From IMG/VR virus record IMGVR_UViG_3300050821_004285, positions 1 to 61,648 of that record: 61,648 bases of DNA; one strand, 5' to 3'. This document shows positions 1 to 61,648 of this stretch, piece after piece. The translations under genes were made by a program, and so were the position numbers. The notes under the pieces are model-generated. The model did no database searches. It saw only the letters and a list, made by a program, of their open reading frames with translations, and was not told the origin of the DNA. The first letter of the stretch is position 1; the number at the start of each line of letters is the position of its first letter. Origin of the DNA: a virus.

Positions 1-225
1 CACTCGTCCGCACCCAGACGAGCATGGGTACAGAACTGCTGAACCGTGCTCCTTGCGCACTCGAACATGCAGCTGCGAGTAGGTTAAAGATTCAACCGCC
101 TTGCGGGGCGCACGGTTCTTGCAAAGCATGGAGCAGAACATCGGGTTCAGCTGATCCGTGCGAGGGAAATATGTCTTGCCGCACATGTCGCAGGCGCGCG
201 CCGTGCGGACGCGCGTATGATTCAC
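1..225 (-). CDS. HNH-type zinc-finger endonuclease, partial (3' end outside window)
   Basis: The frame opens at a GTG that overlaps the last bases of the upstream exonuclease gene and runs off the left window edge after 75 codons. Visible are a CDMC pair, then FCSMLC, then a basic helix (LHVRVRKEHGSA) followed by YPCSSGC. That spacing of two cysteine pairs around a helix resembles the N-terminal part of small actinophage HNH proteins, where the catalytic HNH follows the second cysteine pair. The catalytic part itself is not in the window, so activity is inferred only. If the window ends were joined this frame would run straight into the last gene, which argues that the ends are not contiguous. 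Confidence 0.55.
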   Translation of the reverse strand, partial: MNHTRVRTARACDMCGKTYFPRTDQLNPMFCSMLCKNRAPRKAVESLTYSQLHVRVRKEHGSAVLYPCSSGCGRV

Positions 226-227
226 GA

Positions 228-941
228 CTACCTCGCGTCGGTCGAAGTTACACTGTGGGCGCCCCGGTACCAGCGTCCGCAGTTGTTGCACCGGTACTGG
301 ATGTACTTCCGGGTCGGCGTGTACGCGTAGCCGCGATGCTGCCGGGAGAAGCCTCCGCAGTTGGGGCACCCCGACTCCGTGCCATCCCGCAGGGGGACAG
401 ACGGATGCGGCTCGATCCAGCCGAGGAGATGGTCGTACAGCCGTTCCGTGATCCGCACGTCCTGCTCGCAGTAGCGGATCATCTTCCGCCACGCCAGTTC
501 ATCGCCGGCCATGCACTTGACCCACAAGGTGTGGCCCTCGTGCTGCAGCTTCCGCTGCCCGAGAAGCTGGCCGGCCACGTAGTCCAGCTTGTTGCTCGGG
601 AACTTGAAGTTGCGTCGCACGATCTGCAGCAGGTCGATCTGCGCGTACGGTGAAGGCTTGCCGAGGCCTGCCTCGACGAACTCACGCTGGGCGTGCTTCG
701 TGTCGTAGGCTTTGCCGTTGTAGTGCACGACCGCGTCGGCCTCGTCCAGGTGTGCGTGCAGTGCCTTCACCATCCCCTCGCCGCGATACGAGAACACCCC
801 GCGCTCCCCGTGCCACTTGCCCGACCAGCACATCATGTGCTGGGATTCGCGAAGCTGGGCCAGGGAAACGTTGTTGTTCCACAGCCCCCACACGTCGGCT
901 ATGTTCGGGGAGACTTCACAGTCCCAGGTAAGGATGCGCAT
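228..941 (-). CDS. DnaQ/RNase H-like 3'-5' exonuclease with C-terminal zinc ribbon
   Basis: A 237-residue protein with the DEDD exonuclease plan: WDCEVSP at the N-terminus (first Asp/Glu pair), VVHYNGKAYDTK (second Asp) and RYCEQDVRITERLY (last Asp with Tyr four residues later, the DEDDy form). The C-terminal 50 residues contain CPNCGG and CNNCGRWY, a zinc ribbon. Such proteins (the YprB/RNase_H_2 group) trim 3' ends of DNA or RNA and stand in as proofreading or repair nucleases. The start is ATG with AAGGGAG 8 bases upstream. A small GC hairpin (963-980) lies between it and the preceding HicA-like gene. Family assignment is firm; the substrate is unknown. Confidence 0.82.
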   Translation of the reverse strand: MRILTWDCEVSPNIADVWGLWNNNVSLAQLRESQHMMCWSGKWHGERGVFSYRGEGMVKALHAHLDEADAVVHYNGKAYDTKHAQREFVEAGLGKPSPYAQIDLLQIVRRNFKFPSNKLDYVAGQLLGQRKLQHEGHTLWVKCMAGDELAWRKMIRYCEQDVRITERLYDHLLGWIEPHPSVPLRDGTESGCPNCGGFSRQHRGYAYTPTRKYIQYRCNNCGRWYRGAHSVTSTDAR

Positions 942-1006
942 TCACGAACTCCCTTGACAAGAGCGTCCGTGAAGGGACGCGCTACGCGTAGTGTACCAGG
1001 TCAGGG

Positions 1007-1216
1007 TCATGATGTCTCTAGTTCCCGCAGCCTGCGATCCAGGAAGGTCCGCGAGTTCTTCATGGACCTGGGCGACGAGGGCGTCGACCCGATCGTGGTG
1101 ACGAGGTGCGGGCCGAGATAGATCTTCCAATGACCTGATGCGCCTATCACGGCCTCGCAGCCACGTGATTCGGCGTACGCCAGCAGCTCCTTGACTTCCC
1201 GCTTGTGGCCGCTCAC
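1007..1216 (-). CDS. HicA-like small protein
   Basis: 69 residues. The pattern of a helix (VKELLAYAESRG), a short strand, GHWKIYL, a strand VTTIGSTPSS and a final helix (FLDRRLREL) matches the dsRNA-binding fold of HicA mRNA interferases, whose catalytic His sits in the equivalent of the GHW. Start is a GTG whose last two bases form part of the TGA stop of the preceding gene. No HicB antitoxin is recognisable on either side, so it may be an orphan toxin, an anti-toxin decoy, or simply a small RNA-binding protein. Confidence 0.5.
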   Translation of the reverse strand: MSGHKREVKELLAYAESRGCEAVIGASGHWKIYLGPHLVTTIGSTPSSPRSMKNSRTFLDRRLRELETS

Positions 1217-1800
1217 GACTGCAGCTGCCGTTCACCGTAGTACAGTGCGCCGTCGTACAGCAGCACCCTCCAGCCGGGCACGAGGGGCGACACACTCAGC
1301 TTGAAGCCGAACAGCATATGCGCGAGCATCGTGTCGTCGCCGTCCTGCAGCAGCAGCGCCTGCGCGGTCACCGGGTTCAGCACAACCTCCTCGACGGTGT
1401 CGACATCGAGCTCGAATACCCGCAGAATGTTCATGAAGTCCTTCGCGAGCCGCACGATGTTCGCGGTGACGCCGGCCATCCACATGCCGGGGTGCAGCTC
1501 CCAGTCCGGGTTGGCGATGCGCCGTGCCCAGATGATGTTCGGCTCGGTGTCCTGCTGCCGGTACTGCGGGTAGGCGTCCTCGAGCTTCGCCGCATCCGAC
1601 TGCATAGTCGTGCAGTATGCGGTATGTTGTTTCACCCCGAGGGCGATGGCGCCCCCGCAGCAGGAACCGTACAGCGGGATCGAAGCCACGCGGTGCTGCT
1701 CGGCACGGGCACGCGCCATCGCAACACCCACGTTCGCCGGCTCCGGCGCCGCCAGCAGATAGGTGCGGCGCTCCTCGTCGCCCTCAACGTCCTGATGCAT
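1213..1800 (-). CDS. hypothetical phage protein (195 aa)
   Basis: No family recognised. ATG start with GAGAGGA 5-10 bases upstream supports the full length. The middle is rich in aromatic and hydrophobic residues (NIIWARRIANPDWELHPGMWMAG) and a CC pair lies near residue 48. No transmembrane segment or catalytic motif is evident. It is co-transcribed with the surrounding small genes of the leftward early arm. Confidence 0.7.
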   Translation of the reverse strand: MHQDVEGDEERRTYLLAAPEPANVGVAMARARAEQHRVASIPLYGSCCGGAIALGVKQHTAYCTTMQSDAAKLEDAYPQYRQQDTEPNIIWARRIANPDWELHPGMWMAGVTANIVRLAKDFMNILRVFELDVDTVEEVVLNPVTAQALLLQDGDDTMLAHMLFGFKLSVSPLVPGWRVLLYDGALYYGERQLQS

Positions 1801-1801
1801 G

Positions 1802-2125
1802 TCAGTCCTCTCTGATCAAGTCGGGGTAGGCCCGGTCGTCGAAACGGTTCACGAAGTACCGCACCGGCGCCGCCAGCTCCACCAGACCGTAGTCGTACGG
1901 CAGCTGCGCGAAATAGGCGTCAGGTCCGCCGATCCACACATCCCACTGCCGGCCTGTCTGCTGCTTCAGGAACGCTGCGAGCGCGCAGCTGCGAGAACGG
2001 CCCGGAATCCCGGTCACATCGAGTTCGCGTAGGCGCGCCGCGATGCCGTCCGGGGTGTCCGGAAGGGACTCGAGGACGGTGCGGCATTTCGCGAAAGCCT
2101 TCCGATTGGCTCGGTTCGCGGTCAC
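1802..2125 (-). CDS. hypothetical phage protein (107 aa)
   Basis: Start taken as a GTG overlapping the TGA stop of the preceding gene (GTGA), which removes a low-complexity 47-codon extension. The product has a basic N-terminus and a hydrophobic C-terminal half (YFAQLPYDYGLVELAAPVRYF). No domain recognised. Confidence 0.65.
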   Translation of the reverse strand: MTANRANRKAFAKCRTVLESLPDTPDGIAARLRELDVTGIPGRSRSCALAAFLKQQTGRQWDVWIGGPDAYFAQLPYDYGLVELAAPVRYFVNRFDDRAYPDLIRED

Positions 2126-2469
2126 GACATCACCTTCCTTAACGGCTTGAACTCGACTAGCCTGCCCAGCTGCAGGGGCGGCTTGCACTGGAAGCAGCCG
2201 ACCTCGGTCTCCTCCGTCACCTGGGTCCGCATCGCCCACTCGTACAGGTCGCGGTGGGCGATGCACACCGGGTAGGGCCGCGTGTGGATGCAGCCCTGCT
2301 CGAACACGATGTCGTAGATCGCGACGCGCGTGCAGTTCAACCCGGTCTCCGAGATGTTGCAGCAGCAGATCACGTCCTGCCGGTCACGTACCTGAGGCTC
2401 GACCAGATCCTCGGGCACCGACTTGGCCGGAGGGATCAGGGGCGGCGGCTCGAGAGTATCCTCGCCCAT
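2122..2469 (-). CDS. hypothetical cysteine-rich protein (115 aa)
   Basis: The ATG overlaps the preceding stop as TGATG. Six cysteines and several histidines (CCCNISETGLNC, CIHTRPYPVCIAHRDLY, GCFQCKPP) suggest a metal-binding or knotted fold. The N-terminal 25 residues are acidic and proline-rich, probably disordered. No known family recognised. Confidence 0.65.
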   Translation of the reverse strand: MGEDTLEPPPLIPPAKSVPEDLVEPQVRDRQDVICCCNISETGLNCTRVAIYDIVFEQGCIHTRPYPVCIAHRDLYEWAMRTQVTEETEVGCFQCKPPLQLGRLVEFKPLRKVMS

Positions 2470-2699
2470 CAGTCCTCGCCCAGCGGGCGCGCCACGGTCA
2501 GCAGGGAATCCGGGGCCACATCCAGCTCGCGGACCTCCTCGCCATGCTCGCGAGCAAGCGTGAGCCGCCTGCCGTACGCCCTGGTCGGGGTAGCGACGAT
2601 CTGGATCTGCTCGACGCACCAGGGGGCGTCGTACCCTTGCACCCAGTCGCCCACGAACAGGTCGCTGGCCTTCACCTGCAGTTGAATCCGGTCGCTCAC
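2469..2699 (-). CDS. hypothetical small beta-rich protein (76 aa)
   Basis: GTG start overlapping the stop of the HAD gene (GTGA). The sequence alternates hydrophobic and polar residues, with FVGDWVQGYDAPWCVEQIQIV resembling the turn region of SH3-like or KOW-like small barrels. Function unknown. Confidence 0.6.
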   Translation of the reverse strand: MSDRIQLQVKASDLFVGDWVQGYDAPWCVEQIQIVATPTRAYGRRLTLAREHGEEVRELDVAPDSLLTVARPLGED

Positions 2700-3070
2700 G
2701 AGTTGATCTCCTTGACGGCGGTAAGCCAGTCGGGATGGTCGGCGGGGATCGCCCTGTCGTCGATGTACGCGGCGGCCAGGATCTTGCCGCACACGATCGC
2801 CTTGAACGGGAAGGCGATGCCGGTCAGAGCCTTCTCGATCTTCTGGTAGTCGGCCCACGCCCTGGCGGTGTGGATGACGATCTTGTAGCCGGCCTCATAC
2901 GCCTCGTAGGCCTTGCGGATGTTGGCCCAGATCGGCTCCCCCACACCGGCATCCGGGTTCTCCGGGGACCAGTTGTTGCGGAACAGTGTGCCGTCCAGGT
3001 CTACGGCCAGCCACTTCAGATCGGACAGGGTGTCGGCGCCGTGGTAGGCGGCTGCGGCCTTGTTGCTCAT
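2696..3070 (-). CDS. HAD-superfamily phosphatase
   Basis: 124 residues with the HAD signatures in order: DLDGTL near residue 24 (nucleophile Asp and general acid Asp), HTAR near residue 67 (motif II), and AYIDDRA near residue 104 (motif IV acidic pair), with a lysine between. Short phage HAD proteins of this type, without a large cap domain, often hydrolyse nucleoside monophosphates or polynucleotide 3' phosphates. Its neighbour is a dATP/dGTP diphosphohydrolase, so a nucleotide-pool role is a reasonable inference. Substrate not determinable from sequence. Confidence 0.78.
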   Translation of the reverse strand: MSNKAAAAYHGADTLSDLKWLAVDLDGTLFRNNWSPENPDAGVGEPIWANIRKAYEAYEAGYKIVIHTARAWADYQKIEKALTGIAFPFKAIVCGKILAAAYIDDRAIPADHPDWLTAVKEINS

Positions 3071-3945
3071 CAGTCGTTGTCGCAGAGCGTCGGGCCGGCA
3101 TGGCGTTTCACGTTCCTGCGGTACGCCCAGCGTATCTTGGCGTCGCCGGTCATGAAGCTGACTGTGTCAGCGTCCTGGTCGCGTCCGCGCCCCTGGTTGA
3201 AGCCGACGACGCGCCCCTGCTCGATCTGCCCCACACCTTCCTCGCCGGCCGGGTACGCGTCGATCAGTGTGTTGATCGTGATGTACTCCGGCTTCAGGGT
3301 GTCCACGAGATCCGGCACGAAGCTGAGCCACGGGTAGCGCTCCTCCTCGTTCCACCAGCCGCGCTTCAGCTTGCGCTGGTAGTAGTCGCCGGACAGCAGG
3401 TTGAACAGAGCACCGGCCATATGGTCCTCGTCGCCCTGCTGCGAGACGAACTTCCGCCAGTGCCGCAACCCGGACGAATAGGCACGCAGCAGCTCCGCGA
3501 GGCCGTTGCCCTTCTCCCAGTTGCGGGCGTCGTACTTGACGGCTCCACGGGCCATGAGGGCGGCGAGGCGCGTCATCGGAAGATCCTCGTAGGGAGCCTG
3601 GTCGAGGCTGCCGTTCTGGGCGGACCAGATGACGTCCACGATCCAGGTGATCTCGGCGAACGCCAGGGCCGCGTAGTCCTTGCTGTGGTCTTCGAGCAGC
3701 CAGCGGGTCATGTGCTCGTCGACCTTGGCGCTCAGGTCACCGAGCACGGCGTTCAGGTCCGACTTGGCGTCGATCGGCTCGATCTCCGCGAGCGCGATGT
3801 CCTTGGCGCGCACCACCAGCTGCGCCTCGTACGGCGTGTCGAGCGGCAGGAGTAGGTCGAACCGCTCCTTGCCTTCCTCGGTGTCGCGCACCATCCCCGA
3901 GTCGTATTCGGCGCGGGTACCAGAATCCAGGGTCTCGAAGTTCAC
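3070..3945 (-). CDS. dATP/dGTP diphosphohydrolase-like protein (DUF5664 family)
   Basis: The recognisable core is MTRLAALMARGAVKYDARNW followed by SGLRHWRKFVS and EDHMAGALFNL, the all-helical MazG-like signature of the dATP/dGTP diphosphohydrolase N-terminal family found in many phages. Members cleave dNTPs to dNMP and pyrophosphate, depleting host-type nucleotides. Start chosen as GTG 3945, which overlaps the previous stop (GTGA) and has GGAGGAAG eight bases upstream; the longer frame is unlikely. The C-terminal 110 residues have no obvious family. No PurZ or DpoZ gene is visible, so a 2-aminoadenine genome should not be assumed. Confidence 0.7.
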   Translation of the reverse strand: MNFETLDSGTRAEYDSGMVRDTEEGKERFDLLLPLDTPYEAQLVVRAKDIALAEIEPIDAKSDLNAVLGDLSAKVDEHMTRWLLEDHSKDYAALAFAEITWIVDVIWSAQNGSLDQAPYEDLPMTRLAALMARGAVKYDARNWEKGNGLAELLRAYSSGLRHWRKFVSQQGDEDHMAGALFNLLSGDYYQRKLKRGWWNEEERYPWLSFVPDLVDTLKPEYITINTLIDAYPAGEEGVGQIEQGRVVGFNQGRGRDQDADTVSFMTGDAKIRWAYRRNVKRHAGPTLCDND

Positions 3946-4160
3946 TTGATCTTCCTCCATGCTGCAAGCAGCTCTCGCTGCGCTTCGCGGGTCATCGAAC
4001 GCCACTGTATGATCAGGTGTGCTTCGACGTGGTCGAGGCCGTTCCGCTTCAGTTCCTCAGCTTCGGCCCAAGCTCGGTCCATGCGTTCGCCGATGATCGA
4101 GTAGAATCGCATGCCGGGAGGTTGCGCCTCCGGGTCTGTGTAGTGGGGAGTACTGACCAT
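3942..4160 (-). CDS. hypothetical protein (72 aa)
   Basis: ATG start, 4-base overlap with the next gene. Mostly helical by composition (ERMDRAWAEAEELKRNG, REAQRELLAAWRKIK). No motif recognised. Confidence 0.6.
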   Translation of the reverse strand: MVSTPHYTDPEAQPPGMRFYSIIGERMDRAWAEAEELKRNGLDHVEAHLIIQWRSMTREAQRELLAAWRKIK

Positions 4161-4451
4161 CTACGCTTCCTTGTCGATGACGGCCAGCAGGAACGGCAGG
4201 ACGCCTTCCCCGACTTCACGGTCGCCGTAAAGCATACAGCGGGTGGTGTAGTTGAGCCAGCGGAACCGGGTCCACCGGACAGGCGAAAGCCCGTCGCCGG
4301 CGAACTGATTCTCGGTCCACTTCTTCGTCTCCGCGAGGCTACCTACGATCACCTTGTCGGTGAAGGATACGGCTCCCGTCGGGTCTACGCTGCTGGTGCG
4401 GAATGTCTGCGCCGGCTCCGGGCTGACTGTCACGATAGTAGCATCCTTCAT
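4161..4451 (-). CDS. hypothetical protein (96 aa)
   Basis: Start taken at MKDATIV, just after the preceding gene's stop; the longer frame overlaps that gene and is arginine-rich shadow sequence. The upstream SD is weak. No domain recognised; the middle contains a run of aromatic residues (KKWTENQF, RWTRFRWLNYTTR). Confidence 0.6.
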   Translation of the reverse strand: MKDATIVTVSPEPAQTFRTSSVDPTGAVSFTDKVIVGSLAETKKWTENQFAGDGLSPVRWTRFRWLNYTTRCMLYGDREVGEGVLPFLLAVIDKEA

Positions 4452-4461
4452 CAGGGCTCGT

Positions 4462-4896
4462 CTACAGCTTGCGGATCTCGGCCGGCCCGAGCGCCATGGG
4501 GGCGTCGACACCGGGGACGCGCACACCGAACGGCATCAGCGCCCTCTCCGGCTCGCTGTGCAGCACCTCGACGGTACCGGTGATCAGGCCGTTGCGACCC
4601 CACAGGGGCTTGAGGATCTGCACGGTGTCGCCGAGCTTGACGGGAGTGCCGTCCGTGTCTGTGACGGTGGTGAGGACCACCGGCTGCTCGGTGGGCTCGG
4701 GGGCGACCTGCCCAGTCAGGAACACCGTCTGGTAGGCGTCTCCGCCGAGCAGGTCGAGGAGGATGTCCTCGGGGATCTCGGCGAGGTGCGCGGCGGCGTC
4801 CAGGTATCGCTGCGCGGAGGCGATGGACTTGTCGGCGTCTTCGCGGTGACGCTGGGCCGACATGTTCATCTGGTCGAGCAGGGCGTTCTTGTCCAT
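4462..4896 (-). CDS. hypothetical protein with KOW-like C-terminal barrel (144 aa)
   Basis: N-terminal 45 residues are helical and polar (coiled-coil-like, QRHREDADKSIASAQRYLDAAA). Residues from about 85 read LGDTVQILKPLWGRNGLITGTV, the glycine-punctuated pattern of KOW/SH3 barrels that bind RNA, ribosomes or RNA polymerase factors. ATG overlaps the preceding gene's TGA as TGATG. Role unknown. Confidence 0.65.
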   Translation of the reverse strand: MDKNALLDQMNMSAQRHREDADKSIASAQRYLDAAAHLAEIPEDILLDLLGGDAYQTVFLTGQVAPEPTEQPVVLTTVTDTDGTPVKLGDTVQILKPLWGRNGLITGTVEVLHSEPERALMPFGVRVPGVDAPMALGPAEIRKL

Positions 4897-5234
4897 CAGT
4901 CAGCCTTCTTCGTTATGCCCCGCTTGCGGGGGTGTTTGAAGCATTCCGGGTTGACGCACGCCTTGAAGGCGCAGCGTCGTGTAAACGGCGCTTGCGGCAC
5001 CATACGGAGCCACAGGTGGTAGACGACCTCGGCGGCCAGTACCACTTCGCCTTCCGGGCCGGGCAGCACAGGTGTGCCCCACGAGTTGACGCGTCCCTTC
5101 CACAGCCAGTGCCCGACCTCGGTGTCGCGGTCGATCAGGCGGTCGAGATAGCCACGGTCGCGTTCCGGGCCTGCAGTGCCACGGCCGTCGTTGAAGTCGC
5201 CGTGGCTCCATCGGTTGTAATCGGAGTGCGCCAT
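4896..5234 (-). CDS. HNH-like zinc-binding protein
   Basis: 112 residues from MAHSDYNRW. The motif order HWLWKGRVNSWGTPVLP, then CAFKACVNPECFKH, matches the WxWxG ... C...CVNPxHL frame of homing-type HNH endonucleases. The expected HR pair before the central helix is replaced by VVYHLW and the final HL by CF, so the active site may be degenerate. It may be a decayed homing endonuclease or a DNA-binding relative. Confidence 0.5.
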   Translation of the reverse strand: MAHSDYNRWSHGDFNDGRGTAGPERDRGYLDRLIDRDTEVGHWLWKGRVNSWGTPVLPGPEGEVVLAAEVVYHLWLRMVPQAPFTRRCAFKACVNPECFKHPRKRGITKKAD

Positions 5235-5470
5235 CACTTCCTCCGCCGTGCTAGGCGATCCTGGTCGTGATGCTTGCCGCACATCAGCACGCCGTCCGGG
5301 GTGAGGAAGAGGCGTGCCGCGCCGTTCAGATACTGCTGGCACTGCTGGGGCGGCCGGCCCTTACTCCAGTGCCCGCACTGGCCTTCCTGCTTACGCAGAG
5401 CCGTCATCCAGGCGGCCGTGGCTCCCAGCGGGATCATGTTCAGCCTGAAGCCGTCCTCCCAGCCTGTCAC
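5234..5470 (-). CDS. hypothetical Cys/His-rich protein (78 aa)
   Basis: Two clusters, QCGHWSKGRPPQQC and MCGKHHDQD, suggest a single zinc site. The second cluster resembles the tail of HNH-associated zinc knuckles. Start overlaps the preceding stop by four bases. Function unknown. Confidence 0.6.
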   Translation of the reverse strand: MTGWEDGFRLNMIPLGATAAWMTALRKQEGQCGHWSKGRPPQQCQQYLNGAARLFLTPDGVLMCGKHHDQDRLARRRK

Positions 5471-5646
5471 ACCAGCCCCGCAGCGCGCAGGATCTCGATG
5501 ACCGCCCAGATGCCGAGCGACACGATGATCGCGATGAAGACCACCGTCACCACGAGTGACGCAGGGTTCTGCTTCTGCTTGTCCACTTCAGCCTCCGGTA
5601 CTGTGAACATGGTGTGCAGGAACTTGTCGACCTCGTCGCGCTTCAT
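5467..5646 (-). CDS. single-pass membrane protein (59 aa)
   Basis: Start at MKRDEVDKF; the longer frame overlaps the preceding gene. A charged N-terminal half is followed by one hydrophobic segment (LVVTVVFIAIIVSLGIWAVI) and a short tail, so the N-terminus should be cytoplasmic or the reverse. Location far from the lysis genes argues against a holin. Role unknown. Confidence 0.65.
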   Translation of the reverse strand: MKRDEVDKFLHTMFTVPEAEVDKQKQNPASLVVTVVFIAIIVSLGIWAVIEILRAAGLV

Positions 5647-5894
5647 CGGTTGTAGTAAACCATCTCGCGATCGATCGAAGGCGGAGGGGGTGCGGGCGGC
5701 TCGACGACCTGCCAGTCGATCTCGAGGACGCCACGGTCGGGCGTGAAGCCGGAGATCTTCCACTTGCAGCCGCACTCGTCGCACTTGATGACAGCACCCA
5801 CCTGCAGCTCCACACCGAAGAGGGCTCTCGCGGCATTGGGTGTCCTCGGCAGCGGGCAGTGGTGCGGAGGCTCAGGGTTGCTTATGAGCTTCAT
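5643..5894 (-). CDS. small zinc-binding protein (83 aa)
   Basis: Starts with ATG overlapping the primase-polymerase stop (ATGA). Contains HHCPLP and CDECGCKW, a probable zinc site, and a proline run (EPPAPPPPS) near the end. Position directly downstream of the primase-polymerase suggests a replication accessory, but this is only context. Confidence 0.6.
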   Translation of the reverse strand: MKLISNPEPPHHCPLPRTPNAARALFGVELQVGAVIKCDECGCKWKISGFTPDRGVLEIDWQVVEPPAPPPPSIDREMVYYNR

Positions 5895-6751
5895 CGGCCC
5901 TGCACCCTTCGGTAGGCGGAGGCGATCGTGGCGAGGATCTCGCCGCGCGGCAGGCCGGCCTCCATGGCGGCCGGGACGAGTTCGGCTTCTGCTTCGGCGA
6001 TGTGCAGCGGCTCCTCCGCGAATTTGCACGCCGCCCACATCAGAGCCTGGTTGCGGTTGCCTTCCTGGGCGTAGCGAACGCTGTTGACGATGCCTGACAT
6101 GTTTCCTCCGCTGCCGTTGAAAGGGATGGTGCTGCCCGGCCGGCTCGTCGCGGGTATCGCCGGCCGGGCAGGCTCTGGGGCGCACAGGTCGAGCAGCCAC
6201 TGCGGGGCCGCCATGATCGGGGCACGGTATTCGACCTCGTACTTGGCTCCGTCGCCCCTGGACGATCCGGGCGCGACGACATAACCGCCATCGTCGCCGC
6301 CGTTGGCCCGGATGTCAACCCAGCCGCGCAGCAGCGACGAGTTCCGCAGCGGCATGTCTTCGGTGTTCCGGTATAGGTAATGCAAACCACCGGAAGGAGT
6401 GCGCACGGTCAGCGTGTCGAATGGGAAGGGCTGCGATACCCGCTCGGCCAGCGCGACGAACACATCGGCGCCGTCGGAACAGTCTTCGAATCCCGCCGGC
6501 TTGACGGGGCTCTTAGGTTTGTCGCAATCGACCACCAGTAGTTTTGACGGCTTGCAAGCCACGCCGATGTTGGCCGTCGGGCATTTTACGCCCCACCAAT
6601 CACGGATAGTCAACTCATCCGTCGTGGCGGCGGCGCCCCAGCGAAGTCTGCCGCTAGGCGTCCAGACGGGGCGCTTGTCGCCAGGCTGGCAGGGAAACAC
6701 GTACAACCCGGCTCGCGCTGCCTTGAGGGCTATCTCTAGCATTGTGGTCAT
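5891..6751 (-). CDS. primase-polymerase (bifunctional DNA primase/polymerase N-terminal domain)
   Basis: 286 residues. The archaeo-eukaryotic primase fold motifs are in order: NIGVAC then LLVVDCDKP (the two metal-binding acidic residues), SGGLHYLYR (the conserved sxH motif), and a VDIRANGGDDGGYVVAPGS block that closes the catalytic domain, the pattern of the Prim-Pol family PF09250. The protein ends soon after this domain plus a helical region, so no helicase domain is fused. It probably makes primers or fills short gaps at the phage origin, with a helicase supplied in trans (compare the RepA-like ATPase at 53.7-54.9 kb and the DUF3631 ATPase at 49-50 kb). Confidence 0.85.
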   Translation of the reverse strand: MTTMLEIALKAARAGLYVFPCQPGDKRPVWTPSGRLRWGAAATTDELTIRDWWGVKCPTANIGVACKPSKLLVVDCDKPKSPVKPAGFEDCSDGADVFVALAERVSQPFPFDTLTVRTPSGGLHYLYRNTEDMPLRNSSLLRGWVDIRANGGDDGGYVVAPGSSRGDGAKYEVEYRAPIMAAPQWLLDLCAPEPARPAIPATSRPGSTIPFNGSGGNMSGIVNSVRYAQEGNRNQALMWAACKFAEEPLHIAEAEAELVPAAMEAGLPRGEILATIASAYRRVQGR

Positions 6752-6936
6752 TTGCGCGAACCTCGATTCCCCGACCTGTGCCGACTATTGGCTAAGCATA
6801 GAGAAGTGTCCACGTGTGTCCAGCTGGCGCCGCGCACTATCTGGCTCACCATTCCTTGCGTGATTCCGAACTGTTCTGCCAAGTAGCCGTCCTTATCGCG
6901 CGGCCCTTCCCACTCGATGCACGGCGTCTCAAGCAT
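6748..6936 (-). CDS. small HTH protein (62 aa)
   Basis: MLETPCIEWEG start; a clear helix-turn-helix, LAEQFGITQGMVSQIVRG, of the type found at the C-terminus of homing HNH nucleases, followed by a basic tail. No nuclease domain remains, so it is either a stand-alone DNA-binding protein or the remnant of an HNH gene. Four-base overlap with the primase-polymerase gene. Confidence 0.6.
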   Translation of the reverse strand: MLETPCIEWEGPRDKDGYLAEQFGITQGMVSQIVRGASWTHVDTSLCLANSRHRSGNRGSRK

Positions 6937-7858
6937 CCTGCATCCTCTTGCGGTAGGTCGAGATGGACTGGGTGACCCTGGCCGTTTCGACACCGAGACC
7001 CCTGGCCGCCTTGACGACGCGAGGGTCGCTGTAACCGTTGGGTCCGCCCATAGAGTCCATCGGCACGGCCTCCAGGCTGGCCGCCAGGCGTCGCTGAACC
7101 TCGCCTCGCTCCTCGCGGGTCAGCTCCATGGGCTCGCCTCCCAGTGCCCGCTCTACGGCCATCTCGTCGATGCCGCGTCGTTCGCGCTTCGGGTAGAGGC
7201 TGGCGCCGGGGTCGTCGATCGTGTCGTCGTCCCACCAGATCGACGTCAACCAGCCTTTTCTCTTCGCGCCGGACTTCAAGGCGTTGACGTTGTTCAGCGT
7301 CATGCCGAGGGCGACCGGGTCCTTGCCGGCCAGTTCTTCGTACACACGTGCGACGTCGCGCTTCATCTCATAGGTGACGTGTTCGCCGCCTGCGCCCCGC
7401 ATGAGGTCAGCGATATAGCGGCCGTGCACACCCATCCGAGCGCCGATGAACTCCGACCCGAAGCCCTCGGCGTTCAACGCCCGCAGGCGCCGCTGCGTGC
7501 CCGTGTTGTCCAGTAGGGAGCCGCCGCGCTTCTTCCCGTCGAAAGCGTCGGGCTGCGGATCGTACGCCATGACCTTGTCGAACAGCTGGCGTCGCATCCG
7601 GTAGTCGCCGCCCTTCAGATGCCGCAGCACCGTGGCGACGGCGCAGCCCAACGTCGCAGCCAGACGCGTGCTCGACACCCCGGACTCGTAGTAAGCCTGC
7701 AGCCTCGCGCGGCCGCGAGCCGTCTGCGCCTGAGACGTGTACGCCCCCCGGCCCAGCTTGCGAAGCTTGTCCCGGCGCCTCTTCACAGCACGGATCTCCC
7801 CACACCCGGTGCAGTCGCAGCCGGGTGTGGGGTCCTTGACGGCTCCGCACAGGTTCAC
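6929..7858 (-). CDS. helix-turn-helix DNA-binding protein (309 aa)
   Basis: N-terminus has a cysteine cluster (CDCTGCGEIRAVKRRRDKLRKLGRG is basic). It is followed by several HTH-like segments: ARLQAYYESGVSSTRLAATL with ATVLRHLKG, then FGSEFIGARMGVHGRYIADLM, and a C-terminal ARGLGVETARVTQSISTYRKR. The string WWDDDTIDDPGA is typical of a widespread actinophage HTH family. It probably regulates transcription or loads replication proteins in the early arm. It overlaps the preceding small gene's start by 8 bases. Confidence 0.72.
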   Translation of the reverse strand: MNLCGAVKDPTPGCDCTGCGEIRAVKRRRDKLRKLGRGAYTSQAQTARGRARLQAYYESGVSSTRLAATLGCAVATVLRHLKGGDYRMRRQLFDKVMAYDPQPDAFDGKKRGGSLLDNTGTQRRLRALNAEGFGSEFIGARMGVHGRYIADLMRGAGGEHVTYEMKRDVARVYEELAGKDPVALGMTLNNVNALKSGAKRKGWLTSIWWDDDTIDDPGASLYPKRERRGIDEMAVERALGGEPMELTREERGEVQRRLAASLEAVPMDSMGGPNGYSDPRVVKAARGLGVETARVTQSISTYRKRMQDA

Positions 7859-8059
7859 TTACCGCAGCCCCGCTTCTGCGAGCGCCCCGAGGGACACGGC
7901 GTCGGAGGCGTGCAGCTTCAGGATGACGATGCCGTTCTCGGCTTCGACGTCGTGCACGTGGCTCGACGTCTTGTCGACGATGTGCCGCAGGTACTGCGCT
8001 GCGGCGGCCGCGTCCGCGAGCTTCTGGAGTGCGGTCCTGTTGGTGAGTCGGATCTTCAC
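7859..8059 (-). CDS. hypothetical protein (66 aa)
   Basis: Alanine-rich helical N-terminus then IVILKLHASDA. Starts MKIRLTNRT; its TAA-type stop abuts the HTH gene start. No family recognised. Confidence 0.6.
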   Translation of the reverse strand: MKIRLTNRTALQKLADAAAAAQYLRHIVDKTSSHVHDVEAENGIVILKLHASDAVSLGALAEAGLR

Positions 8060-8071
8060 GATGTGCCTTCC

Positions 8072-8287
8072 CTAGTTGTCTTCACGAACGACGATACCCA
8101 CCTGATACGAGTCGAAACCGTCGTCTATGCAGAGACTGACGGAGCCGTCGCGCAGCTGCTGCCACACATGGCCGGCCTCGACTTCGCCGCGTTCACGGCG
8201 GGACAGCTTCAAGGCTTCCCGCTTCGCCTTAGCCAGCTTGTGGTAGCTGCCCTCGGCGCGGACCCCACGGTTCTCGATGATGAACAT
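8072..8287 (-). CDS. hypothetical protein (71 aa)
   Basis: Basic helix (HKLAKAKREALKLSRRERGE) followed by beta-like VSLCIDDGFDSYQVGIVV. ATG overlaps the upstream stop. Function unknown. Confidence 0.6.
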   Translation of the reverse strand: MFIIENRGVRAEGSYHKLAKAKREALKLSRRERGEVEAGHVWQQLRDGSVSLCIDDGFDSYQVGIVVREDN

Positions 8288-8442
8288 CAGTCGTCCTTCT
8301 GGTGGTCACAAGGCTGGGTGGCAACGGCGCGGACATACGCGCCGGCCTGGCGGTATTCGACGAAGACGGCCTGGTATGGCGCCCTTCGGCCGCAGACCGG
8401 GCAGACGTGGATCCGGAAATTCATCTCCACCGTCAGCCTCAT
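8287..8442 (-). CDS. small zinc-ribbon protein (about 51 aa)
   Basis: RIHVCPVCGRRAPYQ and the terminal QPCDHQ give a CxxC...CxH zinc site. The track start lies inside the terminator hairpin just upstream, so a start at MRLTVEM (8442) or MNFRIH (8424) is more likely; neither has a good SD. As the first gene after a terminator it may need its own promoter. Confidence 0.5.
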   Translation of the reverse strand: MRLTVEMNFRIHVCPVCGRRAPYQAVFVEYRQAGAYVRAVATQPCDHQKDD

Positions 8443-8461
8443 AGGTCGAGTCAACAGCAAA

Positions 8462-8491
8462 CCGCCCCGGACTGTCAATAGTCCGGGGCGG
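8462..8491 (-). terminator. rho-independent terminator inside the early arm
   Basis: Perfect 12-bp stem CCGCCCCGGACT / AGTCCGGGGCGG with a six-base loop, followed on the minus strand by TTTGCTGTT. It lies 11 bases past the stop of the gene ending at 8502 and should split the leftward early arm into two transcripts. Confidence 0.8.
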
Positions 8492-8501
8492 CGAGGCTGG
8501 A

Positions 8502-8690
8502 TCAGTGGTGACGAACGTCAACCACCAGGCGGTCCAGGTCTAGGGAGGACACCGCGTCCACGATCGAAGACGCCGTGAACGTCTTCGTGCTCAGCAGGTT
8601 GGCCACCGTGCGGGCCTGGATCTCGAGCGTCGAGGCCGTGAGCTGCTGCACCTTCAGCTCCTCGACCTGCTCCGAATCTCCGTGACTCAT
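8502..8690 (-). CDS. hypothetical acidic protein (62 aa)
   Basis: Helical, acidic, no cysteine: SEQVEELKVQQLTAS then VANLLSTKTFTASSIVDAVSSL. Last gene before a strong terminator. Function unknown. Confidence 0.6.
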   Translation of the reverse strand: MSHGDSEQVEELKVQQLTASTLEIQARTVANLLSTKTFTASSIVDAVSSLDLDRLVVDVRHH

Positions 8691-8875
8691 TTCTTCTCAC
8701 CTCCGTTCTTGACCATCAGCCAAGCGCCGACACAGCTGGGCGCGACGAGGGCGAGCAGCAGGACGTCGATCAGGTAGCTGAGGGCGCCGTCGTGCTTCTG
8801 GATGTTCTGGATCGTGATGAGGATTACGACGACGAGAAGCAGGGTGCTGATGCCGGCGTTGACGTAGCGGCTCAT
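8687..8875 (-). CDS. two-helix membrane protein (62 aa)
   Basis: Two hydrophobic segments, ISTLLLVVVILITIQNI and YLIDVLLLALVAPSCVGAWL, connected by a short polar turn with KHDG, and a charged tail NGGEKK. ATG overlaps the upstream stop as TGATG. It resembles small phage membrane proteins of unknown role; the separate lysis cassette at 17.9-20.5 kb makes a holin role less likely. Confidence 0.65.
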   Translation of the reverse strand: MSRYVNAGISTLLLVVVILITIQNIQKHDGALSYLIDVLLLALVAPSCVGAWLMVKNGGEKK

Positions 8876-9564
8876 CAGAACGGGGGCTCCTCTCCGGTAC
8901 CCCACGACTGCTGCGCGGGCTGGGCCATCGGCTGCTGAACCGGGGGAGCCGATGGAGGCAGCTGAACGGTCGGCTGGGCGCGGACTAGTTCGGCCGCCTC
9001 GGGACTGCCCGGCGGGAAGTACTTGACGCCGTACACCTTGTTACGGGTGGCGTTCGGGTTCGGGTCCTTCGGGCCGCCGGACAGGTAGCGCACCATCAGG
9101 CGGCCGCCGACCTCGACCTTGTCGACCCCGGCCACCTTGCGGGCGTCCTTCAACGCGGCGAGCTTCTTGTACTCGAAGAAGATCGCCCGGATGCCGTCGT
9201 CGTCCTCGGAGGTGCGCAGGTTCGTCTGAATGTGGATCGGGTACGTCCAGGCCGGCGTGAGGGCTTCGCCGGCCGCGTTGCGGCTCGTCTCGACGAGCTT
9301 GTTGGCGTCCCAGTACAGCGGCTGCTTCGAGTAGAAGTCGATCTTCTGCTTGCCCTTGGGGATCTCCACGATCAGGCCGTCGGCCGTCGTGCCGATCGGG
9401 GCGTCGAAGCTGAACGACTTGACGCCGCCGCCGTCCAGCGTCTCGTTGATGTCCGGGGCCTCGGCGGCAGCAGGCGTCGCAGCCTGCTGCTGAGCCGGCG
9501 GCGGCGTCCCCCACTCCGGCTCCTGGCTCTGGGGCGGAGTACCCCAGTCGGTGGTGCTACTCAT
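8875..9564 (-). CDS. putative single-stranded DNA-binding / recombination accessory protein
   Basis: 229 residues: a Pro/Gln-rich N-terminus with two WGTPP motifs, a beta-rich core (GLIVEIPKGKQKIDFYSKQPLYW through VEVGGRLMVRYLSGG) and a Pro/Gln-rich tail ending WGTGEEPPF. An OB-like core with a disordered tail and an acidic, aromatic tip recalls SSB proteins, whose last residues dock replication partners. It lies near the Cas4-like nuclease and endonuclease VII. The assignment rests on architecture, not on a recognised signature. Confidence 0.45.
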   Translation of the reverse strand: MSSTTDWGTPPQSQEPEWGTPPPAQQQAATPAAAEAPDINETLDGGGVKSFSFDAPIGTTADGLIVEIPKGKQKIDFYSKQPLYWDANKLVETSRNAAGEALTPAWTYPIHIQTNLRTSEDDDGIRAIFFEYKKLAALKDARKVAGVDKVEVGGRLMVRYLSGGPKDPNPNATRNKVYGVKYFPPGSPEAAELVRAQPTVQLPPSAPPVQQPMAQPAQQSWGTGEEPPF

Positions 9565-9796
9565 TGCGGGTTCCTCTCGCGTCGTTCAGCTGAGCGACAT
9601 GCCGTTCCGCGATCAGCCGGGCATTGAGCCCCCTGGTCCAGTACGGCTTATCGGAGTCCTCGGAGTATTCGAGCCCGAGGACTTCCAGGTTCGTCGCGGG
9701 CGCCTTCGTGTCCGGGTTCATGATGCCCAGGGCGCCATCCCGCCTACAGTACAGCGAGAACCGCCCCTCGGCAACTCGCACCTTCACCATGTTCAC
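9557..9796 (-). CDS. hypothetical protein (79 aa)
   Basis: Begins MNMVKVRVAEGRFSLYC; no domain recognised. Overlaps the following gene by 8 bases and is started by ATG overlapping the previous stop. Confidence 0.6.
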   Translation of the reverse strand: MNMVKVRVAEGRFSLYCRRDGALGIMNPDTKAPATNLEVLGLEYSEDSDKPYWTRGLNARLIAERHVAQLNDARGTRNE

Positions 9797-10323
9797 GCCG
9801 GCTTCACCTCGACACGCTGCCAGTCGTCAGCGTTCGAATTGTGGGCCGACTTGTTTTCCGGCTTCTCCCAGGGCGGCAGCGAATAGTAGATCGCCGAGGC
9901 GCGCGGGCCGCGCCGCTTCAGCTGGTAGTGGCCCGGCTTGAACGACTTCTTGATCCGGACGACGATCTCGAACTCGGAGGCGATGTTCGAGTTGGCGAGC
10001 GCCGGACCCGCGCCCTCGATCTTCTCCATGTCCTCGAGCGGCACCACCAGCGTCAGCGTCCCCGGATCCATGGTGCTCGTCCGGTTCCACGTGTAGTTGA
10101 CTGGCAGGTGCGGACTGCCCTTGAACTTCATGACGGTCTCGCCGGGACGCGGCAGGTCCCTCGGGTCTGTGGTCGGTTGGGTCATGATGTGCTCCTCTTG
10201 AATCTCGATCTGATAGCCGGCTCGAATCAGGTTCTGCACTGCGGGGACATTGGCGTCCGCAATGGTCATGCAGCTACTCCAGTGAATGGAGTGCGACGAC
10301 TTCGCGCGGAAGGTGACGCTCAC
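9793..10323 (-). CDS. hypothetical protein (176 aa)
   Basis: Start taken as the GTG overlapping the previous TGA (GTGA). A second in-frame start, MTQPTTDP, lies 47 codons downstream and could be the true one. The C-terminal part is beta-rich (PGTLTLVVPLEDM, ASEFEIVVRIKKSFKPGHYQL). No family recognised. Confidence 0.6.
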   Translation of the reverse strand: MSVTFRAKSSHSIHWSSCMTIADANVPAVQNLIRAGYQIEIQEEHIMTQPTTDPRDLPRPGETVMKFKGSPHLPVNYTWNRTSTMDPGTLTLVVPLEDMEKIEGAGPALANSNIASEFEIVVRIKKSFKPGHYQLKRRGPRASAIYYSLPPWEKPENKSAHNSNADDWQRVEVKPA

Positions 10324-10598
10324 CCCAGCCTCCATTTGCTCCAGGTGACGCGGACGCCCATCATGCATTCGATGCCGCGACCCAGCCGGTCGTTCATGAA
10401 CGCGACCGCCTCATCATGCCCCTTCTCGGTGTAAGGGAACTGAGCCACTGGCTCCCAGTACTCCTGTTGGACTGGATGCTGCGGAAGCCCTGCCGACGGC
10501 CATACGGTGTCGTAGCCGTCGAGCACCGATACGATCCACTCGTTCTTCTGGCCGGTCCAGACGCGGCGCCAGAAGCCGACCTTCTTCGGAATGATCAC
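10320..10598 (-). CDS. hypothetical protein (92 aa)
   Basis: Tryptophan-rich and basic at the N-terminus (GFWRRVWTGQKNEW), then KGHDEAVAFMNDRLGRGIECMMGVRV. No known family. Both junctions are four-base overlaps. Confidence 0.6.
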   Translation of the reverse strand: MIIPKKVGFWRRVWTGQKNEWIVSVLDGYDTVWPSAGLPQHPVQQEYWEPVAQFPYTEKGHDEAVAFMNDRLGRGIECMMGVRVTWSKWRLG

Positions 10599-10888
10599 AG
10601 GTCATCACCCCTTCGAGAGTAATGGTAGTCGCAGCACATTTCCTCAGAGCAGCCGTCGTTCTCGTAAATCCCCTCAGCAACGAACGGGTCGAGGCGCTTC
10701 TCCATGAAGCCGTGGCAGTCGCCGCCGTACTCCGACCACCAGCATTCAGTGTAGTCCGGCTGCGTGGCGTCGATCTCGGCTTGGTGCTTCTCGCACGCCT
10801 CCCACTCCACGTATACGTCCGTGCTCTCGACGAATCCGGGCGTGCACGGCTCATCTCGCGACCCGTAGTAGCACAGTTCACGCGGCAC
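10595..10888 (-). CDS. cysteine-rich protein (97 aa)
   Basis: Start taken as GTG 10888, inside the last codons of the Cas4-like gene; the longer frame is arginine-rich shadow. Nine cysteines (ELCYYGSRDEPC, EACEKH, CWWSEYGGDCHG, DGCSEEMCCDYH) and very acidic. Metal binding is likely; function unknown. Confidence 0.6.
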   Translation of the reverse strand: MPRELCYYGSRDEPCTPGFVESTDVYVEWEACEKHQAEIDATQPDYTECWWSEYGGDCHGFMEKRLDPFVAEGIYENDGCSEEMCCDYHYSRRGDDL

Positions 10889-12200
10889 CGCTGCACCCCT
10901 TCGCTTCCTTCGTGTCGTTCGCCAGGTAGAACGGGCAGTACGGGCACAGGTAGCTGGGTGTTTTCGGCGCCTTCTTCCAAGGCTCCGGATTGCCGCCAAG
11001 CCTGTACTCGTCGAGCCGGCGCTTGATCGCCTCAGCCTTCCGGATCTTCGCGATGGCGCGCTCCTCGTCATACGGCGCCACCCACACGAACTTCTTCGAC
11101 AAGTCGCCGCGCTCACGAGGCAACGCTATCACGGCTACGCGCTCCACGTTCTCACCCGCCAGGCGCTGGCCATAGCCGTACAGGTGGCCTTGGTCCTGGT
11201 AGTCCTCCGGACAGCCGTCCAGGAACATCTTGCCCAGCGCCGATTCGCCGGGGAACTTCCAGTCGATCACAACTCCGCGCAGCCGGTCGAACCCGACGGC
11301 GGTGGGAGTCCGGTCGAAGGCGTCCGAATGCCCGTGCGGCATCACCTCCGAGCCGAACTCGAGGGCTGCCTCGACCAGGAAGCGCTCCACTTGCAGCTTC
11401 TCGTTCTTCCAGCGCAGCATCTCCTCCAGACCCAGATGCCCTTGCGTGCCGAACCAGGCCGCGTAAGAGTCCTTCTCCAGGTTGATCTCAGGACGCTGCG
11501 ACAGTTTCATCGCGACCTTCCGCATGCACGCCGAGCCGATCTCGCTCGGGCCGATCGTCGCCTGCAGGCTGCGCGGCCTGGCATGCTGGTATTCGAAGAA
11601 TAGGTCGTCGAACCAGTCGGACAGCGCTAGGGCCTCACCCTCCAGCGGCACTCGCTTCCTCGGCTTCGCCCTCGGCTTCGGGGCCTCGTTCATCGCGTCG
11701 TCGAGGCTCGGCGGGGCGATGTCCACAGGGGCAGTCGAGCTGGGCGATACGGACGGCTGCTCGGAGGGTGAGCGGTGGCTCACGTAGATCGTGTTCGCAG
11801 GACTCGAGGATTCGGGCGGCTGCGGAGTCGGGCCCGGCGTCGTGGCCGTTTCGGTAGGCGAGCTCGGCGGCGGCGTGGCACTCTGGGCATCCCCAGTAGG
11901 CCTGACGCCGCTTGGCTGCTCGGCAGGCGGGACAGCCGTGCGCTGCTGCTCCACAGTCATCCTGCTTCCCTCGCATATGGCGTCTCCGATCGGGTTGTTG
12001 TGCCGTGCGAACGTGCGTTCCGCCGTGAGGACCCGGATGTTCCCGCAGAAGGCGCAGCGCCCTTTCGGGAAGGCGCCGGTTTCGGGGCATTCCGGGCCGT
12101 CGATCATCTGCGCCGAAGGCTGCCTGTGCTTGCGCAACTTGCCGGTCGGCGTCACCTTAACGGTGACGCCGCACTCGACGCATTCGACGGTGTCCGTCAC
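10878..12200 (-). CDS. Cas4/RecB-like PD-(D/E)XK exonuclease with Fe-S cysteines and N-terminal zinc fingers
   Basis: 440 residues from GTG 12200 (GTGA overlap). Residues 1-80 hold two zinc-type pairs (CVECG, CAFCG). A Pro/Ser/Thr-rich linker of about 70 residues follows. The C-terminal 270 residues are the nuclease: SEIGSACMRK supplies the first Fe-S cysteine, GHSDAFD and VVIDWKFPGE are the PD-(D/E)XK acidic and lysine motifs, QDQGHLYGY is the RecB Q-x-x-x-Y motif, and CPYC...KGC gives the last three Fe-S cysteines. Cas4/AddB relatives resect duplex ends for recombination. It probably works with the putative SSB-like protein and endonuclease VII nearby. Confidence 0.82.
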   Translation of the reverse strand: MTDTVECVECGVTVKVTPTGKLRKHRQPSAQMIDGPECPETGAFPKGRCAFCGNIRVLTAERTFARHNNPIGDAICEGSRMTVEQQRTAVPPAEQPSGVRPTGDAQSATPPPSSPTETATTPGPTPQPPESSSPANTIYVSHRSPSEQPSVSPSSTAPVDIAPPSLDDAMNEAPKPRAKPRKRVPLEGEALALSDWFDDLFFEYQHARPRSLQATIGPSEIGSACMRKVAMKLSQRPEINLEKDSYAAWFGTQGHLGLEEMLRWKNEKLQVERFLVEAALEFGSEVMPHGHSDAFDRTPTAVGFDRLRGVVIDWKFPGESALGKMFLDGCPEDYQDQGHLYGYGQRLAGENVERVAVIALPRERGDLSKKFVWVAPYDEERAIAKIRKAEAIKRRLDEYRLGGNPEPWKKAPKTPSYLCPYCPFYLANDTKEAKGCSGAA

Positions 12201-12553
12201 GGCACGTAGACGACGGTGGCGGGCATGTAGCCTCGCAGCTGATTGCTGTCCGACTTGCCGGCCATGAACCACTTGTCGCCGTGCTTCTGCCAGCTGTCTC
12301 CGTCCTTGTCGACTACTACGGTTCGGCTCTTCAGGACGTTCAGGCCGGCGAGGCTTTCGATGACGTCGCCCACCTTCACGGGCTCGGGCAGCAACTCCAC
12401 CTGAACGGTGGCGGGGATCCAGATCTCGTAGTCGCCCATGCCGGTCACGCCGGTCAGCCTCTTGATCTTCTCGGCGGCATGGCTGTAACTGCCGTCGGCG
12501 AGCACCCACTCCTCGTCGGACTCGACCTCGAACGACTCTACACGGTAACGCAT
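12197..12553 (-). CDS. hypothetical beta-rich protein (118 aa)
   Basis: MRYRVESFEVE start. The sequence alternates short strands and turns (WVLADGSYSHAAEKIK, VQVELLPEPVKVGDVIESL, RTVVVDKDGDSWQKHGDKWF). No family recognised. Its four-base overlap couples it to the Cas4-like nuclease. Confidence 0.6.
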   Translation of the reverse strand: MRYRVESFEVESDEEWVLADGSYSHAAEKIKRLTGVTGMGDYEIWIPATVQVELLPEPVKVGDVIESLAGLNVLKSRTVVVDKDGDSWQKHGDKWFMAGKSDSNQLRGYMPATVVYVP

Positions 12554-12554
12554 A

Positions 12555-13028
12555 TCAGCCCTCTTTCTTGATGATGTACGACGGGTGCAGCAGGTTGGCA
12601 GGCGGATTCTCCAGGTAGCCCATGGCCCGCAAGAAGAACTCCGGGTCGTCCCGGCCGTGGCCGAGCATCGAGTTGCAGGGACGGCACAGCAGCCCGCGCA
12701 CCTCGTCGGTGGCGTGGTCGTGGTCGACGGACAGCCGCCTGGTCGCCCCGGTGGCACGCTGGCAGATCCAGCACCGACCGCCTTGGATGCGCTTCAGCTC
12801 GTCGTAGCCGCCCGGCATGAGCCCGTACACGGACTTGTCGCGCCGCTCGGCGGACTTCGCCTTGTCAGCCCTCTTCTTCGCCCGGTGATGCGTCGTGCAA
12901 CGCGGGCCGGGGTGGGGGGCCGCTCGCCACCTGAGTCCGCCGAGCAGGTCGCGGGTCAAGCCGGCTTCCCCGGTCGCGGAGGCCCAGCAGTCCTTGCATA
13001 CGGCGCTGGGCCGCGTCAGCCGTTCCAC
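12555..13028 (-). CDS. recombination endonuclease VII
   Basis: 157 residues. The signature is complete: CWICQRATG, LSVDHDHATDEVRGLLCRPCN and a C-terminal helix-rich FFLRAMGYLENPPA. Zinc is held by the two CxxC pairs and DHDH lies in the catalytic beta-beta-alpha-metal core, as in T4 endonuclease VII, which resolves Holliday junctions and branched DNA before packaging. GTG start lies inside the end of the GH16 gene (13-base overlap), an unusual coupling of a secreted enzyme and a junction resolvase. Confidence 0.9.
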   Translation of the reverse strand: MERLTRPSAVCKDCWASATGEAGLTRDLLGGLRWRAAPHPGPRCTTHHRAKKRADKAKSAERRDKSVYGLMPGGYDELKRIQGGRCWICQRATGATRRLSVDHDHATDEVRGLLCRPCNSMLGHGRDDPEFFLRAMGYLENPPANLLHPSYIIKKEG

Positions 13029-14305
13029 TGGTCCACCTCTACGCTGGAGACGTAGACGTGCGTCGGGGTGTTGCTGTTCTTCCCGGACGGCTCCATCTGC
13101 AGCTGCAGGCGCTCAGGCTGCGACCAGGTGCGGTGAGTCGAGGTTCCGATGGACACGCCGTCCACGTAGTAGGTGGTGCCGGTCGGCGTCCAGGAGGCGC
13201 TGTACGTGTGCCAGTTCAGGACGTCGTTCGGGGTGCCGAAGTCGTCTTGGGAGCCGGAGCCGCCGTAATGCGCGTAGGCGTCCACCGAGGCACCCTGGTC
13301 GGTGCCGAACTCGGGGAAGTCCGATTCGGCCGACTGCCAGTCCGAGTCGTTCTTCGGCCACAGTAGCGGCACCACATGGTAGTCGGGGCTGTAGTTGGAC
13401 AGCTTCAGCCGGATCGAGTAGCGGCCGTACGCGAAGTAGCCTGGCGTCGCACCAGACGGGTTGACGAGCGGATGCAGGTTAGCCCCGGACGGCAGACCGT
13501 TCACGTTGTGCAGGTAGAAGTCCAAGCCGTTCGAGTCGACGGAGGCGACCTGCGCCGGCTGGTAGCCGGGCTGCCCGTTCGTGTAGGTGCTCGACCAGCC
13601 GTCTGGGTATGAGGTCCAGCCGCCGCCATGGTCACCCGTGTAAACGACGGTGCCGCCGTCCTGAGTGCCGAACGTCCCTACCGGCGCGACCTTCGTGAAC
13701 GAGTCGTAGAAGACGTCCGTGAAGCCCGCAGGGGCAGCGGGAAGCCCTGTCGCGGTGCCGGTGGCAGTCGGGCTAGGCGATGTGGTTGTCGGGGCCGGAG
13801 ACGACGTCGTGGGCACCGGCGTGGTGCTGCTCGGCGCCGGGGCCGCGCCGCTGCCGTAGTAGCCCTCCAGGTCGACGATCACCTGCGTCGAACCGGTTCC
13901 GTTGTAGAACACCCGGACCTTGCCGTCCGCGCCCACCGCGACAGTGTCCTGATTCGCGACCGTCTGGCCCTGCGAGAAGTTGATGTTCGAAGTGGACGTC
14001 TGGGCGACGCCGTCCGGATCCACTGCGACATTGCCGCCGCCAGTCGAACCCGTCACAGTCAGGTTCACCGTGACGGCGGCCGCGCCGGACGGAACCCCCG
14101 CAGGCGTGAACGTCAGGGAAGCCCCCGCCTTCAGCGAGCCCTGCGCTACCCCGGTGCCGTTCCTGGTGTCCACGATGCGGGTCGGCACGACCGGCGTGTA
14201 CGTGGCACCGCCCTGCGGGGTGAACGACGAAGCAGCCATGGCCGCACCGCCGCCACCGACAATGGCGGCAGCGGCGATAGCGGCGATCGTCTTGCGAGGC
14301 GTCAC
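13016..14305 (-). CDS. secreted GH16-family glycoside hydrolase with PxRxxDTR domain
   Basis: 429 residues from GTG 14305 (GTGA overlap). A Sec-type signal peptide (basic VTPRK, then IAAIAAAAIVGGGGAAMAAS) leads to a domain with VVPTRIVDTRNGTG, seen in many secreted actinobacterial wall proteins and ending VIVDLEGYYG. A 30-residue Pro/Ser/Thr linker follows. The last 230 residues are a GH16 jelly roll: the catalytic ExDxxE is SAESDFPEFG with Glu327, Asp329 and Glu332, flanked by WTSYPDGW and RLQLQMEPSG. GH16 enzymes cut beta-1,3/1,4-glucans, agars or related polymers. Secretion from the infected cell implies action outside, on capsule, biofilm or neighbouring mycelium. Confidence 0.85.
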   Translation of the reverse strand: MTPRKTIAAIAAAAIVGGGGAAMAASSFTPQGGATYTPVVPTRIVDTRNGTGVAQGSLKAGASLTFTPAGVPSGAAAVTVNLTVTGSTGGGNVAVDPDGVAQTSTSNINFSQGQTVANQDTVAVGADGKVRVFYNGTGSTQVIVDLEGYYGSGAAPAPSSTTPVPTTSSPAPTTTSPSPTATGTATGLPAAPAGFTDVFYDSFTKVAPVGTFGTQDGGTVVYTGDHGGGWTSYPDGWSSTYTNGQPGYQPAQVASVDSNGLDFYLHNVNGLPSGANLHPLVNPSGATPGYFAYGRYSIRLKLSNYSPDYHVVPLLWPKNDSDWQSAESDFPEFGTDQGASVDAYAHYGGSGSQDDFGTPNDVLNWHTYSASWTPTGTTYYVDGVSIGTSTHRTWSQPERLQLQMEPSGKNSNTPTHVYVSSVEVDQWNG

Positions 14306-14691
14306 TCGGAGGCTCCGCTCACGAAGCGGCGCAGCGGCCACACGGCCTGACCCCACGGCATGCCGGCGTCCTGGTTGCCCTGGGCGCTCCCGAGGGCGTA
14401 ACGGAGAAGCATCCGGTCAGCAGGGGTACCGGTCTCGACGAAGCCGACCAGCGGAGCCACATTGATGATGCCGCCAGTGGTCTCGCGGGCCAGGCCGGTC
14501 GCGCCCAGGGCGATCATCGCCTGACCGAACAGGCAGGAGCCGGTGCCGTCCGGGTTCGCGTAGGCGCAGCGCGGTCCCCTGGTGGTCAAAGGGGGCGGCG
14601 GCACGTAGATGAAGTCCGGCGAGGCGTCGGCGATCTCCACCGCCTTGCGCGCCAGGTCCGTGAAGGTCAAGGTGTCGGTCGTGGTGTTCAT
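14302..14691 (-). CDS. hypothetical protein (129 aa)
   Basis: MNTTTDTLTF start is preferred because GGAG lies 5-8 bases upstream; three earlier in-frame ATG codons exist. Two cysteines (PRCAYANPDGTGSCLFGQAMIALG) resemble the GSCLxGxA turn of a small actinobacterial protein family of unknown function. Last residues overlap the secreted hydrolase start. Confidence 0.6.
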   Translation of the reverse strand: MNTTTDTLTFTDLARKAVEIADASPDFIYVPPPPLTTRGPRCAYANPDGTGSCLFGQAMIALGATGLARETTGGIINVAPLVGFVETGTPADRMLLRYALGSAQGNQDAGMPWGQAVWPLRRFVSGASE

Positions 14692-14745
14692 GTTCTCCAT
14701 CTCCATCGAGCCGTTTCGGGACCGAGCATACACTATCGGCTGAAC

Positions 14746-15135
14746 TTATCGGCTGAACCAGGGCTTCACGGGGACGCCGTGCCGGCCGCCCTTGAAGAAG
14801 GCCACCTGCAGCCCGGAGTCTCCGACTTCGACACGGCTGTCGGGGATGCGGTAGCGCATCAGCTGGAACCCTGCGGCACGCAGCTCCTCGTGGAAGCCTT
14901 CGAACCAGCGCATGATCAGCTTCAAGCTGGAGGAGCCGGACGACCAGGCTGCGCGGTTCCCGGCCCTGATTCCGTCGGTGATCCAGGTGGGGTGCTGCGA
15001 ATCTCCGTTGTGCGCGTCGACAAGATTCTTCCAGCCGGGCCAGGGCTCTCGGTTCGCCCAGTAGTCGTCGCTCGTAGCGCCGCGATACGGGCCGACGCCG
15101 TTCTCCAGCTCGTACCGGTAGATCGTCATCAGCAT
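14746..15135 (-). CDS. hypothetical protein (129 aa)
   Basis: Starts MLMTIYRYEL immediately after the FAD protein. Aromatic-rich (DDYWANREPWPGWKNLV), with a helical centre LKLIMRWFEGFHEELRAAGF and a C-terminal VEVGDSGLQVAFFKGGRHG. No family recognised. Adjacent to an oxidoreductase, it could be a partner or substrate-binding protein, but that is only position. Confidence 0.6.
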   Translation of the reverse strand: MLMTIYRYELENGVGPYRGATSDDYWANREPWPGWKNLVDAHNGDSQHPTWITDGIRAGNRAAWSSGSSSLKLIMRWFEGFHEELRAAGFQLMRYRIPDSRVEVGDSGLQVAFFKGGRHGVPVKPWFSR

Positions 15136-15136
15136 G

Positions 15137-16099
15137 TCAGGCCTGCCTCTTGCTCTTCTGGATGCCCAGTGCGATCCCACGGTGGTACTGTTCCTGCCGG
15201 TCGTGCAGGAGCATGTTCTCGTAGCCGAAGTCGGGGTGCACGGGCAGCGTCGCCGCCTCGTTCAGCCCCAGGTTAGCGCCCATAGAAGTCTGCGGGCGCA
15301 TCTGGCCGTTCGCATCCCCGAGGCGCATCACCAGCGGGCGTCCGCGATCCGTGATCAGATGCTCCGGCACCTCCCAGTCGGACAGCGCTGCGGTCTGCCA
15401 CAGCGGGACGGTCTCGAGCAGGCGCGACCAGCGTATCGGCAGATCCTTCGCCTCGGGCGGCGTGACCGGCGAGTACGTAGTCTTCATCTGCGCCTGCTGC
15501 CGTGCCACGAACAGTTCAACGGATGCACCGTCCTTCGTGTCTCCCACGTTGAACAGCCACGGGCCCGACTCTGATTCCCCCATCACGGTGGTCCAGGAGG
15601 TGCCGGTGAACTGGTAGGCGAGGCCACGGATGACGACGTAGCCGGTATAGTTGCCGCGCGTCACCTCCTTCGCGGAGCCGACACCGGTCGCCACGACCAC
15701 GAGCTCTGAGTCGGCGTAGGCCGCGTTGGAGTCGTTGAGCTTCTGGCCGTAGTGGAACTCGACACCGAGGGACTCGGCCTTCTCGACGAGCGCGGCATGC
15801 AGGCCGGTCCACACGATGTAGTGGAACTCGGACCTCATGGTCTCGCCGGTGTTCTCGATCGTGTAGTAGTTGTCGAGCTCGCGGTCTTCGAAGTTGACGC
15901 CGCCCGCGACGAGCCGGCTCCAGTTGGCCTCGGTGATTCCGAGGACACCGTCGCTTCGCATGTCGTCGCGGGTACGTGCCTCGTACACTTCGACGTCGTA
16001 GCCGTTCTTCGCCAGCGTGATGGCGGCGGCGGGACCCGTGATGCCCGCCCCGATCACGCAGGCGTGCAAGCCCTCGTTCTTCACGATTACCTGACCCAT
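15137..16099 (-). CDS. FAD-dependent monooxygenase-like oxidoreductase
   Basis: 320 residues from MGQVIVKNE; the longer frame is shadow of the SprT-like gene. An N-terminal Rossmann motif VIGAGITGPAAAITLAKNG with the acidic end of strand 2 (VEVYEAR) binds the FAD adenine. The C-terminal LGDANGQMRPQTSMGANLG is the GD...P...G.G.N motif of group A flavin monooxygenases. LVVVATGVGS fits the second dinucleotide-facing strand. These enzymes hydroxylate or otherwise oxidise small molecules. At 320 residues it is shorter than most relatives (about 380-400), so part of the substrate domain is reduced. It is a rare cargo for a phage; the substrate is unknown. Confidence 0.8.
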   Translation of the reverse strand: MGQVIVKNEGLHACVIGAGITGPAAAITLAKNGYDVEVYEARTRDDMRSDGVLGITEANWSRLVAGGVNFEDRELDNYYTIENTGETMRSEFHYIVWTGLHAALVEKAESLGVEFHYGQKLNDSNAAYADSELVVVATGVGSAKEVTRGNYTGYVVIRGLAYQFTGTSWTTVMGESESGPWLFNVGDTKDGASVELFVARQQAQMKTTYSPVTPPEAKDLPIRWSRLLETVPLWQTAALSDWEVPEHLITDRGRPLVMRLGDANGQMRPQTSMGANLGLNEAATLPVHPDFGYENMLLHDRQEQYHRGIALGIQKSKRQA

Positions 16100-16101
16100 G
16101 G

Positions 16102-16683
16102 TCACTTCACCTCCAGTTCGGTTCCGCAGAAGCAGGTGGGAAGCCCCTGCTCGATCCACTTCTTCGTCGTACGGCACGACCAGTCGCATGTCGGGCACTG
16201 GAGTTTCAACATCCGCGTGCCGTCCTTGCCGATCTTCCCACTGGCGCCCGGCGTGATCGGGGCGTGCGGGTATTCGCCGAGCTTCTGCGACAGTTCGTGG
16301 ATGTCGTTCATCAGCGACTGGCCGGCGCGGGTGGCCGTCATCTTGCCTTCGAGGCCGAGCTGCAGGGCGGTGCGGCGGAAGTGCCCGGAGTGCTTGGACT
16401 CTCCATCGTCCGAGGCGTGCACCATCTCGTGCACCAGGGTCGCCAGGACTCCCTGCGGTCCTTCGGGGTCGCCCAGCTCGGGCGAGATGAAGATCTGGTT
16501 TACGCCGTCCGCCGAATGCTCGGAGCGCCAGCACCAGCCGATACCCTTGCCGGCCCTCTTCGACCAGCCTGTCGAGATGTGCAGCTGCGGCACCTCGACC
16601 TCGGCGACCTTGAACCATTCGCGGATCTCGCCGGCCGCCGCCTGCAGCCAAGCCTCGCGGTGTTTAAACGGTGTCGTTGTCAT
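16102..16683 (-). CDS. SprT-like zinc metalloprotease
   Basis: 193 residues from MTTTPFKHRE. The zincin motif is TLVHEMVHASD and the third ligand is in HSGHFRRTALQLGL, exactly the SprT/Spartan arrangement. A C-terminal zinc ribbon follows (CPTCDWSC, CFCG). Cellular Spartan proteases digest DNA-crosslinked proteins; phage versions may free stalled forks or degrade bound host proteins. The FAD gene starts two bases after its stop. Confidence 0.85.
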   Translation of the reverse strand: MTTTPFKHREAWLQAAAGEIREWFKVAEVEVPQLHISTGWSKRAGKGIGWCWRSEHSADGVNQIFISPELGDPEGPQGVLATLVHEMVHASDDGESKHSGHFRRTALQLGLEGKMTATRAGQSLMNDIHELSQKLGEYPHAPITPGASGKIGKDGTRMLKLQCPTCDWSCRTTKKWIEQGLPTCFCGTELEVK

Positions 16684-16735
16684 GGGAGCCAATCTAGCGA
16701 AGGCCCGAGGGATCGTCAATAGCTCCGGCAGCATT

Positions 16736-16930
16736 TTATTCCGTGAGCAGTCCGTCGCGGTGCAGCCGCTCGAGCAGGTTGATCCTGCCCTCCATGTCCA
16801 TCTGAGCGACCCAGGTCACCATGTTCGTCGAAGGCGTCTCTCGCTGGCCGGACATCAGCTCCACGACGAGCTCGCGGCCGCCGAGAGCGTCAAGCATGTG
16901 CTCGGTCATCCACTCAGGGGGTTCGTACAT
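16736..16930 (-). CDS. hypothetical protein (64 aa)
   Basis: Helical composition (TEHMLDALGGRELVVELMS, GRINLLERLHRDG). Overlaps the preceding membrane protein gene by 17 bases. No family recognised. Confidence 0.55.
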   Translation of the reverse strand: MYEPPEWMTEHMLDALGGRELVVELMSGQRETPSTNMVTWVAQMDMEGRINLLERLHRDGLLTE

Positions 16931-17186
16931 CTTCGTCCTCCGGGGGCAGTAGGCCGCGCTGCGCCGCCCAAACGGCGCCCTTGGCTATATCGGCAGTCTT
17001 ACCCCGCTTGGCAGCTCCGCGTCGCCGGGCCGTACGCGCGACACGATACACCACCGCGAAGCCCACGACTCCCAGCGCGACCCAGCGGCCGTTGCCGGTC
17101 AGCACGTAAGTCCAGAGCGCACCGAGCATCGCCACGAAGATTACAGCGGTGAGGCAGCCACCGCACCCACAGCCACGGCTACGCAC
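16914..17186 (-). CDS. two-pass membrane protein with N-terminal cysteine cluster (90 aa)
   Basis: MRSRGCGCGGCLTAVIFVAML: a cysteine cluster at the membrane edge, then two hydrophobic spans (TAVIFVAMLGALWTYVL, WVALGVVGFAVVYRV), then a basic and finally acidic cytoplasmic tail. The cluster could be a lipidation or metal site; a classical lipobox is not clear. Confidence 0.6.
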   Translation of the reverse strand: MRSRGCGCGGCLTAVIFVAMLGALWTYVLTGNGRWVALGVVGFAVVYRVARTARRRGAAKRGKTADIAKGAVWAAQRGLLPPEDEDVRTP

Positions 17187-17475
17187 GGTGTTTCATCCTG
17201 TCCACGAACTCCTGCACGGTAAAGCCCTTCGTGATGGCGTCCAGCAGCTCCGCCACGGTGTCCCTCGACAGCCCGGAGCCCCGGCAGCGTTCACCGTTGT
17301 CCGAGTGCTTCGCGAAGCGCCCTCGGGTTCCGTAGCCGTGATGGCTCATGCAGAACAGGCACAGCTCCCGCGCCGGGGTCTTATCGAGGCGCCGCGTATC
17401 CGGCCTCTCCGCGATGCCGACCGCCTCGGCGTTCTCCCACTCCCACCAGGGGCTTCTCAGCTGGTCATCAGACAT
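17179..17475 (-). CDS. zinc-finger protein at the head of the early arm (98 aa)
   Basis: ELCLFCMSHHGYGTRGRFAKH with a following RCRGSG gives a CxxC...H...C zinc site; the C-terminus is helical (TVAELLDAITKGFTVQEFVDRM). It is the first gene of the leftward early arm, so it may act early as a regulator. No promoter with good consensus could be picked on the minus strand between its start and the divergent gene. Confidence 0.6.
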   Translation of the reverse strand: MSDDQLRSPWWEWENAEAVGIAERPDTRRLDKTPARELCLFCMSHHGYGTRGRFAKHSDNGERCRGSGLSRDTVAELLDAITKGFTVQEFVDRMKHRA

Positions 17476-17501
17476 ACCGGAAACGATAGCACGGCGCCGA
17501 C

Positions 17502-17530
17502 TTGACTGCAGTCGATCCGCCGTGCTTAAT
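17502..17530 (+). promoter_or_regulatory. sigma70-type promoter for the lone plus-strand gene
   Basis: TTGACT (17502-17507), a 17-base spacer, then CTTAAT (17525-17530). The predicted start of transcription falls at about 17537, one base before the ATG of the gene at 17538, so the message may be leaderless. The palindrome GACTGCAGTC overlaps the -35 box and could be an operator. Confidence 0.5.
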
Positions 17531-17537
17531 GGTTGCC

Positions 17538-17720
17538 ATGGATAACGAAGAGCAGCCCGGAGCCGCAGCGTTCCTCTACGACCAGAACGGTCAGCCTTAC
17601 GCGGTGTACGCGGGGCGCAGCTTGATGGAGGTGGAGGTGTACGCGTCCGACTGGATGCACGGCGTCCAGTACTGGACCGCAGACTCCCACGACGAACTGG
17701 CCCCGCCTTCGCCCAGCTGA
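17538..17720 (+). CDS. lone divergent small protein (60 aa)
   Basis: MDNEEQPGAAAFLYDQNGQPYAVYAGRSLMEVEVYASDW...: acidic, beta-like, no cysteine. It is the only plus-strand gene between bases 1 and 46,092 and sits between the early and late leftward units, followed at once by terminators. That position is typical of a repressor, antirepressor or moron gene, but no DNA-binding motif is visible. An ATG 12 codons upstream in frame is less likely because it precedes the predicted transcription start. Confidence 0.55.
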   Translation: MDNEEQPGAAAFLYDQNGQPYAVYAGRSLMEVEVYASDWMHGVQYWTADSHDELAPPSPS

Positions 17721-17724
17721 GCTC

Positions 17725-17795
17725 CCGCCCCGACCATCACGCGGGGCGGTAGAAACGAGAGCCCCACCGGTACTACTCCAGCCGGTGGGGCTCTC
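17725..17795. terminator. tandem two-way terminators between early and late units
   Basis: Hairpin 1 is CCGCCCC / GGGGCGG (17725-17749). Hairpin 2 is GAGAGCCCCACCGG / CCGGTGGGGCTCTC (17757-17795), a perfect 14-bp stem with an 11-base loop. Hairpin 2 is followed by ATCTTTGC on the plus strand and GTTTCT on the minus strand, so it can stop both the plus-strand gene and the late operon that ends with the holin. Confidence 0.85.
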
Positions 17796-17803
17796 ATCTT
17801 TGC

Positions 17804-17872
17804 GTTACGGCCCGGTCTGGGCATCCGTTACGCCATTTTAGGCTCGTGGCCTGCGGTGTAACGTGTAACGGC
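17804..17872. repeat. dispersed element copy 1 (TGTAACGTGTAACGGC)
   Basis: TGTAACGTGTAACGGC at 17857-17872, preceded by GCGTTACGG (17804-) and CCGTTACG (17826-). The same 16-mer is found at 45,483 and 50,503, each with a CCGTAACGG box about 30 bases upstream. All three lie in intergenic strand-switch or terminator regions. Confidence 0.75.
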
Positions 17873-17888
17873 AAAACTCTCCAGTCGC

Positions 17889-18395
17889 TCACGCAGGGTG
17901 AGGCAGAACCACCGGATGCGCGGCGACAAGCTGGTCGATCAGGTCGTTCGCCACCTGCTCGACGACGACCGGGGCGCCCTGCTCCATCTTGCGCAGAATC
18001 ACGTCCACGATGTCGTCGTGCATCACCGTGAAGTTGTTGCCGGGCGCCAGCCTCTTCGCCAGGTTCCGCCCGACCGCGCTCACCACGTCATCCACGGACA
18101 CCACGATCGACTGCTTCTGCGCGACGGTAGCGTGGATCTTTCCGGTCCACCGTGACGGCAGCAACGCTGGGGAGTTCGGGTCTCCGACGTGCGGAGCGAC
18201 GAAGACTCCCAGAAGGAGCTGGACCACGGCCGCGCCGCCCGCAGCGGCCGCCTTCTGCGCTACCGACAGGTCGCCGATCTGGTGGAGCGTCGGATTGGTT
18301 CCGATGCCGACGGCCCACGCCGCGAAGAAGGCGAACAGGAACGTCGTCAGTACGCGCTCCGCCAGCTGCAGGCTGAATTGCTTGGTCATGGTCAT
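17889..18395 (-). CDS. holin with extended cytoplasmic tail
   Basis: 168 residues. An N-terminal amphipathic segment and first span (LAERVLTTFLFAFFAAWAVGIG), a short polar loop, a second span (AAAAGGAAVVQLLLGVFVAPHVG) and then a soluble tail of about 85 residues. The two-span layout and position next to the endolysin match actinophage r1t-type holins. The tail with NNFTVMHDDIVDVILRKM is longer than usual for the family. It is the last gene of the late operon, just before the two-way terminators. Confidence 0.8.
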   Translation of the reverse strand: MTMTKQFSLQLAERVLTTFLFAFFAAWAVGIGTNPTLHQIGDLSVAQKAAAAGGAAVVQLLLGVFVAPHVGDPNSPALLPSRWTGKIHATVAQKQSIVVSVDDVVSAVGRNLAKRLAPGNNFTVMHDDIVDVILRKMEQGAPVVVEQVANDLIDQLVAAHPVVLPHPA

Positions 18396-18411
18396 CAGGT
18401 CCTTGTCGGGA

Positions 18412-19341
18412 TCAGTAGGCGATGGCGCCGACCGGGAAGTTCCCGGAGTCGGTCCGCTGAACGGTGACGTGCGAGACGGTTCCGGGGTCGATCAGGAAGT
18501 CCCGCGCGCCCTTCTTGACGTAGCCGTCGCCCTTGTCGCCGCACAGCACGAGGGCGTTGCCGGCCGCGTTCCACGCGACGACCCTGACGGTCGCTGTGCC
18601 GCCATCGCCGACCGTCAGGCGGAAGTGGCCCTTGTTGACGGTCGGGAAGTTGTAGAGGCCGGGATGGGCCGAGACGGGCTCGATCTGCTGCATGGCGTCC
18701 TCCTCGGACGTCGGAACGGGCTTGGGCTGCGGAACAGGCGCGGGGGCCGGAGTGGGCTTGACCTGACGGCCGCCCCATTGGCCGAAGTCGTCTGTGAACG
18801 ACGCGTCACGGTCGTAGCTGTTGTTGAAGAATCCGGTCTGCTCGATGTTGAACTCGGAGTCGCCTCCGGAGCCGCCCGGCCAGCCCGTGCTCATGCTGCG
18901 CCACGTGTACGCCAGGACGCCGGCAGCCTTGCCGCCTTCGAGCACGGCCGTGTCAGCGTAGGCCCCGGTGCGGGCCACGCCGATCACGGAGTTGATTCCC
19001 TGGAAGAACGACTGCAGGGTCGAGCCCCAGCCGACACCGCGATCCACCGAGAAGTAGATCGGGTCATCCGGCCCCCCACCGCACGCCAGATGCTGAGCGT
19101 TGGCGCGGGTTGCGAAGTCCACTCCCTGCTGGAAGCCGCCAGAACCGTCGTTCGTGTCGTCCTCCCAGTTGGACACGAGCATCTTACCGGCCGCCAGGAT
19201 CTGCGCGGCCTCCGAGCGCGTCAGGTTCTTGCCGGACGGGTAGTCGGACAGGTATCGGCACACGAATTCGGCGCCGAAGCCGTCCATGTCGGCGATCAGG
19301 TTCGACTGCTGTTCGCAGTCCACTCCGATGCGAATGGTCAT
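18412..19341 (-). CDS. endolysin with DUF1906 (glycoside hydrolase-like) domain
   Basis: 309 residues from MTIRIGVDCE. Residues about 1-200 form the DUF1906/Rv2525c-like TIM-barrel domain: IGVDCEQQ, GAEFVCRYLSD, NLTRSEAAQILAAGKMLVSNWED, PIYFSVD. A proline-rich linker (KPTPAPAPVPQPKPVP) leads to a beta-rich C-terminal domain that could bind the wall. The domain is used by several actinophage lysins; the bond it cuts is not established. It precedes the holin. Confidence 0.82.
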   Translation of the reverse strand: MTIRIGVDCEQQSNLIADMDGFGAEFVCRYLSDYPSGKNLTRSEAAQILAAGKMLVSNWEDDTNDGSGGFQQGVDFATRANAQHLACGGGPDDPIYFSVDRGVGWGSTLQSFFQGINSVIGVARTGAYADTAVLEGGKAAGVLAYTWRSMSTGWPGGSGGDSEFNIEQTGFFNNSYDRDASFTDDFGQWGGRQVKPTPAPAPVPQPKPVPTSEEDAMQQIEPVSAHPGLYNFPTVNKGHFRLTVGDGGTATVRVVAWNAAGNALVLCGDKGDGYVKKGARDFLIDPGTVSHVTVQRTDSGNFPVGAIAY

Positions 19342-19411
19342 CGCTTCACCTTCTTCTTGATCCGCTGCTGCGGCCGAAGCCTGATTCGCGGAGCCGGTGT
19401 CTTCTGCCGCA

Positions 19412-19765
19412 TCAAATCCGTCCCTCCGGCGACTGCCTGGCAAGCCTTATGATCAGTTCGTCGCGCTCGGCCGTCACATCGGACAGGCGGCGCTTGGTCT
19501 CGAGGTGGCGGACCTGCTCGGCGGCGCGCTCCTTGCGCTCCTCCTCCAGAGTCAGCCTCACTTCCATCATAGCAGCGCTCTGCAGCTCCATAGCGGCCTT
19601 CGTGTTGCTGATCACGATGCCGTGCATTTCCTCAGGGGCCCTCAGGCCGCGCTCCTCTTCCTCAGAGAGCCTCTTGCGACGGCGGATTATGAGCTGGACG
19701 ATGTCACGGCTGAACGCGAAGGCGCCGCCAATGGCGGCTATGAGAAAAACCGTGCTCGCGTTCAC
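19412..19765 (-). CDS. membrane-anchored coiled-coil protein (lysis cassette)
   Basis: 117 residues from GTG 19765 (GTGA overlap). One N-terminal span (STVFLIAAIGGAFAFSRDIVQLII), a basic stop (RRRKRL) and then a long charged coiled coil (LEEERKERAAEQVRHLETKRR). This shape is common in actinophage lysis cassettes and recalls Rz-like spanins, though an outer-membrane partner would make no sense in a monoderm host. Mycolate-outer-layer hosts are an alternative. Confidence 0.65.
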   Translation of the reverse strand: MNASTVFLIAAIGGAFAFSRDIVQLIIRRRKRLSEEEERGLRAPEEMHGIVISNTKAAMELQSAAMMEVRLTLEEERKERAAEQVRHLETKRRLSDVTAERDELIIRLARQSPEGRI

Positions 19766-20241
19766 TTGACCGGCCTCTCGATGGAAGCTTCGATGGTTTC
19801 GATGGCCTGCCCGATTTGCAGGATCTTGAAGAGGCACGCCAGTAGGATCAGGACGAGGCTGATCAGGGTCAAGTTGGCAACCTGCCAGCCGATCAATCCT
19901 ATGATACCGGCAACGTACGTGGTGACCGCACCGCCGAACAGGATCAGGCCGAACCGCTCGAGCTGTAGCCCGAACAGGGCTGCTCGGCGCGAGCCCTGCA
20001 TCAGAATTCCGACAGTGCCGAACAGGGCGCCTAGGAACAGCATCCACAGCCAGCCACTGAGCTCCCAGCCGGTGAACGGAAGAGCCTTCAAGGTCGGGTC
20101 CTGCCGTCCGATGTACGTCTCCCACAGCAGCTTCCCGACCGGGATCAGGTAGCCGACCAGGAACGCGAACTCGAACGGTGAGATGGCGATGCCGGTCGGG
20201 GACTTGCGCACGATGAACTGCCGCAGCTTAAAGCGCCTCAC
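19762..20241 (-). CDS. multi-span membrane protein, holin candidate (159 aa)
   Basis: From GTG 20241 (GTGA overlap). Four hydrophobic segments: FEFAFLVGYLIPVGKLL, WLWMLFLGALFGTVGIL, LILFGGAVTTYVAGIIGLIGW and LISLVLILLACLFKIL. Position between tail tip genes and endolysin makes it part of the lysis unit; four-span proteins there are often second holins or antiholins. Confidence 0.65.
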   Translation of the reverse strand: MRRFKLRQFIVRKSPTGIAISPFEFAFLVGYLIPVGKLLWETYIGRQDPTLKALPFTGWELSGWLWMLFLGALFGTVGILMQGSRRAALFGLQLERFGLILFGGAVTTYVAGIIGLIGWQVANLTLISLVLILLACLFKILQIGQAIETIEASIERPVK

Positions 20242-20474
20242 TTGCCCACCGTTCCTATCACCGTGACCACCAGGAACATGATGCAGCCGATCGCGAGGTA
20301 GATGTGGCCGGCCGTGAATGCGCGGGGAGCACGACCGCACGTGGGGCAGCGACCGGCGGTGCGGTCGTGCGCCTGCTGGGCGATGACTCGCTCCGCAGCG
20401 GCATCAAGCTCGCGCACCACGGTGGCGATGGCGCCGTCGCTGAACAGCGGCCCCTGGGGCTGCGTGGCCGTCAT
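20238..20474 (-). CDS. zinc-ribbon single-span membrane protein (78 aa)
   Basis: A helical soluble N-terminus, CPTCGRAP zinc pair, then HIYLAIGCIMFLVVTVIGTVGK as a C-terminal span (tail-anchored). Belongs to the membrane-protein cluster preceding the endolysin. Confidence 0.6.
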   Translation of the reverse strand: MTATQPQGPLFSDGAIATVVRELDAAAERVIAQQAHDRTAGRCPTCGRAPRAFTAGHIYLAIGCIMFLVVTVIGTVGK

Positions 20475-20478
20475 GACC

Positions 20479-21099
20479 TCACCATCCTATCGCCCTGACG
20501 TTGATCAGGATGTTGCCCGACCCGATGTTCGTGCCGTTGTAGTTCTGGGCGAAGCCGCCGAGCGTCAGGTCGCCGGAGCCGATCGAGCAGGCCGACGATA
20601 TGATCGTCAGGAAGCCGAGGCTGTTGACGTCGCCGGCCGGCGTGACGCTGAACCAGCCGCAGCCGTTCCAGAAAACCCCGGAAGTGCTGTCCGTGAAAGA
20701 CCACTGGCCTCCGCTGATGGAAACCAGCTTCGAAGTCGAATAGTCGAAGTGCGAAGTCCCGGAGCGGTCGTTGCCGCCCGAGACGATGTTCGTCTTCTGC
20801 CCCGGCCCGACCAGGCCTACGGCGCCCTTCGCTACCTGCCCGTGGGCGAAGATATGCGGACCCTGCTGCGCCAGAACCACGGTCTCTCCGACGATCGGCA
20901 TGTGAGAGCCGACCACCGATACGCCCGAGGTGGCCGTAGTGTCGCCGGGCAGCGTGACGCTGATCGTACCGTTCGCCAGGTTCACGGCCGTGACGGAGCC
21001 GGTGAACATGGGCGGCATCGAACCGGAGCCGGGCGCGGGAGCGGCCAGTGCCTTGACGAACTGGCGGGCCGCGCGGGACGGAGTGCGATTCCTGGCCAT
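20479..21099 (-). CDS. tail-tip / baseplate spike-like protein (206 aa)
   Basis: ATG overlaps the hub gene stop as TGATG. Residues 35-100 form an OB-like beta domain (FTGSVTAVNLANGTISVTLPG ... VGETVVLAQQGPHIFAHG), as in phage central spike or puncturing proteins. The rest is Gly/Ser/Thr-rich beta sequence that could trimerise or bind receptor. Follows the DUF5047-type hub protein. Confidence 0.6.
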   Translation of the reverse strand: MARNRTPSRAARQFVKALAAPAPGSGSMPPMFTGSVTAVNLANGTISVTLPGDTTATSGVSVVGSHMPIVGETVVLAQQGPHIFAHGQVAKGAVGLVGPGQKTNIVSGGNDRSGTSHFDYSTSKLVSISGGQWSFTDSTSGVFWNGCGWFSVTPAGDVNSLGFLTIISSACSIGSGDLTLGGFAQNYNGTNIGSGNILINVRAIGW

Positions 21100-22244
21100 C
21101 ACGACCTCTTCTGTCGCAGGGTGACTGACTGTGTGGTGGCGGACGCCGGGGAGCCGGTCGTAGAGCTGCCGAGCGGCACGGTCAGGGAGTCGACCACGTA
21201 CAGCCCGGTCGCCTTCACGTTCTGGCGCTCTACCTGCACCACGTCGTCCACGTCGATCGCAGGGTTCACCCAGCAGGTGATGTCGGTCTGCGTGATGAAC
21301 CCGAGCTGGCCGTTCAGGAGCGAACTAGCTGAGTTGTTCGCGGAAGTCACGTCGGTGATGTTCGAGTCGTTGACGATCTGCGGCACCTGACCGTACGGGC
21401 CCAGGTAATAGGTCGCCGAGTCAGGGTCCGTGTCCCAGGCCACTCCCATGACGGGAGCGGCGCCGGTAGCCGGGCTCGCGCCGATCACGATGACGCCGTT
21501 GTAGCCGGGATCATCGCTGTAGATCGCTTCCACGTCCGTCATCGTACATCCCTGCCCTTCGATGTAGTCCCAGTCCGGCGATCCCAGGGCGTTGACGTCG
21601 GCCGGGGGGCAGAGCACCGCCGTGCCGTCCGGGTCGAAGAAGGCCTGACATCCGACCGATATGGCCAGATCCTGGCAGGCCTGCCAGGGGTCGTCGCCGA
21701 CAGCATACGTCAATACGTACGGCGTTGTCTTCTGGCTGGTGATGATGTCGAAGACGGCGTTCGGGAAAGTCCGGTACACGAGCTGCTGGAAAGCCGTGGT
21801 GATCAGCGTTCCGGCAGGGATCGTATACGTCTGGAGGAACTTCTGCCTCGAGATCGTACGGGACCTGTCGTATGCGCTGATGTTGATCGTGACGCGCGTG
21901 CCGTTCGTCGGGCTCGCTTCGATGATGTCGACGTTCGACAGGCCGAAGACGCCCATCGGGTAGACCTCGGAGGTGCCGTCCGGGTACAGGATGCCGCGAT
22001 AGGGCTTGATGATCGTGCCCGTCGGGGACAGAGCCGCCTTCGCGTCCGCAGGGACCAGCTGGCCGGTTGGGTCGAAGCAGGTGAACGAGGCCGACCGGCG
22101 GAACTGCGCGGACCGGTCGACAGTGATCTGGCCGGTCGTGATGTGCAGCTTGATCGTCTGGTGCGAGTTCGTGACGATGTCGACGTACTCGTAGACGGTG
22201 TGGCTCTTGCGCAGCGCGGCGCCGAACCTCGGACTCGGCCTCAC
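21099..22244 (-). CDS. minor tail protein, tail hub (DUF5047-like)
   Basis: 381 residues. The pattern of an N-terminal coat-like beta domain (VDIVTNSHQTIKLHITTGQITVD), then NVDIIEASPTNGTRVTINISAYDRSRTISRQKF, then a DPWQACQDLAISVGCQAFFDPDG hub motif and a closing beta domain, matches actinophage tail hub proteins. It should sit at the tail tip between distal tail protein and spike. Confidence 0.75.
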   Translation of the reverse strand: MRPSPRFGAALRKSHTVYEYVDIVTNSHQTIKLHITTGQITVDRSAQFRRSASFTCFDPTGQLVPADAKAALSPTGTIIKPYRGILYPDGTSEVYPMGVFGLSNVDIIEASPTNGTRVTINISAYDRSRTISRQKFLQTYTIPAGTLITTAFQQLVYRTFPNAVFDIITSQKTTPYVLTYAVGDDPWQACQDLAISVGCQAFFDPDGTAVLCPPADVNALGSPDWDYIEGQGCTMTDVEAIYSDDPGYNGVIVIGASPATGAAPVMGVAWDTDPDSATYYLGPYGQVPQIVNDSNITDVTSANNSASSLLNGQLGFITQTDITCWVNPAIDVDDVVQVERQNVKATGLYVVDSLTVPLGSSTTGSPASATTQSVTLRQKRS

Positions 22245-25200
22245 GGCAGCGGCTCCACTTCGACGAACGTCAGGTCGATCTGGCGCAGCGGGTTCGTCTT
22301 GCGCGAATTAGTCGCCAGGATCGTGCGGTCGATCTGAGTGATGCACTGCACCCACCAGGCCTGGTCGATGTCGGACTGCAGGAACAGCGTGCGGTTCGAG
22401 GTGATCAGGTCCATGAAGATCGCGTGGTCTTCCTGGTTCACGGGGATCATCGACAGCGGCAGTAGGTCCGACTTGTAGCCGTCGGTCAGCACCACCGGGT
22501 ACTTCTCACCGAGCGCCTGGAACTGCACGGAACTCGCCTGCAGGGTGACCTTCATGTCCTGCCACTTGACCTTCAGCGGGATGTTGTTCGACGGGTTCGC
22601 GATGTCCTTCAGCCACCAGCTCTGCGCCTTGAACGTCATCGCGTTCGAGTCCGGGCTCCACGGCGACGTGAAGACGTCGCCGTTCAAGCCGAACGACACG
22701 GTTCGCATACGGTACTTGCGGCTCACCAGCGGGATGATCGTGTGGTCCTGGAACACCAGGTACTTGTCCACACCGAAGGACGGCACGTTGGTCTGCGTGC
22801 CGGGCACCGTCTGCCAAGCTCCGAAGCCGCTTCCGTCGCCCGGGTCGTCGGCGTACTGGATCTGCGGGTACGACCACACGGGGTGCGCTGAGGCGGCCGT
22901 GCCGGTCCGGTAGGACGGGTCGGTGCCGAGGTTCATGAAAGCCCTCTGCCAGCCCACCACGTCGCTCGTCGAGTGGTTCGGGGACGCCAGGGTCATGTTG
23001 ATCCTGGTCGTTCCGTCCGGGATGTCGAACTGGGCCGAGCAGTCCGTCAGGGTGCCCGTGGCCACGGCGGGGAAGGATCCGCCCGGAACGGTCTGCTGCG
23101 AGATCAGCGAAGGCCCACGGTAGAACAGGGCCGTGATCAGGGTACTGCCGGCCGAGCTGCCGACGAAGGACGCGCCGATCGTCACCTGGTTCCCGGCCGC
23201 GCCCAGCACCGTCGGATCGACGTTCGACAGGTCTATCGGGGCAGCCAGCGTGGCCGACACGAGTCCGCCGGTCGAGGCCGACGAAGGCTTGATGAGGCCG
23301 ACCCAGGAAGTGGCGACCTGGAACGTGGTAGACGAGGTGGCGGTCACCGACCAGGGCTGCGCCGCGACCGGGCCATTCGAGTCGAACACGGCCAGACCGA
23401 ACGTGTCGGTCGCCCTGCTCGTCTCGTTGCCCGGCGCTCCGGGGATCGAAGTCTGCGGCAGGATGATGCCCACCCAGGCGTCGGCCGTCGCCACCGGGTA
23501 GCTCGTGGTGGCGCTCCCGCCTACCGTGCCCACCGGGATCGGGCCGTTCGAGTCGGACATCATCACGGCGTTGGCGGTGCCGCTCGGGCTTCCGAAGTCG
23601 CCGCTCTGGTACGTGTCCTCGACACGCTGCGTCGAGTTGTTGATGTCCGCTCCGCGACGCGCGCCGATCTGGTTCTCGCCGCCCGTGCTGAGCGAGAAGA
23701 ACGCAGCGACCTGCCAGGCGTTGGCGTTCGTGTTCGTGACGTTCGGAGCCCACATCGTCGGGTAGCTGGCCGCCTGAATGCCGTCCGCGATGAACTGGGA
23801 GCTGGCGGCCGCGCAGTTACGGTAGGCGACGCACTCGGCGATCTTCGGGTACGGGATCGAACTGGAGGCCATCGTGCCCTGCCAAGAGGCAGGCTCGGAG
23901 CTGCCGGCAGTCCTCTTCAGAACCATGAAGGCACCCTGGCCGGCGCCTCCGGTGCCGCCTGTCGTGCTGCCGACCTTCTGCCGAACGATCGTCCACCCTG
24001 TCGGGGCGGTCATCGTGCCCGCATACTCGTCGCAGCTGATCGCGGCGATCATCAGGTCGCCGTTGAGCACGTTCGCCGGCCGGTTGATCGTGTAAGTACT
24101 CGTGCTGTCGTGGCTGATCCACGCCGGAGCCGCGCCCACGTACTGGATCGGGTTGCCGCCAGGCGCCTGGGTGTTGGCCGTGATTGTGGGCGTGCTCGAG
24201 GCGTTCACCGAGAAGACGCTGATACGCCAGGCGTTCGGGTCCGTGTTGATCACGGTCGGCGACGTGAACACAGTCCCGGCGGTGGCCGTGGCGGACTGCG
24301 CCTCTGAGATGAACTGGGCGCTGATGCTCGCAGCCCCCGAGTACGCGACGACGACGGCGCCTCGCTTCACGGAACTGGTCGACAGAGTCCCCGACCAGGT
24401 GCTTGGCTCGGAGCCTCCAGCGGTGCGCGCCAGGACGAACAGGCACATGTCCGTGGAGGACTTGTGCACGGTCGAGGAGTCGATCAGGACCCACCCGGCC
24501 GGGACACTGATCGTCGTGCCGGTAGCGAGCTCGGTGGTGACGAACGCGACCATCAGATCGTTCGTGGTCACGCCGGCCGGCTTGTTCAGCGTGTACGTGT
24601 TGTTGCTCGACGAGTCCGTGAAGACGGTGCCCACGGCGCGCAAGGCGATACTGGCCGAGGTGCCCGCGTATGTCATCGTGTTGATGTTCGTGCCGTCGAA
24701 GCCGCTGCCCGTGAAGCCGAACGTGGTGGAGCTGGCGTAGGTGCTGCCGGGGCTCATCACCCACGAGTCGCCGGCCGGCGCCGTCCCCTGGCCGTTCGAA
24801 TACCACGAGTCGAGCAGGTTCTGCGAAGCGTGGCCGCCGCTCGAGAAAGGAGTCTGGTTGCCGTACAGCAGACCCGCGTGCGTCAGGTAGTGGGCCTCGC
24901 TGGCGACGGCGGACTTCACCTGGTAGGTGACGTTCGAGTACACGGCCCCCTGGTTCACGGAAGTATCCGACATCGCCACCTGCATCCACGCGGGCGCGGC
25001 GGCGTCAGCCAGAGCTGTGCTCGTCACCGTGGACAGCAGGTTGTAGTTCGCGTCGAAGTACTCGATCCACATGAACACGGTGCGCCCCGTCACGGCGGCC
25101 AGCATCTGCCCCGTGGCAGTCAGTTGCTGGGCAATACCCACCGAAGCCTGCGCTACCGGGACGAACCCGGTCGTGATCGACATGTCGCCGTTGGCCGTCG

Positions 25201-26281
25201 CAACTATCTTCCACACCTGGTTCGTGTCGCCAGGGAACAGGTAGTCGGTCGACTCGGCGACCGTGCAGTTCACGGTCTTCCAGCGCGCTCCGGTGTCGTC
25301 GATCGTGACGTCGGCTTCGTGCACGCTCATCAGATTCGACGTGTCCTGCACCGTCAGGATCGAGCAGCCGTTGACGTAGTCGGGCGTGACGGCCACGATG
25401 CCAGAGCCCACGGGCGTGTTGCCGGAAGGGTCGGGCACGCCGGGAACTCCGGGCGAAGGCGCGACGACATTGGCCTGCTGGAAAGACCAGGCCGACTTGG
25501 CTCCGTTGTTCGACGTCGACTGCACGTAGAAGAAGTAGCTGTTCGACGGGATAGAGCCGGGAATCTGAACCGACGTCCTCGAACCCTGCACAACGCCCTC
25601 GAACACGGGCGACGAGATGTCAGGGTTGAACGAAGGCGAAGCCACAGTGGTCGCCGGGAAGATCTTATACTCGGCGGAAGCCTGGAAGTCGCCGTCGGTC
25701 TGCCTGTACGTCCACGATATCGTCGGTGAAGCCGTCGAGATGTTGCCCGCCGGGTTCACGACCGTCACCACCGGGATCGCCGTGTAGTAGACGGCCAGGA
25801 ACATCTCGTAGACGCGAATCAGGTCCGAGATGGCGTTGTAGGAAAACACGCGCATCTCGATGTTGTTGAGACCTTCGATGTCCCAGTGGTTGCCGTGCGG
25901 GTCACGCCGGTAGTTCGCCACCGTGAACGTCGCGGGCGACGCGGAGCTGTTCGTCGGCCTCGTGGTGCGCTGCACGTAGGTAGACGGGTCGTCGATACAC
26001 ACGAGGGCCGTGGTGAACGAGGACGGGTTGGCCGACGTGTTCGTGCCCGCGCCCAGGCTCGCCCGCACCGCTACCGATACGGACTGAATAGTCGCGCCGG
26101 CCGGGATCGCCGTGGCATCGATCGGGTACGACACCATCGCCATCCCGTTGGTGCCGGGGCTAGTCAGGTAGTTCGTGTCCACGTTGCTGGCCAGGGCTTG
26201 CCACATCGACGTGTCGCCGCCCACGATCGCCCAGCCGTCGTTTTCAACGTCGGCAACCGGGTTGATGTTCGTGATAGCCAT
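22241..26281 (-). CDS. large minor tail protein with adhesion modules (1346 aa)
   Basis: N-terminal carbohydrate-binding-like beta domain, then a fibronectin-like segment around residue 170-280 (VVNPAGNISTASPTISWTY). Two copies of an approximately 150-residue module follow (TYTLNKPAGVTTNDLMVAFV and TYTINRPANVLNGDLMIAAI start them; TAGGSEPSTWSG and TAGSSEPASWQG are paired points). The C-terminal 130 residues resemble a distal tail protein (WWLKDIANPSNNIPLKVKW ... NPLRQIDLTFVEVEPL). It is probably a fused Dit/adhesion protein that reads the host surface. ATG overlaps the tape measure stop. Confidence 0.75.
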   Translation of the reverse strand: MAITNINPVADVENDGWAIVGGDTSMWQALASNVDTNYLTSPGTNGMAMVSYPIDATAIPAGATIQSVSVAVRASLGAGTNTSANPSSFTTALVCIDDPSTYVQRTTRPTNSSASPATFTVANYRRDPHGNHWDIEGLNNIEMRVFSYNAISDLIRVYEMFLAVYYTAIPVVTVVNPAGNISTASPTISWTYRQTDGDFQASAEYKIFPATTVASPSFNPDISSPVFEGVVQGSRTSVQIPGSIPSNSYFFYVQSTSNNGAKSAWSFQQANVVAPSPGVPGVPDPSGNTPVGSGIVAVTPDYVNGCSILTVQDTSNLMSVHEADVTIDDTGARWKTVNCTVAESTDYLFPGDTNQVWKIVATANGDMSITTGFVPVAQASVGIAQQLTATGQMLAAVTGRTVFMWIEYFDANYNLLSTVTSTALADAAAPAWMQVAMSDTSVNQGAVYSNVTYQVKSAVASEAHYLTHAGLLYGNQTPFSSGGHASQNLLDSWYSNGQGTAPAGDSWVMSPGSTYASSTTFGFTGSGFDGTNINTMTYAGTSASIALRAVGTVFTDSSSNNTYTLNKPAGVTTNDLMVAFVTTELATGTTISVPAGWVLIDSSTVHKSSTDMCLFVLARTAGGSEPSTWSGTLSTSSVKRGAVVVAYSGAASISAQFISEAQSATATAGTVFTSPTVINTDPNAWRISVFSVNASSTPTITANTQAPGGNPIQYVGAAPAWISHDSTSTYTINRPANVLNGDLMIAAISCDEYAGTMTAPTGWTIVRQKVGSTTGGTGGAGQGAFMVLKRTAGSSEPASWQGTMASSSIPYPKIAECVAYRNCAAASSQFIADGIQAASYPTMWAPNVTNTNANAWQVAAFFSLSTGGENQIGARRGADINNSTQRVEDTYQSGDFGSPSGTANAVMMSDSNGPIPVGTVGGSATTSYPVATADAWVGIILPQTSIPGAPGNETSRATDTFGLAVFDSNGPVAAQPWSVTATSSTTFQVATSWVGLIKPSSASTGGLVSATLAAPIDLSNVDPTVLGAAGNQVTIGASFVGSSAGSTLITALFYRGPSLISQQTVPGGSFPAVATGTLTDCSAQFDIPDGTTRINMTLASPNHSTSDVVGWQRAFMNLGTDPSYRTGTAASAHPVWSYPQIQYADDPGDGSGFGAWQTVPGTQTNVPSFGVDKYLVFQDHTIIPLVSRKYRMRTVSFGLNGDVFTSPWSPDSNAMTFKAQSWWLKDIANPSNNIPLKVKWQDMKVTLQASSVQFQALGEKYPVVLTDGYKSDLLPLSMIPVNQEDHAIFMDLITSNRTLFLQSDIDQAWWVQCITQIDRTILATNSRKTNPLRQIDLTFVEVEPLP

Positions 26282-29200
26282 CAGCGCGTCCCAGCCTTAA
26301 TCAGTGTGGTCAGCTTCGGCAGCAGATCCTCTTCCACCTGCTCGATGATCCCCTCAGGGTCGGTGGACGTGCAGTTCACGGTTACCGGCATGTTCAGTAC
26401 GACCGCCGCGCCCATGCCGCCCGTCGCGGACGTGGACGCCTTCGCCGTCGGGCTCACCCCGGCGTTCAGCATGTTCAGGTTCGACAGGCCGCCGATGGAG
26501 GCCAGCCCGGTCGGGTTTAGGACGCCTTCGGGGACACCGGTGGTGTTGTTGGCCAGGGTGAGGCCGGGCATCAGGGCGCCGCCCATGTCGTAGCCCTTTG
26601 GGGGCATGTTGGCATTGGCCTGCTGCACGTGGGCGATGCCGCCGTACACGGCGTTGATGTAGTTGATCGCGGCGGCGATGTTCGCCACCGGGTCCATCAT
26701 GTTGTCCGGCAGCGACTTGTTGCGGTAGGCCTCGAATGTCGGCTTGATCGTCTGCGTGAGGCCGGTGGACGGCGTCCCGGCCTTGGCGTTCGAGTCGGTG
26801 TTGTTTACGGCGTTCGGGCTCCAGCCGGACTCGCGCGTGATCAGTGTATTGAGTCCGGCCTCCCATTCTGGCCACGCGGTGATCGGCACGTTGTCGGCCT
26901 TCAGGGCTTCGACGATCACCTGGAGACGGTTGCCGGTCGGGATGGTGCCGCCCACGCTCTTCGCGGTGGTCTGCGCGGACTTCAGCTTCGCCAGGATCGA
27001 GTCCTCGATCTTCTGGCCGCCAGCCTTCGGCATTCCGCCGCCACCGGTCGAAGTCTTGAAGCCGGGCGCCGGGTCCGGGATGGCGGCCACGATGCTGTCC
27101 AGGATCGGCTTCGCGACGTCGTACACGACATCGGCGGCCAGGTTCTTGAGCGTCGACAGCGGGTGCGTCAACCCGTGCATGATCGAGTCGAACACGCCAG
27201 AGCCGGCCAGGTTCGTCCTGACGATGGTCTTGCTGGCGCTGGTGCCAGCACCCTGAGCACCCTGCGTCGAAGTCGCACCGGTCTGGCCCGCGCCCGTGTC
27301 GCCACCGGCCAGGTGGAATCCGGGCCAGCGCTGGATCGTGCCGCCCGACGCCATGCCGAACGTGTCAGGCATCTGCTTGTTGTTCAGCGCGTACAGCGCG
27401 TCCAGCCCCCAATGCTGGGTGGCGTCGGCGTTGAGCACGAACTCCTTGTCGGACAGCCAGCCGGGGACCTTATCATCCCTGGGGCCACCGGCACCGTGCA
27501 CCTGGCCGCCCTCGGCTAGCTTGAAGAAGCCGGGCTCGTTCGGGATCGGGTTGATGTGTCCGACGCCGATCACGTCGGCCACGGTGTCCCAGACTCCGAT
27601 GACGAAGTTGACCGGGGTGGCGAAGACGGCCTTGATGCCGTCCCAGATGCTGCCGATATCGGTCTTGGCCTGCGAGACGGCGCCCTTGAGGCCGTTCCAG
27701 AATCCGCTCCACGCCCCGCTGAGCGACGAGCTGATGGTGTCCCAGGTCGACTTCAGCGTGCCGGTGATGCTGTTCCACGTACTGGTGATCCAGGACCACA
27801 CGGTGTTCGCAGCGGACTTCATCGTGTTCCAGATGTTGCTCCACGCGCTGCTCAGCGCGGACGACACGGTGTCCCAGGTCGACTTCAGACCATTGATGAT
27901 CGTGTCCCAGGCGGTCTTCAGGGCATCCCAAACGGTCTGCGCGGCCGTCTTCAGGGCGTTCCACACCGTGTTCCAGGCTCCAGTCAGGGCGCTGCTGACC
28001 GTGTCCCAAGCGGTCTTCAGGGCATTGAGAACCGTGTCCCAAGCCGTCTTCAGCGCGTCCCAAACGGTCTGCGCGGACGACTTGATACCATTCCAGGCCG
28101 TGTCCCAGGCCGACTTCAGCGCGTTGGCTGTCGTGTCCCAAGCCGACTTCAGCGCGTTTGAGACGGTGTCCCAGGCGGTCTTTATGCCGTTGACGGCGTC
28201 TTCGAAGTAGTGCCTGATGTCGCCCATGATGCGCTGCCAGTTGGCGGCGATGTAAAGCAGCCAGCCGACGAAGGGGAGGGCGGTCACGAGTATGCCGAAC
28301 TTGCCGCGCAGGAACGAGACAGCTTCGTCGAAGGCTGACTTGACGGCGCTCCACGTTTCATCCCAGTAGCGCTTCACGTCGCCCAGGATGCGCTGCCAGT
28401 TGGCGTAGATGTAGATCAGCCAGCCGACCACTGGGATGGCTGTGACGAAGATGCCCCACTTGCCTCGAGCGAACTCGACGACCTCGTTGAAGACGCCCTT
28501 CATGAAGTCCCAGGCGGCGACGAAGGCGCCCTTGATGTCGCGCCACACGGTGGTCCAGTGCGTGACGAGCTCGTAGATCCCGAAGCCGACCGCCGCGACG
28601 GCGATGACGATGCCGCCAATCAGGAGCACGAGCGGCGAGATCAGAACGTCGAACACTGCCACAGCGGCGTTCCAGGCGGCCTGCGCGGCGGTGGCGATGC
28701 CGTCGGCGATGGCGCTGGCTATCGTGCCGATCTTCGACAGCATTTGCGCAGCGCTGTTCGCCTCGGTAGCGTCCTTGCCCTCCGAGGTGGCCTTCGTGAG
28801 AGCCATCTGCGACGCGGCGAGTGTGTCTGTTGCGGCCGCCGTACCCTCCTGCGCCAGCTTGAACGACGCCAGGGCCACCTGCGCACCCTTGAAGCCGAGC
28901 TCGATACCCTTCACGGCGGTGCCGACCGCGCTGAAGATGGCCACCGTCGAAGCGACAGCCTTGTAGGCCATGAACGCCACGAACAGGGCCTGCACAGCCT
29001 GGATGGGCAGCGCGGCAGCCAGCCTGAGCACGATGTCCAGCATTGACAGTCCGACCGGGCCGAACTGGTAGGCAGACACCGTCAGCTTAGCGATGGCTTC
29101 CCATAGGGCCGTGAAGAACTGCTTGATCATCGGCATGTTCTGCTGGATCTGCTGCTGGAACCTGGCGAAGCCGCCGCCCGCGCCCCACTTGTCGATCTCG

Positions 29201-30414
29201 GCGGTGATACGCACCATGTCGTTCATCATGTTCGTACCCGAGTCGCCCCAGGCCACGAAGATCTGCGAAACAGTGATGATCAGGTTGTGCGCGATCTGGA
29301 TCGCGGACTGCAGGTTCGGAACACCCACAGCCTCGATCCACTGGATCATCTTCGCGAAACCGCTGTTCGTGATGCCGCTAGAGCCGCCCGAGGTGAACCG
29401 GACCAGCTGATCCATCATCGGCTTCAGCGCGTTCGCGACCGATACGACCAGTGGCACCATCGCCTGCATCATGGAGCTGATGACGTGGATGCCGCTCTGG
29501 ATCAGCGGACCGGTAGCCTTCTCCATGATCGTCTGCAGGTTGTTCCACTGCATGTGCAGGTTCAGGATACTGACGGCCAGCTGGTTCTGAACGGGCGTAC
29601 CCTGCCCCATAACCTGGGTGAGCGCGGCCTGGTTTACCTTGATCTGGTTCACCATGCTGTTGTACGACGCGCTGCCCTTGGTCAGGCTGTTGAGGGCCAT
29701 CTCCTGCTGCTGGATCTTCATCTGCAGGTTGTAGGCGTTCGTCGCCATGCCCTGCGCGCTCGTGATCGTGCTTCGCAGAGACAGGCCGAACGCGCCGGCC
29801 GCGAGTCCCGCAGATCCGAACCCAGACACGATAGCACCGCCGGCCGAGATGGCGGCGGCGGCGATGGGGGTCATCGAGACGATGAGGGACGCGATGGCGG
29901 TGGCGATCGAGAACGTCGCGGCCGTTCCGGCGGACTGGGTCCGCTTCCAGCTGTCCTGGATTTCCTTCTGCGTCTGGTCGAACTGGTCCTTGAGGTCCTT
30001 CAGGTCCGCGCGGGCGGACGAGGAATCCTCGTCGATCTTGATGGTCTTCTTGTCCGGCAGCGACGCCAGAGCCAGCCTGACCTTGGAGATCTCGACGTCT
30101 AGATCGCTCGCATCGGCCCGTATCGCCAGCTTCTTGTCCTGCAGCTCCTGCAGCTTCGCCTTCAGCTCGGCGAGGCGCGCCATGGCGTCGGCATCGTCGA
30201 GCCCCAGCTTGATCTGGCCGTTGAGGGTGCTGATCTGCTGCTTGACCCGATTGATCTCGGCCGTGACCTGCGCGGAGTCGGCAGTGAGCTGCAGCTTCTT
30301 GTTCTGGAGGCTATCGAGCTGGTCCTTCAGGGCCTTAAGTTGAGCAGCGGCTGCGTCAGCGCCCTTGCCGTCGTAGCTGGAGGAGATCGTATACTTGAGA
30401 TCTGAGTCGGCCAC
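26281..30414 (-). CDS. tape measure protein with hendecad repeats and C-terminal transglycosylase domain
   Basis: 1377 residues from GTG 30414, which has GGAGG four bases upstream; the longer frame starts with TTG and no SD. Residues 1-150 are coiled coil. Hydrophobic helices lie near 200 and 600. A 165-residue run of fifteen 11-residue units (AWDTVSNALKS type) occupies 27682-28176. Near the C-terminus, TLITRESGWSPNAVNN with GLTQTIKPTFEAY is a soluble lytic transglycosylase core with catalytic Glu. The protein sets tail length and probably opens peptidoglycan during DNA entry. Confidence 0.92.
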   Translation of the reverse strand: MADSDLKYTISSSYDGKGADAAAAQLKALKDQLDSLQNKKLQLTADSAQVTAEINRVKQQISTLNGQIKLGLDDADAMARLAELKAKLQELQDKKLAIRADASDLDVEISKVRLALASLPDKKTIKIDEDSSSARADLKDLKDQFDQTQKEIQDSWKRTQSAGTAATFSIATAIASLIVSMTPIAAAAISAGGAIVSGFGSAGLAAGAFGLSLRSTITSAQGMATNAYNLQMKIQQQEMALNSLTKGSASYNSMVNQIKVNQAALTQVMGQGTPVQNQLAVSILNLHMQWNNLQTIMEKATGPLIQSGIHVISSMMQAMVPLVVSVANALKPMMDQLVRFTSGGSSGITNSGFAKMIQWIEAVGVPNLQSAIQIAHNLIITVSQIFVAWGDSGTNMMNDMVRITAEIDKWGAGGGFARFQQQIQQNMPMIKQFFTALWEAIAKLTVSAYQFGPVGLSMLDIVLRLAAALPIQAVQALFVAFMAYKAVASTVAIFSAVGTAVKGIELGFKGAQVALASFKLAQEGTAAATDTLAASQMALTKATSEGKDATEANSAAQMLSKIGTIASAIADGIATAAQAAWNAAVAVFDVLISPLVLLIGGIVIAVAAVGFGIYELVTHWTTVWRDIKGAFVAAWDFMKGVFNEVVEFARGKWGIFVTAIPVVGWLIYIYANWQRILGDVKRYWDETWSAVKSAFDEAVSFLRGKFGILVTALPFVGWLLYIAANWQRIMGDIRHYFEDAVNGIKTAWDTVSNALKSAWDTTANALKSAWDTAWNGIKSSAQTVWDALKTAWDTVLNALKTAWDTVSSALTGAWNTVWNALKTAAQTVWDALKTAWDTIINGLKSTWDTVSSALSSAWSNIWNTMKSAANTVWSWITSTWNSITGTLKSTWDTISSSLSGAWSGFWNGLKGAVSQAKTDIGSIWDGIKAVFATPVNFVIGVWDTVADVIGVGHINPIPNEPGFFKLAEGGQVHGAGGPRDDKVPGWLSDKEFVLNADATQHWGLDALYALNNKQMPDTFGMASGGTIQRWPGFHLAGGDTGAGQTGATSTQGAQGAGTSASKTIVRTNLAGSGVFDSIMHGLTHPLSTLKNLAADVVYDVAKPILDSIVAAIPDPAPGFKTSTGGGGMPKAGGQKIEDSILAKLKSAQTTAKSVGGTIPTGNRLQVIVEALKADNVPITAWPEWEAGLNTLITRESGWSPNAVNNTDSNAKAGTPSTGLTQTIKPTFEAYRNKSLPDNMMDPVANIAAAINYINAVYGGIAHVQQANANMPPKGYDMGGALMPGLTLANNTTGVPEGVLNPTGLASIGGLSNLNMLNAGVSPTAKASTSATGGMGAAVVLNMPVTVNCTSTDPEGIIEQVEEDLLPKLTTLIKAGTR
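27682..28176 (-). repeat. fifteen 33-bp (11-residue) units inside the tape measure gene
   Basis: Fifteen consecutive units with consensus AWDTVxNALKx, no gaps, from codon first base 28176 to 27682. Trp at position 2 and Leu/Ile at position 9 are kept, as expected for an 11-residue (hendecad) helical repeat. The DNA copies have diverged enough that recombination between them is limited. Confidence 0.85.
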
Positions 30415-30490
30415 GGCACCTCCCTCGAGCGACGCAGAGCTGGTGCTCAACGTTCGATTGTCTCATAGTTCTGCGATAAACGCAAAAAAA

Positions 30491-30528
30491 TGGGGCGCCA
30501 GAGTGACCTAAGCCACTCTGGCGCCCCA
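30491..30528 (-). terminator. strong terminator just upstream of the tape measure gene
   Basis: Perfect 15-bp stem TGGGGCGCCAGAGTG / CACTCTGGCGCCCCA with an 8-base loop, followed on the minus strand by TTTTTTTGCG. It starts three bases past the tail chaperone stop and lies 77 bases before the tape measure start, inside the late operon. Confidence 0.88.
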
Positions 30529-30531
30529 AAA

Positions 30532-31274
30532 TCAGCGCGCGTCAAACATCATGTTCATGGCGGCGATGGCCGCCCGGTTCGACTCCTCGTCCGAGATCTC
30601 CTCGGCCTGCTCCTCTATCTCCTGGCGCTCCAGCGCCACCTTGTAGACCTCCATGGGCCTCGGTAGGCGCTCCACGGTGGCTTTGCCGCCCTCCGTGAGC
30701 AGTGCCGCTATACGCTGCAGCTGCTCGTGTATCCCTGCCCACACGTCCGCCGCATAGAAGTTCCCGAGCGGCCCGAAGGCACGCTCGTAGGCCTTCCACT
30801 GGGTCAGCTCGTAGGACGGGATCTTGCGGAGAAGCTCATCCACCGTGCAGTGGAGCTCGGCAGCTAGACGGAAGTAGAAAGCGCGACGGGAGTCGGCTCG
30901 TCGAAATCCTCCGCCTCGGCCTCCACCGTGTCGTCCTCGTCCTCGCCCATGCCGTTGAGCTCCTGGCAGGCCTTGTAGGCGCGCTGCAGGCCGGCCACGT
31001 TCTTGTCGCCGAGGGCTGAGATGTCGACGCGGTTCGTGAACAGCAGATCGCCGTTCTCGTCCACGGCGCACAGCGCGACCATGCGGGCCCGGAAGTTGTC
31101 CAGGTTCGGCTTGGTCTTGTTGCCGCGCGTCACCGACAGGGACTGCTCGAAGGAGTCGCGCTCCTTGCCCGTCAGGGACTGCAGGCGCAAGTCGCCGCCC
31201 CACTCCGGGATCGTGACCGTCCGGTAGGTGCGCGGGCTGGAGTCGAGAATCGCGTTCTTCGAAAGAAGAGCCAT
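30532..31274 (-). CDS. tail assembly chaperone, frameshifted long form (GT-like)
   Basis: Reading starts in the frame of the short chaperone and moves to the -1 frame before base 30864, giving the C-terminal part FRLAAELHCTVDELLRKIPSYELTQWKAYERAFG and an acidic end EEQAEEISDEE. This two-product layout directly before the tape measure gene is the rule in siphoviruses; the long form coats the tape measure and recruits tail tube subunits. No perfect X-XXY-YYZ site is present; GGATTTC at 30909-30903 is the nearest candidate. The C-terminal frame alone has no good start codon with SD. Confidence 0.7.
30864..31274 (-). CDS. tail assembly chaperone, short form (G-like)
   Basis: 136 residues from MALLSKNAILD, with GAGAGG nine bases upstream (an earlier ATG is less well placed). 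Beta-rich N-terminal half (YRTVTIPEWGGDLRLQSLTGKERDSFEQS), acidic C-terminus (GEDEDDTVEAEAEDFDEP). Position between major tail protein and tape measure identifies it. Confidence 0.8.
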   Translation of the reverse strand: MALLSKNAILDSSPRTYRTVTIPEWGGDLRLQSLTGKERDSFEQSLSVTRGNKTKPNLDNFRARMVALCAVDENGDLLFTNRVDISALGDKNVAGLQRAYKACQELNGMGEDEDDTVEAEAEDFDEPTPVALSTSV

Positions 31275-31320
31275 TGCGGGTGTTCCTCTCATGCGGGATT
31301 GCGGGTTCGTTCCCTGCTGT

Positions 31321-31350
31321 GCCGGCCGGCGACCCGCGACGCCGACCGGC
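31321..31350 (-). terminator. GC hairpin between tail gene and chaperone
   Basis: GCCGGCCGGCG / CGCCGACCGGC, 11-bp stem with one G-U in RNA and an 8-base loop, following the gene that ends at 31366. No T-run follows on the minus strand, so it may weaken or pace transcription, not end it. Confidence 0.4.
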
Positions 31351-31365
31351 GGTCAGTAGCCTGGT

Positions 31366-31866
31366 TCAGGACGACATTCGAGCCGTGTTCTCAGCAACCT
31401 GTTCCAGGAGCGAGACCAGCTTAGCACGTCCGTCGTCAGTAGCCTCATTCATGGGCAGCATGAACCAGGAGGAGAAGCCGTAGTTCTCGTACTGGCGCGT
31501 CGTGTCTCCGAAGAGAGGGTGGCGCCAGTGTCCTCCTACGGCGACGTCGAAGCCTCGGGGGATGATGAGCTCATCGTCCTCCGGCATCGACGTTCCGATC
31601 ATGTAGCCGCTATGGTCGGCGAGCTCCCGGACGAAAACGCCCCTGGCGATCGTCATCCTCAGCGGCCGCTTCGCGTTGCCGCGAGTGGTCCCCTTGATGG
31701 GGGCGGTTTCGATGTTGAACTTCGCGTCCGCCGACGCCAGTTCGGCCATCTCCCGGATAACCTCGAGGCTTCCCTCTTGGATCTCCGGGGTGGACCCGAT
31801 GAGGGCCCTGATGGCACGGTTGAACTGGTCTGTGTCTTTGACCTGGAAGTCCAGGCCGTCCGACAT
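31366..31866 (-). CDS. HK97 gp10-like tail component (166 aa)
   Basis: LDFQVKDTDQFNRAIRALIG, a helical EGSLEVIREMAELASADAKFN and a C-terminal GHWRHPLFGDTTRQYENYGFSSWF are typical of HK97 gp10-like neck/tail-completion proteins, though here it lies after the major tail protein. The alternative is another tail-tube associated protein. ATG overlaps the major tail stop. Confidence 0.6.
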   Translation of the reverse strand: MSDGLDFQVKDTDQFNRAIRALIGSTPEIQEGSLEVIREMAELASADAKFNIETAPIKGTTRGNAKRPLRMTIARGVFVRELADHSGYMIGTSMPEDDELIIPRGFDVAVGGHWRHPLFGDTTRQYENYGFSSWFMLPMNEATDDGRAKLVSLLEQVAENTARMSS

Positions 31867-32285
31867 CAGCTGGTCGCGCGGGTGATGCCGACGCGCTGGG
31901 TCGGGAACGTGATCTTCGTCGCGGCCAGGGCGCCGGGCTTACCGGACAGCGGCTGGTAGTCGAGGAGGATGCAGGTGCCGGACCAGCTCGGGTTGGTGGC
32001 CGACACAGAGCCCGCAGCCGCCTGGACGGTGACGGTGAACTCCGTCTCGTTGTTGAACAGCGGGTACAGCGTCTGGTCGACCTCGGACGAGTTGAAGTCC
32101 TGCTGCAGCTCGATCACGAACGTGTCCTCGCTGAGGCCGGCCTGCTGCTCCTTGCCGCCGCCCGCGAAGTTCGTGGTGTCGACTCCGGCCTTCTTGAAGT
32201 TGACCTCCACGCTCGAGCAGTGGTTAGTGAAGTCGACGCCGGCGATGTTGACCACGCAGCTCTTGAGAATGAACTTGTTAGCCAA
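31866..32285 (-). CDS. major tail tube protein
   Basis: 139 residues: FILKSCVVNIAGVDFTNHCSSVEVNF ... AGVDTTNFAGGGKEQQAGL ... FVIELQQDFNSSEVDQTLYPLFNNETEFTVTV. This beta-sandwich pattern, including the hairpin loop with VDTTNF and the QDF-TLYPLF strand, is characteristic of actinophage tube proteins. Position two genes before the chaperones fits. Confidence 0.82.
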   Translation of the reverse strand: MANKFILKSCVVNIAGVDFTNHCSSVEVNFKKAGVDTTNFAGGGKEQQAGLSEDTFVIELQQDFNSSEVDQTLYPLFNNETEFTVTVQAAAGSVSATNPSWSGTCILLDYQPLSGKPGALAATKITFPTQRVGITRATS

Positions 32286-32299
32286 GATGGCACCTTCTC

Positions 32300-32575
32300 T
32301 CAGGTGTTGTTGTCGGCGCCTTGAACGCTGTCGCCGTCGGTGATGTGGACGACCGGCACCGGCTGCTCAGCCTGTTCGGTCTTCGCCGGCTCGGACTTCT
32401 CCGGGACGACGGGGTTCGGGTCGAGATGGTTGCCTTCCACCAGGGCCTCGAAGGCGCTGGTGGGCATGTCCACCTCCAGCAGTTCTCCCGGCTCCTTGCC
32501 GAACACGGAGTGGTTGCCGATGACTCGGTACTCACCCCGTGTCGTGGGTACCGAGCGGTCGGGCTGCGCCACCAT
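32300..32575 (-). CDS. hypothetical late protein (91 aa)
   Basis: N-terminal half ordered (EYRVIGNHSVFGKEPGELLEVDM), C-terminal half Pro/Glu-rich and disordered. Lies between tail completion and tail tube genes. Function unknown. Confidence 0.6.
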   Translation of the reverse strand: MVAQPDRSVPTTRGEYRVIGNHSVFGKEPGELLEVDMPTSAFEALVEGNHLDPNPVVPEKSEPAKTEQAEQPVPVVHITDGDSVQGADNNT

Positions 32576-32910
32576 CAGAAGGACCCCTTCAGCACCGCCG
32601 ACGTCACGGTGGTGACGGCGGAGTAGGTGATCTGCGCGCCGGTCCCGTCGCCCTTGTCATAGGACTGGTGCAGCGGGATGTAGGCGGTCGCGGCGGCCGC
32701 GACGGTCACGACGTGGCTCGGGTTGGCGTCGCCCGCGTCGTCCGACAGGAAGTCCGCCAGCGTGACGGTGACGCTCGAGCCGCTGCCGTTCTTCACGATC
32801 AGGATGTTGCTGTGACCGTCGTTGACGGGAGCGGTGTCGGTGAGGTTGGCGGCCGAGAGGACCGGGTTGGTGCCGGCTTCCAGCAGCTTCTGTACGACCA
32901 TAGCGGCCAT
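32575..32910 (-). CDS. small beta-rich structural protein (111 aa)
   Basis: Strands SNILIVKNGSGSSVTVTLADF, SHVVTVAAAATAYIPLH and AQITYSAVTTVTSAVLKG. Low charge and Ala/Thr/Val rich, like head decoration or small fibre domains. Late operon position supports a virion protein. Confidence 0.55.
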   Translation of the reverse strand: MAAMVVQKLLEAGTNPVLSAANLTDTAPVNDGHSNILIVKNGSGSSVTVTLADFLSDDAGDANPSHVVTVAAAATAYIPLHQSYDKGDGTGAQITYSAVTTVTSAVLKGSF

Positions 32911-32925
32911 GTGATGCTCCTTTGC

Positions 32926-33369
32926 TTACGGGACGACGAACTGTTGCGGATCGGTGTGGATCAGGACCTTTATGAGCGCCCCGGCTGCTTCCACATCACC
33001 GATCGTGTACTTTCCGCCGTAGTTGCTGACCCCTGTGGCCATTACGTCGGTACCGTCGGTCAGGCCGAGGTCTTCGTGGTCGTACAAGACCTGCCTGATG
33101 CTGCTCGGACCCCACCCGGTGATGAGCGAGTTGAGCTCCATCTGAGCGGCGCCCTGTTCGCCTCCGGCTGAAGTCAGCACGAAGACGCTCAGGATCCACT
33201 TGTCATCACCGGCGCCGAAGGCCGGCGTGTAGTCGCCCGGTCCGGGCTGCACCATGACGCACGGGTAGGTGGCGCTGCTCGGCAGGATGTACTGGTAGGC
33301 GGCGAGGCCGGTGATGTTGTTCTCCAGCGTCGTCGCCACGGCGGCTACAAGATCGTTGAGACTGGCCAT
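32926..33369 (-). CDS. tail terminator / neck protein (147 aa)
   Basis: From MASLNDLVAAV, ATG overlapping the connector stop as TGATG. A leading helix (LVAAVATTLENNITGLAAYQYI), then PCVMVQPG and a beta-alpha fold ending AGALIKVLIHTDPQQF match phage tail terminator proteins. Order after the connector supports this. Confidence 0.65.
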   Translation of the reverse strand: MASLNDLVAAVATTLENNITGLAAYQYILPSSATYPCVMVQPGPGDYTPAFGAGDDKWILSVFVLTSAGGEQGAAQMELNSLITGWGPSSIRQVLYDHEDLGLTDGTDVMATGVSNYGGKYTIGDVEAAGALIKVLIHTDPQQFVVP

Positions 33370-34046
33370 CAGAACAGCCCCGCGATGCTGTGACCCGTGC
33401 CTGTGCCACCCAGGACCGCGTTCTTCTCGTAGTCGCAGATGAGCGGTTCGACCAGGGGGTTGTCCTTGACCCGGATCATCGACTGGAACCCGGAGAACCC
33501 GAGGACTCCCATCGGCGCATCCTTCATCTTGAAGTACTGCGCCGTCAGGATGAGCGTGGCCTGCTTGACGCCTTGCGGCACGGCCGGCCAGCCCCATAGT
33601 GCGGTCACCTTGACGTTCCCGTAGCGCCGGTAGGGCGTCAGGGGGAACAGGTTGCCGCCCACCGCATGGATCTCCTCCACAGGCCAGGGTTCCCCGGTGT
33701 CAGGGTTCAGCTGGTTCAGCGGCAGGAACTCGTAGTCGGTGGTGGCCCAGATCGTGGAGAACGAACCCATGCCGGTGTTGTCCGTAGCCAGCTGAAACCC
33801 GGAGGACGGCACGAAGTCGTCCACGGCCAGGTTCCAGTAGTCGGAATTGTCGGCCTTGAAGTACCGGGCCGACTCCGTCGCGGCGGCGTTGAACTGCCTG
33901 TCGCAGTACTTGTCGATCATCCGGGACGACGAGGCGAGAACCTGTGTGATCAGGGTGTCGTACTTCGTCCCGGCTACCGCCATGGCCTTGTCGTCGTAGT
34001 ACTGCTTGAAGTCGGCCAGGGTGGCGTAGGAGTCGTTTAGAGCCAT
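33369..34046 (-). CDS. head-tail connector protein (225 aa)
   Basis: Starts MALNDSYATLADFKQYY, followed by helical ITQVLASSSRMIDKYCDRQF, the hallmark N-terminus of gp6/Ad1-type head-tail connectors, then VTALWGWPAVPQGVKQATLILTAQYF, a conserved motif of the same family. It attaches below the portal. Confidence 0.82.
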   Translation of the reverse strand: MALNDSYATLADFKQYYDDKAMAVAGTKYDTLITQVLASSSRMIDKYCDRQFNAAATESARYFKADNSDYWNLAVDDFVPSSGFQLATDNTGMGSFSTIWATTDYEFLPLNQLNPDTGEPWPVEEIHAVGGNLFPLTPYRRYGNVKVTALWGWPAVPQGVKQATLILTAQYFKMKDAPMGVLGFSGFQSMIRVKDNPLVEPLICDYEKNAVLGGTGTGHSIAGLF

Positions 34047-34058
34047 GCTCGGAAACTC

Positions 34059-34472
34059 CTATCGGGTGAGGTGCGCGGCGACCGTGTAGGTATTCGCGGT
34101 CCCGTTGTTGTGCGCGACGCCGATCCGGAAACGCCCCGGAATCTGCCCCTGCACGGTCTGGATCGCCGGCGTGCCTGTAGCGGCGGCATTCGCGTTGGCC
34201 GGGTGGATGCGAACGACGAGCGTCCCCGTGGCCGCCACGGGCACCACTGTGGCCAGGGGCCAGGTCTTGCCGGACAGCTCGTCGACACCGAGGATGCTCA
34301 GCGTCAGCGAAGCAGCGGCGCCGATAGTGGTGACGTCGAACACGACCTCGAGTCCGCCGAACTCGTCGGAGAACGAGACGAACTCCTTCGTGTTGGGCGA
34401 AGCCGTCCCGGCGACGATGTTGAGGACGTCGAGCGACCGGTCGGCGTATACCTGATTGATGTCGTTCGCCAC
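34059..34472 (-). CDS. virion-associated beta protein, head decoration candidate (137 aa)
   Basis: EVVFDVTTIGAAASLTLSILGVDELSGKTW, then GTLVVRIHPANANAAATG and GRFRIGVAHNNGTANTYTVAA: a beta-sandwich with low-complexity turns, similar to the protein at 44187-44597. Located between capsid and connector genes. Function inferred from position. Confidence 0.55.
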   Translation of the reverse strand: MANDINQVYADRSLDVLNIVAGTASPNTKEFVSFSDEFGGLEVVFDVTTIGAAASLTLSILGVDELSGKTWPLATVVPVAATGTLVVRIHPANANAAATGTPAIQTVQGQIPGRFRIGVAHNNGTANTYTVAAHLTR

Positions 34473-34475
34473 GGC

Positions 34476-34799
34476 TTACGCCTCCTTCGTGGGCGGCTTC
34501 GCAGCCTCGGCCTTCGCGGCGGCCGCGACCTTGGCAGTCTCGGCGGCGACGTCCGCAGCAGCCTTCGCAGCCTCCTGCTTGGCCTTCTCCTCGGCGGCGG
34601 CCGCCAGCTTCGCGGCTTCGGCCTCGGCAGCCTTGACGTCGTAGTCGAACTTGACCTTGATGGGGCCGAACAGCTCCTCGCGCCCCTTGGTGATCTCGTG
34701 CCCGGCGCGCACCAGGTCGCCCTTGACGACCTTCACGACGCCTTCCGAGGTGTTCACGAAAAACGTCTTGGTCGCGCGCAGCACGGCGTAGTTAGCCAT
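34476..34799 (-). CDS. capsid-proximal protein with Ala/Lys/Glu helix (107 aa)
   Basis: Residues 1-55 are a small ordered domain (MANYAVLRATKTFFVNTSEGVVKVV). Residues 56-107 are an almost uninterrupted charged helix of AAKLAAAAEEKAKQEAAK type. SD GAGAGGAG lies eight bases before the ATG and is inside the unusual leader described separately. It could be a scaffold-like, decoration or head-completion factor. Confidence 0.65.
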   Translation of the reverse strand: MANYAVLRATKTFFVNTSEGVVKVVKGDLVRAGHEITKGREELFGPIKVKFDYDVKAAEAEAAKLAAAAEEKAKQEAAKAAADVAAETAKVAAAAKAEAAKPPTKEA

Positions 34800-34880
34800 C
34801 CCTGGCTCCTCTCTTGAAGTTGCCAATGTTGCGAAGTTGCCACACCCTGGCAAAAAGCCCGAATGTGGCAACTTCGCAAC
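34800..34880 (-). promoter_or_regulatory. three-arm RNA leader between capsid gene and next gene
   Basis: Minus-strand order: arm A GTTGCGAAGTTGCCACA (34880-34864), a 19-base loop with CTTTTTG, arm B TGTGGCAACTTCGCAAC (34844-34828, perfect 17-bp partner of A), then arm C GGCAACTTCAA (34824-34814) followed at once by the SD GAGAGGAG of the next gene. A can pair with B or with C but not both, the layout of an attenuator or translational switch. Confidence 0.6.
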
Positions 34881-34891
34881 ACAGATGACTG

Positions 34892-37645
34892 CTACTTGAC
34901 CTGCAGCACGCGGAACGCGTCGTCCACGATGCGCTTGGAGTTGTTCATCCAGATCGCGTACACGCCGCGCTGACCGGTCGGGCGACCGGTCGTCGGGTCG
35001 AAGACCTGGGGAACCAGCTCGACCTGCATGCCCAGACGGTCGACAATCACGAACTGGTCGAAGTCGCCGAGCACCGCGATGTTGGTGCCGGAGGCCGCGC
35101 CGTGGCTCGAGGTCATCGCGCTGGAGCGGTAGACCGGGTAGTCGAGCAGCTCGTCGGGACGGCCGTCGCCGATCCGCGCCCACAGCTCGGCACCGCCGGC
35201 GGTGTCCACCTGGCGGATGTCGTTGTAGGTGCCCTTATGGGCCAGCCAGGAAGCGCCGTCCTCCCAACGCGGGTTCAGCGCGTTGTCGGTGGAGTAGACG
35301 TCCGTGGACGAGAACACGCTGGTCGTCGCGGTCAGCACCGTGGTGGCGCTGCCGGACTGGCCGAAGGTGCCGCCGTTGGTCCAGCCGAGCAGGCCGAACG
35401 GGTTGGTGCCGGTGCCGTCGCCCGTGACGAACGAGTTCTCCTCGCGCTTCTTCGCGTCCACGATCTGCTTGGTGATCTCCGAGGAGAGGTCACCCCAGCT
35501 GAGGTCGATCTCGTAGGTGAACGGAATGAAGGCCTGCACCCGGTTGGTGCTGACAGACGGCTGAGCCAGCGTGAAGCTGGAGTCCGGCGCGACAGCACCT
35601 TCGGCGCCACGAGTGGCGGTCGTACCGGCGCTGGTCACCGCCTCCCAGGTCTTGCCCGTGATCTTGATCAGTCGGGCGAGGTCCCGCAGGGGGTTGACGA
35701 CGCCGGCCGAGGTCAGGATGACCGTCGGGTCCAGCTGGAACGGAACGGCGTAGCCGCCCTGGGTGTCGGTGCCCAGGGTCATGGCGCGCTGCACCGCGTC
35801 GCGCTCGTCCTCAGTCATGCGGAACAGCGCGTTCTCCTGGTGCATGACGATCTTCTCGAACGCCCTGCGGTACGCGTCGGTGCCGGTCACCAGGATGCGC
35901 TCGGCGAGGTGCATCTCGCCGTTCTTCGTTCCGACCCGCGCGGCCTCGAGGTTCTCGAGGACCACGTCGCCGGACTGGGCGCCCTTGTAGTTCTTCGGGG
36001 CGCGCGAGAACTTCGCGTCGTCGATGGCGCGCTTGGCGGCGTCGACCATCAGGTCCCTGGTGCGCTCCAGGTTGCCGGCACCGCGAGCGCGGAGGGCGTC
36101 CACGTCGAAGTAGTCGGTGCGCTGGTGGAACGCCGGGGTCCGGCTGTCACGCTCGGTGGTCGCGGCGTTGCCGGCCAGCTCGCGCAGCTTGTCCTGCCGG
36201 GCCTTGATGTTGGCGAGGGACTTGTCGTTGGCCTCGCGCTCGGCGACCAGGTCGTCGAACTCCTTCTGCTTGTCGTCGTCGAGGGCCGCGTCGCGGGTCT
36301 CCTCGTCGACCTCGAACGCCGCGAGCGACTCCAGGATCTCCTGGTTGCGCTCGACGAGCTGCTCCTTCGTCTTGGGCATGTGAGCAACCTTTCGGGTGTC
36401 TTCGGGGGACGAGGTGCCCTCTCGGGCGGCGTCGTCGGTGTTGGGATCCGGGGTGTCCTCGCGGACGGCGCCGGTGGCTTCGGCCGACTTCATCTCAGAC
36501 TTCTTCTTGTCCGAGGAGTCGTCGGAAATGCTGATGCCGAACTTCGAGGCGGCCGACTTGATGGCGGACTTCACCTTCGCGAGGTCTCCCGAGGAGTACT
36601 TCGCAGCGTTCTTCGGCATGTTGATGTACGACCAGGCGGCCTTTACGTGGTCGGCGGAGTCCAGCGGGTAGCGGGACTTGCCGTCGGCCTGCAGGCCGTT
36701 GTCCGCGTAGGTGACCTTGCCGTAGGGCTTCGAGGGGTCCTTCGCGGCGCGGCCCGACTCTTCGTCGGCGTCGTACTCGCTGTCCTCGACGTCCGGCAGA
36801 CCGTCTTCGCGCACCGGGATGTCGCTGGCGAAGTGGTCGAACAGGAGCGTGTCGTCCTCGTCGTTGTCGCCGTCGTCCGCGCCGGAACGCAGGTCGAGAG
36901 CCTCATCGGCCACGGCTAGATTCAGGCGAAGCTCCTCGTTCTCCTTGCGGAGACGCTCGAGCTCTGCGGTGTCCGGCTTGGTGACACGGATCATGGTGCG
37001 CGCGTACTGCTCCATGAGCTCCGCCCTCGCCAGCTCGATCTCCTCGTCGGAGCGCGCGCTGATCGAAGTGGTCTCGTAGGCAGGACCCACGACGGGGCCG
37101 AGCTCGTGCAGGCGGACCTCGCGGACGTGCCGGGTCAGCGGCAGCCTGCTGGTGTCCACGGAGCGACCGGGGAACAGGAGCGACTCGAGCTCGTCTCGGT
37201 CGTCGACCTCGTTACCACGGGCGTCAGTCCACTGATCGCGGACCGGGCTGAACCGGAACGAGGCGCCGTTGAGCGCGCCGCCACGGATCGCGTCGCCTAC
37301 CGGCTTCACGAGGTCGTTGTCGAACAGCCGAGCCCGCATGAACAGGCCCTTGCCGTCCTCCTTCAGATCCTCGATCGAGGCGATCGGAACGCCGCCGACA
37401 CGGGCATCGTGACCGTGCTGGAACTGCACGATCGGCTGCTTCTCGGAGATGGTCTTGCGGAAGGCTCCCGGATGGATCACTTCGTCGAACGTGCCCTCGT
37501 AGGGGCTCGAGATTCGAGTCGGAGTGTTGAACACCGCGAAGTGCCCCTCCATCGTCCTGCCGTCACCGCCTTCGTCGGGCGGTTCGGTGGCGCGAAACTC
37601 GACCGTGCGCTCGCACATTCCGTGCCGCATGTCACGCTTCGTCAT
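34892..37645 (-). CDS. fused prohead protease, DUF6582-like insert and HK97 major capsid protein
   Basis: 917 residues. 1-200: HK97 prohead protease fold with GHFAVFNTPTRI, VIHPGAFRKTI, QFQHGHD (catalytic His region) and GASFRFSPV (catalytic Ser region). 200-260: coiled coil. 300-370: a KPYGKVTYADNGLQADGKS ... DHVKAAWSYINM module (DUF6582-like). 420-510: helical delta domain (LVERNQEILESLAAFEVD). 540-917: HK97 capsid fold (QGGYAVPFQLDPTVILTS ... FIPFTYEIDLSWGDL ... GVYAIWMNNSKRIVDDAF). An internal ATG at 36379 (MPKTKEQLV) with GAAAGG nine bases upstream could make a separate 495-residue capsid. Confidence 0.9.
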   Translation of the reverse strand: MTKRDMRHGMCERTVEFRATEPPDEGGDGRTMEGHFAVFNTPTRISSPYEGTFDEVIHPGAFRKTISEKQPIVQFQHGHDARVGGVPIASIEDLKEDGKGLFMRARLFDNDLVKPVGDAIRGGALNGASFRFSPVRDQWTDARGNEVDDRDELESLLFPGRSVDTSRLPLTRHVREVRLHELGPVVGPAYETTSISARSDEEIELARAELMEQYARTMIRVTKPDTAELERLRKENEELRLNLAVADEALDLRSGADDGDNDEDDTLLFDHFASDIPVREDGLPDVEDSEYDADEESGRAAKDPSKPYGKVTYADNGLQADGKSRYPLDSADHVKAAWSYINMPKNAAKYSSGDLAKVKSAIKSAASKFGISISDDSSDKKKSEMKSAEATGAVREDTPDPNTDDAAREGTSSPEDTRKVAHMPKTKEQLVERNQEILESLAAFEVDEETRDAALDDDKQKEFDDLVAEREANDKSLANIKARQDKLRELAGNAATTERDSRTPAFHQRTDYFDVDALRARGAGNLERTRDLMVDAAKRAIDDAKFSRAPKNYKGAQSGDVVLENLEAARVGTKNGEMHLAERILVTGTDAYRRAFEKIVMHQENALFRMTEDERDAVQRAMTLGTDTQGGYAVPFQLDPTVILTSAGVVNPLRDLARLIKITGKTWEAVTSAGTTATRGAEGAVAPDSSFTLAQPSVSTNRVQAFIPFTYEIDLSWGDLSSEITKQIVDAKKREENSFVTGDGTGTNPFGLLGWTNGGTFGQSGSATTVLTATTSVFSSTDVYSTDNALNPRWEDGASWLAHKGTYNDIRQVDTAGGAELWARIGDGRPDELLDYPVYRSSAMTSSHGAASGTNIAVLGDFDQFVIVDRLGMQVELVPQVFDPTTGRPTGQRGVYAIWMNNSKRIVDDAFRVLQVK

Positions 37646-37657
37646 CGCTCACCCCTT

Positions 37658-39178
37658 TCACTGTGTGTCGTCCGACGGCGTGGGCGGCTGCTTGCTCTTG
37701 CCCTTGTCGGCCGCGTCTGGCGTGTTGGCATCCTTGCCGCCTGTTCCGGACGGCGTATTGGCGCCCGAGGCGGGCGTGTTGGCATTCGGGGCATCTCCGC
37801 CATCGACGTTGTTGTCGTTCTTGTCGTTGCCCATCGTGCCGGGCGGCAGCAGCTGCACGCTGAAGTAGCCCGTGTGTTCGAGCAGATCCCAGTCCTCCAT
37901 GAGCATCGCAGCCTTCACCGAGTCGGGCGTGAACCCGGCCTGGATCGCGGCGACCATGGTGGCCATCTCGGTCTGCTTCACCTGCGCGACGGCCTGACGG
38001 TCGTCCCTCAGGAAGGCGATGTCGCGGTCGTCGTACCACAGCCGCGCGCCGGATAGCTCCGGCACCACGACGGACAGGGCGGCCGCAGCGGAGGCCCACA
38101 GCCCCCGCATGTGGCCGTCGATCAGCATCGACTTGGACGTCCGGTAGTTGTCGGAGTTCAGGGCCGTGCCACGGATCATGACCTCGGCGACGCCGATCAG
38201 GGTCGGGTGGATGCCCGCCGCCATCGCGATGCGCGTCTCGCCGTGTCCGCCGATCTTCGAGAAGTCAAGCTGCTGCAGGTCGGAACCCACAACCTTGACG
38301 TTCGCTCCGCCGCCCAGGTACAGGGTCTTCCAAGCGTTCTCGACGCCCGTGGTCCCCTTGTTCACCTTGTCCATGAAGGCCTCGAACTGCCTGTTCGTGA
38401 CCTTGTCGGACAGGGATATCGCGAGGGCCGGGGTGGCGGCGTTCTCGAAGAACTTCTGCTTGTGGCCGACGATCGCCTTGTCGGAGGCGATGTCGACGAG
38501 CACAGACTGCAGCCACGACATGCCACGGTACTGGAAGGCCGGGTCCGGCATGGGCGCCCAGTGCACGACCGGGCCGTTCGAACCGTCCACGGGGAAGTAC
38601 TCCCAGAGGTCTGAGTTCGGCGTGTTGTCCGGCTTGTAGACGTACCCTACGACGTCGGAGTCGAGGGCTTCGGCCGGTGGCTTCGACAGCAGAATCTCCA
38701 CCCAGTCGGGGCGCATCCGGCGCAGCTTGAACGGCTTCTTCTGCGAGCCGGTGCCTTCACGCACCGCGAAGAAGTTGCCGCCCAGGTCTACGTCCTGCAT
38801 CATCCTGGTCAGCAGCTCGGCCGTGGTGCCCGTGTTACCCCACGGATGCTCGAAGATCGAAAGCGCTGGCTTTCCAAACAGCTTGCCCGGCCGGCCATTC
38901 CCCATGCTCTGGTACTGGAAACGGCACTGCGAGAAGATCGCGGCGCGCACCATGACGGCCGCGTAGACGATGCCCGACTTCTTGTAGGCGTTCGCCACGA
39001 AGTTGCCGAAGTCGGTGTCCGACTCCTTGGTCGACTGGGCGTCGAGCGAGTTCTGGACGATCGGGTACGCCTGGCCCTGGAAGGAGAACCACTGGAGAGC
39101 CCAGTCATTCTGGTTCATCCGCTCCGCGATGCTCGACACCTTGCGACGCAGCGGCAGCGTCCTGACGAAGCTACTCAA
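37658..39178 (-). CDS. portal protein
   Basis: 506 residues. Hallmarks of HK97-type portals: ANAYKKSGIVYAAVMVRAAIFSQCRF near residue 65, HPWGNTGTTAELLTRMMQDVDLGGNFF, WAPMPDPAFQYRGMSWLQSVL and the wing/stem region DFSKIGGHGETRIAMAAGIHPTLIG. The last 75 residues are Asn/Asp/Pro/Gly-rich and probably disordered. Follows TerL and precedes the protease-capsid fusion. Confidence 0.92.
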   Translation of the reverse strand: MSSFVRTLPLRRKVSSIAERMNQNDWALQWFSFQGQAYPIVQNSLDAQSTKESDTDFGNFVANAYKKSGIVYAAVMVRAAIFSQCRFQYQSMGNGRPGKLFGKPALSIFEHPWGNTGTTAELLTRMMQDVDLGGNFFAVREGTGSQKKPFKLRRMRPDWVEILLSKPPAEALDSDVVGYVYKPDNTPNSDLWEYFPVDGSNGPVVHWAPMPDPAFQYRGMSWLQSVLVDIASDKAIVGHKQKFFENAATPALAISLSDKVTNRQFEAFMDKVNKGTTGVENAWKTLYLGGGANVKVVGSDLQQLDFSKIGGHGETRIAMAAGIHPTLIGVAEVMIRGTALNSDNYRTSKSMLIDGHMRGLWASAAAALSVVVPELSGARLWYDDRDIAFLRDDRQAVAQVKQTEMATMVAAIQAGFTPDSVKAAMLMEDWDLLEHTGYFSVQLLPPGTMGNDKNDNNVDGGDAPNANTPASGANTPSGTGGKDANTPDAADKGKSKQPPTPSDDTQ

Positions 39179-39344
39179 AATCCTCCACCTCCTTCTCCGG
39201 GCTTACCGTGTCCACGGTGAACGCGTACAGCGCGATGACAGCGCCGGGCACGAGCAGTCCTAGCCAGCCGAAGCGCCATGTCAGCGCGGCCGTCACGAGT
39301 ACGACACCCAGCACCAGTAGCGCGAAGGCCTGTCGTTGTTCCAT
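39171..39344 (-). CDS. small two-span membrane protein (57 aa)
   Basis: MEQRQAFALLVLGVVLVTAALTW then GWLGLLVPGAVIALYAFTV: two hydrophobic spans with a short RFG turn and an acidic tail. A membrane protein between terminase and portal is unexpected; it may be a superinfection exclusion or DNA entry factor, but no evidence settles this. Confidence 0.65.
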   Translation of the reverse strand: MEQRQAFALLVLGVVLVTAALTWRFGWLGLLVPGAVIALYAFTVDTVSPEKEVEDFE

Positions 39345-39355
39345 GCTCGTCCCTT

Positions 39356-40921
39356 CTAGACGTAGGCGATCCACGGGTCGGCCGCCTGCTCGGAATAGAC
39401 GTGCTCCTTGTAGCCCCAGCTGGCCAGTGTCGCGGCCTTCAGGGGGGTGATGTCAGCGCTCGAGCTGTTCGTCGCCCAGGCCTCCATCTCCATCAGCTTT
39501 CGCTTGCCGACGTTCGCGACGGCGGCCGCCAGGCATGGCTGCCCGGCGTGGTAGACGGTTCGTGGCTCGCCCTTGACCGGGTTGATGCCGGACTCGAACT
39601 CGCCGCACGCCTGCGCGTACTGGCGACCGTTGAGTGTCACCACGTTGACTCCGGCGTCCTCGAGCTGCTTGATCAAGCCTCCCGCGTAGTCCACCGTGTC
39701 GATGATCACGATCGGTATGTCGGCACGTTCGACGATCTCGATGATCCTCTTGCCGAGGCCGTGCGTGCCGTTCCAGTAGTCGAGTCGCCCTTCACCGTCG
39801 CCGGTCACCTCGACCAGCAGCGCCTCTTCGTCGCTGTCATGCTGGCCGGCCGCCGCGATGCAGGACCAGTTTCGGTCCGGACTGATGGCCACGCCGAGAG
39901 CGACCTCGCCGGCCATCTGCGCCGCCTCGTCGCACGCCGACTCCCAGGTGTCCTTGGAGATGACCTTCCAGGCCTCACCCTTCATCGGGTAGTCGCCGAC
40001 GCTGAGGCGCTCCCGCAGGTACTCGCCCCACGGGATAGCGCCGTCATGCTCCTCCTGGATGAACTCCAGGTCGATCCGGATGTTGCAGCCGGGGTTGGCC
40101 TTCAGCATCGACTCAGGGGCGTGCGGGTCGTCGTGCTCCTCGCACTGGAACTCGCCGCCTATCTCCGGCGGGCAGCTCGGCAGGCACCAGTCGATCGACC
40201 ATTCAGCGAAGAACAGCCGCTTGCCCTTTCCCTTGATGGCGTTCTCGCGCATCTCGGCCTGGACTTCGCAGTTCGAGTTGTTCTGGTCGCCGGCAGACCC
40301 GGTCAGGAACGTCTGGGCGTTCGGCATCGCCGACAAGGTCGGGAAGATGTCGCCCATCAGCTCTGCCGACAAGGTCATGCACTCGTCGAGGGCCAGGAAG
40401 TCGCAGCTGAAGCCACGGCCACCACCGGATGCCCTCGTGCGGAACTCGAGGGTCTGGCCGGTCCGGAGGGTGATGGCTTCCTGGCCGTGGCTCTTGACGA
40501 AGCTGCGATCGTTCGGCAAAAGCAGCTTGCTGAAGATCGGAGTGCGCTTGATCAGCTCCACCATGCGCGCGTAGTGCTTCTTCGACGTGTCGAAGCGGTG
40601 CGCCGAGTGAATCAGGGTCTTCTCACCGAACAGGAACAGCCCGGCCAGTTCGCGCGCCTCCAGGAGGCTGCCCTTGCCGTTCTGGCGAGGCACTGTGATC
40701 CCGTTGCGCAGGTAGTGCCACTTGTACTCGGTCTTGCCCGTGAACTGGTTCACGTAGCTGCGCGTCGGATCCACCGAGCAGGTGTTGAGCATCAGCCATT
40801 GCTGCCAGTCGTCGAGCTCCAGGCCGGCTTTGTAGGCCAGGTCGATCGCCATCTTGCCGTAGTCGCCGATAATCGGCTGCGGGGCGTGAAGCAAGCGGGG
40901 GCGCTGAGATCCGATCATCAT
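39356..40921 (-). CDS. terL: terminase large subunit
   Basis: 521 residues. ATPase: Walker A variant VPRQNGKGS (about residue 77-85), Walker B FLALDEC (175-181), coupling motif LTGSAG. Nuclease: LGVAISPDRNWS (first Asp), IVIIDTVDYAGG (second Asp), then AADPW near the C-terminus. It cuts and pumps the concatemeric genome into the prohead. It is preceded by a 103-residue gene in the small-subunit position. Confidence 0.93.
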   Translation of the reverse strand: MMIGSQRPRLLHAPQPIIGDYGKMAIDLAYKAGLELDDWQQWLMLNTCSVDPTRSYVNQFTGKTEYKWHYLRNGITVPRQNGKGSLLEARELAGLFLFGEKTLIHSAHRFDTSKKHYARMVELIKRTPIFSKLLLPNDRSFVKSHGQEAITLRTGQTLEFRTRASGGGRGFSCDFLALDECMTLSAELMGDIFPTLSAMPNAQTFLTGSAGDQNNSNCEVQAEMRENAIKGKGKRLFFAEWSIDWCLPSCPPEIGGEFQCEEHDDPHAPESMLKANPGCNIRIDLEFIQEEHDGAIPWGEYLRERLSVGDYPMKGEAWKVISKDTWESACDEAAQMAGEVALGVAISPDRNWSCIAAAGQHDSDEEALLVEVTGDGEGRLDYWNGTHGLGKRIIEIVERADIPIVIIDTVDYAGGLIKQLEDAGVNVVTLNGRQYAQACGEFESGINPVKGEPRTVYHAGQPCLAAAVANVGKRKLMEMEAWATNSSSADITPLKAATLASWGYKEHVYSEQAADPWIAYV

Positions 40922-41229
40922 GACGCGTGTATCTCCGTCACGCTCGCCAGACGAGGACGGTTCTGGATGATCGAAAGCGGGTCATCCTCCTCCGACTGGG
41001 CCTTCAGGGCGTCGATACGCTCGTTCAGGTCCACCATGCGAAGCACCAGGGCCGCTATCTGCCCCGTGTTCATCGTCGACAGCTGACAGTGCGTGCACCG
41101 GTTGCCTTCGAGCTCATGCGCGACCAGGCGCCTCAACTCCAGGAGGATGGTGAGCTCGTCGCCACCCTCCACGGCATCCTGCAGCGCCCTCGACTCGTGG
41201 AGTTCCCAGTCAAGGTCAGGGGCTTCCAT
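40918..41229 (-). CDS. hypothetical protein in terminase small subunit position (103 aa)
   Basis: From MEAPDLDWELHES. Helical throughout with a CTHC pair (residue about 60), then TGQIAALVLRMVDLNERIDALKAQ, a leucine-spaced helix suited to oligomerisation. ATG of TerL overlaps its stop. Position and helical make-up are consistent with a small terminase-like DNA-recognition protein, but no HTH is clear. Confidence 0.5.
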   Translation of the reverse strand: MEAPDLDWELHESRALQDAVEGGDELTILLELRRLVAHELEGNRCTHCQLSTMNTGQIAALVLRMVDLNERIDALKAQSEEDDPLSIIQNRPRLASVTEIHAS

Positions 41230-41240
41230 GGGATCTCCAA

Positions 41241-42638
41241 TCAGGCCTCTATCGTACGATTCTCGGGCGCCACCGTGAACGTCCTGTTCGGCTTCGTGAC
41301 CGTGTAAGTACGGTTCGTGGCCGGTATGACCCACGTCCTCTTCGGGTTCGGGAAGTACGGCAACGTGCCCCGGTCGACCGAAACCTCGAGATCGCTGCTC
41401 GACAGCGTCGCCGCTATCGAAGACCCCTCAATTCCAGTACTGACATCGGAGCTGAACAGCGTGGCCGTCGGGATGGACGCCGCGTCGAACGAAACCTCGA
41501 GATCAGAGCTCGACAAGGTCACCAGAACGGTGCCGCCATCGACCGAAACCTCGAGATCGCTGCTCGACAGCGTCGCCGCCACCCGGCCAGTCTCGACCGC
41601 AGCCTCAAGATCGGAGTTCGACAGCGTCGCGGGCGGCGGATTCGCCGAATCCACGCCCACCGAGACATCCGAACTCGAGACAGAGTTCACAATCGAGCCG
41701 GAGTCGACCGAAACCTCGACATCAGAGCTCGAAACGCCGATCTTCGGCGTACCCTCGACCCCAACCTCGACATCAGAGCTCGACAGCGACGCAGCGATCG
41801 ACGACCCGTCAACCGCAGTCTCGACATCAGAGCTCGACAGCGTGGCTGGCGGCGCGGCGCCCGTGTCGACGCCCACCGAGACGTCCGAACTCGAAACCTG
41901 CACGACACCGCCGGCCGGCTGGCCTATGAAGGCCACCGTGCGGCGCCGAAGCGCCATCGGACCGACATTGCGCCGAGGCACCACGAGCGGAGCCAGCGGA
42001 GGAGGCGAACTCGACTGATCCGAGAAGAGGATCGCGATCGTGTTCGAGATGCCGGCAGCCTGCGTCATAGTCGGAGAGACCGACGCGTTCGCTATGCCAT
42101 AGATCTCAGGGTTGCCGTTCGGGTCATTGGCTGCGGTGAACCCGGCGGGCGTAGGAGTCGAAGCCGACGACGGCACGCGCGCATGGCCCCAGTACATCTC
42201 GCCGTCGGTCGGGTCGATCGTAGGCGTCAGGGTCGGGAAAGCCACCGTGGTGGACGACGCATTGCTCTGATGCCCGAAAGCGTCGACAGCCCAGCACGGT
42301 GTGGGCAGATTCGACCGGAACGGTGTCGCGACCAGGTCTATGCCTATCGATGCGACGGACCCCGAGAACGTGACGTTGATGGTATCCGTGCCAAACGAGT
42401 GCACCTGGCCGATCCAGATGGACTCGTTCGCGGTGCCGGTGCCGTCCAACCAGTTACCGGTGACGTTGACCCAGTTGTTCGTGTTGGTGCCGCTGACGCC
42501 TGTAGCCGTCGTGGCAGAGTCCTTCACGATCACGCACAGGACCCACAGGTCGCCAGGCAGGTTGTTCTGGAACGTCTGGAAGGAGGTGATGCCGGTGCTG
42601 GAAACGCCGGCCAGGAATCCGACCGGGGAGATCGTCAC
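41241..42638 (-). CDS. structural protein with ten SSSDVEV repeats (465 aa)
   Basis: Residues 1-210 form a beta domain (TFQNNLPGDLWVLCVIVKDS ... NVTFSGSVASIGIDLVATPF) like phage fibre heads. Residues 248-428 are ten copies of a 17-19 residue unit, consensus LSSSDVEVSVDGxxIAAT, with SD kept in all. The last 35 residues hold a second short repeat (RTWVI, RTYTV, RTFTV, RTI). This layout suggests a beta-solenoid or beads-on-a-string stalk ending in a small cap. It opens into the terminase genes, so it is expressed late. Virion attachment is inferred. Confidence 0.7.
   Translation of the reverse strand: MTISPVGFLAGVSSTGITSFQTFQNNLPGDLWVLCVIVKDSATTATGVSGTNTNNWVNVTGNWLDGTGTANESIWIGQVHSFGTDTINVTFSGSVASIGIDLVATPFRSNLPTPCWAVDAFGHQSNASSTTVAFPTLTPTIDPTDGEMYWGHARVPSSASTPTPAGFTAANDPNGNPEIYGIANASVSPTMTQAAGISNTIAILFSDQSSSPPPLAPLVVPRRNVGPMALRRRTVAFIGQPAGGVVQVSSSDVSVGVDTGAAPPATLSSSDVETAVDGSSIAASLSSSDVEVGVEGTPKIGVSSSDVEVSVDSGSIVNSVSSSDVSVGVDSANPPPATLSNSDLEAAVETGRVAATLSSSDLEVSVDGGTVLVTLSSSDLEVSFDAASIPTATLFSSDVSTGIEGSSIAATLSSSDLEVSVDRGTLPYFPNPKRTWVIPATNRTYTVTKPNRTFTVAPENRTIEA
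41355..41897 (-). repeat. ten diverged 51-57 bp coding repeats
   Basis: Ten tandem units encoding [LV]S[SN]SD[VL]... with near-identical DNA at the start of each unit (tcagagctcgac / tcggagct on the plus strand). Unit length varies 17-19 codons, so the frame is always kept. Confidence 0.85.
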
Positions 42639-42654
42639 CGGTACACCTCCAATC

Positions 42655-43242
42655 TCAGTTCAGGCCGAGAACCAGCAGCTGCAGAAGCTGGATGGAGTTC
42701 GACGCGTTCGACGCGCTGCACGCCACGTTGAAGTTCAGGTAGTTGTCGATCGTCGGGTCGAGGGTCGAGAACGTACCGGGCTGGGCCGCACCGCCCCACA
42801 GCTCGTACTGGAACGGCGACGCCAGGCCGGCGGGGGACGAGATCATGCCCGCACCCACACCCGACGTCGCCGCGCCGCTACCAGTGGGCTTCTTCACCAC
42901 GATGTCGGCCTCGAACTCCCACATCTTGTTCGTGATGCCGGACGCGGTCGTCAGGGCCGCAGAGCCGGCGAGGATCGCGGCGGACGTGTTGCCGGCCGTG
43001 CCGCTACGTAGCGTGAAGGTGTAGGTGGGCGTGCCCGTCGAAGACATGATGCCTCGGGCCACGACCCTGAGAGACTTGCGCGAGCTTCCGGGGAACAGGA
43101 AGAACCCGTGAGGCAGGTACGCCTGAGGGCCGCCGCCAGCCTGGTCGTTGATCTGCACCTCCGACGTGAAGGTGTTCTTGGCTGTGAACGCGTCCTCGTT
43201 GACGTACAGGAGTTCGGCGTTCGTGCCGGTCTGGAACGACAT
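42655..43242 (-). CDS. virion-associated structural protein (195 aa)
   Basis: AELLYVNEDAFTAKNTFTSEVQIND, YLPHGFFLFPGSSRKSLRVVARG, TPTYTFTLRSGTAGNTSAAIL, VKKPTGSGAATSGVG and NNYLNFNV-like beta strands match a family of actinophage fibre or head proteins. Part of the first late block. Exact position in the particle unknown. Confidence 0.65.
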   Translation of the reverse strand: MSFQTGTNAELLYVNEDAFTAKNTFTSEVQINDQAGGGPQAYLPHGFFLFPGSSRKSLRVVARGIMSSTGTPTYTFTLRSGTAGNTSAAILAGSAALTTASGITNKMWEFEADIVVKKPTGSGAATSGVGAGMISSPAGLASPFQYELWGGAAQPGTFSTLDPTIDNYLNFNVACSASNASNSIQLLQLLVLGLN

Positions 43243-43251
43243 GCTGCCTCC

Positions 43252-43857
43252 TTACGAAAGCTGAATGGTCACGGTGAACGCCCAGGCGGCGCCGGACGCC
43301 TTCGTTCCCAAGCTCGCGATCTTGTGGTTGATCAGGGCCGCGCCGGTACCGACCGACGCCAGCGTCGCCGACGAGGTGATCGCGGCGGTCGTGAAGCCCA
43401 GGCCCCACTCCTGCCAGGCGAAGTTGCCGTTCGCCGAAGTGAAGGTCGACACGGTCTGGATCGTGTCATTCGTCTGCGACGTCGTGGTGCGCGTCGGGGC
43501 CGAGTCGACCACCTGGTACCAGGCGGAGCCGCCGTTCGCGCCCAGGGCCGTGTCCGCCGCCGTCGCCGCCGTGGAAGTGGCGCCGACTCCGAGGAAGGTG
43601 CGCGTCGAGTTCAGGGCCTGCCCGCCGAGACCGGTGATCAGGTTCGTCATGTTCGCCAGGCCGTTGATGCACAGCAGGTTGCCCGGCGCCTCGGCCACAG
43701 CGTTCGGCTTGATGCTGAAGCGCTTGAAATCGGCCGACTTCGGCTCGTAGCCGAGGAACTTGGTCAGGTCTCGCACGATCGGCTCGTCGTACTTCTCGAC
43801 CAGGGCATGTGCGGTCCACTTGATCCCGTCGCGGCTGGGATTCGGGTCATAGATCAT
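43252..43857 (-). CDS. virion-associated structural protein (201 aa)
   Basis: From MIYDPNPSRDG. A helical N-terminus (ALVEKYDEPIVRDLTKFLGYEP) then beta-rich repeats of TSTAATAADTALGANGGSAWYQVV and SANGNFAWQEWGLGFTTAAI. The GVGATSTAA...DTALG motif is common in phage tail-fibre or base proteins. Confidence 0.65.
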   Translation of the reverse strand: MIYDPNPSRDGIKWTAHALVEKYDEPIVRDLTKFLGYEPKSADFKRFSIKPNAVAEAPGNLLCINGLANMTNLITGLGGQALNSTRTFLGVGATSTAATAADTALGANGGSAWYQVVDSAPTRTTTSQTNDTIQTVSTFTSANGNFAWQEWGLGFTTAAITSSATLASVGTGAALINHKIASLGTKASGAAWAFTVTIQLS

Positions 43858-43873
43858 TTGTGATCCCTTTCGC

Positions 43874-44170
43874 TCAGGTGTTGTTGATGCGCACGTAGAA
43901 AGTGCGGTCGTCCACGCGGCCAACGGACGTCGTCACCCGGACCGTGATCGTGTAAACGAGCCCGACGACACCGCCAGACACCCAGATCACAGCCACGGTC
44001 GCGGTCGACAGGGTGTTCGACTTCGAGGCCGATATCCCGGAGTCCGCTATGACCACGAACGCTGAGATCGTGTCGCCGGCCGGCAACCAGGCGGTGAAGT
44101 CGACCGCGTAGTCGAGGTTCGCGCTCGGATCCTGGGTGAATTCGACCAGGTCTTCGACTGTGATCGACAT
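43874..44170 (-). CDS. Ig-like fibre-tail adaptor protein (98 aa)
   Basis: From MSITVEDLVEF. The core FTAWLPAGDTISAFVVIADSGI with VAVIWVSGGVVGLVYTITVRVTTSVGRVDDRTFYVRI is the phage fibre-tail adaptor signature, an Ig-like domain that links fibres to particle. It supports the view that the block at 41.2-44.6 kb encodes fibre parts. Confidence 0.68.
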   Translation of the reverse strand: MSITVEDLVEFTQDPSANLDYAVDFTAWLPAGDTISAFVVIADSGISASKSNTLSTATVAVIWVSGGVVGLVYTITVRVTTSVGRVDDRTFYVRINNT

Positions 44171-44186
44171 TTCGCCTCCTCGGCTC

Positions 44187-44597
44187 TTACAGGACGACGC
44201 CCACGACCGAGTAGGTGAAGGACGGCGTGGTGCCACCGATCACGGAGCGGGTTCGGACGAGCTGCGGGCGCGGGAAAATGGCCTGAGAGGCGACGGCGCT
44301 CGCGAAATGGGCCGGCGTACCCGCTCCGGAGCCCTTTCCGTGCGCATAGCCGTCCGAACCGACGATTCCCAGCTGGAACCAGCTTGTTCCGCCGTCCTGG
44401 GATCCCTCGACGATGACGTCCAGGGTCGGCGTGGTACCCGAGAAGGCCGTCACGTTGACCTTCACGTACAGCGAACCGCCGGAATCGTTGCCCGTATCGA
44501 AGGCTGAGTGCGTGGTCGACGCCGTTTCGGCTCCGGGTGTCTTGAAATCGACCGCAAGTCCGCGATGAACGCCACTCGCACTTGAATATTGCTGCAT
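44187..44597 (-). CDS. first late-operon gene, beta-sandwich structural protein (136 aa)
   Basis: LAVDFKTPGAETASTTHSAFDTG, then SLYVKVNVTAFSGTTPTLDVIVEGSQDGGTSWFQLG. The GSQDGGTSW motif is typical of small phage structural beta-sandwiches (compare 34059-34472). AAAGGCAAAGG precedes the ATG. It is the most upstream gene of the late operon. Confidence 0.65.
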   Translation of the reverse strand: MQQYSSASGVHRGLAVDFKTPGAETASTTHSAFDTGNDSGGSLYVKVNVTAFSGTTPTLDVIVEGSQDGGTSWFQLGIVGSDGYAHGKGSGAGTPAHFASAVASQAIFPRPQLVRTRSVIGGTTPSFTYSVVGVVL

Positions 44598-44878
44598 TCC
44601 TTTGCCTTTCTTTAGTGCGAAGGCGATTTCCTATGTGGAAATCATCGCTGCATGTCTATGCAGCATTTTCCGTCACGCTGAGTGACTGCGAAGCGGGTTC
44701 TAGGCCCCGGTTACACGGAGGCGCCTCCGTTTTGCATCGCTGCAGGTCGGGAGGGTGACCATCCCCTGAAATTTTGGCTCGGGGAGAAAATGTCGATGGC
44801 GGGGTCCCCGCTACCCTGCGTCACGACCGTATTTTTACCCACCCCCCTGCATATCGATGCAGTATGCAGAGGGCCTAT
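44598..44878. promoter_or_regulatory. late-operon upstream region with stacked inverted repeats
   Basis: No gene seen. Contains three perfect inverted repeats: GATTTCC/GGAAATC (44625-44643), GCTGCAT/ATGCAGC (44647-44664) and ACGGAGGCGCCTCCGT (44715-44730, followed by TTTGC). Further GCTGCA or GATGCAG boxes lie near 44735 and 44853. It must hold the late promoter, but no convincing -35/-10 pair could be chosen. AATTTTGGC...GGGGAGAAAA (44770-44790) recurs in related form at 51885-51915. Confidence 0.5.
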
Positions 44879-45098
44879 CGCAATCCCCTGTGATGCTTTC
44901 GGGATGGTGACTCAGCCCTCTGATGAGAGGGTACTGCGACGCAATCCGGGATGGTGAGGGATTGCGGGATGGTGGGAATGTCGGAATGCATTCCTTTGGG
45001 GTGGTGGGAATGGCAATTGGGGAATGCCTGAATGCAATCCCTGAAAGCAATCCCAAAAGGAACTCCATGGCGCAATCCGTTTGGACATTGCCTAATCC
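44879..45098. repeat. short-repeat cluster, candidate packaging (cos/pac) site
   Basis: GCAATCC occurs at 44880, 44941, 45034, 45047 and 45072, with GGATTGC at 44959. GGGATGGTG-type boxes start at 44901, 44948, 44966 and 44998. Also present are the palindrome GGAATGCATTCC (44983-44994) and a CCCTCT-gatg-AGAGGG hairpin (44916-44931). No gene is seen. It lies between an HNH gene and the block leading to terminase, the usual place of a cos or pac site. Confidence 0.55.
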
Positions 45099-45108
45099 AA
45101 TCAGGGCT

Positions 45109-45426
45109 CTACCATGCTCGCGTGTTGCGTCCCTCTGCGAAGGTAGAACCCTGACTCGCGCGCCCTGCGTTAGTGATGGCCGCGCCACCCTGACTGTTGC
45201 ACCGACGGTGCGCCGGACGTAGGTTGGCCACGTCGTACGGATCACCACCCTGCGACAGTGGTGTGACGTGGTCCAACGTCCATGACCATCTGTCTGTGTG
45301 GTGAAGCGACTGATCTATGTCCTCACCACAGCGCCAGCACACGCTAGGCAGTGCTAGCCGTAGCCGTGCTGACAGTGCGCGCCAACGTGCGTCAGAGCGG
45401 CCCTGTGAGCCGAGCGGCTTAGACAT
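45109..45426 (-). CDS. HNH endonuclease
   Basis: 105 residues from ATG 45426, with AGG eight bases upstream. A basic N-terminal helix (DARWRALSARLRLAL) then CWRCGEDI, WSWTLDHVTPLSQGG and DPYDVANLRPAHRRCNSQGG give the complete HNH zinc nuclease motif. HNH proteins coded beside terminase in siphoviruses assist genome-end cleavage; its position next to the repeat cluster supports that role, with homing as the alternative. Confidence 0.85.
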   Translation of the reverse strand: MSKPLGSQGRSDARWRALSARLRLALPSVCWRCGEDIDQSLHHTDRWSWTLDHVTPLSQGGDPYDVANLRPAHRRCNSQGGAAITNAGRASQGSTFAEGRNTRAW

Positions 45427-45447
45427 GCACACCTACCTCACCCATGC

Positions 45448-45498
45448 GTGCCGTAACGGCAGGATGGCGCTCTGACCTGCGATGTAACGTGTAACGGC
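45448..45498. repeat. dispersed element copy 2
   Basis: GTGCCGTAACGGC (45448-45460) and, 32 bases further from the core box, TGACCTG then TGTAACGTGTAACGGC (45483-45498). The arrangement matches copy 3 at 50468-50518 almost box for box. Confidence 0.8.
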
Positions 45499-45890
45499 TA
45501 GGTGGCCACGATACCGACGCTGTGTAGCGATCGATCGTCCAATATTCGTCACGCTGAGCAAAGCAGCACACGAATCTCGCAGGTAGACGCCATCTGCACG
45601 AACGTGAAGTATTACGGTTCGATAACGACGGCCCGTCTGAGAGGCACTCTCGGCCGGGCCGACTAACGTGGGTGCCACAACTCCACAGGGCGAGCAAGGC
45701 GGAACCGGGAATGCACCGGCGCAGCGCAGCAAACGCAGCGAAATCCGCCCGCGAGGGTCCCCAGGAACCTGACGGCAGCCGCTAGCGACGGAACGCTCTC
45801 CCCACGAAATAGCATCGCAGATCGCTGACAAGGCGAGCGGACGGGCACGTGCCGTGTGCGATGCTGGTTTGGCCCACCTACGGGCCGCGC

Positions 45891-45957
45891 GGCAGTGAGC
45901 TAAGCGACGCGGGTCGCAGCGAGAGTAAGCATGCTGGTTCAACTCCAGCCATTGCCA
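45891..45957 (+). other. tRNA-like element with intact acceptor and T-arm only
   Basis: GGCAGTG (45891-45897) pairs with CATTGCC (45950-45956, one G-U). A perfect T-arm GCTGG-TTCAACT-CCAGC lies at 45933-45949. The 35 bases between acceptor and T-arm are too short and do not form a normal D-arm and anticodon arm. It is a decayed tRNA, a tRNA mimic, or a piece of host tRNA captured at an attachment site. Confidence 0.4.
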
Positions 45958-46091
45958 CGAGACCAAAGACAGCAGGATGCGGGTGAAACTCCCCTACCGT
46001 TAGGCGCGACCGGCTTAGACGCCAACAGCGCTGGGGACGGGTGACGTCAGGCCTCTTATGCAAGGCAACTACGATACCGAAAGGCAGTACC

Positions 46092-46223
46092 ATGCGACGC
46101 CACTATCACGGTGAAGCAGTGCAGGTCGTGAACGAGGGCACCAACAAGGGCGTGCGCGTGCTGTGCATCATGTTCAGCGACGCCATGGCCGAATGGGTGC
46201 CTGCCAGCGAGGTGACGAAGTGA
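46092..46223 (+). CDS. first gene of the plus operon (43 aa)
   Basis: MRRHYHGEAVQVVNEGTNKG...: small basic-to-neutral protein with a beta-like core (VRVLCIMFSDAMAEWVPASEV). SD GAAAGG eight bases before the ATG. No family recognised. Confidence 0.6.
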   Translation: MRRHYHGEAVQVVNEGTNKGVRVLCIMFSDAMAEWVPASEVTK

Positions 46224-46438
46224 CCGTGACCGGCGGTACCCGCTACGATCAGCTTGCTGCGACGCCTACCGATTCGGCGCGTGCCGAACTATGGCAGCGC
46301 TTGAATATGCGCTACGCGGGCAGCACGCACGCGATGGAAGTGCTCTTCGAGGAATCAGACCTCGAATGGCTGGACGACGGCTGGACACTCGACGGCATGG
46401 ATGCGGCCGAGTGGTGCGACGCCATGACGCAGGAGTGA
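46220..46438 (+). CDS. hypothetical protein (72 aa)
   Basis: GTG start overlapping the previous TGA (GTGA). Helical with an acidic C-terminal half (FEESDLEWLDDGWTLDGMDAAEWCDAM). Acidic small early proteins are typical of host-takeover or anti-defence genes, but nothing specific is recognised. Confidence 0.6.
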   Translation: MTVTGGTRYDQLAATPTDSARAELWQRLNMRYAGSTHAMEVLFEESDLEWLDDGWTLDGMDAAEWCDAMTQE

Positions 46439-46448
46439 GGGCATTGCG

Positions 46449-46586
46449 ATGCGACAGCAACAGATTCAACGCACGCCGCGTAAGCGAGAGCAAGACGCGC
46501 GCCAGGACACTGATTCGCGCGAGGAGTCGGACCGCACGGCTGAGCTCAGTGCGCGTACCGCTTCGTTCCTACGGAAGCTGGGCTGA
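46449..46586 (+). CDS. hypothetical charged protein (45 aa)
   Basis: Frame too short to be listed by length-based callers. ATG with GAGGG eight bases upstream. Sequence is highly charged and helical (RKREQDARQDTDSREESDRTAELSARTASFLRKLG). Fits the spacing between its neighbours exactly. Confidence 0.55.
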   Translation: MRQQQIQRTPRKREQDARQDTDSREESDRTAELSARTASFLRKLG

Positions 46587-46589
46587 CTC

Positions 46590-46988
46590 ATGTCGCGTCA
46601 GGTGATTGACATGCGACCGGAGCACATGGTCGCAGACTACCTATATCGACGCGTCCTGACAGGCGCGTCGGTGGACACGAACGGGCAGGCGCCTAGCGAT
46701 GGCTTCATGGTGCGCTACGGCGCATTCCCGACCGTGGCGCTGCGGAGCGGGCAGCACTCGCGCCTCCGTGAGGCCATCACGGCTTTCGTGACAGAGCACT
46801 GGCAAGCCGTGAGGCAGCGCGGTGACGCCTACTTCGGAATCTGGATGGATCAGAAAGCTGACGTGATCTACCTCGACGTGTCGGCCGAACTGACCGACCG
46901 GGACGATGCGCTGAACCGCGCGCGTCGACTGGGCGAGCGCGCTATCTATGACGTCGCGCTGCGACGGGAAATCTGGGTACAGACATGA
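46590..46988 (+). CDS. hypothetical protein (132 aa)
   Basis: Starts MSRQVIDMRPEHM. Middle part has HSRLREAITAFVTEHWQAVRQRGDAYFGIWMDQKADVIYLDVSAEL and a terminal DDALNRARRLGERAIYDV. The alternation of one long helix, a strand pair and a helix is a small alpha/beta fold. Similar proteins are common in actinophages, function unknown. Confidence 0.65.
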   Translation: MSRQVIDMRPEHMVADYLYRRVLTGASVDTNGQAPSDGFMVRYGAFPTVALRSGQHSRLREAITAFVTEHWQAVRQRGDAYFGIWMDQKADVIYLDVSAELTDRDDALNRARRLGERAIYDVALRREIWVQT

Positions 46989-47215
46989 GGGCACTGACAG
47001 CGAAGCAGGCGAAGGACGCGAACGAGCGGGCGCGCGTCTCCATCAGGTGGACGGCACGTCGCGTCGCACGGAACGGCACCGACCAGACTGGTAGCGTGTG
47101 GCACGCGTGGCCGCAGCCGGACGGCTCCGTCGGCTTGTACGTGCTCGTAGACGGTACCGATGGGCAGATGGAGCGCACCGACTCGGAACACTGGACGATC
47201 GTAAGGGAACGGTAA
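46985..47215 (+). CDS. hypothetical protein (76 aa)
   Basis: ATG overlaps the previous stop by four bases. Helical basic N-terminus (KQAKDANERARVSIRWTARRVARNG), then beta GSVWHAWPQPDGSVGLYVLVDG. No family recognised. Confidence 0.6.
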   Translation: MRALTAKQAKDANERARVSIRWTARRVARNGTDQTGSVWHAWPQPDGSVGLYVLVDGTDGQMERTDSEHWTIVRER

Positions 47216-47217
47216 CT

Positions 47218-47451
47218 ATGGGCAGGATGTCAGACCTCAACATCGACGTGCGGCAGGCGGAGCGCGACGGATGTAAGTTCTTTGCGACGCACGTCGATGA
47301 CGGTTGGGCCGTTTTCGACGTCGAGGCGGCAAAGCGCAGCACTGACGGGAGCGGCATCGCTTTCGTCGACTGGGAGGGCGAGCCGATCGTGTTCACGACT
47401 CAGGACTCTGCGGAGCGCATGGCGAACGTACTGAACGAGAGGTCCGCGTAA
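47218..47451 (+). CDS. hypothetical protein (77 aa)
   Basis: ATG 47218 has AAGGGA about ten bases upstream. FFATHVDDGWAVFDVEAAKRS and IVFTTQDSAERMANVLNER suggest a compact alpha/beta domain. The next gene begins on the last base of its stop. Confidence 0.6.
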   Translation: MGRMSDLNIDVRQAERDGCKFFATHVDDGWAVFDVEAAKRSTDGSGIAFVDWEGEPIVFTTQDSAERMANVLNERSA

Positions 47452-47669
47452 TGGAGCACGTGAACGGCTACCAAGTGATCGCGGAGATCAGGGATCAGAC
47501 CTCTGAGGCGGCGCAGAAGATCGTGGTCTGCGATCGTCTTCGAGACCTCGACCAGTACGTCGTTTGGACTACGGCGCACATCTCCGGCAGGATCGAGGCG
47601 TGGCAGGGCTTTTACACCGACGACCTGCGTACCGCTCTCGCCAACGCGACCGAAAGGGCGCTCCCGTGA
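47451..47669 (+). CDS. hypothetical protein (72 aa)
   Basis: TAATG stop-start overlap. Beta-like (YQVIAEIRDQ, QKIVVCDRLRDLDQYVVWTTAH) with a terminal helix (DDLRTALANATERAL). No domain recognised. Confidence 0.6.
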   Translation: MEHVNGYQVIAEIRDQTSEAAQKIVVCDRLRDLDQYVVWTTAHISGRIEAWQGFYTDDLRTALANATERALP

Positions 47670-48244
47670 TCCCGGTGACCCTGAACGCTGAGACGGTGGA
47701 GCGGTACATCCGCAACGTCACCGAAGCATACGACCGCACGAACAACGGCCAGCGCGACCATGGCGCGGCATGGTACCGCGTGGCGAATCAGCACGCTTAC
47801 GCGGTGGGCGATGGTGACGTCAAGGTCGGTGCTGCGGTGATCGCCGCGCTGTCCGCGAACAAGTCGTGGTCTGAGAACCTGCGGTTGGCGACTCAGTGCC
47901 GTGATGGGCAGCTGGGCGGCCACGTGCGCGACACTCTCGACAAGGTCGAGCGGCTGTACGAAGGTGAAGAGCCTGAGACGGTGCTGCCGATGGGCAGTAA
48001 AACAGGACACTTCTACCGATGCATCCTCGACCCGTACGACCCTCGGCCAGTCGTGATCGATCGGCACGCGCACGACGTCGCTGTGGGCGAGATCTACGGC
48101 AACCGTGATCGAGGCCTGAGTTCCGCCGCGCGCTACGACAACCTGCGACTCGTGTATACGAGTGCTGCCAGGCGGCTCGGAATGATCCCGCAAGTCCTGC
48201 AAGCCACCGTGTGGGTGGCGCATATCGAAAGGAAGGGACGATGA
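47666..48244 (+). CDS. HhH-GPD-like DNA glycosylase-related protein (192 aa)
   Basis: GTG start overlapping the previous stop. Motifs: VGAAVIAALSANKSWSENLRLATQ, then VLPMGSKTGHFYRCI, then RPVVIDRHAHDVAVG. The order of a helix, a G-x-K-T turn and an (I/V)DxH helix start parallels the endonuclease III/OGG1 superfamily, where the catalytic Lys and Asp lie in ...GRKTA... and ...VDTHI.... Phage homologues are usually left unannotated. Base excision or sensing of modified bases is inferred only from this alignment by eye. Confidence 0.5.
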   Translation: MIPVTLNAETVERYIRNVTEAYDRTNNGQRDHGAAWYRVANQHAYAVGDGDVKVGAAVIAALSANKSWSENLRLATQCRDGQLGGHVRDTLDKVERLYEGEEPETVLPMGSKTGHFYRCILDPYDPRPVVIDRHAHDVAVGEIYGNRDRGLSSAARYDNLRLVYTSAARRLGMIPQVLQATVWVAHIERKGR

Positions 48245-48492
48245 CCACCGCAAAGCAGTGCACTGATAAGCGCAGCCTGCACGACATCGCGTTCGAGATC
48301 CGGTCCAGCTGGCCGCGCATGTACTTCGGCGCCCGGCCGCACGTCGAGGCCATGCAAAGCCTCTGCGACGTGACCGACAAGTACGGGTACGAGGACGGTC
48401 GCAGCATCGTGCGGTACTTCCTCGCCAACGCTGGAACGTGGCGCGGCGACGTCGCGCGGCGCGTCAAGGCTGAGCTGAAAGGAATGCTCTGA
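48241..48492 (+). CDS. conserved actinophage protein (83 aa)
   Basis: LHDIAFEIRSSWPRMYFGARPHVEAMQSLCDV ... GRSIVRYFLANAGTWRGDVARRVKAELKGML. The pattern IxxxWxxxYFGAxPxxxAM ... YFLANAxxWRG...K.ELK.ML recurs in many actinophages and actinobacteria, always as a small helical protein of unknown function. Confidence 0.72.
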   Translation: MTTAKQCTDKRSLHDIAFEIRSSWPRMYFGARPHVEAMQSLCDVTDKYGYEDGRSIVRYFLANAGTWRGDVARRVKAELKGML

Positions 48493-48692
48493 TGTCAGAA
48501 CTCGATGACCACTGGTACGACATGAGGACGGACGGCGAGATCTTCGCAGAGTCCGATGACGCGCAAGCCGAGTGGGACATGTACCACGCGACGGAAGTCG
48601 AGGCCGAAGAGGCCTTAGACTCATACGTCGCCAGCGAGGCCGAGTGGGATTCCTTCGGCACGACAGCCGACTACGAAGGATGGAGCGCGTGA
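48492..48692 (+). CDS. very acidic small protein (66 aa)
   Basis: About one third Asp/Glu with several Trp/Tyr (DDHWYDMRTDGEIFAESDDAQAEWDMYHATEVEAEEALDSYVAS). Such DNA-mimic-like composition is seen in phage inhibitors of DNA-binding enzymes; this is compositional evidence only. TGATG coupling upstream. Confidence 0.6.
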   Translation: MSELDDHWYDMRTDGEIFAESDDAQAEWDMYHATEVEAEEALDSYVASEAEWDSFGTTADYEGWSA

Positions 48693-48961
48693 GCGAGCGC
48701 GACGAGATCGAGGCGGCCGGTAAGCGTGTCGCAGAGCGGCGCATCGTCGAGGCGGCGCGGGCTTTCGCAGCACGCTTCGATACGTACGTGGCGGGTGACG
48801 TGGCCTCCTCGCTCGCATGCAGCGAGGCGGACGCGCTGGCGGCCGTACTGGCGGCGTGCGGCGAACCGGAGCGCGCTGAAGCGTGGTTGGACTTCCACGC
48901 GGACAGCGACGACGAAGGCGATGCCCACTGGGATCGCCACGGCAACTCGAAGGAGTACTAG
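48689..48961 (+). CDS. hypothetical protein (90 aa)
   Basis: GTG start with GTGA overlap. Helix-rich (DEIEAAGKRVAERRIVEAARAFAARF), then FDTYVAGDVASSLACSEADALAAVLAACG, then an acidic end terminating in GNSKEY. Similar endings (GNSREY) occur in other actinophage small proteins. Confidence 0.6.
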   Translation: MSERDEIEAAGKRVAERRIVEAARAFAARFDTYVAGDVASSLACSEADALAAVLAACGEPERAEAWLDFHADSDDEGDAHWDRHGNSKEY

Positions 48962-50077
48962 GTGACACTGGGACGTAAGAAGCCTGAGACGCCCACGATC
49001 GAACAGGTGACGACGTACGTGCTCGATGAGCTTTGTAAGCTCTTTGACACGTACATCGTCTTCCCGTCGGACGAGCACCGTGACGCGGTCGTGCTGTGGG
49101 TGGCGCACTCGCACGTGTTCGAAGCCTTCGATACCACGCCGCGCCTGTCGGTGTTCAGCGTCGAGCCGGGCAGCGGCAAAACCATGGTGCTGAACCTGGT
49201 TCAGGGTACTGCGAAGAACGGTTGGGAGGCCTCTGCGACCATCACGCCCGCCGTCGTGTGGCGTCTCTTTGAGAACTACAAGCCGACCCTGATCCTCGAC
49301 GAAGTGGACACCATCTTCGGGCGCAACGGGTCGTCGTCGTCGCACCAGACTCTCAGGGGCGTGATAAACGCTGGGCACACGCGCGGCGGCGTGGTGCTGC
49401 GCAGCGTCGGCAGCAGCGACGTAAAGCAGTTCTCTGTGTTCGGCCCGATGGCGCTCGGCGGACTTGGCAAGGTCCCTGAGACGATCGAGACGCGGTCCGT
49501 GCCCATCCCCATGGTGAAGCGGAAGGAAGGGTCCCGTAAGGTGAAGCCGTTCCGGCTGCGCACCGCTGGCGAGCGCATGGCCGCCGTGAAGGGCAAGCTT
49601 GAAGGGTGGTCGGTGGCCGCATGGCCCAAGTTGCTCGTGGCCGAGACTGAACTCCCCTTCCCGGACCGTCGCGCAGACGTCTGGGAGCCGCTTGTGGCGA
49701 TCGGCAACCTTGCGGGCGACGGTTGGCAGCAACGCGCGTGGAAGGCGTGCAAGACCATCACGGACGAGCAGGCCAAGAAGCAGAGGTCTGCGACGGGCGT
49801 CCAGCTTCTGCGGGACATCAGGGCCGTGATAGGCATGCGTGAGAACATGTTCACGGCCGAGCTGCAGACGGCCCTGCTCGGCTTGCCGGACACCGTGTGG
49901 ACTCCGGACAACATCGAAGCGCGGCGTCTGTGGCGCGTGCTCGCAGAGTTCGGAGTCGGTCCGGCCACGATCAGGCGCGGCGACAAGGTTGCCAAGGGTG
50001 TGAAGGCGTCAGCGTTCGCTGACGCTTGGAAGCTGTACCTGCCGGAGTCCGCTCCGGCCGAAAAGGAAGAGGCCTGA
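48962..50077 (+). CDS. DUF3631-domain ATPase, replication helicase-like
   Basis: 371 residues from a GTG abutting the previous stop. Walker A SVEPGSGKT (residues about 66-74), Walker B LILDEVDTIF (about 110), sensor-like SVFGPMALGGLGKVPETIETRSVPIPM, and the DUF3631 block FRLRTAGERMAAVKGKLEGW. A winged-helix-like end (TPDNIEARRLWRVLAEFGVGP) follows. DUF3631 proteins accompany primases in mobile elements and phages and probably move or load on DNA. It is the largest gene in the plus operon. Confidence 0.8.
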   Translation: MTLGRKKPETPTIEQVTTYVLDELCKLFDTYIVFPSDEHRDAVVLWVAHSHVFEAFDTTPRLSVFSVEPGSGKTMVLNLVQGTAKNGWEASATITPAVVWRLFENYKPTLILDEVDTIFGRNGSSSSHQTLRGVINAGHTRGGVVLRSVGSSDVKQFSVFGPMALGGLGKVPETIETRSVPIPMVKRKEGSRKVKPFRLRTAGERMAAVKGKLEGWSVAAWPKLLVAETELPFPDRRADVWEPLVAIGNLAGDGWQQRAWKACKTITDEQAKKQRSATGVQLLRDIRAVIGMRENMFTAELQTALLGLPDTVWTPDNIEARRLWRVLAEFGVGPATIRRGDKVAKGVKASAFADAWKLYLPESAPAEKEEA

Positions 50078-50078
50078 T

Positions 50079-50177
50079 ATGCGCGGTTTCGCGCAAGCCA
50101 ATAAGCTGATCTGGACGCTGGTCGCATTCGCGTTCCCGGTGGCGCTAGCGTGGCACTTCGTGGGGATGGTGCTGTGA
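50079..50177 (+). CDS. single-span mini membrane protein (32 aa)
   Basis: MRGFAQANKLIWTLVAFAFPVALAWHFVGMVL: a basic start then one hydrophobic helix spanning almost the whole protein. ATG one base after the ATPase stop; the next GTG overlaps its TGA. Both couplings support translation. Role unknown. Confidence 0.55.
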   Translation: MRGFAQANKLIWTLVAFAFPVALAWHFVGMVL

Positions 50178-50416
50178 ATACGAACACTTCCATCCATGCC
50201 AGGCAGAACACTGAGATCAGCCGGAACGTGCCGAGCAGCGTGGCGCCGGGCGGCTCGATCGAGCTCAGCGACCCTGACCGGCCGGGCACGCGGGTGATCC
50301 TGTTCCCGCCGCTGTCCCAGTTCGATGAGCCGGACACGACGGACCGTGAGGCGGCGTCGGTTTTCTGGCAGTACCTTGCGAATGTCGCTGCGGATATGGC
50401 GACGTACACCGCGTGA
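50174..50416 (+). CDS. last gene of the plus operon (80 aa)
   Basis: GTG start overlapping the previous TGA. PSSVAPGGSIELSDPDRPGTRVILFPP then a helical FWQYLANVAADMATY. A terminator begins seven bases after its stop. Function unknown. Confidence 0.6.
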   Translation: MNTNTSIHARQNTEISRNVPSSVAPGGSIELSDPDRPGTRVILFPPLSQFDEPDTTDREAASVFWQYLANVAADMATYTA

Positions 50417-50422
50417 CCTGAG

Positions 50423-50459
50423 CGCCCCCGTGGCAGCCGTTACGGCCGCCACGGGGGCG
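50423..50459 (+). terminator. terminator of the plus operon
   Basis: CGCCCCCGTGGC / GCCACGGGGGCG, perfect 12-bp stem, followed by TTTCTGC. The 13-base loop contains CCGTTACGG, the inverted form of the box found in the dispersed elements, so the loop may double as a binding site. Confidence 0.85.
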
Positions 50460-50467
50460 TTTCTGCG

Positions 50468-50518
50468 TGCCGTAACGGCTTCGCGGCCGTGCTGACCTGG
50501 CCTGTAACGTGTAACGGC
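50468..50518. repeat. dispersed element copy 3
   Basis: GTGCCGTAACGGC (50468-50480), TGACCTGG, then TGTAACGTGTAACGGC (50503-50518). Same order and nearly the same spacing (33 bases) as copy 2. It lies just behind the plus-operon terminator. Confidence 0.8.
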
Positions 50519-50550
50519 TGATGTCTCCGCATGCTGTACGCAGCGTGACT

Positions 50551-50597
50551 GCCCCCGTCCCCTCTGCCGTCTGGCAGTGTGGGGGCGGGGCGTTTTT
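50551..50597 (+). terminator. second terminator behind the plus operon
   Basis: A long GC hairpin: CTGCC/GGCAG at the tip with CCCC/GGGG runs below it, then GTTTTTGCG. It backs up the terminator at 50423-50459. Confidence 0.7.
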
Positions 50598-51082
50598 GCG
50601 TCCAGACGGCTCTCAGCGCCACCGTGAGCGGCCTTGACCCCCTGGGTCGGTGTGGTTGCACCGGGGCGGGGCTGCTGGGCCGTTAGGACGGCTCTCCGGC
50701 GGTTTCGCCACGATGACCGGTGGGTCGCGCTGCGCTGAATGCGCCGGAGACGGCCCTGAGCGGCGCTGTGAGCGCTCTGCGGCGGCCGGGCCGTGTGACC
50801 GTACGACGGGCGTAGGCCACGGCCCTACGCGGCCGCTCCGCCGCTCTCGTCCCTGACGATTGGCGGCGTGTGCGTCGGTGGACAGCGGAGCGGCCGCGAG
50901 TCTCTACCCTTCTATTAGCAAGGCTACGGTTTCCGTGTCGGTCATCTGATACACCTCCCTTCGGAAGTGTATGCGCACCCTGCGACGGTGGCAGGGTGCT
51001 GACTCAGGGCCCTGACACGTCAGGGTTCGATGACTTCTCATCTGCGCAGCCGTGAAGGTGTCGGCCGGCCCGCATGAATATG

Positions 51083-51114
51083 TCTCGACGTCAAGATTCT
51101 CGACGTGAAGATTC
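51083..51114. repeat. tandem TCTCGACGT repeat
   Basis: TCTCGACGTCAAGATTC (51083-51099) and TCTCGACGTGAAGATTC (51098-51114), two 17-bp copies with one mismatch and a 15-bp period, 50 bases before the AGCGCT array. Confidence 0.7.
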
Positions 51115-51163
51115 TTCGCGCCGAGATGTGTGTACTGCTCACCTAGTCATTATGTCATTTCAT

Positions 51164-51220
51164 AGCGCTATAGCGCTGTCATTAGCGCTTATCATAGCGC
51201 TTTTTCATAGCGCTAGCGCT
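51164..51220. repeat. AT-rich AGCGCT palindrome array, candidate replication origin
   Basis: AGCGCT starts at 51164, 51172, 51184, 51196, 51209 and 51215, most spaced near one helical turn, interleaved with TCAT or ATCAT boxes that continue on both sides (51147-51253). The stretch is strikingly AT-rich for this genome and lies in a gap with no promoter-proximal gene, which fits an origin or a protein-loading site. Confidence 0.6.
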
Positions 51221-51263
51221 TGTCATTTTTTCAGGTCATAACACTAAATCATAACACTTTTAG

Positions 51264-51332
51264 TGGCTAGAGGGGATCAAACCTTCGACCTTCCGCTCTT
51301 CAGGCGGACGCTCTGCCAACTAAGCTCTAGCC
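51264..51332 (-). tRNA. tRNA-Phe (GAA), compact 69-nt form
   Basis: Anticodon arm TCCGC-CTGAAGA-GCGGA (anticodon GAA). D-arm GCTT-AGTTGGCA-GAGC. T-loop TTTGATC. If the T-stem is five pairs (GAAGG/CCCTC, one mismatch) the acceptor has only five pairs (GGCTA/TAGCC); a seven-pair acceptor (GGCTAGA/TCTAGCC) would shorten the T-stem to three. CCA is not encoded. The gene is two to four bases shorter than normal. Confidence 0.7.
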
Positions 51333-51411
51333 CTAAGCGCTTCGACGCAGTCACCCTGTTCAGCCGTGGGCCACGATCTGGCGAGGACGTCTACTCGCGA
51401 CTGCGCCGAAG

Positions 51412-51489
51412 TGGTAGCGGAGGCCGGACTCGAACCGGCACCACAGGCCTTACGAGGGCCTCGCTCTTCCAATTGAGGCGTACTCCGCG
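51412..51489 (-). tRNA. tRNA-Thr (CGT)
   Basis: Anticodon arm AGGCC-CTCGTAA-GGCCT (anticodon CGT), T-arm GCCGG-TTCGAGT-CCGGC, acceptor CGCGGAG/CTCCGCT with a mismatch at the first pair, discriminator A and an encoded CCA. The D-arm is unusual (CGC.../...GCG, long loop CTCAATTGGAAGA). It reads ACG, a frequent Thr codon in high-GC genes. Confidence 0.75.
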
Positions 51490-51770
51490 TTTAAACGCCC
51501 AGCACTCGGACTGCCAGGCGTTGGCGATGAGACCCAGGAACGTGCTCGCCCTCATGTGTTCACTGCTGACCTTCGCGCGCTCGTGGAACCGCCTGCCATC
51601 GGATCTGTTCGACCAGTCCGTGCTGCTATCCGTGTGCTCGTGTGGTCGGGGCTGAACTTCACTCGCTCGAGTGTTCCGCGTGGGCTTTCGCAAGTGATCT
51701 GCCGGCCGCTTGTGAATGTGGCGCGCCGTCGCAGTCGCTGCGATCCGGGTAGAGCTGTCCCATCGGGGCC

Positions 51771-51800
51771 ATCATAGTGCTGACAAGCGTGCTGTGTCAA
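51771..51800 (-). promoter_or_regulatory. sigma70-type promoter driving the tRNA genes
   Basis: On the minus strand TTGACA (51800-51795), 18-base spacer, TATGAT (51776-51771). A perfect -35 and five of six -10 matches is the best promoter in the window. Start of transcription near 51763, about 270 bases before tRNA-Thr. Confidence 0.8.
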
Positions 51801-51845
51801 GTCAGTACAGTGCTTTGTACGAAGTGCCAGGTAGAACATCAAGTA

Positions 51846-51861
51846 AGGGAGTTAACTCCCT
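51846..51861. promoter_or_regulatory. 16-bp palindrome upstream of the tRNA promoter
   Basis: AGGGAGTTAACTCCCT, perfect two-fold symmetry, 45 bases upstream of the -35 box and 110 bases downstream of the HNH gene stop on the same strand. Candidate operator, or a short terminator hairpin for the HNH gene. Confidence 0.5.
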
Positions 51862-51970
51862 ACGCGTGGCACCCCCTGGCTGCGAATTTTGGCGAGACCT
51901 GCCCGGGGTGAAAAATCCGAGCCAACCGCCCCCGGTGAATCCCGAGGACCCTCGCCCCCAGTGAAAACCG

Positions 51971-52372
51971 CTAACCCAGGGCCTGCACGATCGCCGACTG
52001 AGGTACCCCGAAGAACTCAGCAAGCTGAGCGTAGCTATAACCGTGATCTTGGTAGAGACTGCGCGCCATGCGAACATCCTCAGCCTTCATGGAGTTGATG
52101 CGAGCGCTACCGCGCTTCACCGACCTCTGCCAAGCCTGTCGTTCCACGAAGTCCCGTGAGTTGTCGGCAGCCGTCCCGTCCACCAGGTGTTCTACGCGGA
52201 CGCACATCTTGTTGTCGCAGCGATGGCGACACACCTTCGGCCAGTATCCGTGCGCCTCGTAGAAAGCTACCCGGCTCGCCTTCATCGGCTTGCCCTTATA
52301 CCACCGCACAGGGTAGCCGTTGGACGTAGCTCTGCCGCCCGTCCACTGCTGGCATTCTCCGAGCTCTTCCAT
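51971..52372 (-). CDS. HNH homing-type endonuclease
   Basis: 133 residues from ATG 52372 (AAAGGA seven bases upstream). CQQWTGGRATSNGYPVRWYKG, ASRVAFYEAHGYWPKVCRHRCDNKMCVRVEHLVDGTAADN is the full HNH motif of homing endonucleases (CRHxCDNxxCVxxxHL). The C-terminal 35 residues (DVRMARSLYQDHGYSYAQLAEFFGVPQSAI) are the usual helix-turn-helix that reads target DNA. It interrupts the run between the zinc-finger gene and the tRNAs. Confidence 0.88.
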   Translation of the reverse strand: MEELGECQQWTGGRATSNGYPVRWYKGKPMKASRVAFYEAHGYWPKVCRHRCDNKMCVRVEHLVDGTAADNSRDFVERQAWQRSVKRGSARINSMKAEDVRMARSLYQDHGYSYAQLAEFFGVPQSAIVQALG

Positions 52373-52392
52373 GCCAATCCTTTCAGTGAAAA

Positions 52393-52469
52393 CACGAGCG
52401 CCCCCGATCACCCATCCGGATGGGCTGCCGGCCCGCTAGCAGGGCTTGGCTGATCAGGGGCTGCTCGTG
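52393..52469 (-). terminator. large branched terminator
   Basis: CACGAGC, g, CCCC, GATCA on one side pair with TGATC, GGGG, c, GCTCGTG on the other (two bulges), enclosing a perfect CCCATCC/GGATGGG hairpin and a GCCC/GGGC hairpin. On the minus strand it is followed by TTTTC. It separates the zinc-finger gene from the HNH gene. Confidence 0.65.
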
Positions 52470-52598
52470 TATCCTCGCGCCGGTCCACCTGTCCTGATGG
52501 AGCGCATCGCCCGGCGAGGGCGCCGGGGTGAGCGGGCTACGTGGCGCTGCCCTGATCCGACTTGCGACTCCGCCTTGCGTGCATTGCACGCGGTTCGT

Positions 52599-53444
52599 TC
52601 ACCGCTTCGAGGATCGTAGCATCCTGCGTTCGTGTTCGCAAGTCCGGCAGCGCCGCTTGCCGTCTTTGCCGATGCGCGTGTTGAACTCGTCGTACACGTG
52701 ATGCTGCGGGCAGTGCGTCTTCGTTCCGTTCGGTGTGCGAGCTGACGACTCGTGCATGGCGAGCCACTCGGCGGGGCTGTACGTCCGCCCGCAGGGGGGC
52801 TCAGCGTTCCACCCCTCGCAGTGGACGTCCATGCTGCCCTGCCCGAGCTCCCTGGGGGCTGACAGGACGCCTCCGCAGGTGTCGCAGGAGGTGTCGAGCA
52901 GCATGACCCGGTCGGTGGTGTACCCGAGGTAGCGCATGGCAGCGTCGTAGGCGGGGCGCAGCAGGGCGGCGGCGTCGTCCAGTTCCTGCGGTGTGCGATA
53001 GGCGATGACGGCGGTGATTGTTTCGAGCCACACCACCCCGGATGTCTTCCCGTTCTGGCGGCCAGACGTGGTGACGATATTCCAGTCGGCGACGATTCGC
53101 CCGGCCGCTATTCGAATGTTCCACATAAGCGTGTCGGGGGTTACGAGGTTTCCCGGCATGGGCGGTTCGAGTTTGGTGCCTCCCCTTTCCGCATTGCCCG
53201 TGACGGGCACTTCGTATTTCGCCTCGACCAATTGGGTCAGGACGGGCACCTGTTCCGGGTATGTCTGCCGGTATTCGATGTGGTACGGGCACGGGTCGTC
53301 GTAGTGGCGCAGTTCGGCCACGGTCATGTAGGTCTTCCAGGTGTTGCACGCCTCTGTGCAGTCTTGGATCCGCTCCGCCCAGTCGATCTTGAGCGGCCAG
53401 GGTCGCATGAGCCGGTCGACCATGGTGCGCAGGTTGTCGGTCAC
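52599..53444 (-). CDS. zinc-finger phage protein (281 aa)
   Basis: From GTG 53444 (VTDNLRTMVDRL). N-terminal 130 residues are helical and aromatic (DCTEACNTWKTYMTVAELRHYDDPCPYHIEYRQ). Then TSCDTCGGVL, HCEGWNAEPPCGRTYSPAEWLAMH and a final RCRTCEHERRM: three zinc-type cysteine groups. Such layout (helical domain plus zinc ribbons) recurs in actinophages without assigned function. DNA binding is likely from the basic C-terminus. A short frame ending at 53441 overlaps its start (GTGA) but has no good start of its own. Confidence 0.65.
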   Translation of the reverse strand: MTDNLRTMVDRLMRPWPLKIDWAERIQDCTEACNTWKTYMTVAELRHYDDPCPYHIEYRQTYPEQVPVLTQLVEAKYEVPVTGNAERGGTKLEPPMPGNLVTPDTLMWNIRIAAGRIVADWNIVTTSGRQNGKTSGVVWLETITAVIAYRTPQELDDAAALLRPAYDAAMRYLGYTTDRVMLLDTSCDTCGGVLSAPRELGQGSMDVHCEGWNAEPPCGRTYSPAEWLAMHESSARTPNGTKTHCPQHHVYDEFNTRIGKDGKRRCRTCEHERRMLRSSKR

Positions 53445-53682
53445 TGGTCGCGCCTTTCGTAGCGGGCGAGGTTGAGCGGAGCGTCGTAGCCCCTGCGGAG
53501 ACGCGCAGCGCCTCGCGCGCGTCCCTCTACGTAGTAGAGGGGAATTGAGCCGCGCGCGCGTACGCACGCGAGCACACTTGTGCAAACTCGCTGACCTGGG
53601 GTTGCACAAGTGTGCACGAGAATGCACCATGATCGTTGCACAACTGTGCGCGGTTGTGCATCAAGATCGTTGCACACTTTTT
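53445..53682. promoter_or_regulatory. TTGCACA repeat region between two minus-strand genes
   Basis: GCACACTTGTGC (53572-53583) and its exact reverse complement GCACAAGTGTGC (53604-53615), then GCACAACTGTGC (53637-53648). GATCGTTGCACA is repeated at 53631 and 53665. A CCCTCTAC/GTAGAGGG hairpin lies at about 53523-53541. Looks like an operator array for a repressor or replication initiator acting on the zinc-finger gene. Confidence 0.55.
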
Positions 53683-54873
53683 CTACACCTCGTCGAAGAT
53701 GGTGGGGGCGGCTTCGTCGTCCTGCTTCTTGGACCACTCGACGTACTGCCGTCCGGCTTCGATGATCATGAGACGGCCTCCGATCATCACTCCGGACTCG
53801 GACTGGCGGCCTCCGAGATGGGTCACGTAGTTGTGCTTCACGACGTGGTCGATGGCACGGTAGGCGTCGCGCCGACTGCAGCTGATGTGCAGCGACGAGG
53901 CGGCTTCGAGAATGCCGTCCTTGAGTTCCGGTTTAGTCAAGCCGGTGGTGCCGACATCGACGAGTTGGGCAAGCGCGGAATGCACGATACGACGGAAGTG
54001 TTCGTCGTCCAATCGTTTGAATCCCATATCCTCGGCCTCGGCGATAACCCCCATATCGACAGTCAGGGAATCCAATGTCGGCGTCAGATCGAGATTGAGA
54101 ACCTCACCCGATTCGGTGTCCTTCTGCTTCTCGATAAGCAACTCGCATTGCAATGTGGTATTCTCTGGCCGCTTCAGGATGTGAATGGTGTCGGCTGCGC
54201 CGTAGATAGAGCCGGAGCCGCGCATGGGCGAGCCGGCCTTCGAGCTGTGGTGGATCGTGAGGACCGTGCAGCCGGCCTCGTTGGCGAGGTGCCCGACCAG
54301 GGTGACGAACCGGTCCATCTCGCCCTTATCGTTCTCGTTCGCCCCCGGCGTGGCACGCGCCTGGGTGTCGATGACCAGAAGGTCGAAGCCGTGTCGCTCC
54401 ACGGCCGCGACAAGATGAAGCCGTGTAGCCGTGTCGAGCAGATCGGCCGGCCTCATCACGGTGAACTGGTCGTCCACTTCGACACCGCGAGCATGCTCCC
54501 AAGCGTCAACGCGCTTCGACATGCCGCCCATGCCTTCGCCGACCAGGTATAGCACGGCGCCCTGCTTCACCGGGTGGCCGAGCCACGACCTCCCCATAGC
54601 CACGGAGAGCGCCCAGTCGAGGGCGACGAAGGACTTGTACGTCCCGGAGTCTCCGACGAGCCACGCGGCCGTCCCCTGGTACAGGATGTTGCCGCCTATC
54701 AGTTCGGCCGGCGCTTCGATGTCACGCAGCTGCGTGCGGCTCAGGAACCGGGCAGCCTCCCAGTCCTCTTGGCCGTCTTGCTGTGAGGAAACCTCCACAC
54801 CAGGCGGCTCTGTATGTAGGTTTCGGTTCGCCTCGTCAAGCTGGCCGCGCAGTTCCTCGACCGACAGTGTCAC
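53683..54873 (-). CDS. RepA-like hexameric helicase / AAA_25 ATPase
   Basis: 396 residues. RecA-fold core: Walker A GDSGTYKS (about 74-81), GAVLYLVGEGMGGMSKRVDAW, Walker B FDLLVIDTQARATPG, then TVLTIHHSSKAGSPMRGSGSIYGAADT, the H-x-x-K sensor strand typical of RSF1010 RepA and related AAA_25 helicases. A C-terminal winged helix (LTKPELKDGILEAASSLHISCSRRDAYRAIDHVV) follows. It is probably the replicative helicase partner of the primase-polymerase, although 47 kb away. Confidence 0.85.
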   Translation of the reverse strand: MTLSVEELRGQLDEANRNLHTEPPGVEVSSQQDGQEDWEAARFLSRTQLRDIEAPAELIGGNILYQGTAAWLVGDSGTYKSFVALDWALSVAMGRSWLGHPVKQGAVLYLVGEGMGGMSKRVDAWEHARGVEVDDQFTVMRPADLLDTATRLHLVAAVERHGFDLLVIDTQARATPGANENDKGEMDRFVTLVGHLANEAGCTVLTIHHSSKAGSPMRGSGSIYGAADTIHILKRPENTTLQCELLIEKQKDTESGEVLNLDLTPTLDSLTVDMGVIAEAEDMGFKRLDDEHFRRIVHSALAQLVDVGTTGLTKPELKDGILEAASSLHISCSRRDAYRAIDHVVKHNYVTHLGGRQSESGVMIGGRLMIIEAGRQYVEWSKKQDDEAAPTIFDEV

Positions 54874-55277
54874 CGCTGCGTCCGCTTGGCGTTGGCCACC
54901 GAGACGTCCCCCGGCCGCAGCTCGACGCGCAACGCGGCGCGGAGTTCAGCGGTCTCCGGGCAGTCCGGGATGTCCAGCAGGTACGACAGGTTGCCTTCGG
55001 CGTCGCGCCGCATCTTCATCCAGTCCCGGTTCATCGGGATCTTCCTGCCCCCTATGACGGCGAAGAACTCGGGGTCGACGTCGAGGCGATGCTCGGCGAG
55101 GATGTCGCCGTCCTGGGCGAACGAGGGCATCGACACGGGACTGCCGACCGGGTACAGCTCGACGTTGATGGTGGTTCTGCTGAGTTCGTCGATCCGCCGG
55201 CGAGCCTCGGTGCTGTAGGCGACCTCTTCGATCTGCTCGCCGTTCAGGTGGTGGTCGAAGATCGGATTGAGGTTCAC
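54870..55277 (-). CDS. hypothetical protein (135 aa)
   Basis: GTG 55277 has GGAGC six bases upstream; the longer frame crosses a terminator-like hairpin. VNLNPIFDHHLNGEQIEEVAYSTEARRRIDELSRTTINVELYP then DWMKMRRDAEGNLSYLLDIPDCPETAELRAALRVELRPGDV. Coupled to the helicase by GTGA, so possibly a helicase loader or regulator. No family recognised. Confidence 0.65.
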   Translation of the reverse strand: MNLNPIFDHHLNGEQIEEVAYSTEARRRIDELSRTTINVELYPVGSPVSMPSFAQDGDILAEHRLDVDPEFFAVIGGRKIPMNRDWMKMRRDAEGNLSYLLDIPDCPETAELRAALRVELRPGDVSVANAKRTQR

Positions 55278-55305
55278 GCGGGCTCCAATCGTAGACTGAC
55301 ATGAT

Positions 55306-55337
55306 AGCAGCCCTCGACTATGATGCCGAGGGCTGCT
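55306..55337 (-). terminator. terminator-like hairpin
   Basis: AGCAGCCCTCG / CGAGGGCTGCT, perfect 11-bp stem, 10-base loop, between the gene ending at 55349 and the helicase pair. No T-run follows, so efficiency is uncertain. Confidence 0.6.
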
Positions 55338-55348
55338 TAGAGGTTGGG

Positions 55349-55624
55349 CTACTTGTTGCCGTGGTGGGCGATCCACACGTCGTCCGCTGTGGGCGCCCCG
55401 CCTTCCGGATGGTGACGCTTGCACACGTGGTGGCCGCCGAGCGTCGAATGCTTCCCGACCCGCCAGCACCCGTGGACTTCGCAGTTATGCTTGCGCACGA
55501 TCGCGGCGGAAGCGCCGAAGATCGAGAACAGTCCGAGGTCTGATACCCAGCCGGACCAGGCGCCGTACTGGCCGCCGGCAAGGTTGTCCTGGCCGAGGAT
55601 GTGGGCGAGGAAATGCCAGATCAT
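55349..55624 (-). CDS. small actinophage protein with Cys/His cluster (91 aa)
   Basis: Hydrophobic N-terminus (MIWHFLAHILG, YGAWSGWVSDLGLFSIFGASAAIV) probably membrane-associated, then KHNCEVHGCWRVGKHSTLGGHHVCKRHHP, a conserved CxxxxC...H...CxxHH metal site. Many actinophages carry this family, function unknown. Confidence 0.7.
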   Translation of the reverse strand: MIWHFLAHILGQDNLAGGQYGAWSGWVSDLGLFSIFGASAAIVRKHNCEVHGCWRVGKHSTLGGHHVCKRHHPEGGAPTADDVWIAHHGNK

Positions 55625-56220
55625 CAGCCGGCCGCGACCGTGTTGCCCACCGTCTGGTACTGGCTATAGGTGGGGGCCTGCACGGTCGGGAACACCTTGT
55701 CGGACATCAGGTCCGTCGGGTCGGTGGAGCTGTCGAACGGGATGCCGAGCGCGTGGCCGAGTTCGTGCGTGACGATCGTGATGCGCTGCTCCTGGGTGTA
55801 ACCGGCGCAGCCGTTCGCGACGTTCAGGTAGCCTCGCCGGCCGATGCCGGCACCCTGCACCCCGGCGGCGTAGTAGCTGCCGTTGCCGCACACCCCGGCG
55901 GACATGTTCTGCTCGGTCGCGTAGATGCAGTAGTCGCCTTGAGCCGGGCAGGAGGCGGCGGGGATCACGGTGACGGCATCGCCGCCCCAGGTTTCAGCCT
56001 GCTGCGGGTCCGCGTTCCAGATGCCGACAGCAAGGTCCTGATACCAGTAGTAGCCGTTGAGTCCGGCGGCCGAGCTGTAGTTGGGGTCTGAGCCGTCGAT
56101 CAGGTAGGCGTAGATGGTGGTGGTGCTGGCGGCCTCGGCGGTCAGCAGGGTGTTGCCGAACACGTATCCGCCGGCCAGTGCGGCGATGCCGATCGCGGCC
56201 TTCAGCTTCTTGTGCTTCAT
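55624..56220 (-). CDS. secreted matrixin-like zinc metalloprotease (198 aa)
   Basis: From MKHKKLK. A signal peptide (basic start, then AAIGIAALAGGYVFGNTLLTAEAAS). Catalytic motif THELGHALGIPFD with His152, Glu153, His156 and Asp163 as third ligand, then LMSD (Met172) as the Met-turn: the HExxHxxGxxxD metzincin form close to snapalysin and matrixin families. Cys pairs near 91/98 and 111/138 could form disulfides. Secreted proteases are unusual in phages; it may cut surface proteins or host extracellular inhibitors. Confidence 0.85.
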   Translation of the reverse strand: MKHKKLKAAIGIAALAGGYVFGNTLLTAEAASTTTIYAYLIDGSDPNYSSAAGLNGYYWYQDLAVGIWNADPQQAETWGGDAVTVIPAASCPAQGDYCIYATEQNMSAGVCGNGSYYAAGVQGAGIGRRGYLNVANGCAGYTQEQRITIVTHELGHALGIPFDSSTDPTDLMSDKVFPTVQAPTYSQYQTVGNTVAAG

Positions 56221-56675
56221 GACTGGAGCTCCTTCGTTGTTTCGAAACGCCACCAGGCGTCGTACGGTTCAAGGTCGTCGCCCACCCAGTCCGACGGCGA
56301 CTTCGGGTAGCCCTGCAGCATGCGTCGCAGGAACTCGTGCTGTCCCATCATCGCTTGGAAGCGCTGCGGCTCCGACCAGAACAGCCATTCGGCGCTGAGC
56401 CGGGCGTGGCATTCCCCGCCGTACCGGCCGTCCCTGTAGCCCAGCAGCATCGCCACCGCAGGGTCGTCCTTGTACTGGTCGGCCGAGTTGAACTGGGTGC
56501 CCCGCAGCGTGCCCATGCAGGCGTGCAGCACCCCGGCCTGCTTTCTGAACCAGGCGGCACGGAAGCTGAACCGCCAGTACGAGCCTCGAACTCCCTCCCG
56601 CTCTTCGACATCCAGGGAGCCGAGGTCGATCGCGTACTGCCGCTTCGACAGCACGAACCGTTCTTCGCGGATCAC
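56217..56675 (-). CDS. hypothetical protein (152 aa)
   Basis: GTG 56675 overlaps the glycosyltransferase stop (GTGA); the longer frame is shadow sequence. RYGGECHARLSAEWLFWSEPQRFQAMMGQHEFLRRML and a FSFRAAWFRKQAGVLHACMG strand. Tryptophan- and arginine-rich. Lies between a glycosyltransferase and a secreted protease. No family recognised. Confidence 0.6.
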   Translation of the reverse strand: MIREERFVLSKRQYAIDLGSLDVEEREGVRGSYWRFSFRAAWFRKQAGVLHACMGTLRGTQFNSADQYKDDPAVAMLLGYRDGRYGGECHARLSAEWLFWSEPQRFQAMMGQHEFLRRMLQGYPKSPSDWVGDDLEPYDAWWRFETTKELQS

Positions 56676-57523
56676 GCGGAGCCCCCGTCGTCGAGCCAGC
56701 GGTCCTGGTCGTAGTCGACGATGCCGAGCCCTTCGTCGACCAGGCGCCTCATGCGCACCGGGTCGCCCCAGGCTTCGCTGTAGCGCTGCCCGAGCCGGCC
56801 GTTGACGTCGGCGCGCTCCTGCCCGACCCAGCGGCGGTGGTGCTTCTCGCCGAGTGTGACATGGCTGGCGGTGACCATCGTGGTGTCGAGTGTCCTGTGC
56901 CTGGCGTACAGGGTGTCGAGCGCCAGCAGGAAGCTGATGTCCTCGCTGCCCCAGCCACGGAACCTCAGGTCCATGCCGCCCACTTCGGCGTAGGCTTCGG
57001 TGGGCATCACCATGATGACCGCACCGTAATGGTGCCCCTGGTCGGTGCCTTCGTAGCAGCCGTCGTCGCCGGCGTTGGCGACCTCGAACCATTCGGGCTT
57101 GCGCCAGTGGTGCCTGGGGTCGGAGTCGAGCAGCTCGAGCGTCGCCGCGCGGGTGAGCCGTACGAGTCGGCGGTAGGGCACGTACCAGCTTCGCCGCCCG
57201 ATCAGCCTGGCTTCGCGGATCCGGTGCGCGCAGTGCTCGATGACACGCCAGTCCGCGTAGCCGTCCGCATCCAGCAGCACCACCACGTCGTCCTCGGTGC
57301 GCGAGTACGCGTCATTGAGGGCCGAGGCCTTCGAGAACGGCACACCGTGGTCGGTGCCGACAATGATCCTGGCGGCCGGCAGATGGTAGGCGTAGTAGTC
57401 GGCCAGCCATTCCCAGATGTCTTCGCGATCCTCGGTGTCGGCGCGGAACGGGACGAGCAGGCTCACACCCCTGCCGCGATGCCTACGCTGCACGTACGGC
57501 AGACGGTCAGTCAGGTCGATCAC
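56672..57523 (-). CDS. glycosyltransferase, GT-A fold (GT2/GT7-like)
   Basis: 283 residues. GVSLLVPFRADTEDRED opens the nucleotide-sugar site; SKASALNDAYSRTEDDVVVLLDADGYAD contains the DxD metal site; MDLRFRGWGSEDISF is the conserved acceptor-side G-x-G-x-E-D motif of GT2/GT7 enzymes. It could glycosylate virion protein, phage DNA bases or host surface. No base-hypermodification partner gene (hydroxymethylase) is visible, so virion or surface targets are more likely. Confidence 0.82.
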   Translation of the reverse strand: MIDLTDRLPYVQRRHRGRGVSLLVPFRADTEDREDIWEWLADYYAYHLPAARIIVGTDHGVPFSKASALNDAYSRTEDDVVVLLDADGYADWRVIEHCAHRIREARLIGRRSWYVPYRRLVRLTRAATLELLDSDPRHHWRKPEWFEVANAGDDGCYEGTDQGHHYGAVIMVMPTEAYAEVGGMDLRFRGWGSEDISFLLALDTLYARHRTLDTTMVTASHVTLGEKHHRRWVGQERADVNGRLGQRYSEAWGDPVRMRRLVDEGLGIVDYDQDRWLDDGGSA

Positions 57524-57882
57524 AGCTTCTCCACGTCCTTGAAGTGCGGCCAGGTGCCTGGGCGGCCGTTCGCCAGCTCCACTTCGAAAGGTTGGTAGTG
57601 GTCGCTGTTGCGGAAGACGTCGGTCTCGTACTCGTGGAAGTCGAGACTGGTGATCACGCCCTCCTTGCCGGCGAAGCGGCCGCCCGTCATGCGCACCCGG
57701 TCGCCCACCTTGAAGCCTTCGAGGATACCGGCCGCCTCATCGGTGATCGGCTCGAGAAGCACCGGCACGCCGGCGAAGGGGCGCAGGGCCTTGACGAGGC
57801 CTTCGAGCGCGTCGGCCAGGTTCTTGATGTCCCCCGGGTTGTTCAGGGTCACGTTGACGTTCAGGTTCGTGGTCTTAGCCAT
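57520..57882 (-). CDS. KOW-motif protein (120 aa)
   Basis: N-terminal helix region (NPGDIKNLADALEGLVKAL), then KVGDRVRMTGGRFAGKEGVITSL, a clear KOW-type barrel motif (GDRVxxxxGxxxGxxGxV). RNA, ribosome or nucleic-acid binding is likely. ATG overlaps the upstream mini gene stop. Confidence 0.65.
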   Translation of the reverse strand: MAKTTNLNVNVTLNNPGDIKNLADALEGLVKALRPFAGVPVLLEPITDEAAGILEGFKVGDRVRMTGGRFAGKEGVITSLDFHEYETDVFRNSDHYQPFEVELANGRPGTWPHFKDVEKL

Positions 57883-57976
57883 TCTTCCTCTTCCAGCACG
57901 GGTGGCAGATGTATTCGCGGCCGTCGCAATGATAGCAGCAGTTCATGTGCTCGCGGTGCGGATCGCCGTAGCGCAT
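57875..57976 (-). CDS. mini zinc-knuckle protein (33 aa)
   Basis: MRYGDPHREHMNCCYHCDGREYICHPCWKRKNG, given here in parts: CCYHC, then CHPC, with His near the first pair. Two CxxC pairs in 33 residues form one zinc site. Too short for length-based callers but tightly fitted: ATG two bases after the upstream stop and an overlap with the next ATG. Confidence 0.6.
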   Translation of the reverse strand: MRYGDPHREHMNCCYHCDGREYICHPCWKRKNG

Positions 57977-57978
57977 CG

Positions 57979-58245
57979 TCACTGATGTTCCCCTTCTCCG
58001 ACCAGGAACATCGCCAGCCGCAGCACGTCGTTGATGTCCACCCTGTCGAGGCCGTCGCTGTTGAGCAGCCGGACCTTGGCGTCCTCGATCAGCGTGACCG
58101 CCATCGCGTAGGCGTCACACCTGTGGCCAGTGAAGTCGAAGGCCTTGCCGCGATCCAGCATGGCCTCGTCGCTGTGCAGGTCTTCGATCTCCTGCTCGAG
58201 CTCGACGATCCGGGCCTTGTACTCGGCGGGGCTGATGTCACCCAT
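57979..58245 (-). CDS. hypothetical protein (88 aa)
   Basis: MGDISPAEYKARIVELEQEIEDLHSDEAM: coiled-coil N-terminus, then helical DAYAMAVTLIEDAKVRLL and DINDVLRLAMFLVG. TGATG coupling on the upstream side. No family recognised. Confidence 0.6.
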   Translation of the reverse strand: MGDISPAEYKARIVELEQEIEDLHSDEAMLDRGKAFDFTGHRCDAYAMAVTLIEDAKVRLLNSDGLDRVDINDVLRLAMFLVGEGEHQ

Positions 58246-59156
58246 CAGACCAGCGTCCGGTAGTACAGGATCGGGCCGACCTGCGGGTCGAAGCCGAAGA
58301 AGGTGACCACGAGGGCGGCCTTGCCGTCTGGGCCTGTGAGGACTGTGGCGCGCGGGTTGCCGACCGAGCCGATCGTCCCCGAGGACTGGGTCATCTCGAT
58401 CTCCTCGGCGGACCGCGTCGCCCAGTGGTACAGGTACACGTTCCAGGTGGAGAAATCGCCCTTGGTGTACTGGCCTTCGATCAGGTTGTACCGGTGGCCT
58501 TGGTACCAGAAGTAGTCGCGGGCTCCGATGTTGCCGCCCAGCGTGGCCCCGACGGCGTCGGCAGCGGCGATGACCGCGTTGTTGACGGTGTCCTGAGGCG
58601 CGGTCGTCCATGTCTTGAAGTTCTTCAGGACTCCGGTGGCCTGCCGGTCGACGTCGCAGCCACGGTGGTAGTGGTGCCCGACGGCGATCGTGGAGTGCAG
58701 GATGTCGGGCTGCAGCTGCACGGAGTAGATGTTCGGGGTGCCTTCGTTGCACGGCGAGAGTGTGCGCGGCAGGGTGATGGAGTGGCCCTGGTTGCCGGCC
58801 AGGATCGCGGCGCGGGACGCGAAGTAGACGAGGCGCACGTGGCCTCCCCCGCCTGGCAGAGGGGCGCCGTTGTTGTACTCGTCGGCGACCAGGTATCCGC
58901 CGTCCGTCAGGGCTGTGATGTAAGGCTGCGTAGCCTGCGAGTCGACGTCGGCCCGGTAGTGCCAGTTGATCAGGTCGGCTGAGGTGGCGACGCCGATCTG
59001 CGCGTTGCCGTAGCCGTACACCGCCAGGTAGCCTTTGCCGTCCGAGTCTTGGATGACCTTGAGGCACCCCATGCCGTTACCCTGGTCGTCGTTCAAGCCG
59101 AAGACGGCTTTGGTGGCGTTGCCGGTGTCGGCGATGATCTGCTGAAGGGTTGTCAT
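58245..59156 (-). CDS. five-blade beta-propeller, glycosidase-like protein (303 aa)
   Basis: From MTTLQQIIADTG. Repeated blade signatures: GYLAVYGYGNAQIGVATSADLINW, QPYITALTDGGYLVADEYNN, VRLVYFASRAAIL, DILHSTIAVGHHYHRG, AALVVTFFGFDPQVGPILYYRTL. The ATSADLINWHY phrase and blade order match GH43/GH62/GH117-type propellers. Catalytic residues cannot be fixed by eye. No signal peptide, so it could be a virion enzyme. Confidence 0.55.
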   Translation of the reverse strand: MTTLQQIIADTGNATKAVFGLNDDQGNGMGCLKVIQDSDGKGYLAVYGYGNAQIGVATSADLINWHYRADVDSQATQPYITALTDGGYLVADEYNNGAPLPGGGGHVRLVYFASRAAILAGNQGHSITLPRTLSPCNEGTPNIYSVQLQPDILHSTIAVGHHYHRGCDVDRQATGVLKNFKTWTTAPQDTVNNAVIAAADAVGATLGGNIGARDYFWYQGHRYNLIEGQYTKGDFSTWNVYLYHWATRSAEEIEMTQSSGTIGSVGNPRATVLTGPDGKAALVVTFFGFDPQVGPILYYRTLV

Positions 59157-59692
59157 ACGATGACCTCGCTGATCTGGGGGGACTGGTCTCGCCACACCTG
59201 ATAGAGGGCGCCGGGCGTGACGTAGCCGGGCCAGCGTCCGTCGTTGAAGATCTTCCAGCCGGCCCGGCCCGCGCACCAGTCCATGGCCTGCGAGCAGATC
59301 TGATGGCCCGTCGAAGCGATGTAGTCCTTCAGCCACGGGACCGGCAGGCGCATCCTGTGCGCGTCCAGAGCCGCGTAGTCGAGGAAGCTGTACGGCACCT
59401 TCCCCATGCCGTACTGCGTCATGTTCACTACGACCATGCGTATGTCCACGGTTGCCGGGGGCCTCAGCCAGAAGATACGGCGCCCACGGTAGTCCGACAG
59501 GTCCGTGATACGTGAGCCGCCAGGCTGCGCCTCGGCGATCCTTCCCCGGCCCAGATACCCGAAGGCATGCTGGACCGGGTCGAAGCCGTCGCCGTTCGCC
59601 CACTGCAGGGCCTCGATACCCTTACCCACCACGCCGCCGATCGCGACGAGGCCGATAGCGCCCGAGTTCGGCTCAAGAGTCTGGATCGTCAC
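59153..59692 (-). CDS. permuted papain-like amidase (NlpC/P60, YiiX-type)
   Basis: 179 residues from GTG 59692 (GTGA). FDPVQHAFGYLGRGRIAEAQPGGSRITDL contains the catalytic His and Tyr-x-Gly strand; RMVVVNMTQYGMGKVPYSFLDYAALDAHRM and TGHQICSQAMDWC contain the catalytic Cys. The permuted order (His before Cys) is the YiiX/NlpC-like superfamily, which cuts amide bonds in wall peptides or lipids. N-terminal SGAIGLVAIGGVVGKGIEAL is hydrophobic. Confidence 0.78.
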   Translation of the reverse strand: MTIQTLEPNSGAIGLVAIGGVVGKGIEALQWANGDGFDPVQHAFGYLGRGRIAEAQPGGSRITDLSDYRGRRIFWLRPPATVDIRMVVVNMTQYGMGKVPYSFLDYAALDAHRMRLPVPWLKDYIASTGHQICSQAMDWCAGRAGWKIFNDGRWPGYVTPGALYQVWRDQSPQISEVIV

Positions 59693-60084
59693 ACCTGCTC
59701 CTCTCGCCAGCGGCACGCGCAGCCCGAGCACGCGAACAGCTTCACATCGTCCTGCGTCGTGAACTCGATCATGTCCGTGCCGGGTCCGCACTCAGGGCAC
59801 TTCGGGGCCGATAGGTGGTAGTAGCACGCCGGGTTCAGTACGCCCACACCGTCCGCGACTGTGCAGATGCACACCGGATCTTCCCCTTCGGGGAGGGTTC
59901 CGACCTGGCAGCGCCACAGCCCGAGGAGCGGCACATAGTCCATCATGCAGCCCGTGACCACATTGGCCGGAGTGAACTTCACGAGCACCGCCTCGCCGGG
60001 CGCGTACTTGCCCGGCTTGCCCGGCACCAGGACACACGGTGCGTCAGGGTTCTGAGGGTCGACCTTCGCCTTCACGACCTTCAC
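59689..60084 (-). CDS. zinc-ribbon protein (131 aa)
   Basis: GTG 60084, GTGA overlap. Residues 1-60 are beta-rich (VKVVKAKVDPQNPDAPCVLVPGK). Later APKCPECGPG and FACSGCACRWR form a C-terminal zinc ribbon. Function unknown. Confidence 0.6.
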   Translation of the reverse strand: MKVVKAKVDPQNPDAPCVLVPGKPGKYAPGEAVLVKFTPANVVTGCMMDYVPLLGLWRCQVGTLPEGEDPVCICTVADGVGVLNPACYYHLSAPKCPECGPGTDMIEFTTQDDVKLFACSGCACRWREEQV

Positions 60085-60299
60085 GAGGTCACCACCAACT
60101 GCACCAGGGGACGATGATCCGCGATACACTCGTCGATCCAGCAGTTCAGCCGATACTGCCAAGGCAGCAGGTTGATACCGAAAGCACGGGCATCGCTCCT
60201 GATCTCGAAAGCACTGGCATCGCTCCTGATCTTGCGCTGCGCCGCTGTCGGCTCCTCGCGGCGCCGCTCGACACCGTGACGCATCTTGTACACGTTCAC
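60081..60299 (-). CDS. small basic protein with internal duplication (72 aa)
   Basis: GTG 60299, GTGA overlap. VNVYKMRHGVERRREEPTAA, then RSDASAFEI and RSDARAFGI, two 9-residue copies from a recent 27-bp tandem duplication. C-terminus aromatic (NLLPWQYRLNCWID). Function unknown. Confidence 0.55.
   Translation of the reverse strand: MNVYKMRHGVERRREEPTAAQRKIRSDASAFEIRSDARAFGINLLPWQYRLNCWIDECIADHRPLVQLVVTS
60179..60232. repeat. 27-bp tandem duplication inside a coding region
   Basis: Two adjacent 27-bp copies (60179-60205 and 60206-60232) with one mismatch, in frame within the gene at 60081-60299. Confidence 0.9.
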
Positions 60300-60688
60300 G
60301 ACGCCTCCAGGTCGACGTTGTAATGCTTGGCGACCTTCAACAGGAAGGCGCACGGCCAGTCCTCGGGTTCCCAGTCGTAGCTGGCAGCCTGGGCGCAGCC
60401 CCCCGTGCAGCTGGGGGTCGGGTCCACATGGTCGTGCAGCAGCACTTTGCGACCGTGGCCGTTCAGCTGGCCACGGTACTCGCGAATCAGGGCATAGCCG
60501 TATCGGCACCAGGCGCAGTCGCCGGCCTCGATCGTGCAATGCGGGTTAGGGGCGACGCTGCGCTCCCTGTGAACGGCGCCGGTGAACACCGAAGGCCGAT
60601 GGCCGTCGACGAGCTCGAGCAGCACCTGCTCGGCCACTCCGCCGTCACCGCCGTCGATCGTGTTGAGCAACCTCTCGAGCGGCTCCAT
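60296..60688 (-). CDS. DUF6221-like protein (130 aa)
   Basis: LLNTIDGGDGGVAEQVLLELVDG, CTIEAGDCAWCRYGYALI and TPSCTGGCAQAASYDWEPEDWPCAFLLKVAKHY. The ending W-PC-x-x-L-K-x-A-x-x-Y with earlier Cys pairs resembles DUF6221 proteins of Streptomyces and their phages. Function unknown. Confidence 0.5.
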   Translation of the reverse strand: MEPLERLLNTIDGGDGGVAEQVLLELVDGHRPSVFTGAVHRERSVAPNPHCTIEAGDCAWCRYGYALIREYRGQLNGHGRKVLLHDHVDPTPSCTGGCAQAASYDWEPEDWPCAFLLKVAKHYNVDLEAS

Positions 60689-60945
60689 CAGAACGTCCCG
60701 AGACTGCGCAGGGTGTAGTCGTGATCACTCAACGTACTACTACGCCAGCCTCGCATGTCGATGGAGGCGACCACAGCTCCGGTGTAGTTGTCGGCGGACT
60801 GGGTGTAGGAGATGGTCCAAGCGTATCCGTTGTGGCGCCACTCCTGCGCCGTCCAGCGGCCGTTGATGTACCGGATCCGGTAGCGGAACACCGGGTGGCG
60901 CTGACGGCTGTGGCGCCACTGAAGGCCGTCTTTAATACCCGACAT
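60688..60945 (-). CDS. hypothetical basic protein (85 aa)
   Basis: Arg/Trp/Tyr-rich beta-like sequence (VFRYRIRYINGRWTAQEWRHNGYAWTISY). Overlaps the upstream lysin-like gene by 14 bases. No family recognised. Confidence 0.55.
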   Translation of the reverse strand: MSGIKDGLQWRHSRQRHPVFRYRIRYINGRWTAQEWRHNGYAWTISYTQSADNYTGAVVASIDMRGWRSSTLSDHDYTLRSLGTF

Positions 60946-61621
60946 ACCCGGCCCCGTTCCGCACCGCCATGACGCCGGGCACGTTGTCGATGCTGCCGTA
61001 CACGGCGAGCGAGTAGTAGATCGCGGCGGAGATGCCGGCGATGGGCTCGTAGATGTTGTCGGAAGTGCCGGCCGCGTGGAACCTGGCGAACGTCGTGAAG
61101 ATCGTCTGCATCAGGCCACGGCTGCACTTCTGCCGGAAGCCGTCGGACACGATCGGGCCGACGTTGTTCAGGTCGTAGTTGTTGATCGCGTTCGGGATGA
61201 ACCCGGATTCGTGGCTGGCGATGATGTCCAGCGCCGACTGCTTGTCCTGGATGTTCCCGTTGTACTGCCCGGTGATCTGCAGGGCCGCGTCGCGCCAAGC
61301 CTGCCACTGCGCCGTGTCCGCCGGCTGGCTGCCTCGCGCCACCGGCTGGAACAGAACGTCCGCCGAGTCGATCGCGGCATGCGCGTCATGGATCGGGGTG
61401 GTGACCGGCAGTGAATGCGGGTTCTTCAGCGCGGCTAGGGTGACCGGGCCGACGATGCCGTCGATCACGAGGAGGTTGACGGCCTGGAAAATACGGACTT
61501 CCTGGTCGGTGATCGGCCCGAAGGCGCCGTCCTCGGCGAGCTGCGCGCCCTTCGCGTTCAGCAGCATCTGGATGTGCTTCACGGCAGCCTTATTGGCAGA
61601 GCCGATCGCGTACTCGGCCAT
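60932..61621 (-). CDS. peptidoglycan-binding transglycosylase (lysin-like)
   Basis: 229 residues; GGAGG lies eight bases before the ATG. Residues 10-65 are a PG_binding_1 domain (VKHIQMLLNAKGAQLAEDGAFGPITDQEVRIFQ). Residues 120-229 are a soluble lytic transglycosylase-like core: DIIASHESGFIPNAINN (catalytic Glu), SRGLMQTIFTTFARFH and IYEPIAGISAAIYYSLAVYG, very like the domain at the tape measure C-terminus. No signal peptide, so it may act from the virion or with holin. Confidence 0.8.
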   Translation of the reverse strand: MAEYAIGSANKAAVKHIQMLLNAKGAQLAEDGAFGPITDQEVRIFQAVNLLVIDGIVGPVTLAALKNPHSLPVTTPIHDAHAAIDSADVLFQPVARGSQPADTAQWQAWRDAALQITGQYNGNIQDKQSALDIIASHESGFIPNAINNYDLNNVGPIVSDGFRQKCSRGLMQTIFTTFARFHAAGTSDNIYEPIAGISAAIYYSLAVYGSIDNVPGVMAVRNGAGYVGY

Positions 61622-61648
61622 CAGTTGTTCCTCCGGATCGGGATCTCT

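Follow-up and report, generated by a model that had tools for sequence, protein, structure and literature searches.

The question raised by this locus is what function is served by a dense cluster of short repeats between two converging transcription units of a GC-rich phage. The window analysed here is the whole of the viral record IMGVR_UViG_3300050821_004285 (61,648 nucleotides, 65% GC), and the cluster lies in its last fifth, where a first-pass annotation had proposed a replication origin. The array is real, and we infer that it looks most like a start site of DNA replication. To our knowledge, lytic origins of Actinobacteria phages have been little mapped.

The six AGCGCT hexamers that had been described were all found at exactly the positions given for them, starting at 51164, 51172, 51184, 51196, 51209 and 51215. 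The start-to-start intervals are 8, 12, 12, 13 and 6 bp, and three of the five thus fit the description "mostly 12-13 bp apart". The palindromes had also been said to stand at helical spacing, which was not upheld, since a step of 12-13 bp does not match the helical turn. TCAT boxes are indeed interleaved with the hexamers, with nine copies at 51147-51252 (starting at 51147, 51155, 51160, 51179, 51192, 51205, 51223, 51236 and 51249). The 13-bp TCAT-led units form two runs of three (51179/51192/51205 and 51223/51236/51249), and the second run, which consists of TCATTTTTTCAGG, TCATAACACTAAA and TCATAACACTTTT, is without AGCGCT; the hexamer is therefore the most frequent core of a repeat somewhat wider than itself. 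The full repeat unit is TCATAGCGCT, and two degenerate copies, TCATAACACT, at 51236 and 51249 had been overlooked in the first reading. A better description of the array is therefore a direct repeat of TCAT-AGCGCT-N3 with a 13-bp phase, accompanied by these two degenerate copies. The features of the array and its left edge are as follows.

51083-51112, plus strand: tandem 15-bp direct repeat, TCTCGACGTCAAGAT / TCTCGACGTGAAGAT, just outside the array on its left side
51147-51258, no strand: core array of nine TCAT boxes, six AGCGCT hexamers and two TCATAACACT copies
51160, 51192 and 51205 (span 51160-51220), plus strand: exact TCATAGCGCT units, from a PWM scan
51168 (CTATAGCGCT), 51180 (CATTAGCGCT) and 51211 (CGCTAGCGCT), plus strand: related unit copies, from a PWM scan
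51223-51261, plus strand: AT-richest part, TCATTTTTTCAGG-TCATAACACTAAA-TCATAACACTTTT, with 25% GC over 40 bp, the genome minimum; proposed unwinding segment

Genome-wide, AGCGCT is not enriched (24 observed vs 23.6 expected). With six copies in 60 bp, however, it ranks as the most clustered of all 4096 hexamers, a place that it shares with TAGCGC, which overlaps it. When the local sequence was shuffled 2000 times with dinucleotides preserved, no palindromic hexamer was ever present in more than three copies. Autocorrelation was at its maximum at 13 bp, a value reached in 0 of 5000 shuffles at lag 13 and in 24 of 5000 if the highest peak over lags 5-39 was counted. Under a loose definition (10-mers with ≤2 mismatches), the array merely equals seven other stretches in copy number, and these seven sit in or at coding ORFs according to our own gene calls. 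The claim that this is the most AT-rich stretch of a high-GC genome was borne out by both GC content and nearest-neighbour stability: positions 51147-51253 are the lowest-GC 107-bp segment of the genome at 38.3% (44.9% for the next separate segment), and the least stable 100 bp of the genome start at 51188, with a nearest-neighbour energy of -129.6 vs a mean of -158.9 (sd 5.8).

The array is contained in about 850 bp of non-coding DNA in a genome that is otherwise densely coding. Its surroundings, from left to right, are listed here.

48962-50077, plus strand: DUF3631-containing P-loop ATPase, the final large gene in the convergent plus-strand block
50417-51146, no strand: non-coding gap left of the array, 730 bp, with no ORF called coding by a composition screen
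50423-50459 and about 50551-50592: two GC-rich hairpin terminators of the plus-strand genes, at the far end of the left gap
51265-51332, minus strand: tRNA-Phe(GAA), Rfam RF00005, 44.2 bits, anticodon read from the sequence
51412-51489, minus strand: tRNA-Thr(CGU), next beyond tRNA-Phe
51771-51800, minus strand: sigma70-like promoter, TTGACA-18-TATGAT, placed to transcribe both tRNAs toward the array

With plus-strand genes on the left and minus-strand tRNAs on the right, transcription converges on the array from both sides, as had been noted. No coding gene begins from the array on either strand, in agreement with the earlier statement that it is not the promoter region of a gene. The 3' end of tRNA-Phe is 6 bp from the last repeat, and the -10 region of the tRNA promoter, AGCACTATGA, resembles the array unit. 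Nothing besides the tRNAs was found in a search for Rfam-type RNA families. As for the DUF3631 P-loop ATPase, Pseudomonas phage Phipami28 is the only annotated phage with a match, at 30%.

The terminase, portal and protease-capsid fusion of the phage are nearest to those of the Rhodococcus equi cluster CF phages REQ1, Jflix2 and Shagrat and their relative Madraxi, with 41-50% identity. Both replication genes named in the first-pass annotation, a RepA-like helicase and a primase-polymerase, were confirmed by protein family matches and, for the helicase, by a PDB match.

53683-54873, minus strand: RepA-like hexameric helicase (AAA_25), Pfam PF13481, E=1e-37
5891-6751, minus strand: primase-polymerase (Prim-Pol), Pfam PF09250, E=5e-35

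The best PDB match of the helicase is 1g8y, RSF1010 RepA (E=5e-5), and the protein is 29% identical to Shagrat gp98. Its C-terminal region looks winged-helix-like by eye only, and an AF2 model of the helicase built without an alignment had a pLDDT of no more than 35. No Pfam or PHROGs initiator family was matched, and the proteins adjoining the helicase likewise had no match to an initiator. The counterpart of the plus-strand block at 46.6-48.2 kb in the cluster CF phages is their reverse right arm, and this match places the array at the syntenic convergent junction. One contig with 100% identity and two with about 75% nucleotide identity to the phage were found, and the matched stretches end at or before about 45.2 kb, short of the array. 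Because the identical contig (L012) stops at 45157 and a related one (L013) ends close by, the genome probably ends physically at about 45.2-46 kb (45157-46000). The phage record is probably circularly permuted.

The best explanation, which we hold tentatively, is that the array forms the part of the lytic replication origin where repeats are bound and the DNA unwinds. The array combines the lowest GC content and stability of the genome, a 13-bp phase beyond that of shuffles and the long non-coding gap with the lack of any coding gene, on either strand, that it could serve as promoter. The RepA-like helicase, with its match to RSF1010 RepA, and the Prim-Pol are consistent with this explanation, and the AT-rich and repeat-dense junction at the equivalent position in cluster CF phages also counts in its favour. 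Like an iteron-type origin, the locus has several phased direct repeats in non-coding DNA and an adjacent AT-rich, easily melted segment, here the genome minimum. In such an origin, the phased TCATAGCGCT direct repeats at 51160-51220 would be the binding sites of a phage-encoded initiator, perhaps the helicase's own C-terminal region or the product of an unrecognised gene. The adjoining AT-rich 13-mers at 51223-51261 would then melt, exposing single strands onto which the RepA-like hexameric helicase would be loaded, and Prim-Pol would provide the primers.

Against an origin stand the absence of a skew flip, of a DnaA box and of a recognised initiator, the lack of a close relative of this region in any collection searched, the different repeats of the CF phages, and the presence of an AGCGCT array upstream of an HTH-type gene in a further contig. 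GC skew, which had been suggested as a check, gave no support: plus-strand fourfold-site skew keeps its sign at the array (about +0.12 on the left and +0.07 to +0.13 on the right), which is a weak test in a phage. No DnaA box site with ≤1 mismatch was found within 18 kb of the array. A strand-composition switch and DnaA boxes are common at iteron-type origins, though not universal.

The RSF1010 plasmid has a RepA helicase, a RepB' primase, a RepC initiator and iterons of 20 bp. The phage genome resembles this system in encoding a RepA-like hexameric helicase (1g8y match) together with a primase-polymerase, and differs in that no RepC homologue was recognised in the phage and that the units at the array are 10-13 bp, compared with the 20-bp iterons of RSF1010 oriV. 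In RK2 oriV, iterons lie beside AT-rich 13-mers (PMC4081077). As in RK2 oriV and E. coli oriC, tandem AT-rich 13-bp units adjoin direct repeats here, at the place where the duplex of the replicon is least stable; unlike those origins, the array is without DnaA boxes or a recognised TrfA/RepC-like initiator, its 13-mers are loosely alike, and it is a candidate origin.

The junction syntenic to that of the array lies, in Jflix2, Madraxi and Shagrat, downstream of the genes for the helicase and the HNH protein, with the reverse right arm following it. This junction is the most repeat-dense 300 bp of the genome in Jflix2 and Madraxi and the second in Shagrat. REQ1 has no clear AT-rich repeat junction. 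In each of the genomes of Jflix2, Madraxi and Shagrat, the 40-bp patch that ranks lowest or second-lowest in GC is a few hundred bp before the junction repeats and outside them, unlike in the array. The CF junctions therefore resemble the array as convergent junctions after replication genes with an AT-rich patch and dense direct repeats, and differ from it in that their repeats are unrelated in sequence and GC-rich, with inverted copies at the right end of each genome. Unlike in the phage with the array, no tRNA genes were found in either Shagrat or Jflix2. Since Jflix2 is closely related to Madraxi, the three genomes amount to about two independent comparisons; we read them as favouring a cis-acting junction that is AT-rich and bears repeats, and not homology of the array. 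A more general proposal, which we regard as doubtful, is that a CF-like actinobacterial lytic origin could stay in one place, where the transcription units converge behind the replication genes, while its sequence turns over completely, the form found here being a palindrome-containing 13-bp iteron array for a new initiator or for the RepA-like helicase. If such a positional rule (converging units behind RepA-like helicase genes, with an AT-rich patch and repeats) is true, it provides testable origin candidates in the cultured phages Jflix2, Madraxi and Shagrat.

The main rival explanation, somewhat unlikely in our judgement, is that the units, which read AGYGYTATGA on the minus strand, are recognised by a repressor or architectural protein of the phage or host, for control of the tRNA operon or of a non-coding RNA and not for replication. 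The unit contains a -10-like TATGA(T), the -10 of the tRNA-operon promoter carries the related AGCACTATGAT, and AGCGCT direct repeats with a degenerate AGCACT copy are found directly upstream of an HTH-type gene in contig L035; in addition, Rhodococcus phage WC1 has non-coding regions that are strongly transcribed (PMC10986025). However, the array is on the 3' side of the tRNAs and no coding gene lies downstream of it, no strong unit besides the one promoter copy is near other promoters, and a stray copy so near would not be very surprising, with a chance of about 6% by our own estimate from two non-array sites scoring >12. Less probable again are hairpins that stop transcription or guide RNA processing between the convergent units, with the self-complementary AGCGCT copies forming nested stems in either transcript. 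The location at a convergent junction agrees with this, one plus-strand terminator-like site (AGCGCT-N6-AGCGCT-TTTT) is present at 51184-51201, and the RNA folds better than 200 of 200 shuffles on both strands (z of -5.9 for plus and -4.4 for minus), although palindromic repeats fold well whatever their purpose. The tRNA transcripts are on the minus strand, where the stems are without a T-run, transcripts of the plus-strand genes would already meet two strong hairpins 600-700 bp before the array, and hairpins leave the 13-bp direct TCAT phase and the AACACT copies unexplained.

Chance, coding or decayed sequence, in the form of a small membrane peptide ORF or of functionless slippage repeats, has a slim probability. 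The ORF at 51074-51241 (55 aa) spans the array and is open and hydrophobic, but its GC3 is 0.33 vs about 0.7-0.95 in most called genes of the phage, and the exact hexamer clustering and 13-bp phase exceed those of shuffles. In parABS mycobacteriophages, the parS array consists of eight 8-bp direct repeats (PMC7157519). A comparable centromere for the partition of a plasmid-like prophage would agree with a short direct-repeat array in a non-coding gap, as in parS-L and parS-R of RedRock, and with a genome in which no Resolvase or Phage_integrase match was found; yet the RedRock-type unit is 8 bp and needs ParAB, which is absent from the phage genome. No ParB_N or AAA_31 (ParA) match was obtained in the genome, while control genomes did match, which strongly weakens this reading; no repressor was recognised either, and we consider a centromere highly improbable. 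Some further candidates were rejected: an intrinsic terminator of the tRNA operon, since the terminator-like site in the array is on the plus strand only; a phage attachment site, since the genome has no integrase match; and a stoperator or dispersed operators, since strong copies are in the array only, with one weaker copy at 51772 (PWM scan).

Relatives of the array were sought by exact and degenerate pattern scans of viral contigs and GTDB genomes and by blastn of phages and plasmids, and all gave chance or unrelated matches only. The helicase, DUF3631 and glycosyltransferase had no match in the viral contigs, and the helicase alignment reached relatives of ≤40% identity only. Repeats in G013 and G006 were rejected as relatives of the array, being in ORF-dense DNA and unlike it, and a scan with the GTAACG pattern as a route to relatives yielded two unrelated contigs. 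Contig L035 (73% GC) has four tandem TTTTAACTAGCGCTG repeats and the degenerate copy at 6425-6500. These are likely an operator array, with the HTH assignment made by eye, and repeats and AT-richness alone do not, for this reason, mean an origin.

GTAACG/CGTTAC is present 15 times in the phage genome, and 11 of the copies make up three non-coding clusters (17803-17872, 45453-45498 and 50438-50518). The layout is GTAACG-N24/25-TGTAACGTGTAACGGC with near-constant spacing, and the upstream site is inverted at 17.8 kb. Two of the clusters (45.45-45.50 and 50.44-50.52 kb) flank the plus-strand right-arm block. The clusters are likely a multi-locus regulatory, packaging or replication site. The reverse right-arm genes of Jflix2 and Shagrat are flanked by large, inverted repeat arrays of the same family (L031:21016-21490 and 23731-23831; L029:21496-21952 and 23600-24060), and Jflix2 gp103 and Madraxi gp105, which are annotated as genes across such repeats, may not be real. 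Since inverted copies of the CF junction repeats are also present at the right genome end, these repeats may correspond to the GTAACG clusters of this phage and not to the array. Arrays of GTAACG/TGTAACG were also found in unrelated viral contigs, as short stretches ahead of ORFs (L168:2060-2170 and L169:186-312), and this recurrence suggests a recurrent type of operator or iteron.
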